Shown: positions 1 to 64,000 of the stretch, one piece after another
How positions within the stretch are numbered: position 1 is the first letter of the stretch
Layout: every line of letters starts with the position of its first letter
Assembly (NCBI RefSeq): GCF_000877395.1
Contig: NZ_JYFE01000017.1
Location: forward strand, 62,001-126,000
Length of the DNA: 64,000 bases
Origin: Jannaschia aquimarina
GTDB lineage: Bacteria > Pseudomonadota > Alphaproteobacteria > Rhodobacterales > Rhodobacteraceae
Reading direction: 5' to 3'
Program-made: the position numbers and the translations under genes
The notes under the pieces: generated by a model
The model's input: only the letters and a program-made list of their open reading frames with translations
The model's database searches: none
Told to the model about the DNA's origin: nothing

Positions 1-474
1 ACGCTGCGTCGGTCCGAGGTCGTCCACCCACAGCGTCACGCCATGGAAGCCACCTTGTGCCGGGCCGTGATCGCCCGGGGTGGACACGAGCTCGACCGTG
101 GCGCCGTCCGGGTCCATGACCGTCGCAACCTGCGCACCGAACCGCTCGACCGGGGCCGAGACGTCGGAGCCTCGGGCCCGCATCTCGGCCAGCCAGTCGT
201 CGAAGACCCTGTCGCCGACCGCGTAGGAATAGGCCGTCGCCATTCCCGGACCGATGCGGCCCGGTGCGGCGCCGACGAACGGGAAGAAGGTCAGGATCGT
301 GCCGGGTTCGGCATCGTGATTGCCGTAATATAGGTGATAGGTGCCCGGATCGTCGAAGTTGACGGTCTTCTTCACAAGCCGCTGGTCCATCAGCTTGGTG
401 AAGAAATCGACATTTGCCTGCGGTGGACCGCTGATGGCGGTGACATGGTGCAGGCCGGTGATGCTTTTGGTCAT
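1..474 (-). CDS. VOC/glyoxalase-fold ring-cleaving dioxygenase-like protein (C-terminus cut by window edge)
   Basis: Reading leftward from an ATG at 474, 158 codons are visible before the window ends. The protein opens with MTKSITGLHHVTAIS, where the His pair sits at the usual metal position of the vicinal-oxygen-chelate fold. A second module begins near residue 145 with GFHGVTLWV. This two-module arrangement is that of the YkcA/MhqO type of ring-cleaving dioxygenase-like proteins, often linked to quinone or aromatic detoxification; the substrate cannot be told. A perfect AGGAGG lies 5 bases before the ATG and fixes the start. No operon partner is visible; the GNAT gene lies upstream in the same direction about 100 bases away. 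Confidence 0.8.
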   Translation of the reverse strand, partial: MTKSITGLHHVTAISGPPQANVDFFTKLMDQRLVKKTVNFDDPGTYHLYYGNHDAEPGTILTFFPFVGAAPGRIGPGMATAYSYAVGDRVFDDWLAEMRARGSDVSAPVERFGAQVATVMDPDGATVELVSTPGDHGPAQGGFHGVTLWVDDLGPTQR

Positions 475-570
475 GGCGACCTCCTGTTCGTTTGGAGTTG
501 CCAGATAGATCGGGCGGCGCCGGGCGCGAGAAAACCGCGCCCGGCGCACAGGATCGGTGCGCCTATGGCG

Positions 571-1059
571 TCAAAGCGGCTGAGACATCTCGACCGCCGG
601 GAAGCGCGGACCTTCAGGGAAGGCGATGCGGAACTGCTTTTCTCCGATGAAGCCCATCGTCCGGTAGAAGGCTGTGGCCGTCAGCGTCGAAAAGCAATGG
701 AGCCCGGCAACGCCAGCCGCGCGCGCCTGAACCATGGCGTTCTGCATGATTGCGCTGGCCACGCCGCGCCGCAGATGGTTCCGCGATGTGATGAAGTGGC
801 GGACGTGACCCCATGAGCCTGTTTCCTGGCCCTGCGGTCCGCCGACGCTCCACCCGCCGGCGCCCAGCAGTTCGTCCCCGTCCCATGCGGTCCAATACCG
901 GCCAGACCCGATCAGTTCGGGCTGGGGGCGGGTGATGATCGGCAAGGCCTCCGTCAGCGTCCGTTCATCATAGGCGCCCCGCAGGAGCGGCGGAAAGTTC
1001 TCCTTCAATAGCCGGGCGACCGCCGGCACGTCGTCTATCGTGGAAGGACGTATGTCCAT
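571..1059 (-). CDS. GNAT family N-acetyltransferase
   Basis: This 162-residue protein starts at MDIRPST and has the GNAT layout: an N-terminal beta-alpha unit (DDVPAVARLL), a central strand with WGHVRHFITS, the acetyl-CoA pyrophosphate loop in motif A (RRGVASAIM, near residues 97-105) and a C-terminal FYRTMGF motif typical of the fold. The ATG at 1059 is preferred over an in-frame upstream ATG because a GAGGAGAG ribosome site lies just upstream. The acceptor substrate is unknown. It would transfer an acetyl group from acetyl-CoA to a small molecule or protein in the cytoplasm. Its 5' leader contains a CCCCGC/GCGGGG hairpin around 1083-1110 of unknown meaning. Confidence 0.85.
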   Translation of the reverse strand: MDIRPSTIDDVPAVARLLKENFPPLLRGAYDERTLTEALPIITRPQPELIGSGRYWTAWDGDELLGAGGWSVGGPQGQETGSWGHVRHFITSRNHLRRGVASAIMQNAMVQARAAGVAGLHCFSTLTATAFYRTMGFIGEKQFRIAFPEGPRFPAVEMSQPL

Positions 1060-1307
1060 CTTGGTCTCTCCTCTGTTCAATGACCCCGCATCGCGATTGC
1101 GGAGCGGGGCCATGTCGTCGGAGAACCGGTAAGAATGGTAAACAGATGGTTAACGCGCCTGCCGGATCGGAGCGCGGCCGCTTGGAGATAGCGGAGGTTT
1201 GCCTCGCGCGGGTCGCCTGAAGGGACGTTGGAGCAGGACGATAAGGCCAAGGGGGAGTGGCTTGCCGATCACGGCCTCGTTCGGCGGCGGATCATTGGAA
1301 TTTTGAA

Positions 1308-1338
1308 ACGAAAAGGGCCGCACCCTTCGGCGCGGCCC
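1308..1338 (-). terminator. Rho-independent terminator of rpmG
   Basis: On the minus strand a GGGCCGC/GCGGCCC stem (1332-1338 with 1315-1321) and a 10-base loop are followed by TTTTCGTTTC. It sits about 25 bases after the rpmG stop codon. Confidence 0.8.
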
Positions 1339-1361
1339 GACAAATCGAAAGGTCGGCGATC

Positions 1362-1529
1362 TTACTTGATCTTGCCTTCCTTGTACTCGACGTGCTTGCG
1401 CGCGACGGGGTCGTACTTACGGACGACCATCTTTTCGGTCATCGTGCGCGCGTTCTTCTTGGTCACGTAGAAATGGCCGGTTCCGGCGCTGGAGTTCAGG
1501 CGGATCTTGATGGTGGTGGGCTTCGCCAT
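1362..1529 (-). CDS. rpmG: 50S ribosomal protein L33
   Basis: This 55-residue basic protein begins [11 protein letters not shown] and continues through [14 protein letters not shown] to [11 protein letters not shown], the classic bacterial L33 sequence. It is part of the large ribosomal subunit near the E site. It lacks the CxxC zinc-ribbon pairs, so it is the zinc-free (C-minus) form usual in alphaproteobacteria. The start ATG has a GAGGAGAGAC ribosome site. It is a single-gene unit with its own terminator. Confidence 0.97.
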
Positions 1530-1647
1530 CTCGTCTCTCCTCGTGGGCGTGGCGGATCGGGAACGCGTCCCGCACCCCGCCTACGGAAAAATCAGGAGGC
1601 TGCCATCTACCAGATCCGATCAGCCCGTCAAGCGCCTCGATCGGCGG

Positions 1648-2034
1648 TCAGGCAGGCACTCCGATCCGGATCAGGATAAGTCCGTCGCCGCAGGGTGAGA
1701 AGCTGGCTTCGGCCATGCCGTCGGAACCCAGTGGCGACAGGTCGAGGGACACCGTGACGGTCTCGCCGCGCCGGGCACGATGGATCGCCGACTGCGCGGA
1801 GAGCCTCTCGGGAAACGTCCAGAGCGAAACGACCGCCAAGCCGCGCAGATCGTCCGAAGGTGCGAAGCCGAGGGCAACTAGGGAGGCGCGGTTCATCAAC
1901 TCGATGCGCCCGTCCCGACCGACGAGCACGAGACTGGCATGGCTCCGCCCAACCGCCCTGAGGGCCTCTACCGGAGGAGCAATCCGAGCCTCGGAGGCCG
2001 CCTCAAATCCCTTATCTACCTGCGGTTGCGCCAT
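1648..2034 (-). CDS. PAS-like sensory domain protein, small
   Basis: The protein of 128 residues has one recognisable region, roughly residues 25-125, with a PAS-like flow: SLVLVGRDGRIELMNRASLVALGF, then a central helix and a terminal strand (GLILIRIG). It has no kinase, GGDEF or DNA-binding module, so it is a stand-alone sensor or adaptor. The chosen ATG at 2034 follows an AAGGGG; a TTG nine codons upstream is also possible. The assignment rests on pattern and hydrophobic spacing and is weaker than for enzymes nearby. It might instead be an uncharacterised small protein of the same fold. Confidence 0.55.
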   Translation of the reverse strand: MAQPQVDKGFEAASEARIAPPVEALRAVGRSHASLVLVGRDGRIELMNRASLVALGFAPSDDLRGLAVVSLWTFPERLSAQSAIHRARRGETVTVSLDLSPLGSDGMAEASFSPCGDGLILIRIGVPA

Positions 2035-2165
2035 GCGATTCCATATCCCCTTGACCACCAATGTCCGCTGTTAGCGGTCGCACCGCTACGGAACTAACGT
2101 AGCGTCGCCCGAAACCGGCAAGAAATGGCCGATACCCGATCGGCTTCGGCGGGACTGACGCTGGA

Positions 2166-3311
2166 TCAGAGCAGGTCTTCCAGAAGGGCTCGGGTATTGG
2201 CCGCCGTCATCTCGATCGGATTTCCGCCGACGCTCGGATCCGCAAGGGCGCCCGCAACGAGACGGTCGACATCCGGATCCGCGACGCCCAGCTCGGTCAG
2301 CGTCCGGGGAATGCCCAGAGAGGCATTGAAATCGTCAACGAAGGTGCGGAAGCCGTCGAAGCCGCCCTCGATGCCCAGATAGGCCGACGCCCGGTCGAAC
2401 CGTTCCGAGATAGCGCCGGCGTTGAAGCGGAGCACCGCGGGCATGCAGACGGCATTGGTCGTGCCGTGATGGGTATGGTGCATCGCTCCGATCGGGTGGC
2501 TCAGGGCGTGAATGGCACCAAGGCCCTTCTGGAACGCAATCGCCCCCATGGACGCGGCGGCCATCATCTGGGCCCGCGCTTCCATGTCGGTTCCATCCGC
2601 AAAGGCGCGGGGCAGGTACGCCGTCACCAACCGCATGCCTTCGAGCGCAATGCCTTGCGACAGCGGATGAAAATGCGGGCTCGAATAGGCCTCGACACAG
2701 TGGGCGAAGGCATCGAGACCGGTTCCGGCCGTGATGGCGGGCGGCATTCCGACCGTCAGCTCGGGGTCGCTGATGACGAACACGGGCAACAATTTCGGGT
2801 GGAAGATGATCTTCTTTTCGAGCGTCTCGGAGTTCGTGATGATCGCGGCTCGTCCGACCTCTGACCCCGTTCCCGCCGTCGTTGGGATCGCGATGACGGG
2901 GACGATGGCCTCGGCATCCGCGCGGGTCCACCAATCCCCGACATCCTCGAAATCCCAGATCGGCCGGGTCTGGCCGACCATCAGGGCGACCGCCTTGCCC
3001 AGGTCAAGCGCAGAGCCGCCCCCGAAGGCCACGATGCCATCATGACCACCATCGCGGAATGCCCGAACCCCGGCAGCGACGTTGATGTCGCTGGGGTTCG
3101 GATCCACATCAGAGAATACCGCGCGACCAAAACCCGCTGTCTCCATCAGGTCCAGCGTCCGCGTGGTTATATCCAGCGCGGCCAGCCCCTTGTCTGTGAT
3201 CAGAAGTGGCCGCGTGAGCCCCGCCTGCTCGCAGGCCGCGCCCAATTCCGCCACGCGGCCCGCGCCAAAACGGACAGAGGTGGGATAGGACCAGTTTGCC
3301 GTCAGAATCAT
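2166..3311 (-). CDS. Iron-containing (group III) alcohol dehydrogenase
   Basis: This 381-residue protein has the FucO/AdhB layout. The N-terminal dinucleotide domain carries GGGS at 97-100 and a PTTAGTGSE segment near 144. The C-terminal helical domain carries the four metal ligands of the family: D200, H204, H268 and H282. It would interconvert an alcohol and an aldehyde with NAD(P). It is the last gene of a six-gene operon, and its ATG overlaps the TGA of the aldehyde dehydrogenase (TGATG). Beside a gamma-glutamyl-amine ligase and an aldehyde dehydrogenase, the best inference is oxidation of a glutamylated amino alcohol. 4-hydroxybutyrate or 1,3-diol oxidation is an alternative. Confidence 0.9.
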   Translation of the reverse strand: MILTANWSYPTSVRFGAGRVAELGAACEQAGLTRPLLITDKGLAALDITTRTLDLMETAGFGRAVFSDVDPNPSDINVAAGVRAFRDGGHDGIVAFGGGSALDLGKAVALMVGQTRPIWDFEDVGDWWTRADAEAIVPVIAIPTTAGTGSEVGRAAIITNSETLEKKIIFHPKLLPVFVISDPELTVGMPPAITAGTGLDAFAHCVEAYSSPHFHPLSQGIALEGMRLVTAYLPRAFADGTDMEARAQMMAAASMGAIAFQKGLGAIHALSHPIGAMHHTHHGTTNAVCMPAVLRFNAGAISERFDRASAYLGIEGGFDGFRTFVDDFNASLGIPRTLTELGVADPDVDRLVAGALADPSVGGNPIEMTAANTRALLEDLL

Positions 3312-4687
3312 CACGATATCCGCAGATGGAAGGATTTCGGCCGCGTCAGAGCGTGATAGCCGAGGGCGGACAGGCCGGCCCCCCGGCCGGTCTCCTTGCA
3401 GCCCGTCCAGCAGAGCGCCGGATCGAGGTAATCGCAGCGGTTCAGAAACACCGTGCCGGTTTCCAGCCGGTCGCCGATCCGTTCGACGGCTTCCACGTCG
3501 GCGGACCATATGGATGCCGTCAGGCCGTAGCGGCTGTCGTTCATGAGACGGATGGCCTCTTCGTCGTCATCGACCGGCATGATGCCGACGACCGGCCCAA
3601 AGCTCTCGTCCCGCATCACACGCATATCGTGGGTGACGCCGGTCAGGACGTGCGGCGTGAGATAGGCGCCCGCGTCGTCATCGGCGTCCATCCGCGCCAC
3701 ATGAGCGGTGGCGCCCGCAGCGACCGCCTCTTCGATCTGCGTCCGGACCTCTCGGGCGAAGCGGACATGTGCCATCGGCCCCATCGTCGTCTCCGGCGAA
3801 AGTGGGTCGCCCAAGACCTGCGACTCCGCCCAGTCGACGGCCTTTTCCACGAAAGTGTCATAGAGCGACCGGTGAACGTAGATCCGCTCGATCCCGCAGC
3901 AGCACTGGCCGGAATTGAACATCGCGCCGTCCATCAGCGTATCGACGGCCGCCTCCAGATCTGCATCCGCTCGCACGTATCCGGGATCCTTGCCGCCAAG
4001 CTCTGTCGAGACGGGAACGAAGGTCCCCGCCGCTGCCCGTTCGATCGCCCGACCGCCTTCGACCGATCCGGTGAAATTCACGTAATCCACCGCCCGCTCG
4101 GACAGCAGATCGGACGTAGTCGCATGATCCAGAACGAGGTTCTGGATGACGTCCTTCGGCACGCCGGCCTCGTGGAACGCCTCGGCCAGCCGTTCACCGA
4201 CCTGCAAAGTCTGTGCGGCATGTTTCAGGATCACGGTGTTCCCCGCGATCAGGGCCGGCGCGATGGTGTTGATCGCGGTCATGTACGGGTAGTTCCACGG
4301 CGCGATCACCAGGACGGTGCCCCAGGGGACACGTTTGATCATACGACGGAAGGTGCTCGACTCCTCGACCACCATCGGGGCCAGCGCCTCGGCCGCGATA
4401 TTCGCCATGTGGTCAACGCGTTCGTGAAAGCCGCTATATTCGCCGCCATAGCGGATCGGGCGGCCCATCTGGCGGGCCAGCTCCAACGCCATCCGCTCGG
4501 TGTCGCCGCCGATGATCGCGTCGGCGCGCCGGACGAGTTCGATCCGCTCCTCCAGCGGACGGGCCGCCCAGTCCGACTGCGCCGCCTGCGCACGCGCCGC
4601 CGCATTGAAGGCGGCCTCCGCCGAGAGCGTATCGCGTTCAATGTAAACCGACCCGTCGATCGGCGATATCAGTTGCACCCGTCCCAT
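3311..4687 (-). CDS. NAD(P)-dependent aldehyde dehydrogenase
   Basis: The 458-residue protein has the ALDH superfamily core. PWNYP at 131-135 holds the oxyanion Asn (N132), TELGGKDP near 228-235 holds the general base E229, and FNSGQCCCG near 257-265 holds the catalytic Cys (most likely C263 of three consecutive Cys). ESFGPVVGI lies near the C-terminus. It oxidises an aldehyde to a carboxylate in the cytosol. It starts 43 bases after the ligase stop and overlaps the downstream alcohol dehydrogenase by one base, so the three enzymes are coexpressed. The triple Cys is unusual. The start at MGRVQL matches family length; upstream in-frame sequence is not needed. Confidence 0.92.
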   Translation of the reverse strand: MGRVQLISPIDGSVYIERDTLSAEAAFNAAARAQAAQSDWAARPLEERIELVRRADAIIGGDTERMALELARQMGRPIRYGGEYSGFHERVDHMANIAAEALAPMVVEESSTFRRMIKRVPWGTVLVIAPWNYPYMTAINTIAPALIAGNTVILKHAAQTLQVGERLAEAFHEAGVPKDVIQNLVLDHATTSDLLSERAVDYVNFTGSVEGGRAIERAAAGTFVPVSTELGGKDPGYVRADADLEAAVDTLMDGAMFNSGQCCCGIERIYVHRSLYDTFVEKAVDWAESQVLGDPLSPETTMGPMAHVRFAREVRTQIEEAVAAGATAHVARMDADDDAGAYLTPHVLTGVTHDMRVMRDESFGPVVGIMPVDDDEEAIRLMNDSRYGLTASIWSADVEAVERIGDRLETGTVFLNRCDYLDPALCWTGCKETGRGAGLSALGYHALTRPKSFHLRIS

Positions 4688-4730
4688 TCTGCGCCCCGCC
4701 TCGTTTCCGGACACGTCTTCGAAGCGAGCG

Positions 4731-6077
4731 CTACGCCCGCTCGAACCCCCGCGCAACTTCCCAGTCGGTGACGGCGGCATCGAAGGCCTCCTGCTCGACC
4801 TCCGCGGCCCGGACGTAATGGTCGATCACGTCGTCCCCCATCGCGTCGCGCAACATGGCGGATCCGCGCAAGGTCTCGGTGGCATCGCGCAGGGTCCGCG
4901 GGATGTCGTCGACATCGCCCATCCCGTAGACGTCCCCGGTTACGGGATCCGGCGCGGGCAGGCCCTCTTCGATGCCCTTGAGCCCGGCGGCCAATTGGGC
5001 CGCGCAGGCGAGGTAGGGGTTCACGTCCGACCCGGGAATGCGGCACTCGATCCGCACGCCCCTGGTGTCCTCGCCGACCAGCCGGTAGCCGGCGGTCCGG
5101 TTGTCCACCGACCACGCGATCTTGGTGGGCGCGAAGGTCCCCGGCAGGAACCGCTTGTAGCTGTTCACGTAGGGCGCGAGGAAGGCGGTCATCTCGCCGG
5201 TATGCCGCATCAGCCCGGCGACGTAGCTGCCCATCAGATCGGACATGGCGCGCGGCGCGTCAGGGTCGTGGAAGGCGTTCGAGCCGTCCTCGCGCGCCAT
5301 GGACTGATGGATATGCGAGGCACTTCCGACCTTGTCGGCACGCCATTTGGGCAGGAAGCTGGCCGCGTGGCCGCGCTGGTCGGCGATCTCCTTGACGGCC
5401 TGCTTGGCGATGGTGTGGTGGTCCGCACACGCCACCGCGTCGGCATAGCGGATATTCAGCTCCTCCTGTCCGGTCTCCGCTTCGCCCTTGGAGTTCTCCA
5501 CGGGCACGCCGGCCGCCACCAGATGGTTGCGGATGGGGCGCATTACATGCTCCTCGCGCGCGGACTGGAACAGGTTGTAATCCTGATTGTAGCCGACCAA
5601 TGGCGCCAGATCCCGGAAGCCGCCCCGGCGAATGTCGTCGTAGGACGCGCGGAAGACGAAGAATTCCAGCTCCGTCGCCATCATGGGGGTCAGCCCCATC
5701 TCGGCGACGCGGGCGACCTGCGCCTTGAGCATCTCGCGCGGGGAATGCGGCACCGGTGCGTGGGTGTGGTGGTCCAGCACATCGCAGAGGACAAGCGCCG
5801 TCCCATCGAGCCAAGGCAGGGGCCGCAGCGTCGTCAGGTCGGGCTTCATGACGTAGTCGCCATAGCCCTGTTCCCACGAGGTGGAGGCATATCCGTCGGG
5901 CGTCGCCATCTCCAGGTCGGTCGCCAGGAGGTAGTTGCAGCAATGGGTCTCTTCATGACCCGCTTCGAGGAAGTTCGAGACCGTGAACCGTTTGCCCATC
6001 AGGCGGCCCTGCATGTCGACCATGGCCACGAGGACGGTGTCGTAGGGACCGAATTTCAGATCGTCGAGCTTGAGCAT
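4731..6077 (-). CDS. Glutamine synthetase-like gamma-glutamyl-amine ligase
   Basis: The 448-residue protein has the glutamine synthetase catalytic fold: ATELEFFVF and GQEELNIRY give metal-binding Glu residues, SASHIHQSM gives the nucleotide-site His, and RIECRIPGSDVNPYLA is the C-terminal active-site block. It is shorter than true GlnA and has no adenylylation-loop Tyr motif that I can see. This is the profile of PuuA/IpuC/GlnA4-type ligases that join glutamate to an amine with ATP. The ATG at 6077 follows GGGGGAAG. It lies between a TRAP transporter and two dehydrogenases, which argues for catabolism of an imported amine rather than ammonia assimilation. Confidence 0.88.
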   Translation of the reverse strand: MLKLDDLKFGPYDTVLVAMVDMQGRLMGKRFTVSNFLEAGHEETHCCNYLLATDLEMATPDGYASTSWEQGYGDYVMKPDLTTLRPLPWLDGTALVLCDVLDHHTHAPVPHSPREMLKAQVARVAEMGLTPMMATELEFFVFRASYDDIRRGGFRDLAPLVGYNQDYNLFQSAREEHVMRPIRNHLVAAGVPVENSKGEAETGQEELNIRYADAVACADHHTIAKQAVKEIADQRGHAASFLPKWRADKVGSASHIHQSMAREDGSNAFHDPDAPRAMSDLMGSYVAGLMRHTGEMTAFLAPYVNSYKRFLPGTFAPTKIAWSVDNRTAGYRLVGEDTRGVRIECRIPGSDVNPYLACAAQLAAGLKGIEEGLPAPDPVTGDVYGMGDVDDIPRTLRDATETLRGSAMLRDAMGDDVIDHYVRAAEVEQEAFDAAVTDWEVARGFERA

Positions 6078-6161
6078 GGTCTTCCCCCGCAGCATGCGCC
6101 CCGTCATCCCCCGGATGCCGGGGCGCGTCCAGAGGGCGGGCGATCGCCCGCCCCGCTTCGA

Positions 6162-7190
6162 TCAGCCGTAGCGATAGGGCCGGCCGGCCTGCTGCATCAG
6201 CGCGTTGTAGTCCTTGAAGATCTGCACCACCCGGGCCTTGGTCTCGCTCTCGGCGGCGATCTCGTCCCAGAATTCGCGCGCGGCCGCCTCGACCTGATCC
6301 CATTCCTCGTCCGGGATGCTGGTCAGTTCCAGCTTCGGGCCGTTGACCCGCAGGTCGGCCTCGCCGCCCCAGTACCAGTGCTGCCGGTAGTAATGCGACT
6401 GCTCGCAACAGACCTCGAACAGGACCTTCAGATCGTCGGGAAGCTCGTTCCAGCGTTCCATGTTGGCGAAGAAGTGCCCGATCCACGCGCCCGAGATGTT
6501 GTTGGTCAGGAAGTAGTTCGTCACGTCCGCCCAGCCGACGGTATAGTCCTCGGTGATGCCGGACCAGGCGATCCCGTCCAGCTCTCCGGTCTGGAGCGCG
6601 ACCTCCACGTCCTCCCATGGGATCGACACGGGGACGACGCCGAATTGCGCCATGAACCGGCCCGCGGTCGGGAAGGTGAAGACGCGCTTGCCCTCCAGAT
6701 CGGCAAGAGAGCGGATCGGCTCTTTCGTGGCGAAGTGGCACGGGTCCCAGGCCCCGGCCGAGACGTGCTTGACGCCGACGCGGGCATATTCCTCGTCCCA
6801 GATCTCCTTGAGGCCGTAGCGGTTGAACAGGACCGGGACGTCCAGCGAGTAGCGCGAGGCGAAGGGGAAGTAGCCGCCGAACACCGTCACCTCGGTCGGA
6901 GACGCCATCGAGTCGTCGTCAGACTGCACCGCGTCGATCGTGCCCCGCTGAAGCGCCTGGAACAGCTCACCCGTCGGGACGAGCTGGTCGGCATAGTAGG
7001 TCTCGATCTGCATCCGGTCGCCGGCGATGGCGTTGAACTTCTCGATGGCCGGGTCCAGCACCTCGGCCGCCAGCGCGGCGCCGGCATAGGTCTGAAGACG
7101 CCAGGTGATCGTGGATTGCGCGATTGCGGGCGTGGCCAGCGCGGCGGGCGCGGCGGCGGCCCCGGCAAGCAGCTTGCGGCGTGTGGTCAT
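6162..7190 (-). CDS. TRAP transporter periplasmic solute-binding protein (DctP family)
   Basis: The 342-residue precursor has a signal peptide (MTTRRKLLAG, then an Ala-rich stretch, cleavage after AIAQ near residue 25) with a twin-arginine look. The mature part follows the DctP pattern, including DLEGKRVFTFPTAG near 171-184, whose Arg usually binds a substrate carboxylate, and WSGITEDYT further on. It captures a solute in the periplasm for the DctQM pair encoded just upstream. A GAGGAGAGAG ribosome site precedes the ATG. The substrate is not readable; the operon suggests an amine- or amino-alcohol-related acid. Confidence 0.9.
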   Translation of the reverse strand: MTTRRKLLAGAAAAPAALATPAIAQSTITWRLQTYAGAALAAEVLDPAIEKFNAIAGDRMQIETYYADQLVPTGELFQALQRGTIDAVQSDDDSMASPTEVTVFGGYFPFASRYSLDVPVLFNRYGLKEIWDEEYARVGVKHVSAGAWDPCHFATKEPIRSLADLEGKRVFTFPTAGRFMAQFGVVPVSIPWEDVEVALQTGELDGIAWSGITEDYTVGWADVTNYFLTNNISGAWIGHFFANMERWNELPDDLKVLFEVCCEQSHYYRQHWYWGGEADLRVNGPKLELTSIPDEEWDQVEAAAREFWDEIAAESETKARVVQIFKDYNALMQQAGRPYRYG

Positions 7191-7209
7191 GGTCTCTCTC
7201 CTCTGTCGG

Positions 7210-8535
7210 TTAGGGGGCGTAGATCGTCTGCGGCAACCACAGCGCGATGCCCGGGACCGCCATCACCAGCGCCAGCGCGGCGATCATCACGAGGACGAAG
7301 GGGGTGATCGAGGCGTAGATGTCCCTGAGCCCGATCTCGGGCGGGGCCATGGCGCGCATGAGGAAGAGGTTGTAGCCGAAGGGCGGCGTCATGTAAGCGA
7401 TCTGCGTGGTGATCGTGTAGAGCACGCCGTACCAGATCAGATCGAAGCCCAATTCCCCCACCAGCGGCACATAGAGCGGCGCAACGATGACCAGCATCGC
7501 GGTGTCGTCGAGAAACGTGCCCATCACCAGAAAGCTCAGCTGCATCAGGATCAGGATAATCCAGGGGTTCAGGCCCAGCCTCTCCGTGAAGAGGCTCTCG
7601 ATGGCGTTGACCGCGCCCAGCCCGTCGAACACGGCTCCGAAGGCGAGCGCGGCCAGGATGATCCACATGAACATGCAGGTGATGCCCAGCGTCTTGCGCA
7701 CCGAGTTCTCGAAGACCTCGCGCGTCATGCGCCCCTTGAGGATCGCGGCGGCCAGGGCGGCCAGCGCACCGATGGCCGACGATTCGACCAGGGACGTCCA
7801 GCCGCTGACGAAGGGGATCATCATAGCGAAGAAGATCCCGAAGGGCAGAAGGCCCGCGCGCAAAAGGCGCAGCTTTTCGGCCTGCGGGATGTCCCGCTCC
7901 TCCGGCGGCAGGACGGGCCCCAGGGACGGGTTCAGGCGGCAGCGGATGACGATGTAGGCCACGAACATCGCCGCCATCATCAGGCCGGGGACGATCCCGG
8001 CGAGCCAAAGCTGGCCGACCGGCTGCCGCGCGATCATCGCGTAGAGGACCAGCACGACAGACGGCGGCACAAGGATGCCCAGTGACGATCCGGCCTGGAT
8101 GACGCCCGTCACCATGCGCTTGTCGTAGGCGCGGCGCAAAAGCTCGGGCAGGGCGATGGTCGCGCCGATGGCCATGCCCGCGACCGATAGCCCGTTCATG
8201 GCGGAGACCAGCACCATCAGAAGGATCGTGCCGACCGCCAGCCCCCCGGACAGCCCGCCCATCCAGACGTGGAACATGCGGTAGAGGTCGTCGGCGATAC
8301 GGCTCTCCGACAGGACGTAACCCATGAAGATGAACATCGGCAGCGTGAGCAGCGGGTACCAAACCATCAGCTTCATCGCCGCCGAGAAGCCCAGATCGTA
8401 GCCACCGCGATCCCCCCACAGCGCCAGCGACGCGACGACTGCCACGAAGCCGATGGCTCCGAAGACGCGCTGCCCCGTCAGCAGCATCAGCATCATCGAG
8501 GCGAACATGAGCGTGGCGATCAGCTCGTAGCTCAT
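7210..8535 (-). CDS. TRAP transporter large permease (DctM family)
   Basis: The protein of 441 residues is almost entirely hydrophobic, with about 12 membrane segments. It carries DctM hallmarks such as the SAMNGLSVAGMAIGATIALPELLRR region, GSSLGILVPPSVVLVLYA and FLDDTAMLVI. It forms the sodium-coupled transport channel with the small subunit. The ATG at 8535 overlaps the dctQ stop as ATGA, showing translational coupling, and the binding-protein gene follows 19 bases after its stop. Confidence 0.93.
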   Translation of the reverse strand: MSYELIATLMFASMMLMLLTGQRVFGAIGFVAVVASLALWGDRGGYDLGFSAAMKLMVWYPLLTLPMFIFMGYVLSESRIADDLYRMFHVWMGGLSGGLAVGTILLMVLVSAMNGLSVAGMAIGATIALPELLRRAYDKRMVTGVIQAGSSLGILVPPSVVLVLYAMIARQPVGQLWLAGIVPGLMMAAMFVAYIVIRCRLNPSLGPVLPPEERDIPQAEKLRLLRAGLLPFGIFFAMMIPFVSGWTSLVESSAIGALAALAAAILKGRMTREVFENSVRKTLGITCMFMWIILAALAFGAVFDGLGAVNAIESLFTERLGLNPWIILILMQLSFLVMGTFLDDTAMLVIVAPLYVPLVGELGFDLIWYGVLYTITTQIAYMTPPFGYNLFLMRAMAPPEIGLRDIYASITPFVLVMIAALALVMAVPGIALWLPQTIYAP

Positions 8536-9116
8536 GCGGCTTCCTCTGGGGGAAGGGGATCGACCACATGGCCACGCAGCAGCAGGACGTCCTTGAAGAG
8601 CTCGGACACGCATTGCAGTAGCATCAGAAGGAAGCCGGCGATCATCACCGCCTTGATGGGCCAGAGATACGGCCGCCAGGCCGAGGACGAGCGTTCCATG
8701 AACCCGGTTTCGGCGCTGCCCGTGACGAGGCCCGCGAAGAAGCCGAAGGGCTCCGACCCGAAATAGCCCAGCGAATAGGCGGTCGAAGCGACCGCTCCGT
8801 AGAGCAGCACGAGCAGGTAAAATATAAGCAGGCAGACAGTGAAGAGATCGAACCACGCCTTCCGTGCGGGCGACCACTCGCCGTAGAGCAGGTCCATCCG
8901 GACATGGGACCCCATCTGGATCGAGTAGGGCCCGCCGAGGATGTAATAGCCCACCATCACGAACTGGGCGAGTTCCAGCGTCCAGAGCGACGGTGTGAAC
9001 GCTGCCTTAGAGACGATCGACCAGAGCAGGATGCCCATCAGCAGGAACAGGCCGTACATCGCGATCCGGCCGATCCGGCGGTTGAGCGCGTCGACCCAGA
9101 GGATGTAACGGCGCAT
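8532..9116 (-). CDS. TRAP transporter small permease (DctQ family)
   Basis: This 194-residue protein has four membrane segments (about residues 20-40, 50-72, 88-110 and 158-178) with the DctQ-type stretch GPYSIQMGSHVRMDLLYG between the second and third. It pairs with the large permease encoded next. It is the first gene of the operon. The chosen ATG at 9116 has no strong ribosome site; a GTG four codons upstream (9128) is an alternative. A candidate sigma-70 promoter lies about 85 bases upstream. Confidence 0.88.
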   Translation of the reverse strand: MRRYILWVDALNRRIGRIAMYGLFLLMGILLWSIVSKAAFTPSLWTLELAQFVMVGYYILGGPYSIQMGSHVRMDLLYGEWSPARKAWFDLFTVCLLIFYLLVLLYGAVASTAYSLGYFGSEPFGFFAGLVTGSAETGFMERSSSAWRPYLWPIKAVMIAGFLLMLLQCVSELFKDVLLLRGHVVDPLPPEEAA

Positions 9117-9200
9117 CGCGGCGATCACGCGCGGGCCCCCATGCGTCGCGGTGGCCGCGCCGGTGCGGCGCCCTTCGTTCCCATCCCCGTCATCGGGCTG

Positions 9201-9229
9201 AGCGTTTCGGCCCTGCGCGACCCTGTCAA
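9201..9229 (-). promoter_or_regulatory. Candidate sigma-70 promoter of the TRAP/amine operon
   Basis: On the minus strand a perfect TTGACA (9224-9229) is separated by 17 bases from AACGCT (9201-9206). The -35 element and spacing are ideal but the -10 is poor, so an activator may be needed. It lies between rnpB and dctQ. Confidence 0.4.
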
Positions 9230-9301
9230 CGATTTCCTTAACGCGACGGCAATCCGCGACGCCTCGCGGCTGTCCTTGCCCGATCCCTGGGCGGGATCGG
9301 T

Positions 9302-9649
9302 GCGGGGGGCCGTGTAAGCCGGATTCTGTTCCCCCTTCGGGGCGGCGACCATTCATCTCGGCACCGCCTCGCGGCGGGCCTGAAGCTGCCAACCCGGACC
9401 GCCGGGCGAAGCACCCGATCCGCGGTCCCTATTCGGCATTGCTCCCGGTGGGGCTTGCCATGCGGGGGACGTTGCCGTCCCCCCGGTGGGCTCTTACCCC
9501 ACCGTTTCACCCTTGCCCCCGCATGCGAGGGCGGACTGTTCTCTGTGGCGCTTTCCGTCGGGTTGCCCCGCCCGGGCGTTACCCGGCACCGTCGCTTCGT
9601 GGAGTCCGGACTTTCCTCGGTTTCCCGCGGCCGCCCCGGCCCCCCGCGC
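9302..9649 (-). ncRNA. rnpB: RNase P RNA, bacterial class A
   Basis: On the minus strand the region contains the diagnostic GAGGAAAGTCCGGACTCCAC segment (around 9600-9620) and ends with AGAATCCGGCTTACA. The 5' GCGGGGGGCCG pairs with the 3' CGGCCCCCCGC to close helix P1, which sets the ends to within a few bases. Length, near 348 nt, is normal. The RNA is the catalytic part of RNase P, which removes tRNA 5' leaders. Apparent open frames across it on both strands are spurious. Confidence 0.95.
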
Positions 9650-9656
9650 GCCGGAG

Positions 9657-10352
9657 CTAGGAGGCGGCCGGCGCGCCGTCAAGCGCCGGGGCGGGCCAGC
9701 GTCGCGCGAGATCGGCGATCATGGCCATGTCCACCGGGTCGAGCGGCCCCTCGATCCCCGGCCTGAACCGAAGGCGGAAGGCCGAAAGCAGCGTCTCGAA
9801 GGGAACCTCCTCCGTGTAGCCGAAGGTCGACGCGTCGCGACGAAACCCGTCCTGATCCGGTGCCGGGCCGGCCGCGGGTTTCGGCCAGACCGAAAGGCCG
9901 GACAGGGCCAACCTGCGCCAGTCGAAGCGCCGGCCCGGATCGACCTTGCGGCCCGGCGCGCTGTCGGAATGCCCGATCACGCCCTCTGGCGGGATGACAT
10001 GACGGTCCATGATCCCGGACACCAGGTCTTCCACGGCATCCATCTGACGGGCGCTGAAAGGGTGTGTGGCCGCATTGCAGATCTCGATCCCGATCGAGGC
10101 CGAATTGACGTCCGTGATCGCGCCCCATCGTCCCGCACCGGCATGCCAGGCGCGCCGATCTTCCGGGACCATGGAGACGACCTCTCCGTCCTCTCCGACC
10201 ACGTAATGAGCCGAAAGCTGGGTTTCCGGGTCCTGGAACCATCGGATGACCGGTTCGACTCCTCCGGCCATCGCCGTGTAGTGAAGCAGGATCAGGTGCG
10301 GAACGGTCCCGTCCCGCCGCTCGCCGCAATTGGGCGAGGGCGCCTCGCGCAT
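9657..10352 (-). CDS. N-acetylmuramoyl-L-alanine amidase (AmpD-type, Amidase_2)
   Basis: The protein of 231 residues has the zinc amidase layout: H24 in LILLHYT, E90 in SIGIEICN, H128 in VIGHSDSAPGRKVDPG and D138 ten residues later, matching the AmpD zinc ligand spacing. It cleaves the bond between muramic acid and the peptide stem during cell-wall recycling. No signal peptide is seen, which fits a cytoplasmic AmpD role. A C-terminal tail of about 60 residues follows the catalytic core. Its stop lies directly before the RNase P RNA, and a lipoprotein gene is 3 bases upstream in the same direction. Confidence 0.9.
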   Translation of the reverse strand: MREAPSPNCGERRDGTVPHLILLHYTAMAGGVEPVIRWFQDPETQLSAHYVVGEDGEVVSMVPEDRRAWHAGAGRWGAITDVNSASIGIEICNAATHPFSARQMDAVEDLVSGIMDRHVIPPEGVIGHSDSAPGRKVDPGRRFDWRRLALSGLSVWPKPAAGPAPDQDGFRRDASTFGYTEEVPFETLLSAFRLRFRPGIEGPLDPVDMAMIADLARRWPAPALDGAPAAS

Positions 10353-10355
10353 CCG

Positions 10356-11102
10356 TCAGCTGCCCTGAACGATCCGGCGGAAGGCGGCTGGATCCCAGGC
10401 ACAGGCATTGCCGTCTCCGTCGGGATCCAGGCCAAGTCGGTCGCGCTCGGGCCCGCCGCGTTCCAGGAAGGCCGTCTGGGCCGCATCCGCAGAGCGGAAG
10501 CGGTTGCAGCGCCGCTGCGCCGCGGCCTCGCCCGCAAACGGGCTGCGGCGATAGGTGCCGGCGGCGCCTTTCGCACTGGCACGGTTCAGGGCGTAGGCCG
10601 CAAGGTTCGGCCCGGTATCGCCGGGGCGTTCGAGCTGGACGTCTTCGGGGCGGACCTCCAGACGCTGCTGCTGAGCCTGCCGCAGACGCTCTGCATCTTC
10701 CTGTATCGTGCGGGCGTTGCTGACGGCGCCGAAATCCTGCTCGGTGCTGATCGAGGCGTTGTCCCGGTCGAGGGACGGATCGAGCGACGCGGTCGCGGCG
10801 GTCGGAAGCGGCGCAGGCGCGCCGATCGGATCGGCCGGCCGACCCAATGCCGCGCGCGTCTCACGGGCCAGACCGGCGGCGTCGCGCGCATCGGCGCGGG
10901 CATCGAGTGCGGCTGCATCCCGCGGCACCGGCGTGCTGGGCGGACGGATCGTGTCCGGCAAGCGCACGCCAGACGATTGCTGCGGCAGCGGGCCTCGCCC
11001 TCTGTCGAAGAACGGATCGTTGAAGTCGGGCCGGCTGTCCGGGACGGGACCCGCGCATGCGGCGACGGCCAGAACTGCACAGACCAGGGGGATTTTACGC
11101 AT
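10356..11102 (-). CDS. Putative lipoprotein with C-terminal excalibur-like calcium-binding motif
   Basis: The 248-residue precursor begins MRKIPLVCAVLAVAACAG, a lipoprotein signal with the lipobox ending at Cys16. The middle is low in hydrophobics and rich in Ala, Arg, Asp and Pro and looks disordered. The last 45 residues hold two Cys and a DPDGDGNAC motif, which is the calcium-loop signature of the excalibur domain. It would be anchored in an envelope membrane. It sits 3 bases upstream of an amidase gene, so a cell-wall role is likely but not proven. Confidence 0.75.
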   Translation of the reverse strand: MRKIPLVCAVLAVAACAGPVPDSRPDFNDPFFDRGRGPLPQQSSGVRLPDTIRPPSTPVPRDAAALDARADARDAAGLARETRAALGRPADPIGAPAPLPTAATASLDPSLDRDNASISTEQDFGAVSNARTIQEDAERLRQAQQQRLEVRPEDVQLERPGDTGPNLAAYALNRASAKGAAGTYRRSPFAGEAAAQRRCNRFRSADAAQTAFLERGGPERDRLGLDPDGDGNACAWDPAAFRRIVQGS

Positions 11103-11128
11103 CGTACTGCCTCGACTTTTGACCGAGC

Positions 11129-12616
11129 CTACCACCACTTTTCCGGCCGCGCCACGAATCCGGCCCGCTCTTCCAGCGCGCGGGCGGTCGCGAGCAATTC
11201 GCCTTCGGCCCATGGTTTGCCGATCAGCTGCAGCCCAAGGGGCAATCCGCGCCGGTCCAGCCCGGCCGGCACCGCGACGCCGGGCAGGCCGGCCAGGTTC
11301 ACCGTCACCGTGAAGACGTCGTTGAGATACATCTGGATTGGATCGGCATCCGCCATGGCGCCCAGCTCGAAGGCGGCGGACGGGGTCGCCGGGGTCAGGA
11401 TCGCGTCGACGCCCTCCGCGAAGACCTCGTCGAAATCCTTCTTGATCAGCGCGCGAACCTTCCGGGCCCGGTTGTAGTAGGCGTCATAGAACCCGGCTGA
11501 CAGCACGTACGTGCCGATCATGACGCGGCGCTGGACCTCATGGCCAAAGCCTTCGGCGCGGGTCTTCTCGTACATCTCGGTGACGCCGTCGCCCTGATCC
11601 AGCTTTGCCCGGTAACCGAAACGCACCCCGTCATAGCGCGCCAGGTTCGACGACGCCTCTGCGGGGGCGATGACGTAATAGGCCGGCAGGGCGTACTTCG
11701 TGTGCGGCAGACTGATATCCCGCGTCTCCGCCCCCGCATCGCGGAGCATGTCGATGCCCTGCTGCCACAGCGCCTCGATCTCCTCGGGCATGCCGTCCAT
11801 GCGGTATTCGCGCGGGATGCCGATCACCTTGCCGGCGATATCCTGCTGGGCGAGGGCCTCGAAATCCGGAACCTCCAGATCGGCCGAGGTCGAATCCTTC
11901 GGATCGTGTCCGGACATGGCGCGCAGCATGATCGCCGCGTCCTGAACGCTGCGCGTCATCGGTCCCGCCTGATCCAGCGAAGACGCGAAGGCGACGATGC
12001 CCCAGCGGCTGACCCGGCCATAAGTGGGCTTGATGCCGACGATGCCGGTAAAGGCGGCGGGCTGCCGGATCGAACCGCCCGTATCCGTGCCCAATGCGGC
12101 AAGACAGGTCCGCGCAGCGACGGCGGCCGCCGAGCCGCCGGACGATCCGCCCGGCGTGAGCGCGGCATCGGAATTGCCGGCGCGCCAGGGGTTCACCGCG
12201 TCGCCGTAGGTCGAGGTTTCGTTGGACGACCCCATCGCGAACTCGTCCATGTTCAGCTTGCCGAGCATGACGGCGCCGGACGTGAAGAGCTTATCCGTCA
12301 CGGTCGATTCGTAGGCCGGACGGAATCCATCGAGGATTTTCGACCCTGCCTGGCTGGCCACGTCCTTGGTGCAGAACAGATCCTTCACCCCGATCGGCAG
12401 GCCGCACATGTCCGGCGCATCCCCGCGGCGGATGCGCTCGTCGGCCGCCTCGGCCTGAGCGCGTGCGAGATCGAAGGTCGGGTGGACGAATGCGTTCAAC
12501 GCGCCCGCGCCCTCGACCGCTTCGATATGCGCCTCGGTCAGGGCCTGTGCCGTGGTCTCGCCCGAACGCAGGGCGTCGCGCGCTTCGGCCAGGGTCAGGT
12601 CGGTCAGGTCGCTCAT
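11129..12616 (-). CDS. gatA: Asp-tRNA(Asn)/Glu-tRNA(Gln) amidotransferase subunit A
   Basis: The 495-residue protein carries the amidase signature with the Ser-cisSer-Lys triad: K78 in IGVKDLF, S158 in TPGGSSGGS and S182 in [11 protein letters not shown]. GatA releases ammonia from glutamine, which GatB uses to convert misacylated Glu-tRNA(Gln) or Asp-tRNA(Asn). The start ATG lies one base after the gatC TGA, so the two are coupled. gatB is not in the window. There is nothing unusual about length or motifs. Confidence 0.96.
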
Positions 12617-12617
12617 G

Positions 12618-12908
12618 TCATTCCACCACCTTGGGGACGGCGAAGAACCCTTCGCGGGCATCGGGCGCATTGGCCAGGACGTCGCCCTGCCGATTGCCAT
12701 CGGTCACGATGTCCTCGCGCCGCTTCAGCCGCATCGGCGTCACCGACACCATGGGCTCGACGCCGTCGACGTCGACTTCCTGCAACTGCTCCACGAAGTC
12801 GAGGATGGCGGTGAACTCGCCGGCGAGCGCATCGAGCTGCTCGTCCGGGACGGCGATGCGGGCGAGCTTGGCGACCTTGCGGGCCGTCTCTCGGTCGATG
12901 GTGGACAT
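12618..12908 (-). CDS. gatC: Asp-tRNA(Asn)/Glu-tRNA(Gln) amidotransferase subunit C
   Basis: This 96-residue protein starts [18 protein letters not shown] and has the typical GatC pattern: an N-terminal helix, [15 protein letters not shown], the [17 protein letters not shown] segment and a C-terminal FFAVPKVVE. GatC wraps around GatA and GatB and stabilises the heterotrimer. It is the first gene of gatC-gatA. About 125 bases separate it from the divergent cupin gene. Confidence 0.96.
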
Positions 12909-13033
12909 GATAGCCTCCGTCAGATCGGGCCTCGTCTAGCGGCGGGCGCGGGGGGGTTCAACGGGGCATCCGCTGGTCCTTCGAACCATCCCGGCCTAGG
13001 CTCGGACGGCAGGACGGCAGGACGGAGGCACGG

Positions 13034-13519
13034 ATGGACGGATATCTGCTGAAGGCGGCCGCAATCGAGGCGATGGACGGTCAGAAGAAGACCCATTTCC
13101 TCAATCCCGCAGCCCAGCGCGTGAACAAGAGCCTTGGCGACGCGACGGGCCTGACCGGGCTCGGCATCCATCTGATCGAGGTCGCACCCGGCCACGAGAC
13201 GACCGAATACCACGTTCATTACCACGAGGACGAGGCGGTCTATGTCCTTGCGGGTCACGCGACCGCGACCACCGGCGATCAGGATCATGCGATCGCGCCG
13301 GGGGATTTCATCGGCTACCGGGCGGGTGGTCTGCCCCATACGATCGTCAACACGGGGACCGAGACGCTGCGGCTTCTGGTGATCGGGCAACGCATTCCGC
13401 AGGACGTTGCGGACTACCCGCGCAAGGGCAAGCGGATCTACCGGCAGGTGGGTGTCGGCACCGATCTTGCAGACATCGCCGCGCTTGATCACCCGGCAAC
13501 GGGGGTGAAAAGGGGATAG
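13034..13519 (+). CDS. Cupin domain protein
   Basis: The 161-residue protein has a single cupin barrel. The first motif is at about residues 58-75 (EYHVHYHEDEAVYVLAG, with three His and a Glu as likely metal ligands) and the second near 88-105 (GDFIGYRAGGLPHTIVN). Such proteins may be isomerases, dioxygenases or ligand binders; this one resembles the small stand-alone cupins of unknown substrate. A GGAGG ribosome site precedes the ATG. The stop lies one base from the stop of the convergent MaoC gene. Confidence 0.85.
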   Translation: MDGYLLKAAAIEAMDGQKKTHFLNPAAQRVNKSLGDATGLTGLGIHLIEVAPGHETTEYHVHYHEDEAVYVLAGHATATTGDQDHAIAPGDFIGYRAGGLPHTIVNTGTETLRLLVIGQRIPQDVADYPRKGKRIYRQVGVGTDLADIAALDHPATGVKRG

Positions 13520-13520
13520 C

Positions 13521-13973
13521 TCAGTCGAACTTGCGCGACGGCGCCAGTACGACCGCCTCGCCGGCCAGGACCTTCTTGCCGTCGATGGCGCAATAGGTCT
13601 CCATGGTGACCTTGCGCTTGCGCAGATCCATGTCCGTGACGGTCACGACCGCCTCGACCCGGTCGCCCGGACGGACCGGGGCCAGGAATTTCAGCGTCTG
13701 GCCCAGATAGACGGTGCCATGCCCCGGAAGCTGCTCACCGATCACGGCTGAAATCAGGCCCGCCGTCAGCATTCCATGGGCGATGCGGCCCTCGAAGATC
13801 GTGTCATGCGCGTAGTCATCGTCCAGATGGACGGGATTCCGGTCCGTCGAAACCTCGGCGAACAGCTCGATATCCCGGTCGGTCACGACCTTGGAAAGCG
13901 ATCGGGACATCCCGATCTCGATATCCTCGATGCAGATCGTGCCGCGAGGCAGGTTGTGGGTCGTATCGAGCAT
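13521..13973 (-). CDS. MaoC-like (R)-specific enoyl-CoA hydratase
   Basis: The protein of 150 residues has a hot-dog fold with the hydratase 2 motif TDRNPVHLDDDYA, giving catalytic D44 and H49, followed by GRIAHGMLTAGLISA. It would hydrate trans-2-enoyl-CoA to (R)-3-hydroxyacyl-CoA, as PhaJ does when feeding polyhydroxyalkanoate synthesis from beta-oxidation. AGGAGG lies 9 bases before the ATG at 13973 and 6 bases before an adjoining GTG at 13976, so either could start. No pha genes are in view. Confidence 0.88.
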   Translation of the reverse strand: MLDTTHNLPRGTICIEDIEIGMSRSLSKVVTDRDIELFAEVSTDRNPVHLDDDYAHDTIFEGRIAHGMLTAGLISAVIGEQLPGHGTVYLGQTLKFLAPVRPGDRVEAVVTVTDMDLRKRKVTMETYCAIDGKKVLAGEAVVLAPSRKFD

Positions 13974-14078
13974 CACCGCGCACCTCCTGAACTGACCCGA
14001 GAGATAGCGCCCACGCCGCGATGCGGCAAGTCATTACGCAAGAAAAGTTCGTGCGACTATGGTGTGGGGGTAACAGCG

Positions 14079-14954
14079 TTACCGAAGTGTCCCGATCACG
14101 AATGTCGGGTTCGACTGTTCCGCCTCGAGAAACGCAGCCAGTTTCTCCGGGTCGGGGTCGCCGTCAGGCGCCGTCCCTGTCGGCTCGGCTCCCAGCCCCC
14201 CCGACAGGAAGAGGATGTCCAGATCCTCGCCCATCGCCCCCGCCACGTCGGTGGCGATCCCGTCTCCCACGCACAGGATCCGTCCGTCTGACACGTCCGC
14301 GATCCGCGACAGGCGCCGGCGGGCCAGATCGTAGATCGGCGGATGCGGCTTGCCGAAATAGAGCGAGGTGCCTCCCATCTGGGTATAGAGCTCCGCGATG
14401 GCCCCCGCACACCATTCCCGCACCCCGCCGCGATCCACGACGATATCCGGGTTGGCACACAGAAGCGGCAGGCGACGCGTCTTCGCCGCCAGAAGCTGCG
14501 GCCGCAGGACCGATGGATCGGCGGTGGGATCGAATGGCCCGGTGCAGGCGATGCCTTCGGCCTGATCCAATGGCACGCGCTCGACCGCGACCGGATCCTC
14601 GACCACCTTCGGGGCCTCGAAGAACGGTGCGTCGTGAGGCTGTCCGATATGGAAGACCCTTGCCCCGACCGCGCCGGTGAACATCGCGACCCGTGCGCTG
14701 TCGCCCGACGTCGCGATGTCGTCCCACGCGTCGGATGCGACGCCGATCTGGTCCAATTGCTCGGCGACCGACTTCCGCGGCCGCGGCGCATTGGTCACCA
14801 GGATCACCTTGCCGCCCTGTCTGCGGTAGGCTTGCAGAGCTTCGACCGCACCGGGCAGGGGGCGCACGCCGTCGTGCACGCAGCCCCACAGGTCGACGAA
14901 CATCGCGTCGTAGGCGTCTGACACGTCCGAAAGCGCGCCGATGATCCGGGTCAT
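14079..14954 (-). CDS. HAD-superfamily class IIA hydrolase (TIGR01459-like)
   Basis: This 291-residue protein has the class IIA HAD layout of NagD-like phosphatases: motif I as FVDLWGCVHDG with nucleophile D21, motif II as VILVTNAPRP, a lysine in YFGKPHPPIYDLA and motif IV as CVGDGIATDVAGA. The second motif-I Asp is replaced by Trp, which is normal for this subfamily (DLWGxxHDG). It likely dephosphorylates a sugar phosphate or nucleotide; the substrate is unknown. The gene lies 37 bases downstream of the pyrophosphatase gene in the same direction, probably in one transcript. Confidence 0.88.
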   Translation of the reverse strand: MTRIIGALSDVSDAYDAMFVDLWGCVHDGVRPLPGAVEALQAYRRQGGKVILVTNAPRPRKSVAEQLDQIGVASDAWDDIATSGDSARVAMFTGAVGARVFHIGQPHDAPFFEAPKVVEDPVAVERVPLDQAEGIACTGPFDPTADPSVLRPQLLAAKTRRLPLLCANPDIVVDRGGVREWCAGAIAELYTQMGGTSLYFGKPHPPIYDLARRRLSRIADVSDGRILCVGDGIATDVAGAMGEDLDILFLSGGLGAEPTGTAPDGDPDPEKLAAFLEAEQSNPTFVIGTLR

Positions 14955-14991
14955 TGCAGTTCCTTCATCCGCATGGGCACGTTTGACCGCC

Positions 14992-15909
14992 TCAGAGCTT
15001 GAGCGCGGGGATGATCTGCTTCTTTCGGCTCATCACGCCGGGCAGGACAACGCTGTCCCTCTCGACCGTCGCGCCGAAACTCTTTTCGGCCACCGTCTTC
15101 ACCAGCGGGTTCGGGACCAGCAGCGTCGCTTCCTCCTTCAGGATGTCGACGACGAAGAGGAGCACCTGCTGAACCCCGTCCTCGGCGGCGACCTGTGTCA
15201 TCGCCTCCATCAGGGCGTCCTTGCGGTTGAGGATGGCCTCGGGCGCCGTCGTTTCCAGCACCGAGACGCGGAACTTGGTGCCGTCCACGGCATATTCCTT
15301 GCTGTCCATCCGCAGCAATTCCGCCTCCGAAAAGCGGCTGACGTCCGACTTGGCACGGAACATGGCGGATGCCAGATCGGGGATCGACACGCCGAGCCCC
15401 TCGGCCAGCTTCTCGGCCCAGGCCCGGTCGTGATCGGTCGTCGTGGGCGAGCGGAATTCCAGCGTATCCGACAGGATGCAGGTCAGCATCGCACCGCGCA
15501 CGCTTTCGGGAGCATCGTCGAGCGTGTCGCCCATCAGGTCGGCCATGATCGTCGCGGTGCAGGCGAGCGGGCGGATCGTGATGTCGATCGGTGCCTTGGT
15601 CTCGATTCCACCGGTCAGTTTGTGGTGGTCGATGATCTGGCGCACATCGGCCTGACCAAGCGAGGCGGGCAGTTCCGCGGGGTTGTTGGTGTCCACGATC
15701 ACGACCGGCTGATCGGCCTCGACATCCTCGATGATCCGCGGTGCCTCGAGCCCCCAATGCTCCAGCATGAAGGCGGCCTCGGTGTTGGGCTCGCCCAAGA
15801 GAACGGCCTCGGCCTCGGTGCCTTGGCTGTTGAGATACCAGGCCCAGGCGATCGGAGAGCCGGTGGAATCGGTGTCGGGCGACTTGTGCCCGAAGACGAG
15901 GGTGGTCAT
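14992..15909 (-). CDS. ppaC: Manganese-dependent inorganic pyrophosphatase (DHH family II)
   Basis: The 305-residue protein opens TTLVFGHKSPDTDS, giving metal ligands H8, D12 and D14. VIVDTNNP gives D73 and IIDHHK gives D94, H95 and H96, the DHH signature. The C-terminal DHHA2 domain ends in MSRKKQIIPAL, the substrate-binding SRKKQ motif of family II enzymes. It hydrolyses pyrophosphate to phosphate. The ATG at 15909 gives the family's usual N-terminus; an ATG three codons earlier (15918) is possible. Confidence 0.95.
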   Translation of the reverse strand: MTTLVFGHKSPDTDSTGSPIAWAWYLNSQGTEAEAVLLGEPNTEAAFMLEHWGLEAPRIIEDVEADQPVVIVDTNNPAELPASLGQADVRQIIDHHKLTGGIETKAPIDITIRPLACTATIMADLMGDTLDDAPESVRGAMLTCILSDTLEFRSPTTTDHDRAWAEKLAEGLGVSIPDLASAMFRAKSDVSRFSEAELLRMDSKEYAVDGTKFRVSVLETTAPEAILNRKDALMEAMTQVAAEDGVQQVLLFVVDILKEEATLLVPNPLVKTVAEKSFGATVERDSVVLPGVMSRKKQIIPALKL

Positions 15910-15960
15910 GGCGTTCATCCCGTGGATAGATCGGCGCCGCCCTAGCAACGGACCCGCCGA

Positions 15961-16692
15961 TTGTCACGCCCGCCCGAGACCGAGCTTTATGCCCCCGTGA
16001 AGGCATTCCTCGAAGCGCAAGGCTACGAGGTCAAGGGAGAGATCGCGGGCGCCGACGTCGTCGGATTGCGTGGAGACGAGCCGCCCGTCGTCGTGGAACT
16101 GAAATCCGGGTGGTCGCTGACGTTATTTCAACAAGGCATCGCGCGGCAGGATGCGACGCCCCATGTCTATCTCGCGGTCCCCGAAGGGCGTGGTCGCAGG
16201 GCCTCCGGCGCCCTGAAGGCGAACCTGAAGATCGCGCGCAGGCTGGGGCTTGGCGTTCTGACCGTGACGCCGCGGGGCACCATCACGCCGCGTCTGGACC
16301 CCGGACCGTTCCGGCCACGCCTGCTGGCGCGACCGAGGGAACGGCTCCTAAAAGAATTCGCCGCGCGCCGGGGCGATCCCTCTCCGGGCGGCAGCGCGGG
16401 TGCCGTCGTCACCGCCTATCGGCAGGATTGCCTTTTGCTGGCGAGCCACCTGGCCGTGGCGGGGGCATGCCGAGGGGCGGATGTGGCGCGGGCCACGGGC
16501 GTGCCGCGCGCGACCGCGATGATGCGCGACAATCATTACGGCTGGTTCCGGAAGGTCGAGCGGGGGATCTACGGGCTGACGGATCTCGGCCGCGTCTGCG
16601 CCGGGGCGGGCGGCACTCCGGTGCAAGCGCCTCTCCCGGAGGCCGATGGCACCGAGGGCATCCTGATCACCAGCGACCGGAGCGATCCGTGA
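15961..16692 (+). CDS. DUF2161 family protein with PD-(D/E)XK nuclease-like core
   Basis: The 243-residue protein starts at a TTG, chosen because later starts would remove the conserved ETELYAPVKAFLEAQGYEVKGE opening. An Asp in GADVVG (near 32) and ELK in VVVELKSGWS (near 46-48) form a PD-(D/E)XK-type active-site pattern. The C-terminal part (residues 150-215) resembles a winged helix. Family members are described as putative phosphodiesterases of unknown role. It overlaps the next gene by four bases (GTGA), so the two are coupled. Confidence 0.75.
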   Translation: MSRPPETELYAPVKAFLEAQGYEVKGEIAGADVVGLRGDEPPVVVELKSGWSLTLFQQGIARQDATPHVYLAVPEGRGRRASGALKANLKIARRLGLGVLTVTPRGTITPRLDPGPFRPRLLARPRERLLKEFAARRGDPSPGGSAGAVVTAYRQDCLLLASHLAVAGACRGADVARATGVPRATAMMRDNHYGWFRKVERGIYGLTDLGRVCAGAGGTPVQAPLPEADGTEGILITSDRSDP

Positions 16693-17522
16693 GATACGTG
16701 GCCCTCGCCTGCCTCGCGATGACGATGATGGCGGGCAATTCGCTGCTGACGCGGGCGGGCGTTCTGGCCGGGACCGATCCGCTCGCCTTTGCGGCGATCC
16801 GCGTCGCCGCCGGAGCGGCGATGCTGGCGCTTCTGGTGCGCGGCCGGGTCCCGCTCAAGGGGCGCCTCGGACCTGCCGTCGCGCTCGCGGTTTATCTCGT
16901 CGGCTTCAGCCTTGCCTATCGGACCCTCGACGCCGGGCTCGGGGCGCTCATCCTCTTCGCGACGGTCCAATTGGCTTTGCTAGGCGCGGGCCTGGCCAAG
17001 GGAGAGACGATGTCGGTTAGGCGCGGGGCGGGCATGGCGCTGGCGCTCGTGGGCATGGTCTGGCTTCTCTGGCCGGGGGACCGCGTCGATTTCGCCCTGC
17101 TCGACGGAGCCCTCATGATCGCGGCGGGTCTGGGCTGGGCGGCCTACAGCTATGCCGGGAAGTACGCCACCGACCCCCTTGGCGCGAATGCGGGCAGCTT
17201 CCTTCTGGCGGCGGCGGGCTTCGCGCTTGCGCTGCCGCTATGGTGGGACGCGCCGATCACCGTCCGTGGCGCGGTGCTCGCCTCGATCTCGGGGGCGATC
17301 ACCTCAGGGATCGGCTATGCGATCCTCTACCGTGTCCTGCCGCGTCTTGGCCTTGCCGCAGCCGGGGTCGCGCAGCTCTCGGTGCCGGTGATCGCGATGA
17401 TCCTCGGCGCCCTCATCCTGGCGGAACTGCCATCGGCGCGCGCTCTGGCCGCCGGCTGCCTGACCTTGGTCGGCATCGCGCTGGCGACACTTCAGGGGAC
17501 GATCCGCTCCAAGGGATCGTAA
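16689..17522 (+). CDS. EamA/DMT-type membrane transporter
   Basis: The 277-residue protein has ten hydrophobic segments in two EamA repeats (about residues 1-130 and 140-275), typical of drug/metabolite exporters such as RhaT- or YdcZ-like proteins. It starts at GTG at 16689, overlapping the DUF2161 stop as GTGA. The substrate is unknown. Its last 31 bases overlap the end of the convergent NUDIX gene, so neither can have a separate terminator. Confidence 0.88.
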   Translation: MRYVALACLAMTMMAGNSLLTRAGVLAGTDPLAFAAIRVAAGAAMLALLVRGRVPLKGRLGPAVALAVYLVGFSLAYRTLDAGLGALILFATVQLALLGAGLAKGETMSVRRGAGMALALVGMVWLLWPGDRVDFALLDGALMIAAGLGWAAYSYAGKYATDPLGANAGSFLLAAAGFALALPLWWDAPITVRGAVLASISGAITSGIGYAILYRVLPRLGLAAAGVAQLSVPVIAMILGALILAELPSARALAAGCLTLVGIALATLQGTIRSKGS

Positions 17523-17938
17523 GCCGGTGCACCCGGGTCCTGCCAGGCCACGGATGGCAGCGCCGACGGACGGAACCGGATCAGATCCATCTCGCCGCGG
17601 CTGAACCACTGCCGGTCCGTGACCACCGCTTCGGGGTCCGTCCAATCCTCCGAAAGCGCACCGTCGATCAGGCGGCAGCGGAAGAAGACCTCGACCTGAT
17701 GAAACCCGCGATCCGGGTCGTGAAACTCGTTCAACAGGCACGGCTCGCCCACAGCGATCGTCAGTCCCGTCTCTTCTTGGACTTCCCGGGCGAGGTTGTC
17801 CGGCATGCTCTGATGCCGCTCCGCGCCGCCGCCCGGTGCGCACCACAGGTCGCTGCCGCGATGGGCCGGATAGGCATTGACCATCAGAAGACGGTCGCGG
17901 TGCATCAGGATGGCGCGGGTGGCGAGGCGGATCGGCAT
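17492..17938 (-). CDS. NUDIX hydrolase
   Basis: This 148-residue protein carries the Nudix box, seen as CAPGGGAERHQ followed by LAREVQEETGL at 49-59. The REVQEE core supplies the metal-binding Glu residues, although the first Glu of the box appears as Gln. It would hydrolyse a nucleoside diphosphate linked to another group. Substrate class cannot be read from sequence. Its 3' end overlaps the EamA gene tail to tail. Confidence 0.88.
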   Translation of the reverse strand: MPIRLATRAILMHRDRLLMVNAYPAHRGSDLWCAPGGGAERHQSMPDNLAREVQEETGLTIAVGEPCLLNEFHDPDRGFHQVEVFFRCRLIDGALSEDWTDPEAVVTDRQWFSRGEMDLIRFRPSALPSVAWQDPGAPAYDPLERIVP

Positions 17939-17986
17939 GGCTCGCGGCCCCTAGCGCGGCAGGCGGTGCATGGCTAGATCCACCCC

Positions 17987-18748
17987 ATGCGCGCACTCCT
18001 GCTTCTTCTTGCCCTTCTGGCGCCGCCTGCCGCGGCCCGGCAGGATGAGTGCGTCATCCTGCTACACGGCCTCGCGCGGAGCGACTATTCGTTCCTGCTG
18101 ATGGAAACCGCGCTGGTGGCCGAGGGATATCGCGTGGTCAACGTGGACTACGACTCGACGAGTGCGGATATCCGGACGCTCTCGGTCTCGATCATACCGC
18201 CGGCGTTGCGGGGGTGTGAGGGGACGGGACGTATCCACTTCGTTACCCATTCCATGGGCGGTATCATCGTCCGGGCCTGGGCGGATGCGAACGAGATGCC
18301 GACAGGCCGCACGGTGATGCTGGCGCCCCCCAATCAGGGATCGGAACTCGTCGACACCCTGGAAGAGATCCCGCCATTCGACTGGATCAACGGCCCGGCG
18401 GGGGGGCAACTCGGCACCGACGGCCTGCCGTCCGAGTTGGGACCGGTCTGGCCGGGCGTGGGCGTGATTGCCGGGAACCGGTCCCTGTCTGCGATCTATT
18501 CGACGATCCTGACCGGGCCGGACGACGGCAAGGTGACGGTCGAGTCCACCCGCGTGGAAGGCATGGCGGATCACATCATCTTGCCGGTGACGCACACGTT
18601 CATGATGAATTCGCCGCTCGTGATCGCAGAAACGCTGCACTTTCTTGAACACGGTGAGTTCGACGTCGACCTGGACATGACGGATGCCGTCGAGACGCTG
18701 CTCCCCGACAATATGGGGCAGGCGGTGGATCAGTTGCTCGCGGATTGA
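17987..18748 (+). CDS. Secreted alpha/beta-hydrolase (lipase/esterase-like)
   Basis: The 253-residue precursor has a signal peptide (residues 1-18, ending PAAARQ), an oxyanion strand [10 protein letters not shown] and the nucleophile elbow THSMGG with S89. A His in PVTHTFMM near 203 is the likely catalytic base. This is the layout of small periplasmic lipases such as LipA-like alpha/beta hydrolases. The natural ester is unknown. Its last 19 bases overlap the convergent FAD-linked oxidase gene. Confidence 0.85.
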
Positions 18749-20136
18749 TCCCGTTCTGGCGGCACGACCTTTCCGGGGTTCATGCGATTGTCGGGATCGA
18801 GCGCGTTCTTGATCGCGCGCATCACGTCGAGGGCGATGGGGTCCTTGCGCCGACGCATCGTCGCCAGCTTCGACAGCCCGATGCCGTGTTCCGCGCTGAT
18901 CGACCCGCCGAGACCGACGGTCACGTCCTCGACCATCTCTCGCAGGCGATCGAGATGGTCCGGATCGTCCGATGTCGGATAGAGCGTCAGATGAACGTTC
19001 CCATCGCCCAGATGAGCGACGATCAGGTTGCCCGCCCCTTCATCCAGATGCGTCAGCCTGGCCTCCATCTCGGCGATGAAGTCGGCGACGCGGTCCACCG
19101 GAAGGCAGATGTCGTTGTCAACGATGGGAAGGCGGGTGAAGGTGATCTCGGCAGCGGCTTCGCGCATCTCCCAGACCATCTTCCGCTGCGTCTCCGACTG
19201 CGCGACCGTCGCGTCCAGAACTTCGCCACGCTCGATTGCGCCCGAGAGGATGTCCTCGACCTGCGGCGTCGGGTTCCGTGACAGGCCCCCGAGTTCCAGC
19301 ATCACGGTATGGTCGTGGATCCCGAGCGGTTGTTTGAGGTCGGGCCGATGCTCGGCCAACGCTTCCATATAGCTGCGCGGCATGTACTCGAATGCTTCGA
19401 CCGCCCCTTCGGATGCCAGTTGCAGCCGGTTCAGGAGGTCGAGGGCGGCAGGCACGCCGGCGACCGCCAGCAGCGCGGTCGCGTGATGCTTCGGTTTGGG
19501 CGAGAGCCGGAGGATTGCCGCGGTGATCAGACCCAGCGTTCCTTCGGCCCCGATGAAGAGATCCCGTAGATCGAAGCCGGAATTGTCCTTGTGCAATTCG
19601 CTCATGAGATCGAGGACGCGCCCGTCCGCGAGAACCACTTCCAGCCCGAGACACAGACCTCGTGTGGAGCCGTAGCGGACGACGTTCGAGCCGCCCGCAT
19701 TCGTGGACAGGACCCCGCCGATCTGCGCCGAGCCGCGCGCCCCGAAGGTCAGGGGGAAAACCAGGTCTTGGTCATCCGCCGCGGCGTGAAGATCGGACAG
19801 GATCACGCCCGCCTCGACGATCGCGAGCCGGGCGGCAGGGCGGATCTCGCGGATCCGGTTCATCCGCTCCAGCGAGATCATCAGCGCACCGACATTCGCC
19901 GTTCCGCCGACGAGGCCGGTATTCCCCCCGACGGGGACGACGGCGAGACAGTGGCGCGCGGCAAGCTGTACGCATTCCGATACCTCCCGCGTCGTCGCAG
20001 GGCGGACGACGGCGAGCGGTTGCGCGCGCCATTTCCCCGTCCAGTCCTTTTCGAAGCGCTGGGTGTCCGCGCCGATGAGGACATGGTCCGCGCCGAGCAG
20101 AGAGCGCAGGTCGTCGAGAGCAGGATGGTCGGTCAT
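18730..20136 (-). CDS. FAD-linked oxidase (D-lactate / D-2-hydroxyacid dehydrogenase type)
   Basis: The 468-residue protein has the PCMH FAD-binding domain ([11 protein letters not shown] near 68-78, [14 protein letters not shown] near 142-155) and the FAD-oxidase C-terminal domain with [25 protein letters not shown] and a terminal NRMNPGKV. That order is typical of D-lactate, glycolate GlcD and D-2-hydroxyglutarate dehydrogenases. It oxidises a D-2-hydroxyacid and passes electrons to an acceptor; glcE and glcF are absent, so a stand-alone D-lactate or D-2-hydroxyglutarate enzyme is favoured. Confidence 0.9.
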
Positions 20137-20221
20137 GAGGCGCCTTCTGGCATGAGCGGTCTGCGGGCGGAAGGCGGCCTCTTGACGGGGGCAGGGCGGC
20201 CCCGTATCTCGCCGCCGGTGT

Positions 20222-20298
20222 GGCGGTATAGCTCAGTTGGTTAGAGCAGAGGAATCATAATCCTTGTGTCCGGGGTTCGAGTCCCTGTACCGCCACCA
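20222..20298 (+). tRNA. tRNA-Met (anticodon CAT)
   Basis: A 77-base cloverleaf is seen. The acceptor arms are GGCGGTA and TACCGCC with an encoded CCA, the D arm is GCTC...GAGC and the T arm contains GGTTCGAGTCC. The anticodon stem GAGGA/TCCTT encloses the loop ATCATAA. The paired first acceptor base rules out an initiator tRNA. Elongator Met is favoured; an Ile2 tRNA with modified CAT is less likely. Confidence 0.93.
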
Positions 20299-20633
20299 AA
20301 CACCTTTCTTCGAGAAGTCGATCACCTGCTCTGCAACAGGACAGAGCGGCAGTGTGATTACAGATCGCGTGAGAATTTTCGAAGGCGGAGCTTCCCCCGG
20401 TCCCGCCCACGTTTCAGCGTGCGATTTGCGGGCATCCCAGCCTTTTATGCGTCCGACATGGTGACCCATTGCGCTGGTGTCGGTGGCAGGCTTGAGACCC
20501 GCTGCCGACGGAGCCTTGGATCCTGTTCGACAGGGCAGCCAACCGGCGCTTGAGGGGCCAGTCTCCGTGATCAACAGCACCGTCATCACGTCTCAAAATT
20601 CTGGAAGCCACAGGGCTTGATTGCCGCCCCACC
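20299..20633 (+). other. Intergenic region after tRNA-Met, no supported gene
   Basis: About 335 bases lie between the tRNA and the end of otsA. Open frames on the minus strand either run through the tRNA or lack a recognisable domain and a ribosome site. I see no repeat of the tRNA 3' end, no integrase and no inverted repeats. It may be degraded DNA. Confidence 0.5.
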
Positions 20634-22055
20634 TCAGGCCGGAAGCTCGTCCCGCAGCGACTTCAGGTCGCCTTCGAAGGACCTGGGGGCGCCGTTCAGC
20701 CGGTCGAGGAAGCACTGCGTCCACCAGGCGATGTCTTCATCGAAGACATTCTTCCGGAGGGCCGCATGACGCTCTTTGCGTTCTTCGAGGTCCATCGTCA
20801 GCGCCCGTTCGATCGCGTCCGCAAAGCTGCTCTGGTCGAACGGGTTCACGAGGAGCGCCGCGCTCAGCTGCTCCACCGCGCCGGCGAAGTGCGAGAGGAT
20901 CAGGACGCCCGGATCCTCTGGATCCTGCGCGGCGACGAACTCTTTCGCGACGAGGTTCATCCCGTCGGCAAGCGGCGTGACCAGCGCCACGTCGGCCCGC
21001 CGGTACAGGCCCGCGATCACGTCGCGGTCGATATGCCTGTTCACGTAGCGGACCGGGGTCCAGTCCAGCTCCGCGTAAATCCCGTTGATATGTCCGGCCG
21101 CGCGTTCCAGCTCTTCGCGGATCTCCTGATAGGCGGCCACGTCCCCGCGCGACGTCGGCGCAATCTGGAGGAAGGTCGGCGCCAGGGATCCGGGATCGCG
21201 CCGTTCGAGATAGGCCCCGAACGCCTCGATCCGATGGACAAGGCCCTTGGAGTAGTCCAGCCGGTCCACCCCGATCAGAAGCGGGGCATGTTTCTGCAGC
21301 GTGAGACGGGGAATTGTGGCTGTGCGGGCGGCCTCGGCGAACCCGTCCGCGTCGATGCCGATGGGGAAGGACCTGACCTGAAACAGACGACTGTCCCGGA
21401 TCCACGTGCCGTCTGCCAGCACCTGACACCGCTTGTCGACCTTCAGGACTTCGTTGACGGCAGCCACGTCCCGCGTCGTCTGGACGCCGAAAAGGTCGTG
21501 CGCGGCGATCCAGCCAGGCAGCAGGGCGACCTGGGGCAGGGCCATGATCTCGTTCTGCGACGGGAACGGGATGTGCAGGAACAGGCCGATTCGGTTCTGC
21601 ACGCCAAGCGCGCGCAACTCGTGCGCGACCATCAGGAAGTGATAGTCGTGGATCCAGATGACATCGTCGGGTTCGACAATCCCGGCAATGGCGCGGGCGA
21701 CCCGTGCATTGACCGCCGCATATGACGCGAAATCGCCCTCGCGGATATGCAGCAGGTCCGACCGATGGTGGAAAAGCGGCCAGAGAACCGCGTTCGAGTA
21801 CCCGAGGTAGAAGCCTTCGTGCTCTCGTTCCGTCAGGTCGAATGTATGGCGTTCGTAGGGCTGTGTCCCGTCGTCGATCCGGGTCAGCCCGGATTTGACG
21901 TCCGTGCCTGGATCTGCGGCGCCGATCCAGATTCCGCCGGCGTCGGACAGCGCTTCGTGAAGCGCGAAGACCAATCCGCCGGCCGGGATTCCGCCTTTGG
22001 GCAGACGATTCGAGAGAACGATCAGACGGCCGTCTGCTGCGTCCGTGTCAGGCAA
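20634..22055 (-). CDS. otsA: Trehalose-6-phosphate synthase
   Basis: The 473-residue GT20 protein opens LIVLSNRLPKGGIPAGGL, the sugar-phosphate site of OtsA. WIHDYHFL and IGLFLHIPFPSQNEI lie in the first Rossmann domain and GVDRLDYSKGL with MNLVAKEFVA in the second. It makes trehalose-6-phosphate from UDP-glucose and glucose-6-phosphate. It apparently starts at TTG, 8 bases inside the end of otsB, with a GGAG 7 bases upstream; no ATG or GTG nearby preserves the N-terminal motif. It ends the galU-otsB-otsA operon. Confidence 0.95.
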   Translation of the reverse strand: MPDTDAADGRLIVLSNRLPKGGIPAGGLVFALHEALSDAGGIWIGAADPGTDVKSGLTRIDDGTQPYERHTFDLTEREHEGFYLGYSNAVLWPLFHHRSDLLHIREGDFASYAAVNARVARAIAGIVEPDDVIWIHDYHFLMVAHELRALGVQNRIGLFLHIPFPSQNEIMALPQVALLPGWIAAHDLFGVQTTRDVAAVNEVLKVDKRCQVLADGTWIRDSRLFQVRSFPIGIDADGFAEAARTATIPRLTLQKHAPLLIGVDRLDYSKGLVHRIEAFGAYLERRDPGSLAPTFLQIAPTSRGDVAAYQEIREELERAAGHINGIYAELDWTPVRYVNRHIDRDVIAGLYRRADVALVTPLADGMNLVAKEFVAAQDPEDPGVLILSHFAGAVEQLSAALLVNPFDQSSFADAIERALTMDLEERKERHAALRKNVFDEDIAWWTQCFLDRLNGAPRSFEGDLKSLRDELPA

Positions 22056-22830
22056 GCCAATGCTCCAGCAGGTCGATCAGGTCGGACGGCGTCGCCAGCC
22101 GATGGCGTGCGGCGCTCTCTGCGTCCCCGATCTTGATGCCCAACCCACCCAGTGCCTGAGCCGCCTTGATCCCAGCCTCGTCCGTCAGATCGTCGCCGGC
22201 GTAAATCGGCTTGTGGCCTTCGAATGCGGGCAGCTCCATCAGATGCTGGACGGCAGTGTCTTTCCCGACGCCTTCCGGTTTGATCTCATACGCCATTAGG
22301 GCCGGCTGAAGCTTGAAGCCCTGAGCAGCACAGGCGAGCGCCTCCATGAACTTCATCACATGAGCGGCCTTGTCCTCGGCCTGGCGGTAATGAAGGACCA
22401 CACCGGAAGGCTTGGTCTCCGCAACGAATTCCGGGCGCAGGGCCACGAAATCCTCGACCAGCCGATGCAGCCGGGAAACGATTGCCGCGTCGACCTTGGC
22501 AGAGACCTCTCGCTCGCCCTCGATCCGGTACTCTGTCCCGTGGATCCCGACCAGAGGACCATCGAACGACGGAAGGAAATGCTCCAGATCCTCGATCGTA
22601 CGGCCGGAGATCAGTGCAATGCGCCCCTGGAGCCGTTCCTGCGCCCTGTCCAAGAGGCGCACGACCCGATCCGAGACCCGGACCTCCATGGGTCTCTCGG
22701 CTATCTCGACGAGCGTCCCGTCGAAATCGAGCAGCAGCGCCGTTTCTTCGGGTGGCGGCAAATCAAACGCCCCCGAATTCACATGAGATTTCGGAGGCGT
22801 CATGAATCCTGTCAGTTCGTAGTAGAGCAT
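22048..22830 (-). CDS. otsB: Trehalose-6-phosphate phosphatase
   Basis: The HAD-family protein (about 260 residues) has motif I LLLDFDGTLVEI, motif II ALISGRT, the GIHGTEYR cap segment and motif IV YAGDDLTDE. It removes phosphate from trehalose-6-phosphate to give trehalose. Possible starts are GTG 22836, ATG 22830 and ATG 22803. A GGGAGGG site supports the first two, and 22830 is used here. It lies 25 bases after galU and overlaps otsA by 8 bases. Confidence 0.93.
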   Translation of the reverse strand: MLYYELTGFMTPPKSHVNSGAFDLPPPEETALLLDFDGTLVEIAERPMEVRVSDRVVRLLDRAQERLQGRIALISGRTIEDLEHFLPSFDGPLVGIHGTEYRIEGEREVSAKVDAAIVSRLHRLVEDFVALRPEFVAETKPSGVVLHYRQAEDKAAHVMKFMEALACAAQGFKLQPALMAYEIKPEGVGKDTAVQHLMELPAFEGHKPIYAGDDLTDEAGIKAAQALGGLGIKIGDAESAARHRLATPSDLIDLLEHWLA

Positions 22831-22855
22831 CCGCACGTGCCCTCCCTGATGGTCG

Positions 22856-23707
22856 CTATTCGGCGGCGACCCTCAGGTTGACCCGTGCTCTCTGCACGGC
22901 CAGCGTGGCGTCGACCAGCCCATCCTTGTTACCACAATCATAGCGCGTTCCCGAAAACCGGAAAGCATTGATCTTCCCCATCGCCGCGATGGCGTCCGTC
23001 AACTGGATCTCGCCACCGGCGCCGTAGCCGGTATCGCGGAGCACGTCGAAGACCTTGTGGGACAGGATGTACCGCCCAACGGCGGCCAGGCGGGACGGCG
23101 CATCCTTCGGGGCAGGTTTCTCGACGAAACCGCGTGCGGCGATCGCCCTGCCGTCGATCGAGGGCGTCTTGCCGTCGCAGTCGAATATACCGTAGCTCGA
23201 TACCTTTTCACGCGGGACTTCCTGTGCAGCGACAAGGCTTCCCATCCGGTCGGGATCAAACGACTTCGTCATCTCGGCCAAGGCAGGCGTTCCCAGGATC
23301 AGATCGTCCGGCAAGATGACACCGACCGGGCCTTCGAGCGCATCGTCCGCCGCGCAAAGGACCGCATGTCCCAGCCCCTTCTGTTCGTGCTGCATTACGA
23401 AGCGGATTTCTACGTCGTCACGGGCGTTCGTCGCCTGCACGCTGGCCAGAAGGGCCGTCTTCCCCTTCTCCTCTAGTTCCGCCTCTAACGACGGGTCCGG
23501 CTCGAAGAACTTCTGGATCGCGTCCTTGGAGGGGTGAGACACCATCACGAGGCGCCGTGCCCCGGCAGCGATCGCCTCCTCCACGGCGAACTGGAGGAGC
23601 GGGGTATCATAGACCGGAAGCAATTCCTTCGGCATGACCTTGGTGGCCGGGAGCATCCGAGTCCCCAGTCCGGCAACGGGGAAGATGACAGTGTCCAACC
23701 GGTTCAT
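22856..23707 (-). CDS. galU: UTP-glucose-1-phosphate uridylyltransferase
   Basis: This 283-residue nucleotidyltransferase starts MNRLDTVIFPVAGLGTRMLP, the UTP-binding loop, and continues with MPKELLPVYDTPLLQFAVEEA, LPDDLIL and FVEKPAP. It makes UDP-glucose, the donor used by OtsA encoded two genes on. GAGGAGAG precedes the ATG at 23707. An EcfG-type promoter motif lies 33 bases upstream of the start, so the trehalose operon is probably part of the general stress response. Confidence 0.95.
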   Translation of the reverse strand: MNRLDTVIFPVAGLGTRMLPATKVMPKELLPVYDTPLLQFAVEEAIAAGARRLVMVSHPSKDAIQKFFEPDPSLEAELEEKGKTALLASVQATNARDDVEIRFVMQHEQKGLGHAVLCAADDALEGPVGVILPDDLILGTPALAEMTKSFDPDRMGSLVAAQEVPREKVSSYGIFDCDGKTPSIDGRAIAARGFVEKPAPKDAPSRLAAVGRYILSHKVFDVLRDTGYGAGGEIQLTDAIAAMGKINAFRFSGTRYDCGNKDGLVDATLAVQRARVNLRVAAE

Positions 23708-23740
23708 TTGGCTCTCCTCGGAATGCTGCAACTGCAAAGA

Positions 23741-23766
23741 AACTTGCGCACATTCGTGTCAGTTCC
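23741..23766 (-). promoter_or_regulatory. EcfG-type stress promoter of galU-otsB-otsA
   Basis: On the minus strand GGAAC (23762-23766) and AGTT (23741-23744) are spaced by 17 bases. This fits the alphaproteobacterial general stress sigma consensus GGAAC-N16-17-cGTT apart from the first -10 base. It lies 33 bases before the galU ATG. Confidence 0.55.
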
Positions 23767-23840
23767 CAGCCGATTTGATGAAAATACGTTAACGGAAGCA
23801 GCTTCTTGCCGCCTTGCCGCATATCCTCGGCAACTTGCCG

Positions 23841-25268
23841 TCAAGCTGCCATATCTTTGAGCAGTTCGGGAATCCGGGAGAGATCGTCCCGGAATCGCTC
23901 CGTCTCGCGAGCGCGGTCCTCTTCGCCCGGTAGGCGCAGAAGGTAGGAGGGATGCACCGTTATCAGAACCGGGCGGCCGTCGCGGGTCTTCTCGACACCG
24001 CCCCGACGCTTCAGCAGGCCGGCCCCGTTCCCCGTCAACGCATGAAGCGCCGTCGCGCCCAGAGCCACGCACAGGTCCGGATCGACTGCCGTCAATTCCT
24101 GCTCCAGCCACCAGCGACATGCGCTGACTTCCGATGCGGCGGGCTTCTGATGGATCCGACGCCGACCACGTTGCACGAATTTGAAGTGCTTCACCGCATT
24201 GGTGACGTAGAGTTCGGACCGGTCCAGACCCGCGGCGATCGCCTGCTCGTCGAACATCTGGCCGGCGGGGCCCACGAACGGGCGGCCTGCGATGTCTTCC
24301 TTGTCGCCGGGCTGCTCTCCAACGATCATCACGCGCGCGTCCTCAGGCCCTTCGCCGAAAACGATCTGCGTGGCATCCGAGTAGAGCGGGCATCGCGTGC
24401 AGGCCGACGCGCTTTTGGCGAGTTCGGGCAGACCGGATGCGGCGAATAGGTCGGTTTGGCTGTTCATCTGCGCCTCCTGACTGGGCGTAAGGGCACGGGC
24501 TGGACGGGGTGCGTTCGTGACCATCTGGGACACGCGCGCCCGCGCGCCGGCTATCAGATCGGGAATCGCCTGGGCCTCGGGAAGGTTCCGCCAGTATTTC
24601 TTGGGCATCTCGGCCGACATCGCTTTCGGCTTCAGGCGCGCGGGGTTGAAGATGGACTTGTAATAGGTCGTCCAGAGTTCTTCGAGCGGGTCACCTTCCG
24701 CGGGTCTACCGCCCTCGTGAAGCGAGTAGGAAAGCCGCCCCGCCTCGAACGAAATCTTCACATCGGGTGTCGCGATCTCCCAATCCATGTCTCCGAACCT
24801 GTCGGCGAAGAAGCGGCCGACATTCTCTTCGATCCGGTGGTCGGGTTCGAACCACGCCGAAAACCGCCGCCGCCGGCCGTCGCCTTCGACTTCCCGGAAG
24901 CGGAGGAACGCGTGCATCTTGTGAATGTCGCGGCGGACGGACTTTGCGATCTCGTTCGCCCGGGCGACATCCGGGTCGGCGGGGTCCGACAGAAGCCGGG
25001 GGTGGCGCTTCAGCCGCGTCAGCAAGGTGTAGGCCAGTGCCATGCCGCCATTCGACCGATACGGGATCAGGTGGCGGGCCAAGGCAGGGAACGCTTTCGG
25101 GACTGAAAGCATATCGCCTGCGGGCAAGGGGTCCGCGATCAGAGGGGCGGGGTCGGTTTCGAGCCCCCATTCCACGTCGGACGGGGGAATGCCCGCGGCC
25201 GCCAGCCGCCGGGCTGCGTCGCGCCAAGCATCGAACGTTCCGAGACGGGGAAGGCGCGGTGCGAACAT
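23841..25268 (-). CDS. UdgX-type uracil-DNA glycosylase fused to N-terminal DUF4130
   Basis: The 475-residue protein joins an N-terminal DUF4130 module (about residues 1-250) to a C-terminal family 4-like uracil-DNA glycosylase. The latter has four Fe-S Cys (C290, C293, C384, C400), motif GEQPGDKED at 317-325 and HPSYLLR near 439. R-R-R-I-H ending at H373 is the UdgX-specific loop, whose His in the mycobacterial protein bonds covalently to uracil sites. A QTDLF stretch at 271-275 in the linker resembles the sliding-clamp-binding motif. The ATG at 25268 gives the family N-terminus; a GTG at 25301 is possible. It lies downstream of a radical SAM partner. Confidence 0.9.
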   Translation of the reverse strand: MFAPRLPRLGTFDAWRDAARRLAAAGIPPSDVEWGLETDPAPLIADPLPAGDMLSVPKAFPALARHLIPYRSNGGMALAYTLLTRLKRHPRLLSDPADPDVARANEIAKSVRRDIHKMHAFLRFREVEGDGRRRRFSAWFEPDHRIEENVGRFFADRFGDMDWEIATPDVKISFEAGRLSYSLHEGGRPAEGDPLEELWTTYYKSIFNPARLKPKAMSAEMPKKYWRNLPEAQAIPDLIAGARARVSQMVTNAPRPARALTPSQEAQMNSQTDLFAASGLPELAKSASACTRCPLYSDATQIVFGEGPEDARVMIVGEQPGDKEDIAGRPFVGPAGQMFDEQAIAAGLDRSELYVTNAVKHFKFVQRGRRRIHQKPAASEVSACRWWLEQELTAVDPDLCVALGATALHALTGNGAGLLKRRGGVEKTRDGRPVLITVHPSYLLRLPGEEDRARETERFRDDLSRIPELLKDMAA

Positions 25269-25328
25269 GTCAGCCGAGCCGGGCGATCGAGGCCATTCCA
25301 CTGATCCACTCGAACGTGGGTCCGCCGG

Positions 25329-26558
25329 TCACGCGAACAATTCCATCTGCTGCGGCTTGACGAACCGGTCGCGAAGCGCGGCTCCCTCCAGCATCGGGCC
25401 CGGTCTGTGGGCGCGCGCCACGATGAACGGCCGCGCATTCTTGAGCCGAGCGCCCATGCGGCGCAGATCCTCGAGCGAAAGCGACCCGTTGCGCCGGGCC
25501 TTGAGGATCCGGTCCACGATCCGTGTCCCGAAGCCGGGGACGCGCAACAATGCCTCTTTCGGTGCGCTGTTGACGTCCACCGGAAAGCGGTCTCGGTTCG
25601 ACAGGGCCCAGGCGAGCTTGGGGTCGATATCCAGGTCCAGCATCCCGGCCTGATCGGACAGGATCTCATCGAGAGAGAACTCGTAGAACCGAAGCAGCCA
25701 ATCCGCTTGGTACAAGCGATGCTCTCGCATGAGCGGCGGGTCCTTCAGTGGCAGGACTGCGCTGGCGTCGGGGATCGGTGAGAATGCGGAATAGTAGACC
25801 CGCTTCAGATCGTAGGCGCCGTAGAGCCGGTTTGCATTGCCCAGAACCTGACGGTCCGTCCCGTCATCCGCGCCGACGATCATCTGCGTCGACTGACCGG
25901 CAGAGGCGAATTTTCCCCGGCGGCGACCGGTGTGCGTCCTGTCGGAATAGTCTTCCTTGGTCGCCCTCACGTTCCCCATTGCCTTCCGGATCGAAGCGGC
26001 ATCCTTTTCGGGCGCCAGATCGTTCAATCCGGCGTCGGTGGGCAATTCGATGTTGATCGACAGCCGGTCGGCGGCCAGGCCGGCGCGCTCGATCAGGTCC
26101 GGGCTCGCATCCGGGATCGTCTTCAGATGGACGTAACCACGGAACCCGTTCGCCCGCAGCTTCTCGACGATCAGCACGAGCTGTTCCATCGTGTAGTCGG
26201 GGCTTCGGATGATCCCCGAACTCAGAAAAAGCCCCTCGATGTAGTTCCGGCGATAGAACTCTTCCGTGAGCCAGACCACCTCCTCGACGGTGAAGCGCGC
26301 CCGTCTGACATTCGAGGACCTGCGATTGACGCAGTAGGCGCAGTCGAACACGCAGACATTGGTCATCAGGATTTTCAAAAGCGAGATGCATCGTCCGTCC
26401 GGGGTATAGGCATGGCAAATGCCGGACCCGGTGGTCGATCCCAAGCCGGACCCGTCGCGCGACGATCGCTTGCTGCCACCCGAAGATGCGCAGGACGCAT
26501 CGTACTTGGCGGCGTCCGACAGGATCGCAAGCTTCTGCTGAATCGACATCTTTCCCAT
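25329..26558 (-). CDS. UDG-linked radical SAM protein with helix-hairpin-helix, putative DNA repair
   Basis: The 409-residue protein has the radical SAM cluster motif C69-x3-C73-x2-C76 in a TIM-barrel-like N-terminal part. A C-terminal helix-hairpin-helix at about 328-355 (DVNSAPKEALLRVPGFGTRI) implies DNA binding. This is the profile of the TIGR03916 family found next to UdgX-DUF4130. Its reaction is unknown. The protein ends in QMELFA, a likely sliding-clamp-binding peptide. It is the first gene of the pair; the UdgX start follows 60 bases after its stop. Confidence 0.9.
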   Translation of the reverse strand: MGKMSIQQKLAILSDAAKYDASCASSGGSKRSSRDGSGLGSTTGSGICHAYTPDGRCISLLKILMTNVCVFDCAYCVNRRSSNVRRARFTVEEVVWLTEEFYRRNYIEGLFLSSGIIRSPDYTMEQLVLIVEKLRANGFRGYVHLKTIPDASPDLIERAGLAADRLSINIELPTDAGLNDLAPEKDAASIRKAMGNVRATKEDYSDRTHTGRRRGKFASAGQSTQMIVGADDGTDRQVLGNANRLYGAYDLKRVYYSAFSPIPDASAVLPLKDPPLMREHRLYQADWLLRFYEFSLDEILSDQAGMLDLDIDPKLAWALSNRDRFPVDVNSAPKEALLRVPGFGTRIVDRILKARRNGSLSLEDLRRMGARLKNARPFIVARAHRPGPMLEGAALRDRFVKPQQMELFA

Positions 26559-26622
26559 TTGTTCTTCTTATGTTCCGAAACCCTCGGCCGCAAGATCGAC
26601 CCGTCATTCGACATAGGGGAAA

Positions 26623-26649
26623 GGAACCCGGACGGGGGAGGTGGGCGTT
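26623..26649 (+). promoter_or_regulatory. EcfG-type promoter candidate upstream of the 22-residue membrane peptide
   Basis: GGAAC (26623-26627) and CGTT (26646-26649) are separated by 18 bases, one more than the usual spacing. The motif lies 50 bases before the ATG at 26700. Confidence 0.4.
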
Positions 26650-26699
26650 ATGCCCAAACGAATAGGTTCAGCAGAACCGCCATCTCCGGAGAGGACACT

Positions 26700-26768
26700 A
26701 TGCGCAGCATCTTTTACATCATCGGCGTCGTCGTTGTTGCCTTGGCAGTCATCAACCTCGTCGCCTGA
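26700..26768 (+). CDS. Small single-pass membrane peptide (22 residues)
   Basis: An ATG preceded by GGAGAGGAC opens a 22-codon frame beginning MRSIFYIIGVVVVALAV, which is almost wholly hydrophobic and would form one membrane helix. Very short hydrophobic peptides of this kind are common in alphaproteobacteria and are usually missed by gene finders. It lies about 95 bases upstream of the envelope stress cluster and behind an EcfG-like motif. No function is known. Confidence 0.6.
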   Translation: MRSIFYIIGVVVVALAVINLVA

Positions 26769-26863
26769 TGCCACTCCTCGGGGACACGTGACGCGCCTCG
26801 GTTTCGCAGCGTCGCCTTCGCCGGGATTTTTTTCAAGCGGACAAGACGAGACAGGTGAACATC

Positions 26864-27565
26864 ATGTCGAACACGAGCACCACGAAGACCGACAAACAGA
26901 GCGTGACCAAGGCGGCGCATCCATCCGCTGATGTGTCGCCGTCGGCGCCTCACGCCAGCGGCGATACGTCCGGGATCGACGTATCTGCGACGGCCACGGA
27001 TCCGCTTCTGCGGGGCGAGGCGCCCGCGCAGGACGATCAGTCGCCCACCGAGATCGCCAAGAACACGTCTCAGGCCGCGATGTCGCGTGCAGAGGAACTG
27101 GCTGCACAGGGCCGCGCCGAAGCGGAGAGTATCGCCGAACGCGGCAAGGCTGCGGCATTCCAGCGTGCGGAAGAGGCGAAAGCCCGCGCCGCAGGCGAAG
27201 TGAACCGGACCGCCGACAGGGTTCGCGCAGCGGGATACGAATTCGGGGATGACAGCTATCCCGCCTATGCCGCCGACTACATCGCCGGGACGCTCTCGGA
27301 TGCCGCTCGTGCCATCGAAGAGCGGGACGTGCGCGGGATGGTGGGCGAGGTATCCTCGTTCGCGCGCGCGAATCCGGCACTCTTCCTCGGCGCGGCCGCC
27401 GTTCTGGGGTTCGCAGTTGCGAGGATGATGAAGGCCACCAGCCGGGATGAAGATCATGGCGCATCGGCCTATGACACGGCACGTCGCCCGATCGAACCCC
27501 CGCGCCCCGGGCTTGCCCATACGCCTTACGGCCGCGCATCGGTCCGACCGGGCCGGAGCTATTGA
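26864..27565 (+). CDS. YqjD/ElaB-like membrane-anchored stress protein
   Basis: The 233-residue protein has a Ser/Thr/Ala-rich disordered start, then a long Ala/Glu/Arg helix (about residues 60-120) likely to form a coiled coil. One membrane helix follows near 170-190 (RANPALFLGAAAVLGFAVARMM), then a Pro/Arg-rich tail. The FARANPALFLGAAAVLGFAVAR type of segment is a hallmark of YqjD/ElaB and related proteins. It probably sits in the inner membrane and is induced by stress or stationary phase. It overlaps no gene; the next start is 2 bases after its stop. Confidence 0.65.
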   Translation: MSNTSTTKTDKQSVTKAAHPSADVSPSAPHASGDTSGIDVSATATDPLLRGEAPAQDDQSPTEIAKNTSQAAMSRAEELAAQGRAEAESIAERGKAAAFQRAEEAKARAAGEVNRTADRVRAAGYEFGDDSYPAYAADYIAGTLSDAARAIEERDVRGMVGEVSSFARANPALFLGAAAVLGFAVARMMKATSRDEDHGASAYDTARRPIEPPRPGLAHTPYGRASVRPGRSY

Positions 27566-27567
27566 AG

Positions 27568-27984
27568 ATGAAGGACGGTCTTCACGAACACCCCTCGGAC
27601 GAGACAGGTCGCGGACCTCTTTCGCTGGTCAGCGAGATCCTGACCCACGTCTCCAACCTTGTCCGAAAGGAGTTCGATCTTGCGCGCGCAGAGGTGAATG
27701 AGAACCTCACGCGCGCGGGGATCGCAATCGGGCTGCTGGTCGGCGCGGTGGTCGTCGCTCTGGTCGCACTCAACGTGCTGGCGGCTGCGCTCGTCGCGGC
27801 GATCTCGGCCCTGGGCCTCGAGCCGGGCTGGTCCGCGATCATCGTCGGCGGCGGCTTGGCGATCATCGCGTTCGCGATGGTGGCGAAGGGGGTCAACGAC
27901 CTCAAGCTGACAAGCCTGGCGCCGGATCGGACCGCAAAGAACATTCGGCGCGACGCTGATGCGGTAAAGGAGACGTTCCGATGA
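27568..27984 (+). CDS. Phage-holin-like membrane protein (YqjE / DUF1469 type)
   Basis: This 138-residue protein has a helical start (LVSEILTHVSNLVRKEFDLARAEV) followed by two membrane helices near residues 50-75 and 83-105. That is the layout of the actinobacterial holin-X/YqjE family, which is cellular rather than viral. GGAG lies 9 bases before the ATG at 27568. It overlaps the following gene as ATGA. It is thought to work with YqjD-like proteins at the inner membrane. Confidence 0.8.
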   Translation: MKDGLHEHPSDETGRGPLSLVSEILTHVSNLVRKEFDLARAEVNENLTRAGIAIGLLVGAVVVALVALNVLAAALVAAISALGLEPGWSAIIVGGGLAIIAFAMVAKGVNDLKLTSLAPDRTAKNIRRDADAVKETFR

Positions 27985-29102
27985 CCGGGCATCGCACGTC
28001 CGACGACATCGAGCGGGAAATCGAGGAAGAACGGAGCGCGCTCACCCGTTCCCTTAACGAGTTGCAAGCCCAGTTCGCGCCGGATCGCGTGATGGATCAC
28101 GCGGCGAGCTATCTCAAGGAACATAGCGGAGAGTTGGCGGACGGTTTTGCCCGCCAGGTCAAGGAAAACCCGCTTGCCGCCGCGATGGTCGCCGGAGGGG
28201 TGGGGTGGCTGCTGTTCGGGTCCGCGAAACCTGCCGACCCTGCGCCCAACGATCACCGGATTGCCGGCACCGATACGACGCCGGCGATCTCGGGTCAGGG
28301 CCGTGCCGAGCTCCGTCCGCAACCTGCTTTTGACGATAGTGAATATGCCGACGCGCCGGGTGATCTCGGCACGCCGACACACGACCAGGCAGGGTTCGAC
28401 GCGCGTCTCAGGGAAGCTGACGGCACGCGGAAAGAGCCCATCGAACCCGTTCACCGACACATAGCATATTCTCCTTTTGCAGAAGGGGGGGATGCGGAAC
28501 AGAAAGGATCGCATGACATGCCGACCTACGATTATCACGACATTCGGGATCGCGGTTACGCCCGGTCCGCCGAGCTTCGCGCCCGCCTTGCGGAAGGTAC
28601 CGAGAAGATGTCGGAGCAAGCCCGTCTCCGCGTGATGCGCGCGCGCGAAGCCGCCGCCGTCGCGCAGAGCCGGGTTGAGAGCCAGGTTGGCAACGCCGCC
28701 GCTTCCGGTCGGCGAGCCTTCTACGAGCAGCCCCTGCTCGGCGGCCTTCTCGTCTTCGGTATCGGCGCGTTGGTTGGTGCGGCTCTGCCTAGGACACGGA
28801 CGGAAGACGCCTATCTCGGGGTCTACCGGGACCGGGCCTTCGACGAGGCGGATCGCATTTTCCGTGAGGAGATGGAGAAGCTGAAGATCGTCGCCGAGGC
28901 GGCCGTCGACGAAGCGCGCGCCGTCGCTGACGAAAAGCTCGACGACGCGCGGAGTGCATACGAGGACGCTCGGGAGAACACGCCCACCGGGGAAGACGCG
29001 GTCAGAGCGGCCGAGGGTGAGGTGAGGTCTGCGGCACAGCGTGTCGCTGACGCGGCGAAATCCGAAGCGGAAAAGCAGAACCTCGGAAAGACGCTGAACT
29101 GA
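27981..29102 (+). CDS. DUF3618 protein with a second membrane-anchored helical half
   Basis: The 373-residue protein begins with a DUF3618 module (DDIEREIEEERSALTRSLNEL) and a first hydrophobic helix near 66-80 (PLAAAMVAGGVGWLLFG). An acidic linker follows. The second half (residues 185-370) repeats the theme: a long Ala/Arg/Glu helix, a membrane helix near 252-270 (PLLGGLLVFGIGALVGAAL) and an Ala/Glu-rich coil. It therefore looks like a fusion of two YqjD-like units. It ends the three-gene cluster and is followed by a terminator. Confidence 0.75.
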   Translation: MTGHRTSDDIEREIEEERSALTRSLNELQAQFAPDRVMDHAASYLKEHSGELADGFARQVKENPLAAAMVAGGVGWLLFGSAKPADPAPNDHRIAGTDTTPAISGQGRAELRPQPAFDDSEYADAPGDLGTPTHDQAGFDARLREADGTRKEPIEPVHRHIAYSPFAEGGDAEQKGSHDMPTYDYHDIRDRGYARSAELRARLAEGTEKMSEQARLRVMRAREAAAVAQSRVESQVGNAAASGRRAFYEQPLLGGLLVFGIGALVGAALPRTRTEDAYLGVYRDRAFDEADRIFREEMEKLKIVAEAAVDEARAVADEKLDDARSAYEDARENTPTGEDAVRAAEGEVRSAAQRVADAAKSEAEKQNLGKTLN

Positions 29103-29129
29103 GACAGCACCACCGCCCTGACATAGAGT

Positions 29130-29165
29130 GCGGCGCGGTCTGAATGACTGCGCCGCTTTTCTTTT
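29130..29165 (+). terminator. Rho-independent terminator of the envelope stress cluster
   Basis: A ten-base stem GCGGCGCGGT/ACTGCGCCGC (29130-29139 with 29147-29156, one G-T pair) is followed by TTTTCTTTT. It lies 28 bases after the DUF3618 gene stop. Confidence 0.85.
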
Positions 29166-29179
29166 GGCTTGATAAGCCG

Positions 29180-29207
29180 AAAAAAAAGGCGGGCCCGAAA
29201 GCCCGCC
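29180..29207 (-). terminator. Rho-independent terminator of the DUF892 gene
   Basis: On the minus strand GGCGGGC/GCCCGCC (29201-29207 with 29188-29194) has a six-base loop and is followed by eight T residues. It lies 22 bases after the DUF892 stop and faces the terminator of the opposing cluster. Confidence 0.9.
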
Positions 29208-29228
29208 TCTGCACGATGCGAAATTGAC

Positions 29229-29720
29229 TTACGCAGCCGCCTTCGCGTTGATGCCGCCCTTCGCGAGATCGGTGAACTTCTCGTCACCATCGTAGGTGTT
29301 CGAAAGGTGACGATCGAGCAATTCGGCATCCTCTTCGAAGCCGAGGCGTTCCGCGAACGCCTTCACGCAGCCGTAACCGGCGATCGCATAGTGTGCCATA
29401 CGCTGGTATTGCGTGATGATCATCGCATCCCGCACGTCCGCATCGCCGAACTCTTCCTCGAGCGCGTGCTTCCGAGCCTCCTTCACGAGGCCTTCCATGC
29501 CGTGGCAGTGCTCTCCGCCGGGCTCCTCACCGTGCTTGCGCAGAATGCCGGCCATGACGTCCTTCCCGGCGCTCGTGCCCTTGTGGCCCTTGTGGAGCGC
29601 CTCTTTCAGATCCGCATTCGTCGCGGCGTCTTCCAGCTTGATGGTGACGTCGATCGACTGATCGCAGGCCGAATAGAGGTCCTTCAACTGATCGATGTAG
29701 AGGTCCTTGAGCGTATTCAT
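29229..29720 (-). CDS. DUF892/YciF-like ferritin-fold protein
   Basis: The 163-residue protein starts MNTLKDLYIDQLKDLYSACDQ and has four predicted helices with Glu and ExxH-type residues that could hold a di-iron centre, as in E. coli YciF. Its biochemical role is unsettled, but homologues are induced by osmotic or general stress. AGGAGG lies 6 bases before the ATG at 29720 and touches an earlier ATG at 29726, so the inner ATG is the real start. An EcfG-type promoter precedes it. Confidence 0.88.
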   Translation of the reverse strand: MNTLKDLYIDQLKDLYSACDQSIDVTIKLEDAATNADLKEALHKGHKGTSAGKDVMAGILRKHGEEPGGEHCHGMEGLVKEARKHALEEEFGDADVRDAMIITQYQRMAHYAIAGYGCVKAFAERLGFEEDAELLDRHLSNTYDGDEKFTDLAKGGINAKAAA

Positions 29721-29726
29721 TTTCAT

Positions 29727-29732
29727 CCTCCT
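29727..29732 (-). promoter_or_regulatory. Ribosome-binding site that decides the DUF892 start
   Basis: A perfect AGGAGG on the minus strand is immediately followed by ATGAAAATG. Only the second ATG (29720) has workable spacing. Confidence 0.8.
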
Positions 29733-29755
29733 AGTTGGGGTATCTCGATCAGGGG

Positions 29756-29781
29756 AACGCGCATCGACAAGGCAGCGTTCC
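29756..29781 (-). promoter_or_regulatory. EcfG-type stress promoter of the DUF892 gene
   Basis: On the minus strand GGAAC (29777-29781) and CGTT (29756-29759) are separated by exactly 17 bases, a full match to the general stress sigma consensus. It ends 36 bases before the ATG. Confidence 0.75.
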
Positions 29782-29804
29782 ACCACGTTTTCCGCCTTTT
29801 CGAC

Positions 29805-29831
29805 GGAACACGCCCCCCCTTCACCCGCGTT
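29805..29831 (+). promoter_or_regulatory. EcfG-type stress promoter of the DUF2383 gene
   Basis: GGAAC (29805-29809) and CGTT (29828-29831) are spaced by 18 bases, 38 bases before the ATG at 29869. It stands back to back with the divergent DUF892 promoter. Confidence 0.6.
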
Positions 29832-29868
29832 TAACAGCTACCCAACCTGCAAACTGGAGAAGACTTAC

Positions 29869-30309
29869 ATGACCGATCGTATCGACGCGCTGAAAGACCT
29901 TTTGACCCGCCTAATTGACAGCCGTGAAGGCTATCGCGAAGCACTGGATCACGTCGAAAGCGCGCATATTAAGACGATATTTCAGGAATTCATGGCCCGC
30001 CGGGATCGCAATGCCAGCGAGGTCCGGGCCTACCTGACGAAAGCCGGTCACAACGTTGATGACGACGGCTCGATCCTGGCATCGGCACATCGCACTTGGC
30101 TCGGCCTGAAAGATGCCGTGACGCCCTCGAACGACGCCGCCACCCTGGCGGAGGTCGTCCGGGGCGAAAGCGCATTGCTGGACGCCTACGACAACGCGAT
30201 TGAGGCAGGCGCGGGCAGCGACCCAGAATATGGGTTCCTGGTCGAGCAGCATGCGTCGCTCAAGGCAGCGATCGAGCAACTGAAGGCACGCGAAGACCTC
30301 GCGGCCTGA
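29869..30309 (+). CDS. PA2169/DUF2383 four-helix-bundle protein
   Basis: This 146-residue, all-helical protein starts MTDRIDALKDLLTRLIDSREGY. Its pattern (LKDLLTRLID, then FQEFMARRDRNASEVRAYL, SILASAHRTWLGLKDAV and HASLKAAIEQLK) matches the ferritin-like DUF2383/PA2169 family. GGAGAAG precedes the ATG. Its role is unknown; the family is often stress induced and tied to DUF892 proteins, as here, where the two are divergent with facing EcfG promoters. Confidence 0.85.
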   Translation: MTDRIDALKDLLTRLIDSREGYREALDHVESAHIKTIFQEFMARRDRNASEVRAYLTKAGHNVDDDGSILASAHRTWLGLKDAVTPSNDAATLAEVVRGESALLDAYDNAIEAGAGSDPEYGFLVEQHASLKAAIEQLKAREDLAA

Positions 30310-30324
30310 AGACGGACCACTACC

Positions 30325-30355
30325 TTTCGGAGCGTCCGCTACGGGCGCTCCGAAA
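30325..30355 (+). other. Strong hairpin between DUF2383 and SDR genes
   Basis: TTTCGGAGCG (30325-30334) pairs with CGCTCCGAAA (30346-30355), and the inside extends the stem to about 14 pairs with a three-base loop. No T-run follows, so it may be a weak terminator or an mRNA-stabilising structure. Confidence 0.5.
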
Positions 30356-30379
30356 ACGTTCAACAGAGGAGTTTCGTCC

Positions 30380-31456
30380 ATGACACGCATCGCGGTGGTC
30401 GCAGGTGGTTCAGCCGGAGTGGGACGGGCCGTCGTCTCTGCCATGATCGACAGGGGGTGGAAGGTCGCCGTCCTCGCCCGCGGGAAGGAACGGCTGGACG
30501 AGATCGCTTCGGAATACGGCGACGCGGTCTTCACACGCACCTGCAACGTCGCCGAAGACGCCCAGCTTCAGGCCGCCGCCGATGCGATCATGGGTCATTG
30601 GGGTGCGCCGGACGTCTGGGTGAACTGCGCGATGCTGACCAAGTTCGCCGCCTTCGAGGACGTCACCGAAGACGAATTCCAGAAGATCACCGCCACGACC
30701 TATTTCGGTCAGGTCAATGGATGCCGGGCTGCCCTCCGCATCATGAAGCGGGGCAATATCGTGAATGTCGGGTCCGGGCTGTCCTATCGGCCGGTACCCC
30801 TGCAGGCGGCCTATGTCGGGGCGAAACACGCCATCAACGGATTCACCGGCGCATTGCGCTCCGAGTTGATTCATCAGGGCCGACCCATCGAGCTGAGCCT
30901 CGTTCAGCTTCCGGCGATCAACACACCGCAATTTGACTGGGCCCGCAACGCGATGGCAGCCAAGCCTCAGCCCGCCCCGCCGATCTTCCAGCCCCAAGTC
31001 GCGGCGGATGCGGTGATGAAGGCCATCGACACCAATGCTCGGGAACTGCTGGTCGGCCGATCCGTCATCGAACTCGTCTTCGGGGATATGCTTTTGCCCG
31101 GAATGATCGACAAGCAGATGGCGACATCGGGATACGAGGCGCAGGCCTCGGATCAGAAGGATTGGGGGCGCCCCGACAATCTGGAGGGGCCCATAGACTA
31201 TCCCCCCCGCGCCGAGGGCAGCTACGGACACCGCGCGGAGCCGTCGGGCCTTATCGTCGATGCCGACATGGCCCGCAAGGCGGCCGTCTTCGGCGGCGTG
31301 GCCATCGCATTCGGTCTGGGCGCAGCGATCGGTGGCTTTCTTGGCGGTCGGGGGCGGCCGGCGTCGCCGAATGGCGTCGCCATGCAGGACAATCGCCGTC
31401 CGTGGGGCTACGACCGCCCACCGGCGGGCTCTTCGGTCAGGGCGTTGCCGCACTGA
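30380..31456 (+). CDS. SDR-family oxidoreductase with C-terminal membrane helix
   Basis: The 358-residue protein has a Rossmann start (VVAGGSAGVGRA, residues 6-16), NCAML in place of the usual NNAG, and catalytic Y145-x3-K149 in AAYVGAKHAI. After the SDR core an extra 90 residues hold one membrane helix near 303-325 (FGGVAIAFGLGAAIGGFLGG) and a Pro/Arg tail. It belongs to the stress-associated SDRs often found near DUF892/Ku-type genes. Substrate unknown. GGAG precedes the ATG. The next gene starts on the last base of its stop. Confidence 0.85.
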   Translation: MTRIAVVAGGSAGVGRAVVSAMIDRGWKVAVLARGKERLDEIASEYGDAVFTRTCNVAEDAQLQAAADAIMGHWGAPDVWVNCAMLTKFAAFEDVTEDEFQKITATTYFGQVNGCRAALRIMKRGNIVNVGSGLSYRPVPLQAAYVGAKHAINGFTGALRSELIHQGRPIELSLVQLPAINTPQFDWARNAMAAKPQPAPPIFQPQVAADAVMKAIDTNARELLVGRSVIELVFGDMLLPGMIDKQMATSGYEAQASDQKDWGRPDNLEGPIDYPPRAEGSYGHRAEPSGLIVDADMARKAAVFGGVAIAFGLGAAIGGFLGGRGRPASPNGVAMQDNRRPWGYDRPPAGSSVRALPH

Positions 31457-31707
31457 TGGATCCCGTCGAAGTGACGCGCTGGGGGGCCGCGATCTGCGTG
31501 ATCGCGGCCTCGCTCATGGTGGCGTGGGGGCAACCGGCGCGGCTCGTCATGTGGGGATTCGTGGTCTTCACGGTCGCATCCGCGCTCTGGATCGGGGCGG
31601 CCGCGATCGAGGCGAAATGGGCGCTGGTGGTCCAGAACGCCGTCCTGTTTGGAGTGAACGTCTGGGGCTGGGTCAGATGGGCCGCACGGGCGCGAGAAGA
31701 GGGCTAG
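31456..31707 (+). CDS. Small three-helix membrane protein
   Basis: The protein of 83 residues starts MDPVEVTRWGAAICVIAAS, with the ATG overlapping the SDR stop as TGATG. It has three hydrophobic segments (about 8-26, 30-50 and 53-76) and ends NVWGWVRWAARAREEG. The last helix, with its VQNAVLFGVNVWGWVRW sequence, resembles one half of PnuC/PQ-loop proteins. No function is known. Translational coupling suggests it works with the membrane-anchored SDR. Confidence 0.7.
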   Translation: MDPVEVTRWGAAICVIAASLMVAWGQPARLVMWGFVVFTVASALWIGAAAIEAKWALVVQNAVLFGVNVWGWVRWAARAREEG

Positions 31708-31728
31708 AGCCCCCACGCAGCAGGCGCC

Positions 31729-33282
31729 TCACTCCACGACCCACGCGGCTGCGGTCCGGCCCGGCATCGAATTGCCGTCGAATTCCTGCGAGCAGAAGGC
31801 CGGGTCTGCCTTGACCCGCGTGGCGGTCTCTCCGAAATTGAGCACCGCTTCCAGTCGCCGCGACCCCTTCTCATAGCTGAGCCGAACGACCTCTCCGGTT
31901 CGGGACCAGTCGGTCAGATCCATGTTCCCGAGTGCCGAGTCCCTGCGAAACGCAGCCGCCCTGCGGTAGAACGTGAGGGTGCTGTCGCCGATCTCCTGGA
32001 CGGCGACGGAGACGCTGTCCGGCCAGTCCATAGGCAGCCAGCTTTCACCCGTCGTAAAGCCGCGACCCGGCCCCTCGGCCCAGGGGATGGGCACCCGTGC
32101 CCCCTCCCGTCCGGGACCGTCCGGCCAATAGAGAAGGTCATACGGATCCGTGACCGCCGCGCGGGGCAGGGTCGGCTGGCAGAGTCCCAGTTCCTCTCCC
32201 TGATAGATGAGCACCGGGCCGGGCGACAGCATCAGGACGCTGGCCAGAAAGCGAACGTCCCGGTCGCTCCCGTCGCCGGATTTGCCGGCATGGCGCGGCT
32301 GGTCGTGAGACGACAGCCACCAGCAGATCTGCTCCGGTCGGTCTGCACGCTCGAGGATGTCGCCGTAGGCGTCCGCGGTCCCGGAAGATTCGGGAAAATC
32401 GGTCGTGTAGGCGGCGTTCAGGCGGCCGGGCTCGGTCAAGCCACAGGCGAGTTCCACCGAATTGTTGCCCGACGTGACCTCCCCCATGATCCAGGCATCG
32501 TGCCCGGCCCAGGTCCGCAGGTTCTCGGTGAAGGCCAAGCCGTCACCCGGCAGGATGTCGTAGACATGATCCTGCCAGGTATACGGGCTGAAATCCGGTC
32601 CCGAGACGCGGGCCTTCACCGCAGGCCGCGCGGGCGGATTGTCCTTCATCGACGGGTCGAACAGGAAGCTCGTCACCGCATCGACGCGAAAGCCGTCCAC
32701 GCCACGGTCCAGCCAGAAGCGCATGACGTTGCGCATTTGGTCCTGCACCGCCTGACATCTCAGATTGAGGCTGGGCTGATCCTTGGTGAAGTTGTGGAAG
32801 TAGTATTGCCGCCGCTGATGGCACCACGTCCAGGCCGGTGTGCCAAACTGGGAGAGCCAGTTGTTCGGCGGGCTGCCATCCTCCTTCGGGTCCCCCCAGA
32901 CGTAAAAGTCCTCGAAGGCCGGGTCGCCCTGGATCGCGCGTTTGAACCAGGGGCTCTCGGTCGAGGTGTGGTTGAAGACCTGGTCGATCAGCACCTTGAG
33001 CCCCAGTTCGCGGGCTCTTTCGATCAGCCTGTCGAAATCGGACAGCGTTCCCATCGCCGGATGCACGTCGATATGATCCGCGACGTCGTAGCCGCCGTCG
33101 GCCAAGGGCGAGGGAAAGAACGGTGACAGCCAGATCGCGTCGACGTTCAGGCGCGCGACATGCTCCAACTTGTGGATGATGCCGTTCAGATCCCCGATGC
33201 CGTCGCCGTTCGAATCCCGGAACGACCGCGGATAGATCTGATAGATGACCGGCGAGCGCGGCCAGGTAGAGGAGGGGGCCAT
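31729..33282 (-). CDS. GH13 alpha-glucosidase
   Basis: The 517-residue protein has the alpha-amylase family barrel: YQIYPRSFRDSNGDGIGDLNGI opens it, then nucleophile D201 in GFRVDAV, acid/base E268 in WIMGEVTS and D327 in SSHDQPRH. The QIYPRSF and GDL(N)GI start is typical of oligo-1,6-glucosidases and alpha-1,4-glucosidases. No signal peptide is present, so it is cytoplasmic and would split short alpha-glucosides, perhaps trehalose- or sucrose-type compatible solutes. It is a single-gene unit on this strand. Confidence 0.92.
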   Translation of the reverse strand: MAPSSTWPRSPVIYQIYPRSFRDSNGDGIGDLNGIIHKLEHVARLNVDAIWLSPFFPSPLADGGYDVADHIDVHPAMGTLSDFDRLIERARELGLKVLIDQVFNHTSTESPWFKRAIQGDPAFEDFYVWGDPKEDGSPPNNWLSQFGTPAWTWCHQRRQYYFHNFTKDQPSLNLRCQAVQDQMRNVMRFWLDRGVDGFRVDAVTSFLFDPSMKDNPPARPAVKARVSGPDFSPYTWQDHVYDILPGDGLAFTENLRTWAGHDAWIMGEVTSGNNSVELACGLTEPGRLNAAYTTDFPESSGTADAYGDILERADRPEQICWWLSSHDQPRHAGKSGDGSDRDVRFLASVLMLSPGPVLIYQGEELGLCQPTLPRAAVTDPYDLLYWPDGPGREGARVPIPWAEGPGRGFTTGESWLPMDWPDSVSVAVQEIGDSTLTFYRRAAAFRRDSALGNMDLTDWSRTGEVVRLSYEKGSRRLEAVLNFGETATRVKADPAFCSQEFDGNSMPGRTAAAWVVE

Positions 33283-33402
33283 CGCGCGCTCCGTTCAACT
33301 TTGGCCGGAACTTAAGGCGAGTAACCCGCATGACCAGCAGGTACAGGGTGCGGGACCGGTGTTGTCGTCCCCGCACCCTGGATGCAGCCGTCAAGCCTGG
33401 CG

Positions 33403-34254
33403 TCAGGCGCCCACGACCATGCCCCCATTCGGATGCATCGTCTGGCCGGTATAGTAGCTGCCGTCGGACGACGCGAAGAACAGGTAGGCCGTCGCCACTT
33501 CCCACGGCTGCCCCGCGCGGCCCATCGGCGTGCCCGAGCCGAAATCCTCGACCTGCTCGGGCTGCATCGTCCCGGGGATGAAGGGCGTCCAGATCGGACC
33601 GGGAGCGACCGCATTCACGGTTATGCCCTTATCCGTCAGGTTGGACGCCATGGACCTCGTGAACGCGAGGCTCGCACCGCGCGTCATCGAATAGGTCACC
33701 AAGGAGCCCATGCCGGCGAAGGCATTCACCGACGACGTGTTGATGATCCGTGCGCCTTCGCCGAGATGCTTCAGGGCCGCCTGGGTCGTGAACATATAAG
33801 CCATGATGTTTGAGCCGATCATCTGGCGGATCTTGCCTTCGGACAGATCGGCAAAATCCTCGTCGACCCATTGCTGGGCGCCGTTGTTGATCAGGATGTC
33901 CAGCTTGCCGAACTCGGCGACCGTCTCTTCGACGGCCTTCACGCAATTGTCCTTCACGCCGAGGTCACCCGGGATCAGCAAGCAGTCCGACCCCTCCTCC
34001 TCGACGATCTGACGGGTCTTGTCGGCGTCTTCGTCCTCTTCGAGATAGGCGATGGCGATCTTCGCGCCTTCGCGTGCGAACAGGGCAGCGATGGCGCGCC
34101 CGATGCCGCTGTCGCCGCCGGTGATCAGCGCAACCTTGCCGTCCAGTTTGCCCACGCCGGGATGGCGCGGTTTCCAGTCGGGCGCGGGATCCATCTTGTG
34201 TTCGTCGGCCGGCATCGCGTCCTGCGACTGGGCGGGAATATGCGGAGCATTCAT
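33403..34254 (-). CDS. SDR-family oxidoreductase (YhdG/general-stress type) with YxxxR active site
   Basis: The 283-residue protein has the long hydrophilic N-terminus and KLDGKVALITGGDSGIGRA (about 36-54) of the YhdG/Gsp39-like SDR clade, NNGAQQ near 123 and a catalytic Ser in NTSSVNAF. The usual YxxxK reads Y188-S-M-T-R192, so the catalytic Lys is replaced by Arg. The codon is a clear CGC. Activity may be altered or specialised. GAGAGGAAG precedes the ATG at 34254. An EcfG-type promoter lies 36 bases upstream. Confidence 0.9.
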   Translation of the reverse strand: MNAPHIPAQSQDAMPADEHKMDPAPDWKPRHPGVGKLDGKVALITGGDSGIGRAIAALFAREGAKIAIAYLEEDEDADKTRQIVEEEGSDCLLIPGDLGVKDNCVKAVEETVAEFGKLDILINNGAQQWVDEDFADLSEGKIRQMIGSNIMAYMFTTQAALKHLGEGARIINTSSVNAFAGMGSLVTYSMTRGASLAFTRSMASNLTDKGITVNAVAPGPIWTPFIPGTMQPEQVEDFGSGTPMGRAGQPWEVATAYLFFASSDGSYYTGQTMHPNGGMVVGA

Positions 34255-34290
34255 GTCGTCTTCCTCTCGTGTTCGGGTTGTTAGCCAGCC

Positions 34291-34315
34291 AACAACCGGC
34301 GCTTCCCGATGTTCC
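34291..34315 (-). promoter_or_regulatory. EcfG-type promoter candidate of the YxxxR SDR gene
   Basis: On the minus strand GGAAC (34311-34315) is followed after 16 bases by TGTT (34291-34294), close to the GGAAC-N16-17-cGTT consensus. It lies 36 bases before the start, the same distance as at the DUF892 gene. Confidence 0.5.
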
Positions 34316-34412
34316 CTGCAATTCCGTTCTCGCGTGAAAAGGGTCGGATCTTGAAAGGGTTGCTTATTGTCTTTTGACGTGTTGGCTGGCACTTTCGTCG
34401 CAGGAGATGCCG

Positions 34413-34970
34413 ATGACCAGGCCAGCACTGATCGTGACGCTGAGGGAAAGGCTGCGGGCGGATACGCGCGCGGCGCATGATGCCGTTGATCGCGCGTTCG
34501 GCCGGTTCGACCTGACTTCGCGGGATGGCCTGACATCGTTCCTCAGGGCGCAGCGGGCAGGCCTCGCTGCCCTGCACGGCGCCGGCGCGACCTGTGCGGG
34601 CCTGCGCGAAGGCATCGGTGCCATCGACGCCGATCTTGCATCCCTCGGGGCAGAGCCACCGGCAGCCGCGGCGCCCGCGCCAACCGAAGATCACCCCATC
34701 GCGCAGGATTATCTGTGGCTGGGCTCGCGGCTCGGAACGCGGATGCTGGCCCGCCGCTGGGCCGACGCCACCGACCCGGACGTGCGCAGGGCCTCGGCCT
34801 ATCTTGGCATGGCGGCGGATCCCGCCCCTTGGCGCGCCTTCACCGCCCGCGCCGAAGAGATGTCCGCACGCGGGCCGGAAGCCGACCTGATCGTCACAGC
34901 CGCGATCGCATGGTTCGCCCTGTTCGAACAGAGCGCGCTGACAGGGGGCCTCCATGTCCCGGCAGAATGA
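34413..34970 (+). CDS. bphO: Biliverdin-producing heme oxygenase
   Basis: The 185-residue protein starts MTRPALIVTLRERLRADTRAAHDAVD, with a His in the AAHDAVD helix at the position of the proximal heme ligand of bacterial heme oxygenases. The helical pattern continues through YLWLGSRLGTRMLARRW, the distal GSRLG helix. It opens heme to biliverdin, the chromophore needed by the phytochrome encoded next, which it overlaps by 17 bases. AGGAG lies 6 bases before the chosen ATG; an ATG two codons upstream touches this site and is unlikely. Confidence 0.9.
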   Translation: MTRPALIVTLRERLRADTRAAHDAVDRAFGRFDLTSRDGLTSFLRAQRAGLAALHGAGATCAGLREGIGAIDADLASLGAEPPAAAAPAPTEDHPIAQDYLWLGSRLGTRMLARRWADATDPDVRRASAYLGMAADPAPWRAFTARAEEMSARGPEADLIVTAAIAWFALFEQSALTGGLHVPAE

Positions 34971-37524
34971 AGAGCAGTGGATCGACACTCAGGTCGATCT
35001 GACGAATTGCGATCGCGAGCCGATCCATCTTCTGGGACATGTCCAGGACTACGGATGCCTTATCGCGGTCTCGTCCGATTGGATCGTCCGCCATGCTTCC
35101 CGCAACGTCGATGTCCTGCTCGGCATCGAGGCCGAAAGTGCGATCGGCGTGCCCCTGAGCCAACTCATGTCGCCGGGCGCGGTGCAGACCCTCCGGGACG
35201 CGATGGCCGGGTTGGGCCGCGACATGGCGCAGTCGCGCCTCTTCGGGGTCGAACTCGACGGACGGCGCCTCGATGTCTCGATCCACCAATCCGACCGAAA
35301 CACGGTGCTGGAATTCGAGCAATTCGCGGGGCGCAGCGATCAGAGCGAGCTCGGGCTCGTCGATCCCCTCATCAAGCGGGTACAGCGCCTCGATGACGCC
35401 CAGGCCGCAGTCGAGGAAGCGGCCCGCAGCATGCGGGCCCTCACGGGCTTCGACCGCGTCATGGTCTACCGCTTCGACGAGGATCAGTCCGGTACCGTGA
35501 TCGCCGAGTCTCGCAGCGGCGGGAATGTCGACAGCTTTCTCGGCCTTCGGTATCCCGCCTCCGACATCCCCAAGCAGGCGCGAGAGCTCTACAAGCGCAG
35601 CCTGCTGCGTCTGATCGAGAGTGTCGACGGCCCGGCGCACGAGATCATTCCAGCGGCCTCGCCCGAAGGGAAGCCCCTCGACCTTTCGCTGGCCGTCACG
35701 CGGGCGGTTTCGCCGATCCATCTGGAATACCTGCGGAACATGGGTGTCGTGTCATCCATGTCCGTGTCGATCATACGCGACGGGGAGTTGTGGGGCCTGT
35801 TCGCCTGCCATTCCAGCCGTCCGATGCGGCTCAGCTTTTCGCGCCGGACAGCAGTCGAGCTTTTTGCGCAACTCCTGTCCTACGAACTGGACCGCAAGCA
35901 GGCCGCGGAGGAACGTGCACAGACGATCGAGGCTCGCAAACTGCACGACGCGTTGATCGGCCGCGTCAGCCGGGACGGTGATTTCATAGGCAGCATCGAA
36001 CTGATCCAGGCGGAGGTCGGCGCCGTCATCAATCACGACGGCATCGCGATCTTCCATGAGGGCGAGTACGAGTGTTATGGCTACGCCCCCACGCGGGACG
36101 AGTTCACGGGGTTGGCCCGTTACCTGAACACGACCGAGGCATCCCAGGTGTTCGCGACCCACAGGTTGCAGTCAGGCTTCCCCGCCGCCGCGGAGTTTGC
36201 CGATCCGCCTGCGGGCTTGCTTGCCTTGCCCATCAGTCGCACTCCGCGGGACTATATCGTTCTTTTCCGGAGAGAGGTCGCGCGGATGGTGACGTGGGCG
36301 GGCAACCCGAACAAGCCCGTCGAGTTGGGCCCCAACGGCGCGCGGCTGACACCGCGCAAGAGCTTCGAAGCGTGGAAGGAGACGGTCAAGGGAACCTCGG
36401 CCCGCTGGACCGAGACCGAACTCGATGCCGCAGAGGCGCTGCGCGTCACCTTGCTGGAAGTCGTGCTGCGCATGTCGGATGAAGCAGCGCAGATGCGCCG
36501 GGCCGCGGCGGAAAAGCAGGAACTGCTCGTCGCGGAACTCAACCACCGGGTTCGCAACATCCTGAACCTCATCCGCGGCCTTGCCAGCCGGAGCCGCGAC
36601 GGCGCCGCCACGATCGAGGAATATACCCGCGATCTCGATGGCAGGATCAACGCGCTTGCCCGTGCGCACGACCAGCTCACGCGGGCCGAATGGGAGGCGT
36701 CGTCGCTGACGGACCTCATCCTTCTCGAGGCAGAGGCCTATGGCGGAGGAGGCGGCCGTCTCTCAGTCCGGGGCGAAGATGTCTCGCTTGCGCCCGAGGC
36801 TTTCTCGACATTGGCGCTCGTGATGCACGAGATGGTGACGAATTCCGCGAAATACGGGGCCCTGTCCAGTCCGGAGGGCAGCGTGGACGTCGCGCTGGTT
36901 CATCGCGATGGCGGCGGGATAGACATCGCCTGGCGCGAATCCGGTGGACCGCCCGTCTCGCCCCCGACCCGGCGGGGCTTCGGCAGCACGATCATCAGCC
37001 GTTCGATCCCCCATGAACTGAGCGGAACCACCGACCTGCGATATGCCGAAGGTGGGCTGGAGGCGGACTTCTTCCTGCCCGGCGCCCATCTGTCGGTCGC
37101 GTCCGAAAGAAAGCAGGAACGCTTGGCCAAGCCATCATTGTCCGATACCCCTTCGACCGTTGGGGCGACCCGTCCGGTGGAACGCGCGCTGGTGGTCGAA
37201 GACAACCTGATCATCGCACTCGATACGGCCGACATGCTTTCGGAACTCGGCGCCGGAGAGGTCGTGACGGCCTCCAGCGTCTCCGAAGCCATGCAGGCGT
37301 TGGATGAAGGCCGGTTCGACCTTGCCCTGCTGGATGTCAATCTCGGCTCCGAGACGTCGATCGTCGTGGCACAGCGCCTCGCGGATGAGGGCGTCCCGTT
37401 CGCGCTCACCACGGGATACGGCGAGGAAGGCGGCGTCATCTCACGCTATCCCCCGGCGTCCGTTCTGCGAAAGCCGTTCACGTCCGCGGATCTGCGCAAT
37501 CTCTTGGCGAGCCTGATGGCGTGA
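34954..37524 (+). CDS. bphP: Bacteriophytochrome HWE histidine kinase with C-terminal receiver domain
   Basis: The 856-residue protein has a PAS domain with biliverdin-binding C19 in TNCDREPIH, a GAF domain (about 145-310) with PASDIP at 201-206 and a PHY domain (about 325-505) with the tongue motif PRKSF at 467-471. An HWE-type kinase follows, with phosphorylated H531 in LNHRVRN, N-box HEMVTNSAKYGALS near 625 and a WxA/E segment near 580. A receiver domain (743-856) ends it, with phospho-acceptor D794 in LLDVNLG. It senses red/far-red light. HWE kinases often feed the general stress response. Confidence 0.95.
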   Translation: MSRQNEEQWIDTQVDLTNCDREPIHLLGHVQDYGCLIAVSSDWIVRHASRNVDVLLGIEAESAIGVPLSQLMSPGAVQTLRDAMAGLGRDMAQSRLFGVELDGRRLDVSIHQSDRNTVLEFEQFAGRSDQSELGLVDPLIKRVQRLDDAQAAVEEAARSMRALTGFDRVMVYRFDEDQSGTVIAESRSGGNVDSFLGLRYPASDIPKQARELYKRSLLRLIESVDGPAHEIIPAASPEGKPLDLSLAVTRAVSPIHLEYLRNMGVVSSMSVSIIRDGELWGLFACHSSRPMRLSFSRRTAVELFAQLLSYELDRKQAAEERAQTIEARKLHDALIGRVSRDGDFIGSIELIQAEVGAVINHDGIAIFHEGEYECYGYAPTRDEFTGLARYLNTTEASQVFATHRLQSGFPAAAEFADPPAGLLALPISRTPRDYIVLFRREVARMVTWAGNPNKPVELGPNGARLTPRKSFEAWKETVKGTSARWTETELDAAEALRVTLLEVVLRMSDEAAQMRRAAAEKQELLVAELNHRVRNILNLIRGLASRSRDGAATIEEYTRDLDGRINALARAHDQLTRAEWEASSLTDLILLEAEAYGGGGGRLSVRGEDVSLAPEAFSTLALVMHEMVTNSAKYGALSSPEGSVDVALVHRDGGGIDIAWRESGGPPVSPPTRRGFGSTIISRSIPHELSGTTDLRYAEGGLEADFFLPGAHLSVASERKQERLAKPSLSDTPSTVGATRPVERALVVEDNLIIALDTADMLSELGAGEVVTASSVSEAMQALDEGRFDLALLDVNLGSETSIVVAQRLADEGVPFALTTGYGEEGGVISRYPPASVLRKPFTSADLRNLLASLMA

Positions 37525-37578
37525 CATCCCCGGCCGGTCCCCTTAGGGCGGATCGGCACGCAGGGAGGAGCGACGGAA

Positions 37579-38985
37579 ATGGGCGCACGGATCGGGTTGA
37601 TCGGTCTCGGGACGATGGGGGCGGCACTTGCCTCGAACATCGCCGAGAAGGGCTTTGACATCGCGGTCTTCAACCGCACGACCAAGGTGACGCGTGACTT
37701 CGTCGACGGAGCCGGAGACCTCGCGGACCGGATGACCGCGTGCGAAAGCCTCGAGGACTTCGTTGCGGCGATCGACGCCCCGCGGGCGATCATCCTGATG
37801 GTACCGGCCGGGGAACCGGTCGACCAGCAGATCGAGGCGCTTCGCCCACTGCTCGACGCCGACGACCTGATCATCGACTGCGGCAACGCCAACTTTCACG
37901 ATACCAACCGCCGGATGACGGAGAGTGGCGGCCCCTTCCTCGGCGTCGGCGTCTCCGGCGGAGAGGAGGGCGCGCGCCACGGCCCCGCGATCATGGGCGG
38001 AGGCGAGCCCGGCCATTGGGACCGCGTCGCGGACATCATGAACGCCATCGCAGCCAAGCATGAAGGAGAGCCTTGCGCGGGCCTTCTGGGGCCGGACGGA
38101 GCGGGGCATTTCGTCAAGATGGTCCATAACGGCATCGAATATGCCGACATGCAGATGATCGCCGAGATCTACGGCATCCTGCGCGACGGACACGGCCTTT
38201 CCCCGGACGAGATCGCAACCGTCTTCGAGGCCTGGGACAAGGGGCCGCTCAAGTCCTACTTGATCGAGATCACTGGCAAGGTCGCCCGCGCCGCCGACAC
38301 CGCCACCGGCAAACCGTTGCTCGACGTGATCGTCGACGCCGCCGGACAAAAGGGCACGGGGCGGTGGACCGCCATCGAGAGCCAGCACCTGCTCACGCCG
38401 ATCCCGGCCATCGAGGCGGCCGTGGTGGCGCGCAACGTCTCGTCCCGACGGGACGAACGTGCCGCCGGACAGGAGATGTTCGGTGCGGCGCCCCAAGCGG
38501 TCGAGATCGACCGCGACACGCTGGAACAGGCCCTGATCGCGGGCAAGGTGCTCTGCTATGCGCAGGGTTTCGTGATGATCGCCGCGACATGCGAGGCTCA
38601 TGGCTGGGACGTCGATCTGCCGACCGTCGCGCGGATCTGGCGCGAGGGCTGCATCATCCGCTCGGCGATGCTGGATGACATGGCCAGCGCGCTTGCCGAC
38701 CATCCCGGCGACAATCTGATGCGGACGCCTCATTTCGCCGAGATGCTGAAATCGACGCATGACGCGCTGCGGCAGGTCGTCTCGCAAGCTGCGCTCGCGG
38801 GCCATTCCGTGCCGGCCCTGTCGTCCGGTCTGGCCTATTTCGACGCGATGCGCACGGCGCGGGGCACCGCCAACATGATCCAGGCGCAGCGGGATTTCTT
38901 CGGTCTGCACGGCTTCGTCCATGTCGACGGCCGCGAAGACGTGCATGGACCCTGGGCGGGCAAGGACGCGGGCAAGCAGGGATGA
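37579..38985 (+). CDS. gnd: 6-phosphogluconate dehydrogenase, decarboxylating
   Basis: The 468-residue protein starts with the nucleotide fold MGARIGLIGLGTMGAAL and carries IIDCGNANFHDT, GVGVSGGEEGARHGPAIMGGG, the signature HFVKMVHNGIEYADMQMIAE and KGTGRWT. It converts 6-phosphogluconate to ribulose-5-phosphate, CO2 and NADPH in the pentose phosphate pathway. Length matches the long Gnd form. A GGAGG site precedes the ATG. It overlaps a small membrane protein gene at its end. Confidence 0.97.
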   Translation: MGARIGLIGLGTMGAALASNIAEKGFDIAVFNRTTKVTRDFVDGAGDLADRMTACESLEDFVAAIDAPRAIILMVPAGEPVDQQIEALRPLLDADDLIIDCGNANFHDTNRRMTESGGPFLGVGVSGGEEGARHGPAIMGGGEPGHWDRVADIMNAIAAKHEGEPCAGLLGPDGAGHFVKMVHNGIEYADMQMIAEIYGILRDGHGLSPDEIATVFEAWDKGPLKSYLIEITGKVARAADTATGKPLLDVIVDAAGQKGTGRWTAIESQHLLTPIPAIEAAVVARNVSSRRDERAAGQEMFGAAPQAVEIDRDTLEQALIAGKVLCYAQGFVMIAATCEAHGWDVDLPTVARIWREGCIIRSAMLDDMASALADHPGDNLMRTPHFAEMLKSTHDALRQVVSQAALAGHSVPALSSGLAYFDAMRTARGTANMIQAQRDFFGLHGFVHVDGREDVHGPWAGKDAGKQG

Positions 38986-39182
38986 TGCGTGGGGCCTTCG
39001 ACCTGCGCCATCCGATGTTCCGGCCGCTCTGGGCGCGCGTGCTGGCCTCGGCGGCCGTTCTGGGGTGGGCCGCGCTCGAAGCATCGCGCGGGGCGTGGTT
39101 CTGGGCCGCGCTCTTCGGGGCGGCGGGGTTCTGGATGGTCTGGTGCTTCTTCGTGACCTTCCGGGCGGAGGATTACGAGTAA
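38982..39182 (+). CDS. Small two-helix membrane protein
   Basis: A 66-codon frame overlaps the gnd stop as ATGATG, with either ATG usable. The product has two hydrophobic segments (about residues 20-36 and 40-58, the second rich in Trp and Phe) and ends in TFRAEDYE. I do not recognise the family. Overlap with gnd and the absence of another frame support a real gene. Confidence 0.65.
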   Translation: MMRGAFDLRHPMFRPLWARVLASAAVLGWAALEASRGAWFWAALFGAAGFWMVWCFFVTFRAEDYE

Positions 39183-39194
39183 GATGCGCCGGCC

Positions 39195-39899
39195 TCAGGC
39201 CAGGGCGTCCCCGATCCAGCTCCGCATCGCATCGACGGTCTCTCGCGGCTGCTCCAGCGTCGGCAGGTGGCCCGCCGCTTCGACCACGGTGAGCCGCGCG
39301 CCGGGAACGAGGGCCGCCATCTCTTCGTGACGGTGGAGCGGGCACAGGGTGTCCTCGCGGCCGCACAGGATCAGGGTCGGCACCCGAACGCCGCGCAGGG
39401 TGTCGCGCTGGTCGGGACGCGTTTGCAGCGCCCGGGACTGGCGCAGGAAGACCTCCGGACCCAGCGCCTCGGCCATCGCCATGCAGAGATCGAGGACCTC
39501 CGTCCGTCGGGGCCCGGCGGCAAGGTAGTTCGGCTTCATCTCGTCGCGCATGACAGCGCGCAGATCACCTGCGCGGACCCGGTCCATCTGAGGAATGCGG
39601 GCTGCCGCGACCTCGGGCGCCTCGGCGCGCGGATTGGTGTCCATGAGACACAGCGCCGAAATCCGGTCCGGGGCCCTGCGAACGATCTCCATCGCGACGA
39701 TCCCGCCCATTGAAAGGCCCGCAAGCATGAAACGTGGCGGCGCCGTCGCAAGCACATCGGCGGCGAGGGCTGCCACCGTGTCGTGGGCCAATATCTTAGC
39801 CACAAAGATCTCGTGGTCCTTGGACAGGGCGGCAGCCTGAGGCGCGAAGAGACGTGCGTCGCACATCATTCCCGGCAGCAGGACGAGAGGGTCAGCCAT
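39195..39899 (-). CDS. Alpha/beta-fold hydrolase
   Basis: The protein of 234 residues has the strand LVLLPGMMCDARLF, nucleophile Ser in LAGLSMGGIVAM (near 63), an Asp in CGREDTLCP and a His in AAGHLPTLEQP. That triad is typical of small cytoplasmic esterases and enol-lactonase-like hydrolases. Its ATG lies 8 bases inside the end of the upstream SnoaL-like gene, so the two form one operon. The substrate is unknown. Confidence 0.9.
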   Translation of the reverse strand: MADPLVLLPGMMCDARLFAPQAAALSKDHEIFVAKILAHDTVAALAADVLATAPPRFMLAGLSMGGIVAMEIVRRAPDRISALCLMDTNPRAEAPEVAAARIPQMDRVRAGDLRAVMRDEMKPNYLAAGPRRTEVLDLCMAMAEALGPEVFLRQSRALQTRPDQRDTLRGVRVPTLILCGREDTLCPLHRHEEMAALVPGARLTVVEAAGHLPTLEQPRETVDAMRSWIGDALA

Positions 39900-40932
39900 A
39901 CGTCATCCCGGTCCGCGACGGGTGCGTCTCGCCCATCCCGGAGGTATTCACGTCATCCGCCATTCCGGTCTGAAGCAGGATCTGCTTCCAGATGCTGATC
40001 TCGTCGAAGACGGTGTATTCCCGGCGCAGGCCCCACGGCCCGAACTCCGCATGGGTGAAGCCCATCACGTAGACTTCGGCGCCCGTCGGTTCTCCGTACA
40101 TGCCGCGGCCTTCATGTTTGCCCAGGAGGCTCCAGCGAAGGGCGGCGCGGGGCGGCATCATCGGGTCCTCGCGCCCGATCCGGTGGTCGATGGTAAAGGT
40201 CGCATCGGGGAAAGCGGCCCGCAGACCCATCCACATCTGTTCGGCATAGGGCCAGGACCAGCCGCGTCGTGCGCCGGGGAACTCGGTCCGGCAGGCACGG
40301 TCATAGCGCTGTGCGATGGCAGACAGCTCGTTGCCGGCCATGATGCGCGTCAGCAGATCCTCGTATTCCAAGCCGACCTCGTGGTCGTTGCCGCGCGAAT
40401 TGTAGCCTCCGTCCACATCGTCGCGGGGATGGAACGGGCGGATCGCCTTGTCCGGTCCGCCCTCGCGCGCGATCAGGTCGCGGGTGAAGGGCAGTGGCGA
40501 CATGCCGAGTTGATGGACGATCCCGGACGTGTCGCGGCAAAGCCATTCGTCGAAGATGAAGTTCTCCCGTGCGGCGCAGTCCGCGATGGCGCGCACCTCG
40601 AAGCGCTTGCCGGTGGGCGGGCCGAAGAAGCCATGGCCCAGATGGGTGCCGGTCGTCATCAGCCGATGGGAGGAGAGGCGCCCCGTCTCGTCGTCGCCGC
40701 ACCAGATCACGTCCTCGCCCAGAAGCTGCCGGTCCGGAAATTCGACCAGCGTGGCGCGGGTGCCGTCGATCACCGCCTTGCGCCCGCGCACGAGCCCCGA
40801 GGGAAAGCGCATCGGCAGGTCTTCGGCATAGGTCTCGTGCAGAGTGTGGAGGCCGCGCTCTTCCCAGATCTCCTTGGTGATGCCGAGGATATAATCGGGG
40901 AAGTCCTTCCAGCGCTGGGAAAAGCCTTTCAT
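39892..40932 (-). CDS. SnoaL/NTF2-like double-domain protein
   Basis: The 346-residue protein starts MKGFSQRWKDFPDYILGITKEIWEERG and appears to contain two SnoaL-type (NTF2-fold) halves, about 15-135 and 205-325, each with the YAEDLPMRFPSGLVRGR or YAEQMWMGLRAAFPDATFTIDHRIG style of pocket. Such proteins are non-redox cyclases, isomerases or hydratases in catabolic clusters. A GAGGA site supports the ATG at 40932. It is first in a two-gene operon and is preceded by a perfect 16-base palindrome. Function is not established. Confidence 0.75.
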   Translation of the reverse strand: MKGFSQRWKDFPDYILGITKEIWEERGLHTLHETYAEDLPMRFPSGLVRGRKAVIDGTRATLVEFPDRQLLGEDVIWCGDDETGRLSSHRLMTTGTHLGHGFFGPPTGKRFEVRAIADCAARENFIFDEWLCRDTSGIVHQLGMSPLPFTRDLIAREGGPDKAIRPFHPRDDVDGGYNSRGNDHEVGLEYEDLLTRIMAGNELSAIAQRYDRACRTEFPGARRGWSWPYAEQMWMGLRAAFPDATFTIDHRIGREDPMMPPRAALRWSLLGKHEGRGMYGEPTGAEVYVMGFTHAEFGPWGLRREYTVFDEISIWKQILLQTGMADDVNTSGMGETHPSRTGMTYG

Positions 40933-40972
40933 GGGGTCCTCATGTGGGTGGTCGCCCGGACGGGACATGATT

Positions 40973-40988
40973 TTGCATACGTATGCAA
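40973..40988 (-). promoter_or_regulatory. Perfect 16-base palindromic operator upstream of the SnoaL/hydrolase operon
   Basis: TTGCATACGTATGCAA is an exact inverted repeat, 41 bases before the SnoaL-like gene start and about 75 bases after the betA stop. The size and TxxxxTACGTAxxxxA core suit a GntR- or LacI-type dimer. No such regulator gene is in the window. Confidence 0.6.
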
Positions 40989-41062
40989 GAGCGGGAGGGA
41001 CGAGGTCCCCCGTGGGGCCACGGGATATTCTTGGCAGGATGACGAAGGGGGGTGCGCCCTGC

Positions 41063-42709
41063 CTAGCGTTGCAGACGCTGCCAGTCCGGATGGATCCATG
41101 GTTCGGCGTTCGAGGGCGGCAATCGGCGGCCAAGTATGTGGTCCGACGCTTTCTCTCCGACCATGATGGAGGGTCCGTTGAGATTGCCGTTGGTGATCCG
41201 TGGAAAGATCGAGCTGTCGGCCACCCGCAGTCGGTCGACGCCGATCACTCGGGTCTGAGGGTCCACCACCGCCATCGGGTCGTCCGCTGCGCCCATCCGG
41301 CATGTGCCGCAGGGATGGTAGGCGCTTTCCGCATGCTCGCGGATCGCCGCGTCAATGGCGTCGTCGGATCGTGCCGCCTCGCCCGGCTGGATCTCTTGCC
41401 GCCGATAGGGCGCGAAGGCGGGTTGCGCAAAGATTTCCCGGGTCAGCCGGATGCAGGTGCGGAACTCCTGCCAGTCCTGTTCGTGGCTCATGTAGTTGAA
41501 GCGGATCGCCGGGGCGTCCGCCGGGTCGGAGGAGCGGAGCGTCACCGCCCCGCGAGAGCGCGAGCGCATGGGCCCAACATGGGCCTGGAAGCCGTGCCCC
41601 TCCGCTGCGGCCTTGCCGTCGTAGCGCACCGCCAGCGGCAGGAAGTGAAACTGGGTGTCCGGATACTCGATCCCGGCGGCGGACCGGATGAAGCCGCAGC
41701 TTTCGAAATTGTTGGTCGCGCCGGGTCCCCTGCGCCGGAACAGCCAGTTCGCGCCGACCCAGGCCTTTCCCCAGAACGACCAGTAGCGGAAGAGGGTGAT
41801 CGGCTGCGACGCGGCCATCTGGACGTAGAGCTCCAGATGGTCCTGAAGGTTCGCGCCCACGCCCGGACGGTCAGCGACTACGTCGATCCCGTGCTCGGCC
41901 AGATGCGGGGCGGGACCGATGCCGGACAGCATCAGAAGCTTGGGCGAGTTGATGGCCGAGGCGGCCACGATCACTTCGGCGCGGGCCCGGACGGTCCGTC
42001 CGTCGGCCAGGACGATGCCGGTGGCGCGGCCGTCCTCGATGGAGATGCGCGTGGCCATGCCGTTGAGCACGGCGCAGAAGCCGGTTGCGAGCGCGGGGCG
42101 CAGGTAGGCGTTGGCGGCCGACCAGCGTCGGCCCTTCCAGACCGTCTGCTCGAAGGGGCCGAATCCTTCCTGCTGCCGTCCGTTGTAGTCGTCGGTCACG
42201 GGATAGCCGGCCTGCCTGCCGGCCTCGACGAAGGCGTGATAGAGCGGGTTGGCCCGCGTGCCGCGCGTGACGTGCAGGGGACCGTCCGTGCCGCGCCAGG
42301 ACGGATCGCCGCCATGGGGGCCGGGATGCCAGCATTCCATCCGCTTGAAGTAGGGCAGGACGTCCGCGTAGGCCCATCCCGCCGCACCGGCCTCGGCCCA
42401 ATGGTCGAAGTCGCGCGCATGGCCGCGCACATAGACCATGCCGTTTATGCTGCTGGACCCGCCCAGAACCTTGCCGCGCGGGCAGGCGAGGCGGCGGCCG
42501 CCCAGATGGGGCTCGGGCTCTGTGCGGTAGCCCCAATCGTAGCGCGCCATGTTCATCGGGAAGGACAGCGCGCCCGGCATCTGGATCAGCGGCCCCCAAT
42601 CGGTCCCGCCATGTTCGATGACCAGCACCGACCGGCGCGCCTCGGCCAGACGGTAGGCCAGGGCGCAGCCGGCACTGCCGGCGCCGACGATGACGTAGTC
42701 GGCTTCCAT
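41063..42709 (-). CDS. betA: Choline dehydrogenase (GMC oxidoreductase)
   Basis: The 548-residue flavoprotein starts [23 protein letters not shown], the FAD dinucleotide loop. It continues with [19 protein letters not shown], the GMC signature [17 protein letters not shown] and a C-terminal [11 protein letters not shown] with the catalytic His, then [16 protein letters not shown]. It oxidises choline to betaine aldehyde. Its ATG overlaps the betB stop as TGATG. It ends the betI-betB-betA operon. Confidence 0.95.
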
Positions 42710-44166
42710 CAATAGGCGGCCTCGACCGGCCCCATGCCGACATAGATCGTCTGGACCTCGGTATAGTGGTCGAGGGCGGCGCGGGCGTTCTCGCGCCCGA
42801 TCCCGCTCATCTTGGAGCCGCCGAACGGCATGCCCGCGGGCGTCAGGTTGTATTGGTTGATCCAGATCGTCCCGGCCTGCATCGCGGCGGCGACACGATG
42901 CGCGCGGGTCAGGTCACGGGTGAAGATGCCAGCGGCGAGGCCAAACCCGGTCGCGTTGGCGCGGGCGATGGCCTCGTCCTCGTCCTCGAAGGTCAGGACC
43001 GAGAGGACCGGGCCGAAGATCTCCTCGCGCACGCAGGCCATGTCATCGGTGAGGTCGGTCAGGATCGTCGGTTCGATCCAGTACCCCTCGCGGTCGATGC
43101 GGGTCCCCCCTGCGCCGACGGTCGCGCCTTCGGCCCTGGCCCGTCCGATGTGGTCGAGGACGATGCGCATCTGCGCCTCGGTCGTCATCGGGCCATAGTT
43201 CGTCGCCTCGTCCAGCGGGTCGCCGATCACCACGCCCGCCAGCCGTTCGGTCAGGCGGGAGACGAAGGCATCACGCAGGCCGCGCTGCACGAAGACCCGC
43301 GTGCCGTTCGAGCAGACCTGACCCGAGGAATAGAAGTTGCCGTTGATCGCGCCGGAGACGGCATCGCCGAGATCGGCATCCTCGAAGATCAACAGGGGGG
43401 ACTTGCCGCCGAGTTCCATGGTGACGTGCTTCATGGCCCCTGCCGCGGCGCCCGCGACCTCGCGGCCGGTGGGCACTGACCCGGTCAGCGAGACCTTGGC
43501 CACGCGCCGGTCGGTGGTGAGCGTGGCGCCGACCCGTCCGTCCCCCTGCACCACGTTGAAGAGGCCCGCGGGGAGCCCGGCCTCGTGCAGGATCTCGGCG
43601 ATGCGCAGCGCGCCGAGCGGCGTGGCCTCGGACGGCTTGAAGACCATGGCGTTGCCGGCGGCGAGCGCGGGTGCGGCCTTCCAGCAGGCGATCTGGGTGG
43701 GATAGTTCCAGGCGCCGATACCGGCGCATACGCCAAGCGGACGGCGGATCGTATAGGCCCAATCGGCGCCGAAGCGCATCGTCTCGCCACGGATATCGGC
43801 GGCGAGCGCGCCGAAATATTCCAACGCATCGGCCCCGGAGGCGGCGTCGGCGACCAGCGTCTCCTGCAAGGGCTTGCCGGTGTCGAGCGTCTCCAGTTCC
43901 GAGAGGTCCCGGTTGCGGGCGCGGATCAGGTCGGCGGCGCGGCGCAGGATGCGGCCGCGTTCGGCGGGATCGGTGGCGGCCCATTCCGTCTGTGCACCGG
44001 CGGCCGAGGCGAGCGCGCGGTCGAGCACCGCGTCCGTCGCGCCGTGGACCCGTGCGACCACCTTGCCGGTCGCGGGATAGACCACGTCGAGCGCGGGGCC
44101 GTCCTGATCCTCGACCCACGCCCCGTCGACGAAGTGAGAGGCGGGCGGCTGGATGCCTCCGGTCAT
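42709..44166 (-). CDS. betB: Betaine aldehyde dehydrogenase
   Basis: The 485-residue ALDH has [22 protein letters not shown] with the oxyanion Asn, [16 protein letters not shown] with the general base Glu, [14 protein letters not shown] with the catalytic Cys and [11 protein letters not shown]. The CWKxAPALAxGN and [10 protein letters not shown] pairing is characteristic of BetB. It makes glycine betaine from betaine aldehyde. The ATG at 44166 overlaps the betI stop as ATGA and the end overlaps betA, so the three genes are tightly coupled. Confidence 0.95.
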
Positions 44167-44720
44167 GCGATCCTCCGTCCGATCCAATCGAGGACGAGCG
44201 CGTCGGGCGCGTCGCCCGATCCGAGTGCTGCCCGAAGCCAGACCCCGTCGATCAGCGCGGCTGCGCCTTCGGCGACGGCTTCGGGATCGGCGCAGAGAGG
44301 ACGCAGGGCGTGGCGGAGGTTGGATCGGAGGCGGGCCTGATAGACGTTCAGAAGCCGGCGCGTCGGGGCGTGGGTGCGGGATTGGACATAGAAGTCGAGC
44401 CAGGCGGCTACCGTATCCGCATCGAAGTTTGAGGGCGCAAAGCTGGCCCGCACGATCGCCTCCAGCCGCGCGGCGGGCGTTTCGGCCCGTGCGAGCGCCC
44501 CGCGGGTCTCGTCGCCGAAGGCGCGCAGGATGTGCCGCATCGCGGCCAGAAGGATCGCCTCCTTGGAGCCGAAATAGTGATGCGCCAGCGCCCCCGAGAC
44601 GCCGGCACGCCGCGCGATGCGGGCGACGGTGACCGCCGCGCTGCCGGTTTCCGCGATCTCTCCGATGGTGGCGCAGACCAACGCGGCGCGACGTTCGGCC
44701 TCTACGGGCTTTCGGGGCAT
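44163..44720 (-). CDS. betI: TetR-family choline-responsive repressor
   Basis: This 185-residue TetR protein has an N-terminal helix-turn-helix ([41 protein letters not shown], about residues 17-57) of the BetI type. BetI represses the choline genes and is released by choline. AGAGGA precedes the ATG at 44720. It is first in betIBA and faces choX across a perfect inverted repeat that is its likely operator, so it probably controls both directions and itself. Confidence 0.93.
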
Positions 44721-44774
44721 GGCATCCTCTGTCACAAAGCGGTTGATGACGGTGGTCGTCCGGGTAATGCCGGG

Positions 44775-44794
44775 TTGATTGACTCGTCAATCAA
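44775..44794. promoter_or_regulatory. BetI-like operator between betI and choX
   Basis: TTGATTGAC and GTCAATCAA form a perfect nine-base inverted repeat around TC. It lies 26 bases before choX and 54 bases before betI, and resembles described BetI boxes (TTGATTGG...CAAT type). Confidence 0.75.
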
Positions 44795-44820
44795 TTATCG
44801 GAGCTTGGGGAGGAAGAGAC

Positions 44821-45753
44821 ATGAACCGCATCCTGACCGTCACCTCGATCCTGGCGCTGTTCGCGGGAACGGCGCAGGCTGACGGCCACGCCGCCTGCAA
44901 GGAGGTCGTCTTCTCCGATGTGGGCTGGACGGACATCACCGCGACCACCGCCGCGACCACGGTGGTTCTCGATGCGCTGGGCTACGAGACCGATGTGAAG
45001 GTCCTGTCCGTCCCGGTCACCTACACCTCTCTGGCCGAGGGCGACGTGGACGTCTTTCTTGGGAACTGGATGCCCACGATGGAGGCCGATATCGCCCCCT
45101 ACCGGGAGGCCGGCACCGTCGAGACCATCCGCGCGAACCTCGAAGGGGCCAAGTACACGCTGGCCGCCAACGATGCCGCCGCCGCTCTGGGCATCGCGTC
45201 GTTCGGAGACATCCAGGCCCATGCCGAGGCGCTGGACAACAAGATCTACGGGATCGAGCCCGGGAATGACGGCAACCGCCTGATCCAGTCCATGATCGAC
45301 GAGAACGCGTTCGGCCTGTCGGATTTCGAGGTGGTCGAAAGCTCCGAACAGGGGATGCTGGCGCAGGTCGACCGGCTGACCCGCCGCGAGGAGCCGATCG
45401 TCTTCCTCGGATGGGAGCCGCATCCGATGAACGCCAATTTCGACCTGACCTACCTTCAGGGCGGGGATGACTTCTTCGGCCCGAACCTGGGGGGTGCGAC
45501 GGTCTACACCAACACGCGTGCCGGTCTGGCCGAGGATTGCGCCAACCTGGGGACGTTCCTCAACAACCTGACCTTCACGCTGTCGATGGAAAACCAGATC
45601 ATGGGCGCGATCCTCGATGAAGGGCAGGATCCGCGCGACGCGGCCACGACCTGGCTGCAAGAGAACATGATGGCCGTCGAAGGCTGGCTGGCGGGTGTGA
45701 CCACGTTCGATGGCGGCGACGCGATGGCCGCCGTGGCAGGCGCGTTGGAGTAG
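44821..45753 (+). CDS. choX: Choline ABC transporter periplasmic binding protein
   Basis: The 310-residue precursor has a signal peptide (1-20, ending AQA-D). The mature part is of the OpuAC/ProX type II fold with Trp residues in DVGWTDI, GNWMP and GWEPHPM that would form the aromatic cage for a trimethylammonium group. Its closest pattern is ChoX of Sinorhizobium. GGAGG precedes the ATG. It is the first gene of choX-(VOC)-choW-choV and starts 26 bases from the BetI-like operator. Confidence 0.93.
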   Translation: MNRILTVTSILALFAGTAQADGHAACKEVVFSDVGWTDITATTAATTVVLDALGYETDVKVLSVPVTYTSLAEGDVDVFLGNWMPTMEADIAPYREAGTVETIRANLEGAKYTLAANDAAAALGIASFGDIQAHAEALDNKIYGIEPGNDGNRLIQSMIDENAFGLSDFEVVESSEQGMLAQVDRLTRREEPIVFLGWEPHPMNANFDLTYLQGGDDFFGPNLGGATVYTNTRAGLAEDCANLGTFLNNLTFTLSMENQIMGAILDEGQDPRDAATTWLQENMMAVEGWLAGVTTFDGGDAMAAVAGALE

Positions 45754-45781
45754 GACGCGAAGTCTTTAGAGGATGTCGCGC

Positions 45782-45813
45782 GGCGTCTCCTTGGGAAGGA
45801 GACGCCCTCGTTT
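45782..45813 (+). terminator. Intra-operon hairpin after choX (attenuator candidate)
   Basis: GGCGTCTCC (45782-45790) pairs exactly with GGAGACGCC (45798-45806) around a seven-base loop, followed by CTCGTTT. The weak T-run suggests partial termination, which would keep binding protein in excess over permease. Confidence 0.6.
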
Positions 45814-45825
45814 CCGGAGGATCAG

Positions 45826-46212
45826 ATGGCTCATTCCCCAAGCATCGTGCCTTATCTCAGCTATCGTGACGCGGCCTTGGCGATCGAGTTCCTTACCGGC
45901 GCCTTTGGCCTATCGGTCGTGCAGATTCAGAAAGACGAGTCAGGAACGGTCGTCCACGCCGAACTTAGCCACGGCAATGGGGTCGTCATGTTGGGCACGG
46001 GGGAGTTGTCCAAAGGCTCCCCCGGGATCTTACTGGTCGTTGACGATGTCGATGCGCACCACGCGCGTGCCGTCGCCGGGGGGGCCGAGGTGGTCTACGG
46101 GCCGGAGAGCACCGAATGGGGCGCGCGCCGCTGGCGCGCCCGCGATCCAGAGGGGCACGAGTGGTCCTTCGGCACCTATCAGCCGTCGACCGAGCCGCCC
46201 GCGTGGGGCTGA
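45826..46212 (+). CDS. VOC (glyoxalase/bleomycin resistance) family protein
   Basis: The 128-residue protein has one VOC unit pair: VPYLSYRDAALAIEFLTGAFG at the start, ILLVVDDVDAHHARAVAGG in the middle and RWRARDPEGHEWSFGTY at the end, with Glu and His at possible metal positions. It is of the PhnB-like small VOC type. It lies between choX and choW, which are normally adjacent. A role in choline or betaine metabolism is not known; it may be an inserted passenger. A GGAGGATCAG site precedes the ATG. Confidence 0.82.
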   Translation: MAHSPSIVPYLSYRDAALAIEFLTGAFGLSVVQIQKDESGTVVHAELSHGNGVVMLGTGELSKGSPGILLVVDDVDAHHARAVAGGAEVVYGPESTEWGARRWRARDPEGHEWSFGTYQPSTEPPAWG

Positions 46213-46222
46213 CGGCGGCGTG

Positions 46223-47056
46223 ATGGACTGGCTGACCGAGAACAAGATCCCGGTCGGTGATTTCGCCGCGGCCGCGTTCGACTGGCTTCAGGTGACGGGT
46301 CAGCCGGTCTTCGACGCGATCTCCGACGGATTGGAGGCGTTGATCGACGGGCTTCTATGGCTGATGCAGACGCCGCATCCGCTGATCGTGGTCGCCGTTC
46401 TGGTTGTGCTTATCTGGGTTCTGCACCGAAGCTGGAAGCTATGCGTCGGCGTGGCGCTGGGCTTTCTGTTCATCCTCAACCAGGGCTATTGGGAAGAGAC
46501 GACCGAAAGCCTGACGCTGGTCATCTCGGCCTGCGTGGTCTGCATGGGTCTGGGCGTGCCCATCGGCATCGCCGCCGCGCACCGGCCCCGCCTTTATGCG
46601 GCGATGCGGCCGGTGCTGGACCTGATGCAGACTCTGCCGACCTTCGTCTATCTGATCCCGGCCATCGTGTTCTTCGGCATCGGCATGGTGCCCGGCCTGA
46701 TCGCCACGGTCATCTTCGTTCTGCCCGCGCCGATCCGGCTGACCCATCTCGGCGTGTCCTCGACGCCCGCCCCGCTGGTCGAGGCGGTCGAGGCGTTCGG
46801 GGGCACCGGCCGGCAGGTCCTGTGGAAGGCGGAGTTGCCTTACGCGTTCCCTCAGATCATGGCCGGGCTGAACCAGACGATCATGCTTTCCCTCTCCATG
46901 GTCGTCATAGCAGCGCTCGTGGGGGCGGACGGTCTGGGCGTGCCCGTCGTGCGCGCGCTCAACACGGTGAACACGTCGTTGGGCTTCGAGAGCGGCTTCG
47001 TCATCGTCGTCGTCGCGATCATGCTGGACCGCATCCTGCGGCTGGAGCGGAAATGA
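46223..47056 (+). CDS. choW: Choline ABC transporter permease
   Basis: The 277-residue protein has about six membrane segments and the permease EAA loop (EAVEAFGGTGRQVLWKAELPYAFPQIMAGLNQ) of the ProW/OpuAB type. LMQTLPTFVYLIPAIVFFGIG is also characteristic of quaternary-amine permeases. ATG 46223 is used; the GTG just before it is possible. It overlaps choV as ATGA. Confidence 0.93.
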   Translation: MDWLTENKIPVGDFAAAAFDWLQVTGQPVFDAISDGLEALIDGLLWLMQTPHPLIVVAVLVVLIWVLHRSWKLCVGVALGFLFILNQGYWEETTESLTLVISACVVCMGLGVPIGIAAAHRPRLYAAMRPVLDLMQTLPTFVYLIPAIVFFGIGMVPGLIATVIFVLPAPIRLTHLGVSSTPAPLVEAVEAFGGTGRQVLWKAELPYAFPQIMAGLNQTIMLSLSMVVIAALVGADGLGVPVVRALNTVNTSLGFESGFVIVVVAIMLDRILRLERK

Positions 47057-48069
47057 CCGCGCCCGCCGTCGAGTTCGACCGCGTCTCGATCGTGTTCGGA
47101 ACCCGCCCCGAGACGGCACTGCCGCTGATGGACCGGGGACAGAGCCGCGGCGAGATCCAGGACGCCTGCGGTCAGATCCTCGGTGTCCACGATTGCAGCC
47201 TGACCGTGGCCGAGGGGGAGATCCTCGTGCTGATGGGGCTGTCCGGATCGGGAAAGTCGACGCTTCTGAGGTCGGTGAACGGGCTGAACCCGGTCGTCCG
47301 CGGCGAGGTGCGGGTCAATGACGGGGACAGGATGGTCTCGGTCACGAAGGCAAGGGGGGCCGACCTGCGGCGCCTGCGTCAGAAGCGAATCGCGATGGTG
47401 TTCCAGCAATTCGGCCTGCTGCCGTGGCGGGACGTGCGCGCGAATGTGGGGCTTGGCCTCGAACTGGCAGGGCAGGGGGCGGGGGCGCGTCGCGCCGCCG
47501 TGGATCGGCAGCTCGAACTGGTGGGGCTCGCCGACCGGGCCGATGCCCTGGTGGGCGAGTTGTCCGGCGGTATGCAGCAGCGCGTGGGACTCGCCCGCGC
47601 CTTCGTCACCGATGCCCCGATCCTTCTGATGGACGAGCCGTTCTCGGCGCTGGACCCTCTGATCCGCACCCGACTTCAGGACGAGTTGCTGGATCTGCAA
47701 GGCACGCTGCGCCGCACGATCATCTTCGTGAGCCACGATCTGGACGAGGCGTTCAAGATCGGCGACCGGATCGCGATCATGGATGGCGGGCGCATCGTCC
47801 AGTGCGGAACGCCCTCCGACATCGTGACGGCCCCGGCAGACGGCTATGTCTCTGACTTCGTGGCGCATATGAACCCGCTGGGCGTGCTGCGCGCCGCCGA
47901 TGTCATGGTCGAGGGCGAAGCCGCCAGCGGAGAGCCCGTCCCCGCGACGATGCCCGTGCGGGAGTTGATGCCGCTTGCGGCCGCCAGAAACGCACCGATC
48001 CCGGTCGAGCGGGACGGGGCGGTTGTCGGAGCCGTCAGCACCCGTTCGATCGTCGCCAGATTGTCGTGA
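47053..48069 (+). CDS. choV: Choline ABC transporter ATP-binding protein
   Basis: The 338-residue ATPase has Walker A in GLSGSGKST (near 61), the Q-loop FQQFGLLPWRDV, signature LSGGMQQRVGLARA, Walker B ILLMDEPFSALDP and the switch His in VSHDLDEA. A C-terminal tail of about 60 residues resembles a degenerate CBS-like regulatory extension, as in ProV. It powers choline import with ChoXW. Its ATG overlaps the choW stop. Confidence 0.93.
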   Translation: MTAPAVEFDRVSIVFGTRPETALPLMDRGQSRGEIQDACGQILGVHDCSLTVAEGEILVLMGLSGSGKSTLLRSVNGLNPVVRGEVRVNDGDRMVSVTKARGADLRRLRQKRIAMVFQQFGLLPWRDVRANVGLGLELAGQGAGARRAAVDRQLELVGLADRADALVGELSGGMQQRVGLARAFVTDAPILLMDEPFSALDPLIRTRLQDELLDLQGTLRRTIIFVSHDLDEAFKIGDRIAIMDGGRIVQCGTPSDIVTAPADGYVSDFVAHMNPLGVLRAADVMVEGEAASGEPVPATMPVRELMPLAAARNAPIPVERDGAVVGAVSTRSIVARLS

Positions 48070-48096
48070 TCCGGAACCGAATGCTGCAATTGCGAA

Positions 48097-48124
48097 TTGA
48101 CTTCGGGTGAGTTTCCGATAGGAA
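48097..48124 (+). promoter_or_regulatory. Candidate sigma-70 promoter of the glycine riboswitch transcript
   Basis: TTGACT (48097-48102) and TAGGAA (48119-48124) are 16 bases apart, and a start about 7 bases later would fall just before the riboswitch. Confidence 0.4.
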
Positions 48125-48135
48125 ACACTTGTCGT

Positions 48136-48326
48136 CAGCGGGAGAGACTCGGCCCCCGAGGCCGGGCACCGAAGGAGCAACCGCCCCGGAAACTCTCAGG
48201 TACCAGGGACCGCGGACAAGGTTGAAGAATCCGGAGAGTGGCGGGCGTCGACCCGCCCGCCGAAGGAGCAAACCGCGCGCCGGCATGAGGTCGGCCCGGC
48301 GAATCTCTCAGGCAAGGACGGAGGGG
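48136..48326 (+). promoter_or_regulatory. Tandem glycine riboswitch
   Basis: Two aptamers are seen. Aptamer 1 (about 48136-48215) begins GCGGGAGAG, contains GAAGGAGCAA and ends ACTCTCAGGTACCAGGGACCG. Aptamer 2 (about 48226-48326) begins CCGGAGAG, contains CGAAGGAGCAAA and ends CTCTCAGGCAAGGACGGAGGGG. These are the conserved cores of glycine aptamers, joined by a short linker as usual. The riboswitch ends 33 bases before the dadA start and probably switches it on with glycine. Confidence 0.93.
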
Positions 48327-48359
48327 CGCATAGAGGCGGGGGCCACCCCGGACCGGCGC

Positions 48360-49652
48360 ATGACCGCACCTCAGATCACGACCGGCCGTCTCGGGACGGG
48401 CCATTTCCGCGCAGGCGACCGCGTGGCCGTCATCGGCGGCGGTATCACCGGCGTCACGGCCGCCTACGCACTTCTGCGCCACGGACTCCGGCCGACGCTC
48501 TACGAACGTCACCCCTACGCCGCGATGGAGACGAGCTTCGCCAATGGCGGTCAACTCTCGGCGTCGAATGCGGAAGTGTGGAACCGCCTCGCGACCGTTG
48601 CCAAGGGTGCGAAATGGATGGTCACGCCGGGCGCGCCGCTTCTGGTTCGGCCTGCACCCAGTTGGCACAAGGCTTCCTGGATGGCCGAGTTCCTCAAGGC
48701 GATCCCGGGATACGAAGACGCGACCGTGCATACCGTCCGTCTGGCGCTTGAGGCGCGCGGGCATCTGCTGCGCATGGCAGAAGAAGAGGGGATCGACTTC
48801 GATCTGGAGCGTCGCGGGATCCTGCATTTCTACAAGACGCAGAAGGCGCTGGACGATGCGGCCCGCGTGACCAAGCTTTTGGCGAAGGGTGGGCTGGTCC
48901 GCAATGCCGTGACACCGGACGAGATCGCGACGCTGGAGCCTGCCTTGTCCGGCGATCTGGTCGGCGGCTTCTACACCGAGAGCGATTTCACCGGCGACAT
49001 CCACAAGTTCTCGACCGGGCTCGCAGCGGCGTGCGCGCGTCATGGCGCCGAGATGCGGATGGGGACCGAAGTCGTCTCCCTGAAGGCGCAGGGCGGCGGC
49101 GTCACCGTCAAATCGCGCCCGACGGGCGAGGACGACGAGCCGGAAGCGGTGCATTACGATGCCGTGGTGATCTGTGGCGGGGTGGCGTCGCGGCGCTTCG
49201 CCTCGATGCTGGGCGACCGGATGAACGTCTACCCGGTGAAGGGATATTCGATCACGGTGAACATGCACACGGAGGCGGACCGCGCGGCCGCGCCCTGGGT
49301 CAGCCTGCTGGACGACGATGCGAAAGTCGTGACGTCCCGTCTGGGTGCGGATCGGTATCGCGTCGCCGGAACTGCGGAAATCGCGGGCGAGAACCGCGAC
49401 ATCCGGGCCGAGCGGATCGCCCCGCTGGTGACATGGGTGCGCAAGCACCACCCCGGTCTGTCCACCGAGGACGTGCGCCCTTGGGCGGGCTTGCGTCCGA
49501 TGATGCCTGACATGCTGCCGCGGGTCGAAGCCGGCAAGATGCCGGGCGTGTTCTACAATACCGGGCACGGTCATTTAGGTTGGACGCTGTCTGCTGCCAC
49601 GGCCGAAATGGTTGCGGGCCTTGTGATGCAGCGGATGGAGGTCGCCGCCTAG
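48360..49652 (+). CDS. D-amino acid dehydrogenase / glycine-oxidising FAD enzyme (DadA-like)
   Basis: The 430-residue flavoprotein has VAVIGGGITGVTAAYALL near 22-39 as the FAD loop, then YERHPYAAMETSFANGGQLSAS, PVKGYSITV and GLRPMMPDMLPRV, and ends with GHGHLGWTLS near residue 400. These are DadA features. It oxidatively deaminates an amino acid to a keto acid and ammonia. Control by a glycine riboswitch suggests glycine (to glyoxylate) or a related small amino acid. The ATG at 48360 lacks a strong ribosome site and lies next to a GGGG/CCCC hairpin that could mask it. Confidence 0.9.
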   Translation: MTAPQITTGRLGTGHFRAGDRVAVIGGGITGVTAAYALLRHGLRPTLYERHPYAAMETSFANGGQLSASNAEVWNRLATVAKGAKWMVTPGAPLLVRPAPSWHKASWMAEFLKAIPGYEDATVHTVRLALEARGHLLRMAEEEGIDFDLERRGILHFYKTQKALDDAARVTKLLAKGGLVRNAVTPDEIATLEPALSGDLVGGFYTESDFTGDIHKFSTGLAAACARHGAEMRMGTEVVSLKAQGGGVTVKSRPTGEDDEPEAVHYDAVVICGGVASRRFASMLGDRMNVYPVKGYSITVNMHTEADRAAAPWVSLLDDDAKVVTSRLGADRYRVAGTAEIAGENRDIRAERIAPLVTWVRKHHPGLSTEDVRPWAGLRPMMPDMLPRVEAGKMPGVFYNTGHGHLGWTLSAATAEMVAGLVMQRMEVAA

Positions 49653-49667
49653 GCGCCAACCAGGTGC

Positions 49668-49693
49668 GGCGGGCCACCGCGCGGTGGTCCGCC
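49668..49693. terminator. Strong hairpin between convergent genes (candidate bidirectional terminator)
   Basis: GGCGGGCCACC pairs with GGTGGTCCGCC (one G-T pair) around a GCGC loop, an 11-pair stem 15 bases after the dadA stop. There is no T-run on either side. Confidence 0.45.
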
Positions 49694-49787
49694 CCGGACG
49701 TGCGGCCTGAGGCTGACTGCGCGGCAAACCGGGGTGCCCTGCCGCGGGGGCCGCGTCGCAACCGACAAGGCGGGACATGCGGACAGG

Positions 49788-51080
49788 CTAACCGAGAACG
49801 GTGCCCGAGCTTTCCGGGTTCGGAGACCGCAATCGCGAATAGAACCCCGTATCGAGTGTCAGGCCGGTCCTCTGCGCCTCGACCTGTACCGGGTCGGCAT
49901 CCTGGTTCCCGCCGCTTTCGACATGAGCGATGATCGCGGCCATCAGAGTGCCGACCACCGGTGCGGTCTTGAACTGGTTGCCGCTGGTGCCGCAGGCCAT
50001 GTAGAAACCGGGGACACAGGACCGGTCGTAGATCGGGATGAAGTCCTCGGTCGCGTCGTAGCATTCGACGACGCCCGACCGCCGGGTGGGAATTCCGATC
50101 TTCGGCACTCTCTGACCGTACCGCATCGCCTGCACGTCCCATTGATCGGTGAAGTCACGCGCCATCCTGTTAGGATCCTCGACCCAGACCATCGGATCGC
50201 AAGGCGGCTCTTCGGATCCGATCAGCATCCCGGCCCGCTCGGGACGGCTATAGACGCCCGCATCGCCATCCGACACGACCGGCCCGAGGTCGCTGCCGTC
50301 GAGCCCGGGAGGCGGAGGCAGATGGACCACCTCTTGACGAAGCGGCCGGGGATGGACGCCCATGTCGAGATCGGCCCCGGCCATCGCGTTGATCCCGGAC
50401 GAGGCCGGTCCGGCCGCGTTGACGACGATGTCGGCTTCGACCGCCTCCCCATCTTTCAGCAGAGCCGCCCTGACCCGCCCGTCGATCCGGAAGCCGGTCA
50501 CCTTTCCGCGCCGGGCTTCGGCGCCATGCCGCGCGGCGGCATCCCAGATATTCTGGGCGGCGAGCATCGGATCGGCCACGTATCCGGCATTGGGCCAGAA
50601 GACACCTCCCTCGATGGAGCCGCCGGTCGGTTCCCCGAACCCGGCCGCGTCCGGTCTTCTCGGCGGCCCGTACTGGCGCAGGTCAAGATGCGGCAGGCGC
50701 GTGCGGATCGCATCGCCGGTCCACCATTCCCACGGGATGCCCAGATCGTCCGCGATCTCGCGCTGCCGTCGCAGGCCGTCATTGCCAGCATGCGCCATAA
50801 CGAGGCAGCCGGTTTCCCGGAACCGCGCCAACCCTTCGGGCGGCGCGTCGAGCGCCGCGGCCAGATCCCGCCAGACATGGTAGCCTTCCCATGCCAGGGC
50901 CGAGCCCTCGCGCGTCGAGTAGTGCGTTCGGATGACCCCGGAGGATGCGCTGGTCGAGCCATGGCCGGCGACGCCGTGCCGGTCCAGCGCGGTGACCGTC
51001 CATCCGTCGCGCGCCAGCGCCAACGCGACGGAACTTCCGATCACGCCCCGGCCAATGACGAGGGCGCGGCCGCGGCTCAT
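49788..51080 (-). CDS. FAD-dependent DAO-family oxidoreductase
   Basis: The 430-residue protein starts with the FAD loop ALVIGRGVIGSSVALALARDG, followed by STSASSGVIRTHYS (the DAO-family SSGxIR segment), VNAAGPASSGIN in the middle and YMACGTSGNQFKTAPVVG near the C-terminus. It resembles sarcosine, dimethylglycine or glycine oxidase-like single-chain enzymes. Its ATG overlaps the stop of the PLP-enzyme gene as TGATG. The substrate is unknown; a secondary amine or amino acid is likely. Confidence 0.88.
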   Translation of the reverse strand: MSRGRALVIGRGVIGSSVALALARDGWTVTALDRHGVAGHGSTSASSGVIRTHYSTREGSALAWEGYHVWRDLAAALDAPPEGLARFRETGCLVMAHAGNDGLRRQREIADDLGIPWEWWTGDAIRTRLPHLDLRQYGPPRRPDAAGFGEPTGGSIEGGVFWPNAGYVADPMLAAQNIWDAAARHGAEARRGKVTGFRIDGRVRAALLKDGEAVEADIVVNAAGPASSGINAMAGADLDMGVHPRPLRQEVVHLPPPPGLDGSDLGPVVSDGDAGVYSRPERAGMLIGSEEPPCDPMVWVEDPNRMARDFTDQWDVQAMRYGQRVPKIGIPTRRSGVVECYDATEDFIPIYDRSCVPGFYMACGTSGNQFKTAPVVGTLMAAIIAHVESGGNQDADPVQVEAQRTGLTLDTGFYSRLRSPNPESSGTVLG

Positions 51081-52183
51081 CAGATCGCCGCCAAGCCGCG
51101 ACCGATGGCGTCCAGAAGCGGCGCCTGCGGTTCGATCCCGACCGACAGGCGCAGATAGCCCTCTGGCACGGCATCCCCCCAGCGGGCCCGTCGGTCGGCG
51201 CTGGTATGCGTGCTGCCGAAGCTGGTCGCGGACAGGATCGCGCCCGAGGCGGCGATGAAGCGCTCCGCGGCGGCCTTACTCCCGAAATCCGTTCCGATGA
51301 CGAAGCCAGGCGCGCGCATCTGCGTGGCGGCCAATGCGTGGTCGGGGTGATCGGGCCGGCCGGGATAGGTCACGGCGAGATCGGCTGCTGCGAGCCGGGC
51401 CGCGACGGCGGCAGCGTTCGCGCACATCCGTTCGAGACGCAATTCCAGCGTCTCGAGGCTGCGGGACAGAAGCCACGCCTCGAAGGGTCCGGGGATGGAT
51501 CCGGCGAACTTGCGGACATCCGCCAGCCGGTCGTGCAGCGCCTCGTCGCGGGTGGCGACATGGCCGAGGATCAGATCCGAATGCCCTCCGGCGGCCTTGG
51601 TGTCCGAGGCGACGACGATATCGGCGCCCAGTTCCAGTGGCCGTTGCAGGAAGCCGGTGGCGAAGGTGTTGTCCACGGCAAGCAAAGCCCCCGCCTCACG
51701 GGTGCGTGCGGAGAACGCGGCGAGGTCCACGAGATCCAGCGCCGGATTGGATGGTGTCTCGATCATCGCGAGGCGGATGCCGGCCAGGTCGGCGTCGCCC
51801 AGATCGCGGGTCTGAACCTCCACCGTCTCGATGCCCATCCCGGCCAGCATTTCTCCGCCCAGGACACGTGTGTGGAAATAGCCGTCCGCCGGCAACAGGA
51901 TGCGGTCGCCCGCGCGGCAGGTGGCGAGCATCACCGCCGCGATTGCCGCCATGCCGCTGGCGAAAAGAAGCGCGGGCGCGCCTTCGATTTCCGACAGGCG
52001 TCCCTCGCAGGCGGTGACGGTGGGCGTGGCATAGCGCCCGTAGATCGCATCTTGCGCGGGCTGGTCGCCCAGTCGGAACGTCGCGGTCGTGAGCATCGGC
52101 TCCGCAACCGGATCGCCCTCGGCAAGACGGGACGTGCGGTGATGCAGGAGCGCCATGGCGGCGGCTTGGATCGGATCGGTCAT
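51080..52183 (-). CDS. PLP-dependent Cys/Met metabolism enzyme (cystathionine gamma-lyase/synthase family)
   Basis: The 367-residue protein has YGRYATPTV near 48-56, FASGMAAI near 75-82, an Asp in VDNTFAT at D171 and the PLP Lys K196 in SDTKAAGGHSD. This is the Cys/Met PLP family. A Lys followed by AAGGHSD instead of the usual YLGGHSD or YINGHSD marks it as divergent. It may be a C-S lyase or gamma-elimination enzyme. It is first in a two-gene operon with the FAD oxidase. A GCGCGGGG/CCCCGCGC hairpin lies in its leader. Confidence 0.88.
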   Translation of the reverse strand: MTDPIQAAAMALLHHRTSRLAEGDPVAEPMLTTATFRLGDQPAQDAIYGRYATPTVTACEGRLSEIEGAPALLFASGMAAIAAVMLATCRAGDRILLPADGYFHTRVLGGEMLAGMGIETVEVQTRDLGDADLAGIRLAMIETPSNPALDLVDLAAFSARTREAGALLAVDNTFATGFLQRPLELGADIVVASDTKAAGGHSDLILGHVATRDEALHDRLADVRKFAGSIPGPFEAWLLSRSLETLELRLERMCANAAAVAARLAAADLAVTYPGRPDHPDHALAATQMRAPGFVIGTDFGSKAAAERFIAASGAILSATSFGSTHTSADRRARWGDAVPEGYLRLSVGIEPQAPLLDAIGRGLAAI

Positions 52184-52262
52184 GCCTGTCCCTCTAGCGC
52201 GGGGCAGGCCCCCGCGCGAGGGCCTGTTGCCCGGTCGCCGTCCCGCCGCTAGCCTCGCTGCG

Positions 52263-52892
52263 ATGATCCTGGTTTTCGGCGACAGCAATTCCCACGGAAC
52301 ACCGGCGATACGCCGCCGCGGGGACGTGGCCCGCTTTCCCGAAGGCACTCCGTGGCCCGATGTGATGGCGGACCTGTTGGGTGGACGGGTCATCGTCGAG
52401 GGCCAGCCGGGCCGCACGACCGTCCATGACGATCCGGTCGAAGGGGCGCACAAGAACGGTCTGACCGTCCTGCCCGCGCTGCTGGAAAGCCATCGGCCGG
52501 TCGAAATGGTCCTGATCATGCTCGGCACGAACGATTGCAAGGCCCGCTTCGGCCTGCGTGGATGGGACATCGCTGCAGGGATCGGTCGGCTGGCGGAAGT
52601 CATCCTCGCGTCCAATGCGGGGCCGGCCGGCGCTCCGCCAGACGTCATGTTGATCGCGCCGGTCCCCATCGAGGAAGCGGGCGTTCTGGCTGAGATGTAT
52701 CAGGGTGGCCCCGCCCGGTCGCGTGCGATCGCCCCTGCCTTGCGCGCCGAGGCGAAGCGCCTCGGATGCGGCTTTCTGGACGCCGGCCGCCATGCGAGCG
52801 TCGATCCGGTGGACGGGATACACCTGACCGCCGAAGCCCATGCCGCGCTGGGGCGGGCCGCCGCCGAGGCCGTGCGCAATCGACGTGGCTGA
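52263..52892 (+). CDS. SGNH/GDSL hydrolase
   Basis: The protein of 209 residues starts ILVFGDSNSHGT (GDS block with nucleophile Ser), then a Gly in LGGRVIVEGQPGRTT, LGTNDCK (GxND block) and DGIHLTAEAH (DxxH block), the four SGNH elements. This arrangement matches arylesterase/lysophospholipase-like GDSL enzymes with HLT endings. It has no signal peptide. It is divergent from the PLP gene by 79 bases and overlaps the DksA-like gene by 8 bases. Confidence 0.9.
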   Translation: MILVFGDSNSHGTPAIRRRGDVARFPEGTPWPDVMADLLGGRVIVEGQPGRTTVHDDPVEGAHKNGLTVLPALLESHRPVEMVLIMLGTNDCKARFGLRGWDIAAGIGRLAEVILASNAGPAGAPPDVMLIAPVPIEEAGVLAEMYQGGPARSRAIAPALRAEAKRLGCGFLDAGRHASVDPVDGIHLTAEAHAALGRAAAEAVRNRRG

Positions 52893-53208
52893 CTGGCGGG
52901 CCCGACTGCTTGCCGAGCGCGCGTATCTGCTTGCCGCATCCGGGACGACGGCATCCGGCCGCCGCCCTGTGGAACTAGACCAGCAGGCGGTGGGACGCCT
53001 TTCGCGGATGGATGCGATCCGGGATCAGGCGATGGCCACCGGGACAGAGGCACGACGCCGCGCCCGACTTGCCGAGGTGGACAGGGCGCTGGACCGGCTG
53101 GAGACCGGGACGTTCGGACGTTGCCAGGACTGCGAAGAGCCGATCGCGCCGGCGCGCCTCGATCTCGATCCGTGCACGCGTCTTTGCGTCGATTGCGCGC
53201 GGGGCTGA
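52885..53208 (+). CDS. DksA/TraR-family C4 zinc-finger protein
   Basis: The 107-residue protein has a helical N-terminal part and a zinc finger with C80-x2-C83 (GRCQDCEEPI) and C101-x2-C104 (RLCVDC) as in TraR/DksA proteins. It would bind in the RNA polymerase secondary channel and alter transcription, perhaps without needing ppGpp. It starts at a GTG inside the end of the GDSL gene; no ATG fits. The coiled-coil tip Asp pair of DksA is not obvious. Confidence 0.8.
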   Translation: MADWRARLLAERAYLLAASGTTASGRRPVELDQQAVGRLSRMDAIRDQAMATGTEARRRARLAEVDRALDRLETGTFGRCQDCEEPIAPARLDLDPCTRLCVDCARG

Positions 53209-53271
53209 AGACAGGTCTTTCAAACCTGCGGATATCCGACTAACTTGGTCGGGATTAGAGGGGATAGGCCG

Positions 53272-53700
53272 ATGCAAGCAGTCCGCGCTCTTCACACAGA
53301 CCCGACCGGCGACAGCCCGCCGGATCTCCTCGTCCTTCTGAGGCGCGCCGCCCTCGAATGCCGGGCCTCGGCGCGGCTCGACACGGCGCGCGCCTGCGCG
53401 CTCTTCGATCCCGAAAGCAAGGCAGACGAGATTGCACGCCTTTTAGCCCGCGCCTTGCCGCAGGCGATGCATGTCCGTCCGCGATTTCACGCCACCGAGG
53501 CGTCCGCGCGCAGCTTCGACGAACGCTGGATCCTCGCCATCGCCGATGCCATCGCCCGGAGGGACATCGATTCCGAGCGGTTCCTTCTGTCGCGGCGCAC
53601 CACGCCGCTCGGCGGGACAGCCATTTCGCTTCTGATGCGGGGTTTTCTGGACCGCCTGCCTCGCGAAGCGCATCGCCGATCGGAGCTTGCAGTTTCTTAG
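53272..53700 (+). CDS. Hypothetical protein, conserved-looking
   Basis: This 142-residue frame begins MQAVRALHT after a GAGGGG ribosome site. It is rich in Arg and Ala and mainly helical, with no membrane segment, signal or Cys cluster. I do not recognise it. Its TAG stop lies within an Irr box that belongs to the next gene. GC-rich codon use matches its neighbours, so it is probably real. Confidence 0.6.
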   Translation: MQAVRALHTDPTGDSPPDLLVLLRRAALECRASARLDTARACALFDPESKADEIARLLARALPQAMHVRPRFHATEASARSFDERWILAIADAIARRDIDSERFLLSRRTTPLGGTAISLLMRGFLDRLPREAHRRSELAVS

Positions 53701-53712
53701 AACAGTTCTAAA
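53696..53712 (+). promoter_or_regulatory. Irr-box (iron control element) upstream of dps
   Basis: CTTAGAACAGTTCTAAA contains the perfect palindrome TTAGAAC-A-GTTCTAA (53697-53711) and fits the ICE consensus TTTAGAA-N3-TTCTAAA bound by Irr in alphaproteobacteria. It lies 60 bases before the dps start. Confidence 0.75.
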
Positions 53713-53772
53713 CTAATCGAAGCCAGCCAGCAGCCGCCAGCCCGCCATTCTTCATCACCGGAGGGATATCCC

Positions 53773-54243
53773 ATGGCTCAAACCGCTTCCGACCTGACAC
53801 CCGACGCCGCGACCGAAATCGCCGAGGCTCTGAATCAGGCCGTCGCCGAGACCGTCGTGACCACGATGCTCGCCCAGAATTACCATTGGAATGTGACCGG
53901 CATGTCGTTCGGGCCGTTGCACGAGCTGTTCCAGCAGATCTACGAGGACCATTTCGTCGGTCAGGACGACCTTGCGGAACGCATCCGCGCGATCGGAGAG
54001 ATCGCGGAAGGCAAGCTGGCCGGCCATCTGGACCGGTCGAAGGTCCAGGAAGGCGACGAGACCGCGTCCGACAAAGAGATGATCCGCCATCTGGCCGAGG
54101 CGCAGGAGACGATCGGCGCGACACTTGCCGGTCTCTCGGAAGTCGCCGCGAAGCATGGCGACATCCGGACCGAGGATCTGGCCATCGAACGCGGCCGTAT
54201 CCACGACAAGTTCGCCTGGATGCTGCGCGCCCACTTGCGCTGA
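53773..54243 (+). CDS. dps: Dps DNA-protection ferritin
   Basis: The 156-residue protein has the Dps ferroxidase layout: H38 in NYHWNVTG, H50 in PLHELFQQIYEDHF and Asp/Glu at 65-69 in DDLAERIRAIGE. It oxidises iron with hydrogen peroxide, stores it and shields DNA. CCGGAGGGATA precedes the ATG. The Irr box upstream implies repression when iron is scarce, a known pattern for storage genes in this group. Confidence 0.95.
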   Translation: MAQTASDLTPDAATEIAEALNQAVAETVVTTMLAQNYHWNVTGMSFGPLHELFQQIYEDHFVGQDDLAERIRAIGEIAEGKLAGHLDRSKVQEGDETASDKEMIRHLAEAQETIGATLAGLSEVAAKHGDIRTEDLAIERGRIHDKFAWMLRAHLR

Positions 54244-54334
54244 GCCCATCGTGGCGGGCCTGCGGTCGGGGGTGGCCCCCGCAGCCGGGCCCGTGCCATG
54301 ACACGGTCGTTCCCGTCCGAGGTGAGACCGACCC

Positions 54335-56002
54335 CTGTCCGATAGCATCACACAGACCCCACGAGGCGACGGCCCCGCGCACAGGCGGGTCGTCCCCCGT
54401 TCGCTCGCCTTCGCGGCGGGATGCGTCGCGGTCATTTGCGCGTTGCCCCATCTCGGCGTCCTGCTCGCGGCGCTGGGTGGAAACCTTGAGACCGTCACTC
54501 AGTTGGCGACCACGGTTCTGCCGGCCTATGCGGGTGCGACACTTGCGCTGATCGTGCTGGTGGGGCTTGGGACGCTGGTGCTTGGCGCGGTGACCGCCTG
54601 GCTGGTCACGGCATGCGATTTCCCGGGCCGCCGCTGGCTGGAGCCCGCGCTGGTCCTGCCGCTCGCCTTCCCGGGATACGTGCTGGCCTATGCCTATACC
54701 CACCTGCTGGACCATCCGGGCATCGTTCAGACCAGCTTGCGCGACCTGACGGGCTGGGGGCCGCGCGACTACTGGTTTCCCGAGATCCGGTCGCTGGGCG
54801 GTGCGGCGCTGATGCTGACGCTCGTGCTTTATCCCTATGTCTATCTGCTGGCCCGGTCGGCCTTCGTGCTGCAGGGACAGGGCCCGTACCACGTCGCGCG
54901 ATCCCTTGGCCGTGGCCCCTGGAGTGCATTCGCGACCGCCGCCCTGCCGATGGCACGGCCTGCGGTGGCCGCCGGTGTGCTGCTCGTCTCGATGGAGGTG
55001 ATCGCCGATTTCGGCACCGTTGCCTTCTTCGGCGTGCAGACCTTCGCCACGGGGATCTATACGGCGTGGTTCACGCTCGCGGACCGGGCGGCGGCGGCGC
55101 AGCTCGCGCTTGGCCTTCTCGCATTCGCCCTCTTGCTGGCGCTGCTGGAACGGGGCAGCCGGGGCGAGGCGACCTATGCCTCGCGCGCCCGGCACGTCGA
55201 GGCCCGTGCACGGCTGCGGGGCTGGAAGGCGGCGCTCGCCACGGTGGCCTGCGGCCTGCCGGTCCTGCTTGGCGTCGCGGTGCCGGTCCTGACGCTGGCG
55301 GTCATGGCCGCAGGGTCCGAGCAGGATCTGACGTCCCGCCGCTATGTCGGGTTCCTGACCAACACGGTGACGCTCGCGACCATAGCCGCCATCGTCACCG
55401 TGGCGGCCGCGCTGCTCCTGGGGACGTTGGCACGGGTCGCCCCGGGGCGGGCGTCCGGCGCGGCCCTGTCCATAGGCCGATTGGGCTACGCCGTACCCGG
55501 AGGCGTGATCGCGGTGGGCCTGCTCGTCCCCTTCGCCGCCTTCGACAACGGGCTGGACCGGCTGATGGAGGCGCGGTTCGGGATCGACACCGGCCTCCTG
55601 GTCACCGGGTCGATCTGGCTCTTGGTCGCGGCCTACATGATCCGGTTCCTCGCAGCGGCGATCGGCGCCTACGAGGGCGGGCTCGCCACGGTGACGCGGA
55701 ACACGGACTCCGCTGCGCGGGTACTCGGACGGGGCGTCTGGGGCACGGTGCGCGACGTGCATGTTCCGACCCTCGTGCCCAGTCTCATGACGGCGGCCCT
55801 GATCGTCTTCGTCGACGTGGCCAAGGAACTGCCGGCCACGCTGATCATGCGCCCTTTCAACTACGACACGCTCGCGGTTCAGGCCTATCGGCTGGCCTCG
55901 GACGAACGGCTCCAGGGCGCCGCCGTGCCGAGCCTCGTCATCGTGGCGGTCGGCCTGATCCCGGTGCTGATCCTGTGCCGCCGGATCGGACGGACTCGCT
56001 AG
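54335..56002 (+). CDS. Fe(3+) ABC transporter permease (FbpB/AfuB type)
   Basis: The protein of about 555 residues is a fused two-domain permease with about 12 membrane segments. It has two EAA-like loops, the first near ARSLGRGPWSAFATAALPMARP and the second near ARVLGRGVWGTVRDVHVPTLVP, and the FbpB-type ends LPATLIMRPFNYDTLA and QAYRLASDERL. No ATG, GTG or TTG before 54443 keeps the first membrane helix. A CTG at 54335, 9 bases after AGGTGA, does, so an unusual CTG start is proposed. The binding protein and ATPase are not in the window. Confidence 0.85.
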   Translation: MSDSITQTPRGDGPAHRRVVPRSLAFAAGCVAVICALPHLGVLLAALGGNLETVTQLATTVLPAYAGATLALIVLVGLGTLVLGAVTAWLVTACDFPGRRWLEPALVLPLAFPGYVLAYAYTHLLDHPGIVQTSLRDLTGWGPRDYWFPEIRSLGGAALMLTLVLYPYVYLLARSAFVLQGQGPYHVARSLGRGPWSAFATAALPMARPAVAAGVLLVSMEVIADFGTVAFFGVQTFATGIYTAWFTLADRAAAAQLALGLLAFALLLALLERGSRGEATYASRARHVEARARLRGWKAALATVACGLPVLLGVAVPVLTLAVMAAGSEQDLTSRRYVGFLTNTVTLATIAAIVTVAAALLLGTLARVAPGRASGAALSIGRLGYAVPGGVIAVGLLVPFAAFDNGLDRLMEARFGIDTGLLVTGSIWLLVAAYMIRFLAAAIGAYEGGLATVTRNTDSAARVLGRGVWGTVRDVHVPTLVPSLMTAALIVFVDVAKELPATLIMRPFNYDTLAVQAYRLASDERLQGAAVPSLVIVAVGLIPVLILCRRIGRTR

Positions 56003-56170
56003 GCGAGGGTCCTGCCGGACTCCGCGGTCGATCGCACGAAATGCTGCGCTGACCGTCTGCCGGAGTCGGTCGGACGAGACCCGCCAGCCATCGCCCGAAG
56101 CGCCACTCGGGCCGTCATGACCGATCAGTCAAGGTCTTCGTACACCCGTTCGCGGCGGGGCCCCATCCGA

Positions 56171-57610
56171 TCAGGGCTTCCGCGCCCGACGCGCCAGGGC
56201 CATGCGTGCGAGTTCACGGAGAACGCTTCTGCTGCGGAAGGCCGCAATCAGGAAGGCTGCGCCAAGCAGCCCGCCGGCGGCAACCGGGCTCAACGCCGCC
56301 GTCGCGCCTGCGGTGAGGGCAATGACTGCCGCGACGATCAGCACGACCTGCATCCGGTCCACGGGGATAAGCCCAGTCAGACGCCATGCCAGCGTCGCGC
56401 TCGCGACGTTGATCACACCCTGCGTCAGGGCAGCGGCCGTCGCCGCGCCGACCGCCCCGAAGCGTGGAATGAGGAGGAAGTTGAGCGCGACGAGAAGGAC
56501 AAGCCCGCCGACGCGGAGCAGGGCGGACCAGCCCACCTCTCCGTGCATCGCCAGATAGGCGGCATGCAATCCCAGCCCGGTATTCAGCACGAACCCGAGG
56601 GTCACGAGCAGGAGCACCGAGTAGGCCTGTTCGAAAGCGCCGAAGAGCGACAGGATCGGCATCCCGCTTAGCGTGAAGAGGGTCGCCGCCGCCAAGGCGG
56701 CCGCGAATCCGGCGTCGCGGGTACGGGCGAATTCGCGCAAGGCCGCGGCGGTATCGCCTGCCGCGATCCATCTTCGCGTGCGGGGCATGAAGGTGGGCTT
56801 CAACGATTGCCGACCCTGATCCGCGATGGCTGCGATGCGGGCGGCTATGGCGTAGTCGGCGGTCGCGGCCCCGGTGGCGAGCAGACCCATCATGACCAGA
56901 TCCACTTGCCGCCCACTCTCCTGCGCGAGGCGGATCGTGACGAATTGAATGCCTTTCGTGAAATCGCCCCCGTTCAAGCGCCGGGGCGCGCGTCGGGTCC
57001 GCCCCCGCGCCTGCCAGATCAGCAGCGCGACCGGGACGGTGGCCCCGAGGACAGCAGCCGCCGCGACGCCGGATGCACCGAACCCCGCCAGCAGGACCAC
57101 CGCGAAGAACAGGCACCTGGACAGGTCTCCGATGCCGGGCATCGCAGCGGCGAAGGCGACGCGATGGTTTGCCTGGTACCAGGAATGGAGCACCATTCCC
57201 GCCGTGAATGGCACGGCCGACAAGGCCAGCGCCGGCAACCAGAACCGGGCCTCTGGCATCAGGCCCATCGAAACGAATGGCTCGGCCGTGACCGCCATGA
57301 GCGCCCCGAGCGCCCCGGCGACGGCGGTGCAGATCAGCGTCACCCGAAGCGCGAGGCCGCCCCCGCGCAGCCATCGGGACGACGGTTCGATCCCGGCCAC
57401 CCGCAGCATGAGGGCGCGGTCGAGGCCGAGCGTCGCCAGCACGCTCACAAGCGTGACGACCGCCATCGCGAAGGCATAGCCTCCGAACATCTCCTTGGAG
57501 AGGATCTGCGTCAGCAGCAGGAGCGAGGCGAAGCCCGCAACGCTGCTTGCCACCGTTCCGCCAGCGACGCCGACCGCACCGGCAAGGTAGGCTGAAGCCG
57601 GTGCACGCAT
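56171..57610 (-). CDS. Polysaccharide flippase (Wzx/MATE-like membrane protein)
   Basis: The 479-residue protein has about 12-14 hydrophobic segments and the start GGTVASSVAGFASLLLLTQILSKEMFGGYAFAMAVV, typical of the polysaccharide biosynthesis (Wzx/RfbX) family. It would flip lipid-linked sugars across the inner membrane. No glycosyltransferase or Wzy polymerase gene is adjacent, so it is an orphan. No clear ribosome site was identified. Confidence 0.85.
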   Translation of the reverse strand: MRAPASAYLAGAVGVAGGTVASSVAGFASLLLLTQILSKEMFGGYAFAMAVVTLVSVLATLGLDRALMLRVAGIEPSSRWLRGGGLALRVTLICTAVAGALGALMAVTAEPFVSMGLMPEARFWLPALALSAVPFTAGMVLHSWYQANHRVAFAAAMPGIGDLSRCLFFAVVLLAGFGASGVAAAAVLGATVPVALLIWQARGRTRRAPRRLNGGDFTKGIQFVTIRLAQESGRQVDLVMMGLLATGAATADYAIAARIAAIADQGRQSLKPTFMPRTRRWIAAGDTAAALREFARTRDAGFAAALAAATLFTLSGMPILSLFGAFEQAYSVLLLVTLGFVLNTGLGLHAAYLAMHGEVGWSALLRVGGLVLLVALNFLLIPRFGAVGAATAAALTQGVINVASATLAWRLTGLIPVDRMQVVLIVAAVIALTAGATAALSPVAAGGLLGAAFLIAAFRSRSVLRELARMALARRARKP

Positions 57611-58218
57611 CGACGTCTAGACCATATCCCTGACGAAACGTGCCCGCATCGGTGTGGCACCCGGCTTTCGCGGAAGCGCGAGGCTTGAGAAGGCGGGCGA
57701 GGAGCAGGCTCCGAAGCCATGGACGACCGGCCCCGCGACGGAAGGAGACCTCAGATCGAAGGCCGTCCCGATCGGAGCAATGACGCCGCGCCATGCGATG
57801 GTGATCATCCGAGTGGTGCCCACGAGAGGCGCATTGTCCATCGCCACCTGCATTTCGGACGGGACAAGGTCAGCGCGGGACGCTGGGATTTGCTCAGGAT
57901 GCGGTTCCAGACGGACGGCACGGGATCCTCGCCGGACAATCAACCAACGGCTAACAGATCGCGTTCGGTGCGGCCATGCCGGTCATGCCCCGGCAACGCA
58001 TTGTCCACGACGCTGTGCCCGAGCCGGCCGCACCTCGCCGCGGCGCGATTGAATGACTGGGCCGCGTCACCGGCCTGGCAGGAGGCATATCGCCCGGAGC
58101 GCGGGTCTGATGCGGCAACCGGAACGCGCTCGCCGTCGCCTTCGGAGTTTTCGGCGGGTCTGTGGATGTCGTGGGGATCGACCTGGTCCCGCGCGGGACA
58201 CGGTGGACGGACGGGGTC
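57611..58218 (+). other. 608-base intergenic region, no supported gene
   Basis: This region separates the flippase start from the end of cbiZ. An open frame on the minus strand (57617-57943, 108 codons) and several on the plus strand lack a recognisable domain or ribosome site. I see no riboswitch, tRNA or repeat in it. It could hold decayed genes or regulatory sequence for the flippase. Confidence 0.5.
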
Positions 58219-58869
58219 TCATCGCGTCTGGCCGCCGGTCTCCTCCATCCATCGCGACACGCCTGCACGCACGGCCCTCAGGACGGCTTGGCCCAACGCT
58301 TCGCCGGCGGCCGTGTGTTTGCCCGCGTGCCGGCAGGACCCTTCGGGCGCCGCCACCGCGATGCAGTCCGTTCCCGTGCCGGTCGCAGGACCGCCGGGCA
58401 GGTCCAATCCGGCCTCCAGAACTGCCAGCGTGCGGGCTTCGGCCGCGAGCGTGAGAGCTTCGATCAGGGCTTCGGATGCGAGAGGCAACGAAAGCCGGAC
58501 GGCGAGGTTGATCGTGCCGACGCTCGCCATGGCGAGGCGGCGGGTGCCGATCCGCTCGGCATTGCTCAGGCCGACCGTGGCGACGGCATCGGCGCGGACA
58601 CCCTCGACCTCTGCCCGTGCCACCCGATGCGCATCCAGGGAGCGGGAAGTCAGAAAGCAGACCGAATCCGCGGCCTGCCGCGCCCTCAGCCAGCCTTTGA
58701 GCGCGGCATAGGCGTCGAAATCCTCCGGCAGATCGGCATCCCGGACTTCGCGCCAGAGGATGCGTGATGCCGTCACGAAGCCCGGGCGATGCGGCGCGAA
58801 GGAGAGGACCCGCATCTCTTGTCCCAGATCCATGTCCAGCCAAGGGGGGGAGAGGGCCGGGCGGATCAC
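58219..58869 (-). CDS. cbiZ: Adenosylcobinamide amidohydrolase
   Basis: The 216-residue protein shows CbiZ features: HRPGFVTASRILWREVRD near the start, then CFLTSR and VATVGLSNAERIG, GTINLAVRLSLPLASEALIEA and a terminal ATGTGTDCIAVAAPEG. CbiZ cleaves the aminopropanol-nucleotide loop from adenosylated corrinoids so they can be rebuilt as cobalamin with the cell's own lower ligand. It starts at a GTG that overlaps the btuD stop as GTGA, so it is the last gene of the btuBFCD-cbiZ operon. Confidence 0.88.
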   Translation of the reverse strand: MIRPALSPPWLDMDLGQEMRVLSFAPHRPGFVTASRILWREVRDADLPEDFDAYAALKGWLRARQAADSVCFLTSRSLDAHRVARAEVEGVRADAVATVGLSNAERIGTRRLAMASVGTINLAVRLSLPLASEALIEALTLAAEARTLAVLEAGLDLPGGPATGTGTDCIAVAAPEGSCRHAGKHTAAGEALGQAVLRAVRAGVSRWMEETGGQTR

Positions 58870-59615
58870 GGCGCGACCCCGTGGGCGTCGAGCAGAGGTC
58901 CGTGAGGGGTATCGACGATCTGCGCCTCGAGGCCGAACGCATCCCGCAGCAGGTCTGGCGTCAGGATCTCCTCCGGTGGGCCGTCCGCCGTCACGCCACC
59001 GCCGGACAGGACGATCAACCGCGTGCAATACCGCGCCGCCAATGCGAGGTCGTGCATCGAGACGACGATCCCGCGCCCTTCCCGTGCGAGATCGCGCAAG
59101 AGACGCATGACCGCGATCTGGTGCGCCGGATCGAGCCCCGCCATCGGTTCGTCGGCCAGCAGCAGCGGCGCATCCTGCGCAAGGGCGCGGGCCAACAGGA
59201 CACGCGCCGTTTCTCCGCCCGACAAGCGCGTGGCGGCGCGGCGGCGGAACGGGTCGAGGCCCAGCCGGGTCAGCGCATGATCGACGGCGGCGCGGCCGGT
59301 TTCGGTCCTGCCGTCGCCATGCGGCATCCGGCCGAGTGCGACCACCTCTTCGACGGCGACGGGCCAGGCCACGGCCCGGCCTTGCGGCATCCATGCGGCC
59401 GCGCGGGCGCGGGCAGAGGGCGGCAGCGCCGCGAGGCTCGAAAGCCCCTCATGCGGGACAAGCCCGAGTGCTGCGCGCAGCAGGGTCGTCTTGCCCGACC
59501 CGTTCGCGCCCAGCAGACCCACCAACTCCTGGGGGCCGACGGTGAGAGAGACGTCCGAGAGCACCCGCCGCCCGCGGAGTGTGACCCCGATCCCGTCGAG
59601 CGTCAGCAGGCTCAT
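58866..59615 (-). CDS. btuD: Cobalamin ABC transporter ATP-binding protein
   Basis: The 249-residue ATPase has Walker A GANGSGKTT at 36-44, signature LSGGETARVLLARA, Walker B PLLLADEPMAGLDP and the switch His in VSMHDLALAARY. It is of the BtuD/FecE type. Its start overlaps the btuC stop as ATGA and its stop overlaps cbiZ. Confidence 0.93.
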   Translation of the reverse strand: MSLLTLDGIGVTLRGRRVLSDVSLTVGPQELVGLLGANGSGKTTLLRAALGLVPHEGLSSLAALPPSARARAAAWMPQGRAVAWPVAVEEVVALGRMPHGDGRTETGRAAVDHALTRLGLDPFRRRAATRLSGGETARVLLARALAQDAPLLLADEPMAGLDPAHQIAVMRLLRDLAREGRGIVVSMHDLALAARYCTRLIVLSGGGVTADGPPEEILTPDLLRDAFGLEAQIVDTPHGPLLDAHGVAP

Positions 59616-60595
59616 GCCTCCAGCCTCCGCGACCGCCAGATGAGGTGCAGAAAGACCGGCGCGCCGACCAAGGCGGTTAACACGCCCAGCTTCAGATCCC
59701 GCTCGGGCACCACCACGCGCACCGCGATATCGGCGGCCAGGATCAGCGCCGCGCCCCCCAACGCCGACGCCCAGAGCAGGCGCGCGGGCCGGGCACCGAC
59801 CAGGGGGCGCAGGATGTGCGGGATCACGAGGCCGACGAAGCCGATGGCGCCCGCCACGGCCGTTGTCCCGCCGACGATCAGCGCGGTGCCCGCGACCAGC
59901 GAAAGGCGAAGCCGTTCCACGCGGACGCCCAGCGAGGCCGCGGCATCCTCGCCCAGTGTCAGAGCATCCAGCGCCGGGCCGAGCCGCAAAAGCACCGCTG
60001 CGCCCGCGACGACCAGGGGGAGCGCAAGCCAGAGATGCGACATCGAGCGGTCCGCAAGCGATCCCATCGTCCAGAACACGATCTCGCTGGCCGCGAAGGG
60101 ATTCGGCGACAGGTTCAGGACCAGTGCCGTCAGCGCGCCCGCCAGGGCGGAGACGGCGATCCCTGCGAGGATCAGTGTCAGCGACCCGCCATGCTGCCCG
60201 GCCAGCATCAGGACGAGGCCGACGCCGAGGGCCGCGCCGATGAGTGCCATCGCGGGCAAGCCGATCCAGACCGCGGCCGCGACGCCGGTCTGGATCGCGA
60301 GGACGGCGCCGAGCGCGGCCGATGCCGAGACCCCGATCAGGCCGGGATCTGCGAGCGGGTTGCGCAGATAGCCCTGCATCGCCGCGCCCGCGAGGCCGAG
60401 ACCGCCCCCGACGAGGGCGGCAAGCAATGCTCGGGGCAGGCGGATCTCCCGCATGACCAGCGTCAGAGGGCCGGCGTCGCCCATCACGAGCGCGCGGAGG
60501 CTCTCGCCCGGTCCGATCTCGGCCGGACCCACCGTAAGGGAGACGGCGAAGAGCGCCGCCACCAGCCCGCAGAGCCCCAGCGCGAGCGCTCTCAT
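59612..60595 (-). CDS. btuC: Cobalamin ABC transporter permease
   Basis: The 327-residue FecCD-family permease has about ten membrane segments with LPRALLAALVGGGLGLAGAAMQGYLRNPLADPGLIGVSASA, the family hallmark, and GLVIPHILRPLVGARPARLL. It works with BtuD and BtuF for vitamin B12 uptake. It is coupled by ATGA overlaps at both ends. Confidence 0.93.
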   Translation of the reverse strand: MRALALGLCGLVAALFAVSLTVGPAEIGPGESLRALVMGDAGPLTLVMREIRLPRALLAALVGGGLGLAGAAMQGYLRNPLADPGLIGVSASAALGAVLAIQTGVAAAVWIGLPAMALIGAALGVGLVLMLAGQHGGSLTLILAGIAVSALAGALTALVLNLSPNPFAASEIVFWTMGSLADRSMSHLWLALPLVVAGAAVLLRLGPALDALTLGEDAAASLGVRVERLRLSLVAGTALIVGGTTAVAGAIGFVGLVIPHILRPLVGARPARLLWASALGGAALILAADIAVRVVVPERDLKLGVLTALVGAPVFLHLIWRSRRLEA

Positions 60596-61467
60596 TCCAG
60601 CCTTTCGCGCAGGGCGCGCATCCGCCCGACGGCTTGCAGGACATGGGGCGTGCCACAGACCCATTCGCTGTCGGACACCGCCCCGGCCGCACGACGCTCG
60701 CGCATCTGGTGGAGAACGGGGTGGTCGAGGATCTCTTCTGCGCGGGAGGCGCGCGGATAGGGCCGACCGGTCACGAGCGCGTCCGGCTCGGCCATCGCGA
60801 GGATCTCGAGTGGCATGACGCCCCCCTCCGGCAATCCGGCCTCGGCGGCGATGTTCGCAAAACCCGCCGCCAGCAGGATCTCGCCCGCGAGCGTCCGATC
60901 CCCCGAAGTATAGCCGTTCGCATAGTAGAGCGCCGCGCGGGGCCGGGTCGCGATCTCTTCGCGCAACGCGGCGAGCCCCGCTTCGAACTCCGCCCTGAGT
61001 TGCGCGGCGGCCTCGGCGCGGCCGAGCACGCGACCCATTTCCTCGATCCGGTCGCCGATATCTGCCATCGAATAGGCCGGATCCAGAACCGCGACCGGCA
61101 CGCCCAACCTGCGCAACATGTCCACCGTGGCCTGCGTCGAAAAGCTGCCCGCGATCACCAGGTCGGGATCGAGAAGATAGATCTCTTCCGCCAGTCCGCG
61201 ATTTGACGGGTAGGCGGCCGCCTCGGTCGCCATCGCCGAGCCACGCGGGTCCTGCGCGAGGGACGAAACGGAGACGAGCTGCCCCGGCGCGGCCAGCAGC
61301 ATCGCGAGTTGGTCGGTGCAGAGGTTCATGGAGACGACCCGCGCGGGCGGACCGGCAGGACCCTCCGCCAACGCTTCCGTGGCCACGACCGCAGCGATTG
61401 CGGCGGCAACGACTCGCCAGATCGCCCCCCGGCACGGGCCGGACCTGCCGGGGGGCATGACGCGCAT
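60592..61467 (-). CDS. btuF: Cobalamin ABC transporter periplasmic binding protein
   Basis: The 291-residue precursor has a signal peptide (about 1-34) and the BtuF-type mature sequence: VVSMNLCTDQLAMLLAAPGQLVSVS, then DLVIAGSF and VPVAVLDPAYSM. It binds corrinoid in the periplasm. Two Met could start it (61467 and 61458). It begins two bases after the btuB stop. Confidence 0.9.
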   Translation of the reverse strand: MRVMPPGRSGPCRGAIWRVVAAAIAAVVATEALAEGPAGPPARVVSMNLCTDQLAMLLAAPGQLVSVSSLAQDPRGSAMATEAAAYPSNRGLAEEIYLLDPDLVIAGSFSTQATVDMLRRLGVPVAVLDPAYSMADIGDRIEEMGRVLGRAEAAAQLRAEFEAGLAALREEIATRPRAALYYANGYTSGDRTLAGEILLAAGFANIAAEAGLPEGGVMPLEILAMAEPDALVTGRPYPRASRAEEILDHPVLHQMRERRAAGAVSDSEWVCGTPHVLQAVGRMRALRERLE

Positions 61468-61469
61468 GT

Positions 61470-63317
61470 CTAGAACGACGCCGAGATGCCGGCGAAGACT
61501 GCGCGTCCCGGCTGCTGAAAGCCGCCGGCCGTTTCGTAGTCTTCATCGAACAGGTTTTCGACCCGCAGCGTCGCGGCCACGCCGTCCCGCACGTCGTAGC
61601 CAAGGCCCAGACCCACCAGCGTGTAGTCCCCGACCTTGTTGTCGGCAGGGGCGAAGACAGAGGGTTCCACATCGGCCACGTGCCGGACCTCCACCCGGCC
61701 GGAAAGGCGCGGGGCGAAGTCTCCTTCGACGCCGATCAACAGGTCATGGCGCGGAACCCGCGCGCGGCGGTCTCCTTCGGTTTCGGCCTCCGTGTAGGTG
61801 TAGGCGCCGAACGCCGCCGCGCGCCCCGGAATGACGTCCACCCGACCCGAAAGCTCGATCCCCCGCGTCCTGGTGGTTCCCGGAATCTGCGCATAGCAGC
61901 CGAACCCCGACGCGCAGACCGTGGAAGCCCCATCGAAGTCGATGAGATCGTCGATCTCCACCTGGAAGAGCGTGGCCTTGACGAACCCGGTCGTGCCGAA
62001 GCGATGCTCCACGCCCAGATCGAAGCTGAGGCTTTCCTCCGGGCGAAGGTCCGGATTGCCGAAGGAGGCGAAGCGCTCGAAGAGCGAGGGCGCGCGAAAC
62101 CCTGTTCCGACCGAGGCGCGGATCATCGTATCGGCGCTCGCAAGCCAGGCGAGCGCCAGTCGGCCGGTCGTTTCTCCTCCGAAGTCGTCGCTGTCGTCGT
62201 GCCTCACCGAGACTGCAAGCTCGATGGACGAGGTGGGGCGGAGCACCGCTTCGCCCAGGATCGAAACCGTGGTGTCTTCGGCCGAAACGGTGTCGGTGCG
62301 GATCTCTTCCACGGTCCGGTCGAGGCCAAAGGACAGCGTTGTCGTCCCCACATCCGCCGAGGCCACATAGGCCAATTGCCTCCGGTCCCCGCCGAACTCG
62401 CGGGTGAAGCCGCCCGGATCCTCCCTGTCCGACGAGAAGACGCTGTAGGACAGCTCATGGGCGGCGCCGAGCGCGTCGACCCTCGCGAAGACGCGCGCGC
62501 CTCGCTGCTCGGTGTAATTGACGCCGGAATTGTCGGTCTCCGACCGGTCGATCTCCACTTCCGCGTCGCGCCACAAGGCCGAGAAGCCCAGCGTGACCGC
62601 GTCGGTCGCGGCGAAGTCGCCGGTCAGGCTGGCGAATGTCTGGTTGAAGCCGTCCTTCTCGTCGTCGCCCGCCCGCGCCGAAATGCCATCGGAGATCGTG
62701 CGGTCGATGTTGAACGAGATCTGGCCCCGCTCGCCGCGCTGGGTCAGCCCGAAGCTGCCGGCGAACGTGTCGAAGCTGCCGGCTTCGATGCGGGCGCGGT
62801 TGGAGAACCCGATCTCATCGGATTGCGCGGTGGTGATGTCGACGACGCCCGCAATCGCCTCGGAGCCGAACAGGGCGGATTGCGACCCCTTGATCAGGTC
62901 GACCTGACCGATATTCGTGGCCGTGAGGCCGCCGAAGTCGAACGATGTCTGCGTGCTCGACGGGTCGGTCACGTCGATGCCGTCGATCCGCGTTCCGATG
63001 TAGCTCGTGTCGAGCCCGCGGATGCGCAACGTGGTGTTCGCGCCCAGGCCGCCATCCGACGACAGCGTCACACCGGGAAGGCGTGTCAATGTGCCGGCAA
63101 GGCTTGTGGACGGGCTTGCGGCCAGGGCATCGGCGTCCAAGGCCTCGACCGTGGCGCCGACCCGCGACACCGGCTGGGGCCCCAGCGCGGTCAGCGCGCC
63201 CCCGATCACGATCTCGTCCAATTCCACCGGGTCCTGTGCCCCGGCCGGCAGGCCGAGCCCCATGCATGCCGTCAGCATCAAGGCAGCCAGCCACCGCTTC
63301 GTCTGTTCGTTGCGCAT
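61470..63317 (-). CDS. btuB: TonB-dependent vitamin B12 outer-membrane receptor
   Basis: The 615-residue precursor has a signal peptide (1-27) followed by a TonB-box-like DEIVIGG. Then come the plug domain (LTRLPGVTLSS, TTLRIRGLDTSYIGTRIDGI, LIKGSQSALFGSEAIAGVVDI) and a beta barrel ending in the aromatic C-terminal Phe (FAGISASF). A Cys pair in VCASGFGCYAQ lies on a loop. It imports corrinoids through the outer membrane. A cobalamin riboswitch lies 148 bases upstream. Confidence 0.93.
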   Translation of the reverse strand: MRNEQTKRWLAALMLTACMGLGLPAGAQDPVELDEIVIGGALTALGPQPVSRVGATVEALDADALAASPSTSLAGTLTRLPGVTLSSDGGLGANTTLRIRGLDTSYIGTRIDGIDVTDPSSTQTSFDFGGLTATNIGQVDLIKGSQSALFGSEAIAGVVDITTAQSDEIGFSNRARIEAGSFDTFAGSFGLTQRGERGQISFNIDRTISDGISARAGDDEKDGFNQTFASLTGDFAATDAVTLGFSALWRDAEVEIDRSETDNSGVNYTEQRGARVFARVDALGAAHELSYSVFSSDREDPGGFTREFGGDRRQLAYVASADVGTTTLSFGLDRTVEEIRTDTVSAEDTTVSILGEAVLRPTSSIELAVSVRHDDSDDFGGETTGRLALAWLASADTMIRASVGTGFRAPSLFERFASFGNPDLRPEESLSFDLGVEHRFGTTGFVKATLFQVEIDDLIDFDGASTVCASGFGCYAQIPGTTRTRGIELSGRVDVIPGRAAAFGAYTYTEAETEGDRRARVPRHDLLIGVEGDFAPRLSGRVEVRHVADVEPSVFAPADNKVGDYTLVGLGLGYDVRDGVAATLRVENLFDEDYETAGGFQQPGRAVFAGISASF

Positions 63318-63464
63318 CGCGCGTCCCTCTGTCCCACAGCCCCGATCCGGGCTGGCGTCGCCAATGTTCGTGGCTTGAGGGCGCACCCCTCCGCGCACGG
63401 TGATCTCACCACGACGGAAGGCTCCGTCGCCCACATCGCCCACCGCGACGGGACGGGGTGACGC

Positions 63465-63648
63465 ATCGGCAGGTCTCCTGGCTCGCGGGTCACAGCTCTT
63501 GCCGGGCCTTCCCGCCCCGGGGGGCAGTGGCGTGATCCGGCTTCGCTCTCCGCTCACAGTTGCGGGGGCAGCCACGGAATCGGGCAGAGCCCTCACCGCG
63601 TTCCCTTTTCACCGGACGGCGTGCCGCCCGGACCGAAGCGCCTCGACC
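63465..63648 (-). promoter_or_regulatory. Cobalamin riboswitch
   Basis: On the minus strand the region contains GCCACTGCCCC (63530 area), GGGAAGGC and the B12 box GAGCTGTGACCCGCGAGCCAGG (63478-63499) with CAGGAGACCTGCC at the 3' end. An AAGGGAACGCGGTGAG segment lies near the 5' end. These are the conserved elements of the adenosylcobalamin aptamer. It should shut off btuB-btuF-btuC-btuD-cbiZ when B12 is plentiful. Confidence 0.93.
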
Positions 63649-63943
63649 GTAGCAGCCAGTGCCCGTCCACGCCAGAGCTTGTCGGACATCGGCGAGATGC
63701 TGTCGGAGGGCCCACGCCGATGGCGTGCCGGAGATGGTCTCGGCCGGAAGGAACGCCGAATTCGCAGCACCGTGAACGTCAGGATTCGGACAATCGGGAC
63801 AGGCTGGAGGCATCAGCCCGGTTCGGCTTGGACCGCCCTTGTCAGACCGAAGGCTGGCCAGATTCGGGCCGGGACCTAGGTCGAACGGGAGAGTTTTGAG
63901 ATCGGAAGATTTCTTATCCCGACCCAGAATTGGAGATCATCGC
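63649..63943 (+). other. Divergent intergenic region, no gene seen
   Basis: About 295 bases separate the riboswitch from the start of the Tat protein. It should hold the divergent promoters, but no clear -35/-10 pair stands out. The short frames in it have no ribosome site. Confidence 0.5.
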
Positions 63944-64000
63944 ATGACCCAGGAGCACAGAGGAATCAGTCGGCGAGGCTTGTTGAAGGGGTCTGCCGGC
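63944..64000 (+). CDS. Tat-exported protein, N-terminus only
   Basis: An ATG 8 bases after GGAG opens a frame to the window edge. The 19 visible residues end RRGLLKGSAG, matching the twin-arginine signal pattern RRxxLK. The mature protein is outside the window, so its function cannot be told. Confidence 0.7.
   Translation, partial: MTQEHRGISRRGLLKGSAG

Follow-up and report, generated by a model that had tools for sequence, protein, structure and literature searches.

A family-wide clamp-type peptide in the radical SAM protein of a DUF4130-UdgX locus of Jannaschia aquimarina suggests an SOS-induced, clamp-recruited repair pair

UdgX, a uracil-DNA glycosylase defined by a motif A reading GEQPG, an R-loop reading KRRIH with the catalytic histidine, and a motif B of the form HPS(S/A)(L/V)(L/V)R, excises uracil and then stays bonded to the abasic site (PMC10359453). 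DUF4130 has been linked with radical SAM proteins and uracil-DNA glycosylases (UDG) and was predicted to be a mutagenesis-related enzyme in PMC3765255, a paper in which the word "clamp" does not occur. Three linked NCBIfam families, TIGR03914, TIGR03915, and TIGR03916, all exceed their cut-offs at the locus described here; their names and descriptions leave a clamp-like peptide unmentioned. The COG1573-COG4277 "putative base excision repair" operon resembles this locus in comprising two genes, in including a uracil-DNA glycosylase, and in being under LexA control; it was predicted to be SOS-regulated in Bacteroidetes and, by citation, is reported from Verrucomicrobia and Alphaproteobacteria (PMC8565304). 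It differs in that the main text of that paper makes no use of the word "clamp". The gene pair and its SOS control are already known and not new. COG4277 is what we take to be the TIGR03916 radical SAM family. A radical SAM protein is also listed under LexA in PMC7739468 and PMC9380542, its family not being stated there. A likeness of another kind exists in archaea, where NreA and NreB, repair proteins linked to a radical SAM gene, have a clamp-binding C-terminal peptide: both carry PIP tails, and NreB adjoins SplB-like genes (PMC4929162). However, these are other proteins, the clamp is PCNA rather than the beta clamp, and the tail resides on Nre instead of the radical SAM protein. In the literature searched, drawn mostly from outside subscription papers, no earlier description of a clamp link for the radical SAM protein, DUF4130, or UdgX was found, nor was a description of the TIGR03916/DUF4130 reaction.

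The locus lies within the window, i.e., the whole 64,000-nucleotide stretch of J. aquimarina DNA that was analysed, and occupies its minus strand in the order radical SAM gene, 27-base gap, and DUF4130-UdgX fusion gene, both open reading frames being found where the earlier note had placed them. The radical SAM protein (409 aa; 25329..26558, minus strand) is a member of TIGR03916 (rSAM_link_UDG), with a profile score of 567.6 bits versus a cut-off of 343.5, an adjoining TIGR03915 gene, and a radical SAM cluster CxxxCxxC at residues 69-76 (26331..26354, minus strand), the three cysteines of which are invariant in two family alignments. Since three further conserved cysteines, C23, C48 (with H49 next in sequence), and C57 (26388..26492, minus strand), precede this cluster in 140 of the 142 unique proteins with the region, a second Fe-S site is suggested, for which they may serve as auxiliary ligands. 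The radical SAM protein of Gemmatirosa, which scores 302.5 bits against the same cut-off, does not have the N-terminal cysteines. A helix-hairpin-helix, as previously proposed, is present at residues 327-358 (25485..25580, minus strand), though its HHH_3 score of 22.9 bits is below the Pfam cut-off of 27; ComEA and RuvA chains match the segment as well, but weakly, with E-values of 0.026 or more. Spore photoproduct lyase (SplB) is likewise a radical SAM enzyme of DNA repair. The SplB-likeness put forward in PMC3765255 finds no support here, as none of the 50 Foldseek matches listed for the radical SAM model, with HydE, HydG, BioB, LIAS, and others among them, is named SPL, and the SPL-family profile TIGR03886 has zero matches in the window genome, which places the protein outside that family. 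SplB further differs at the C-terminus: the tail motif described below occurs in none of nine ORFs from an SPL-family search, merely four of which exceed the TIGR03886 cut-off.

The fusion protein (486 aa; 23841..25301, minus strand) scores above the cut-offs of both TIGR03915 (174.5 bits) and TIGR03914 (321.1 bits). Its DUF4130 domain spans residues 90-242 (24576..25034, minus strand; PF13566, 133.7 bits); the 50 of 505 Foldseek rows listed are all UDG-like, and none of them matches the DUF4130 fold itself. The UdgX-type uracil-DNA glycosylase domain at residues 315-472 (23886..24359, minus strand; PF03167, 117.7 bits) has its best solved relatives in Mycobacterium smegmatis UdgX (MsmUdgX), to which it is 50-53% identical according to Foldseek. 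Aligned to 6ail, it retains the motifs that define UdgX as GEQPG, RRRIH with an exchange of K to R, and HPSYLLR with Y at the S/A place. The R-loop RRRIH, noticed earlier and located at residues 380-384 (24150..24164, minus strand), aligns with KRRIH of the M. smegmatis enzyme such that His384 corresponds to the covalent His109 of MsmUdgX. Of 112 unique fused ORFs, 110 retain this histidine, 109 as recognised by the pattern R[ILM]H and one (L070) by its letters. In contrast to M. smegmatis UdgX, whose solved chains comprise about 205-229 residues, the domain is fused here to DUF4130 and encoded beside a radical SAM gene. Broken UdgX genes in relatives were considered and rejected: the seven apparent in-frame stops that were checked all sit next to one or the other end of the matched stretch, at most 2 residues from it, and thus provide no evidence of gene decay.

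Alphaproteobacterial LexA boxes have the form GTTCN7GTTC (PMC9578287, Table 1; PMC8565304). An operator of this lineage-appropriate type, GTTCTTCTTATGTTC (26561..26575, plus strand), precedes the radical SAM start codon ATG by 2 bases. Among loci with 200 or more upstream bases available, counting boxes at most 260 bases from the conserved start region, the same form occurs at 101 of 114 versus 4.2 expected from random windows of the same loci (3.7%), mostly 41-70 bases before that region. Nine of the 13 box-less loci are not from Alphaproteobacteria (other class, or Xanthomonas). The E. coli-type box CTGTN8ACAG is present at six of nine non-alpha proteobacterial loci, a count that carries no chance estimate, and GAACN4GTTC at one of three named Bacillota loci. 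In the window genome, the alphaproteobacterial box also lies upstream of recA, lexA, and a lexA-family gene below the cut-off, again as a count with no chance estimate. We infer that LexA represses the radical SAM-DUF4130-UdgX operon.

The C-terminus of the radical SAM protein reads QMELFA (residues 404-409), in agreement with the earlier observation; the pentapeptide QMELF (residues 404-408; 25335..25349, minus strand), a putative beta-clamp-binding peptide, is followed by the final alanine. The family was sampled from 200 genomes belonging to the same phylum as the window (31 above the TIGR03916 cut-off, 30 loci kept), from the top 80 among at least 588 named-genome matches (by title mostly Alphaproteobacteria), from plasmid and phage collections (14 loci taken from 158 plasmid and 10 phage records), from one viral contig with a single relative, and from 60 close relatives found with the UdgX protein as query. 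The profile search yielded 148 loci, window copies counted, with 149 radical SAM ORFs; 145 of these are unique, and a split gene is represented among them by its N-terminal part alone, which leaves 144 readable C-termini. All 144, most of them alphaproteobacterial and not independent, with about a dozen sequences from outside Pseudomonadota, harbor a clamp-type peptide within the last 60 residues, so that the QxxLF-type peptide seen in the window is kept across the sampled family. It takes the pentapeptide form Q[LM]x[LF][FLWIM] in 126, a hexapeptide form in 13, and a looser form in five (QASLF twice, QGSLF, QLSIF, and QLDMF). A stricter pass over the last 25 residues found it in 134 of 134 unique proteins, which derive from 137 of 146 loci, the remaining nine loci giving no protein by the regular expression. 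The peptide ends at most one residue from the stop in 120 of the 144 proteins and is not strictly terminal, because it lies 15-34 residues upstream of the stop in four; at one locus (L150) the final positions of the TIGR03916 profile coincide with the clamp-like peptide, which here occupies residues 415-419.

Within the tail, conservation is concentrated in the peptide. The Q never varies (4.32 bits), and the fixed positions after it reach 3.35, 3.89, and 2.72 bits, with 1.1-2.4 bits at each of the 20 residues preceding the motif; mean pairwise identity among ten diverse members is 52.5% for the body, 15.7% for the tail minus the motif, and 54.2% for the motif. In the model of the window's protein, pLDDT is below 50 at residues 404-409. 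Tail peptides were found in Pseudomonadota, Bacillota, Bacteroidota, and Fusobacteriota, and in one Gemmatimonadota record below the cut-off. Outside Pseudomonadota they read, e.g., QLSLF in Pusillibacter and Spirosoma, QLKLF in Fusobacterium, QLLLDF in Bacteroides, QLILPF in Parabacteroides, QLSIF in Acetoanaerobium, and QLSLW in Gemmatirosa.

Clamp hooks are usually recognised by a conserved clamp-type peptide within a disordered tail that has otherwise diverged, and a hexapeptide constitutes the second form of the clamp-binding motif. The published beta-clamp-binding consensus is QL(S/D)LF (PMC9690074). Tail variants such as QLSLF, QMSLL, QLGFGF, and QLLLDF agree with the penta- and hexapeptide motifs, and the radical SAM protein carries a conserved peptide resembling the consensus in a flexible segment. 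In the controls, which cover the last 25 residues, the strict form occurs in one and any form in 22 of 2005 flanking ORFs, these being mechanical ORFs of at least 150 aa with non-genes among them; within the radical SAM bodies, there are 7 pentapeptide and 5 hexapeptide matches in 50,160 residues. The intended positive control, Y-family polymerases, failed, with the peptide present in the last 60 residues of only two of 29 readable ORFs; either the motif lies away from the C-terminus in these proteins or the choice of ORFs was off. Because of this result, the tail scan alone is no general detector of clamp binders. Judged by its sequence, the radical SAM protein very probably binds the clamp through its tail, and the evidence for a clamp link is good for this protein only, family-wide within the sample.

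TIGR03916 and TIGR03915 exceed their cut-offs in the identical 31 of the 200 genomes sampled from the phylum of the window, which makes TIGR03916/DUF4130 a widespread orphan repair pair. TIGR03914 (UdgX) exceeds its cut-off in 29 genomes, 23 of them common to the pair-holders; eight of the 31 genomes thus hold the pair without UdgX over the cut-off, and six of the 29 hold UdgX without the pair. All eight UdgX-less pair-holders keep the tail peptide (QLALF in L002, QLQLI in L004, QLSLL in L006, QLSLF in L018, QASLF in L019, QMALW in L025 and L029, and QMALL in L030). A DUF4130 ORF is found within the same stretch as the radical SAM gene at 144 of the 148 loci: 114 are UDG-fused, 26 are complete without UDG, three are truncated where the stretch ends, and one is accompanied by a separate UDG ORF. 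Two partnerless loci (L079 and L146) have less than 1 kb of downstream sequence at hand, and two (L114 and L153) have no DUF4130 match despite at least 2 kb downstream. In the pairs of Bacillota, Bacteroidota, and Fusobacteriota, DUF4130 is not fused to UdgX, as judged at the locus only. Among 14 control genomes, four archaea included, no archaeal TIGR03916 match was found, while Caulobacter vibrioides matches all three families, a score above the cut-off being on record for TIGR03915. Since UdgX-less pairs keep the peptide, the clamp link appears to belong to the radical SAM-DUF4130 core with UdgX as an add-on, and the focus moves from UdgX chemistry to this core.

The best reading of the locus, which we hold with reasonable though not high confidence, is an SOS-induced, clamp-recruited radical SAM-DUF4130 repair pair that UdgX may join as an optional partner. 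The radical SAM protein and DUF4130 would be the central components of a DNA-repair system induced by SOS, and the LexA box just upstream would hold the operon repressed until damage occurs. The radical SAM protein would then be made, and its flexible C-terminus, with the motif Q-[LM]-x-L-F, would bring it to the beta sliding clamp (DnaN); its helix-hairpin-helix segment would contact DNA, and radical chemistry, aided by DUF4130, would reverse or remove a base lesion where DNA is newly replicated or stalled. In many proteobacteria, the source of the window included, DUF4130-fused UdgX would provide an optional uracil-capturing arm of the clamp-bound complex, and the radical enzyme would not act on the UdgX-DNA bond. 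The clamp-type motif, the helix-hairpin-helix segment, and the LexA boxes are consistent with a role in repair that is coupled to replication and induced by damage. To a more specific version, in which a clamp-tethered, SOS-induced radical SAM-DUF4130 machine carries out radical lesion repair at or behind the fork in at least four and probably five phyla, and in which UdgX can be added as a covalent trap for uracil, we give equal weight for and against. The tail peptide suggests that the orphan system acts at replication forks, and the family-wide peptide together with SOS control may indicate where and when the pair acts. If this is true, radical chemistry would join the clamp-recruited repair activities; we know of no earlier clamp-bound radical SAM repair enzyme.

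Other readings of the same data have to be weighed against this one. The pair might be an accessory of SOS mutagenesis, its clamp tail joining error-prone polymerases in translesion synthesis and its base modification favouring bypass or mutation. The LexA boxes upstream, the predicted mutagenesis-related function of DUF4130 (PMC3765255), and the presence of error-prone polymerases within the same regulon (PMC8565304) would all agree with such a role; however, the fusion with UdgX indicates excision or capture, and zero polymerase genes are found among the ten neighbours scanned in the window. We regard mutagenesis as an unlikely function. The tail peptide might also bear a mere likeness to the clamp motif and dock elsewhere, e.g., on DUF4130 or UdgX. 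An internal docking tail is conceivable because the DUF4130 gene is nearly always beside the radical SAM gene, in the same stretch at 144 of 148 loci, and the failure of the tail scan to recognise Y-family polymerases also speaks in its favour. Yet the variation of the peptide obeys the clamp code of Q, L/M, a free position, L, and F/L/W/I, and one-residue insertions yield QLGFGF, QMALAL, and QLLLDF, as this code allows. The motif is present with or without fused UdgX. Docking on another protein seems quite improbable.

Resolution of the covalent UdgX-DNA bond by the radical SAM enzyme, a function considered in the earlier note, would be in keeping with the adjacency of the radical SAM and UdgX genes, with UdgX above the cut-off in 23 of 31 pair-holding genomes, and with the covalent histidine kept in 110 of 112 unique fusions. 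However, UdgX is below the cut-off in eight of the 31 pair genomes, the pair is missing in six of the 29 UdgX genomes, and at the loci of Bacillota, Bacteroidota, and Fusobacteriota no UdgX is fused to DUF4130. DUF4130 is the constant partner and the motif persists in the eight genomes without UdgX over the cut-off; resolution of the bond is thus disfavoured as the core function, and we consider it very improbable.

A second clamp site had been proposed in the fusion protein, QTDLF at UdgX residues 271-275. The peptide actually occupies residues 282-286 of the DUF4130-UdgX linker (24444..24458, minus strand), which the model gives with low confidence (pLDDT below 50 at 281-285). It is not conserved: among the 54 linkers extracted from 90 loci holding a UDG ORF, the window's own is the sole QxxLF-type match, with none in the 53 others and none seen outside the genus. 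The 18 linkers of the genus (the window copy L116 and L117-L133, standing for 20 genomes; of the congeners without a linker, L135 was not extractable and G200 is without a full-length match) show QxDLF in five, xxDLF in ten, these five counted, and neither in eight. Being confined to part of one genus, the linker peptide is a genus-level oddity at most and is rejected as a second clamp site of the family. The idea of clamp motifs in both proteins therefore stands for the radical SAM protein, with 144 of 144 C-termini, and falls for UdgX. One other linker among the 54 shows QEMIM.

N-terminal to its CxxxCxxC motif, the radical SAM protein of the window carries three further cysteines, C23, C48 (followed directly by a histidine) and C57, which are encoded at 26388-26492 on the minus strand. 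Alignment A3, together with 142 unique relatives covering this region, revealed that the three-cysteine pattern is present in 140 of these proteins and missing from the remaining two (L076 and L114). The residues are arranged as if they were ligands for an auxiliary Fe-S cluster. In the partner protein, the DUF4130-UdgX fusion, the CxxC N-terminal to the UDG domain is absent at loci L042, L068, L098 and L110 (and L035), so that certain lineages may have a changed Fe-S site. Two other fused UdgX proteins, L028 and L078, lack the R[ILM]H sequence of the R-loop, whose histidine aligns with the covalent His109 of MsmUdgX; judged from their sequences, they are natural candidates for a non-covalent UdgX.

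The UdgX linker contains QxDLF or another xxDLF peptide in 10 of the 18 congeneric sequences (L116-L133), and an open reading frame with a Y-family polymerase domain from a different genome (L190) terminates in PDLFGPG. Both the linker peptides and this C-terminal end are possibly degenerate clamp peptides. Within the variable N-terminal loop of DUF4130, an L-F pair is almost invariant (L in 118 and F in 122 of 139 unique segments), and the next residue is in most cases A, G or D; the corresponding site, near residues 50-56 of the window protein, reads PLI. The L-F pair resembles the LF end of a clamp motif but is not accompanied by a conserved Q.

The radical SAM/DUF4130-UdgX pair is surrounded by stress-type genes (18730-31456) encoding trehalose synthase and phosphatase domains, a nucleotidyl transferase, and DUF3618, DUF892 and DUF2383 proteins. 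Upstream of the radical SAM genes of L016 and L084, no LexA box of the scanned types was found; both regions harbor a palindrome, GTCTCAN5TGAGAC, which might serve as an operator particular to the lineage or as a terminator.
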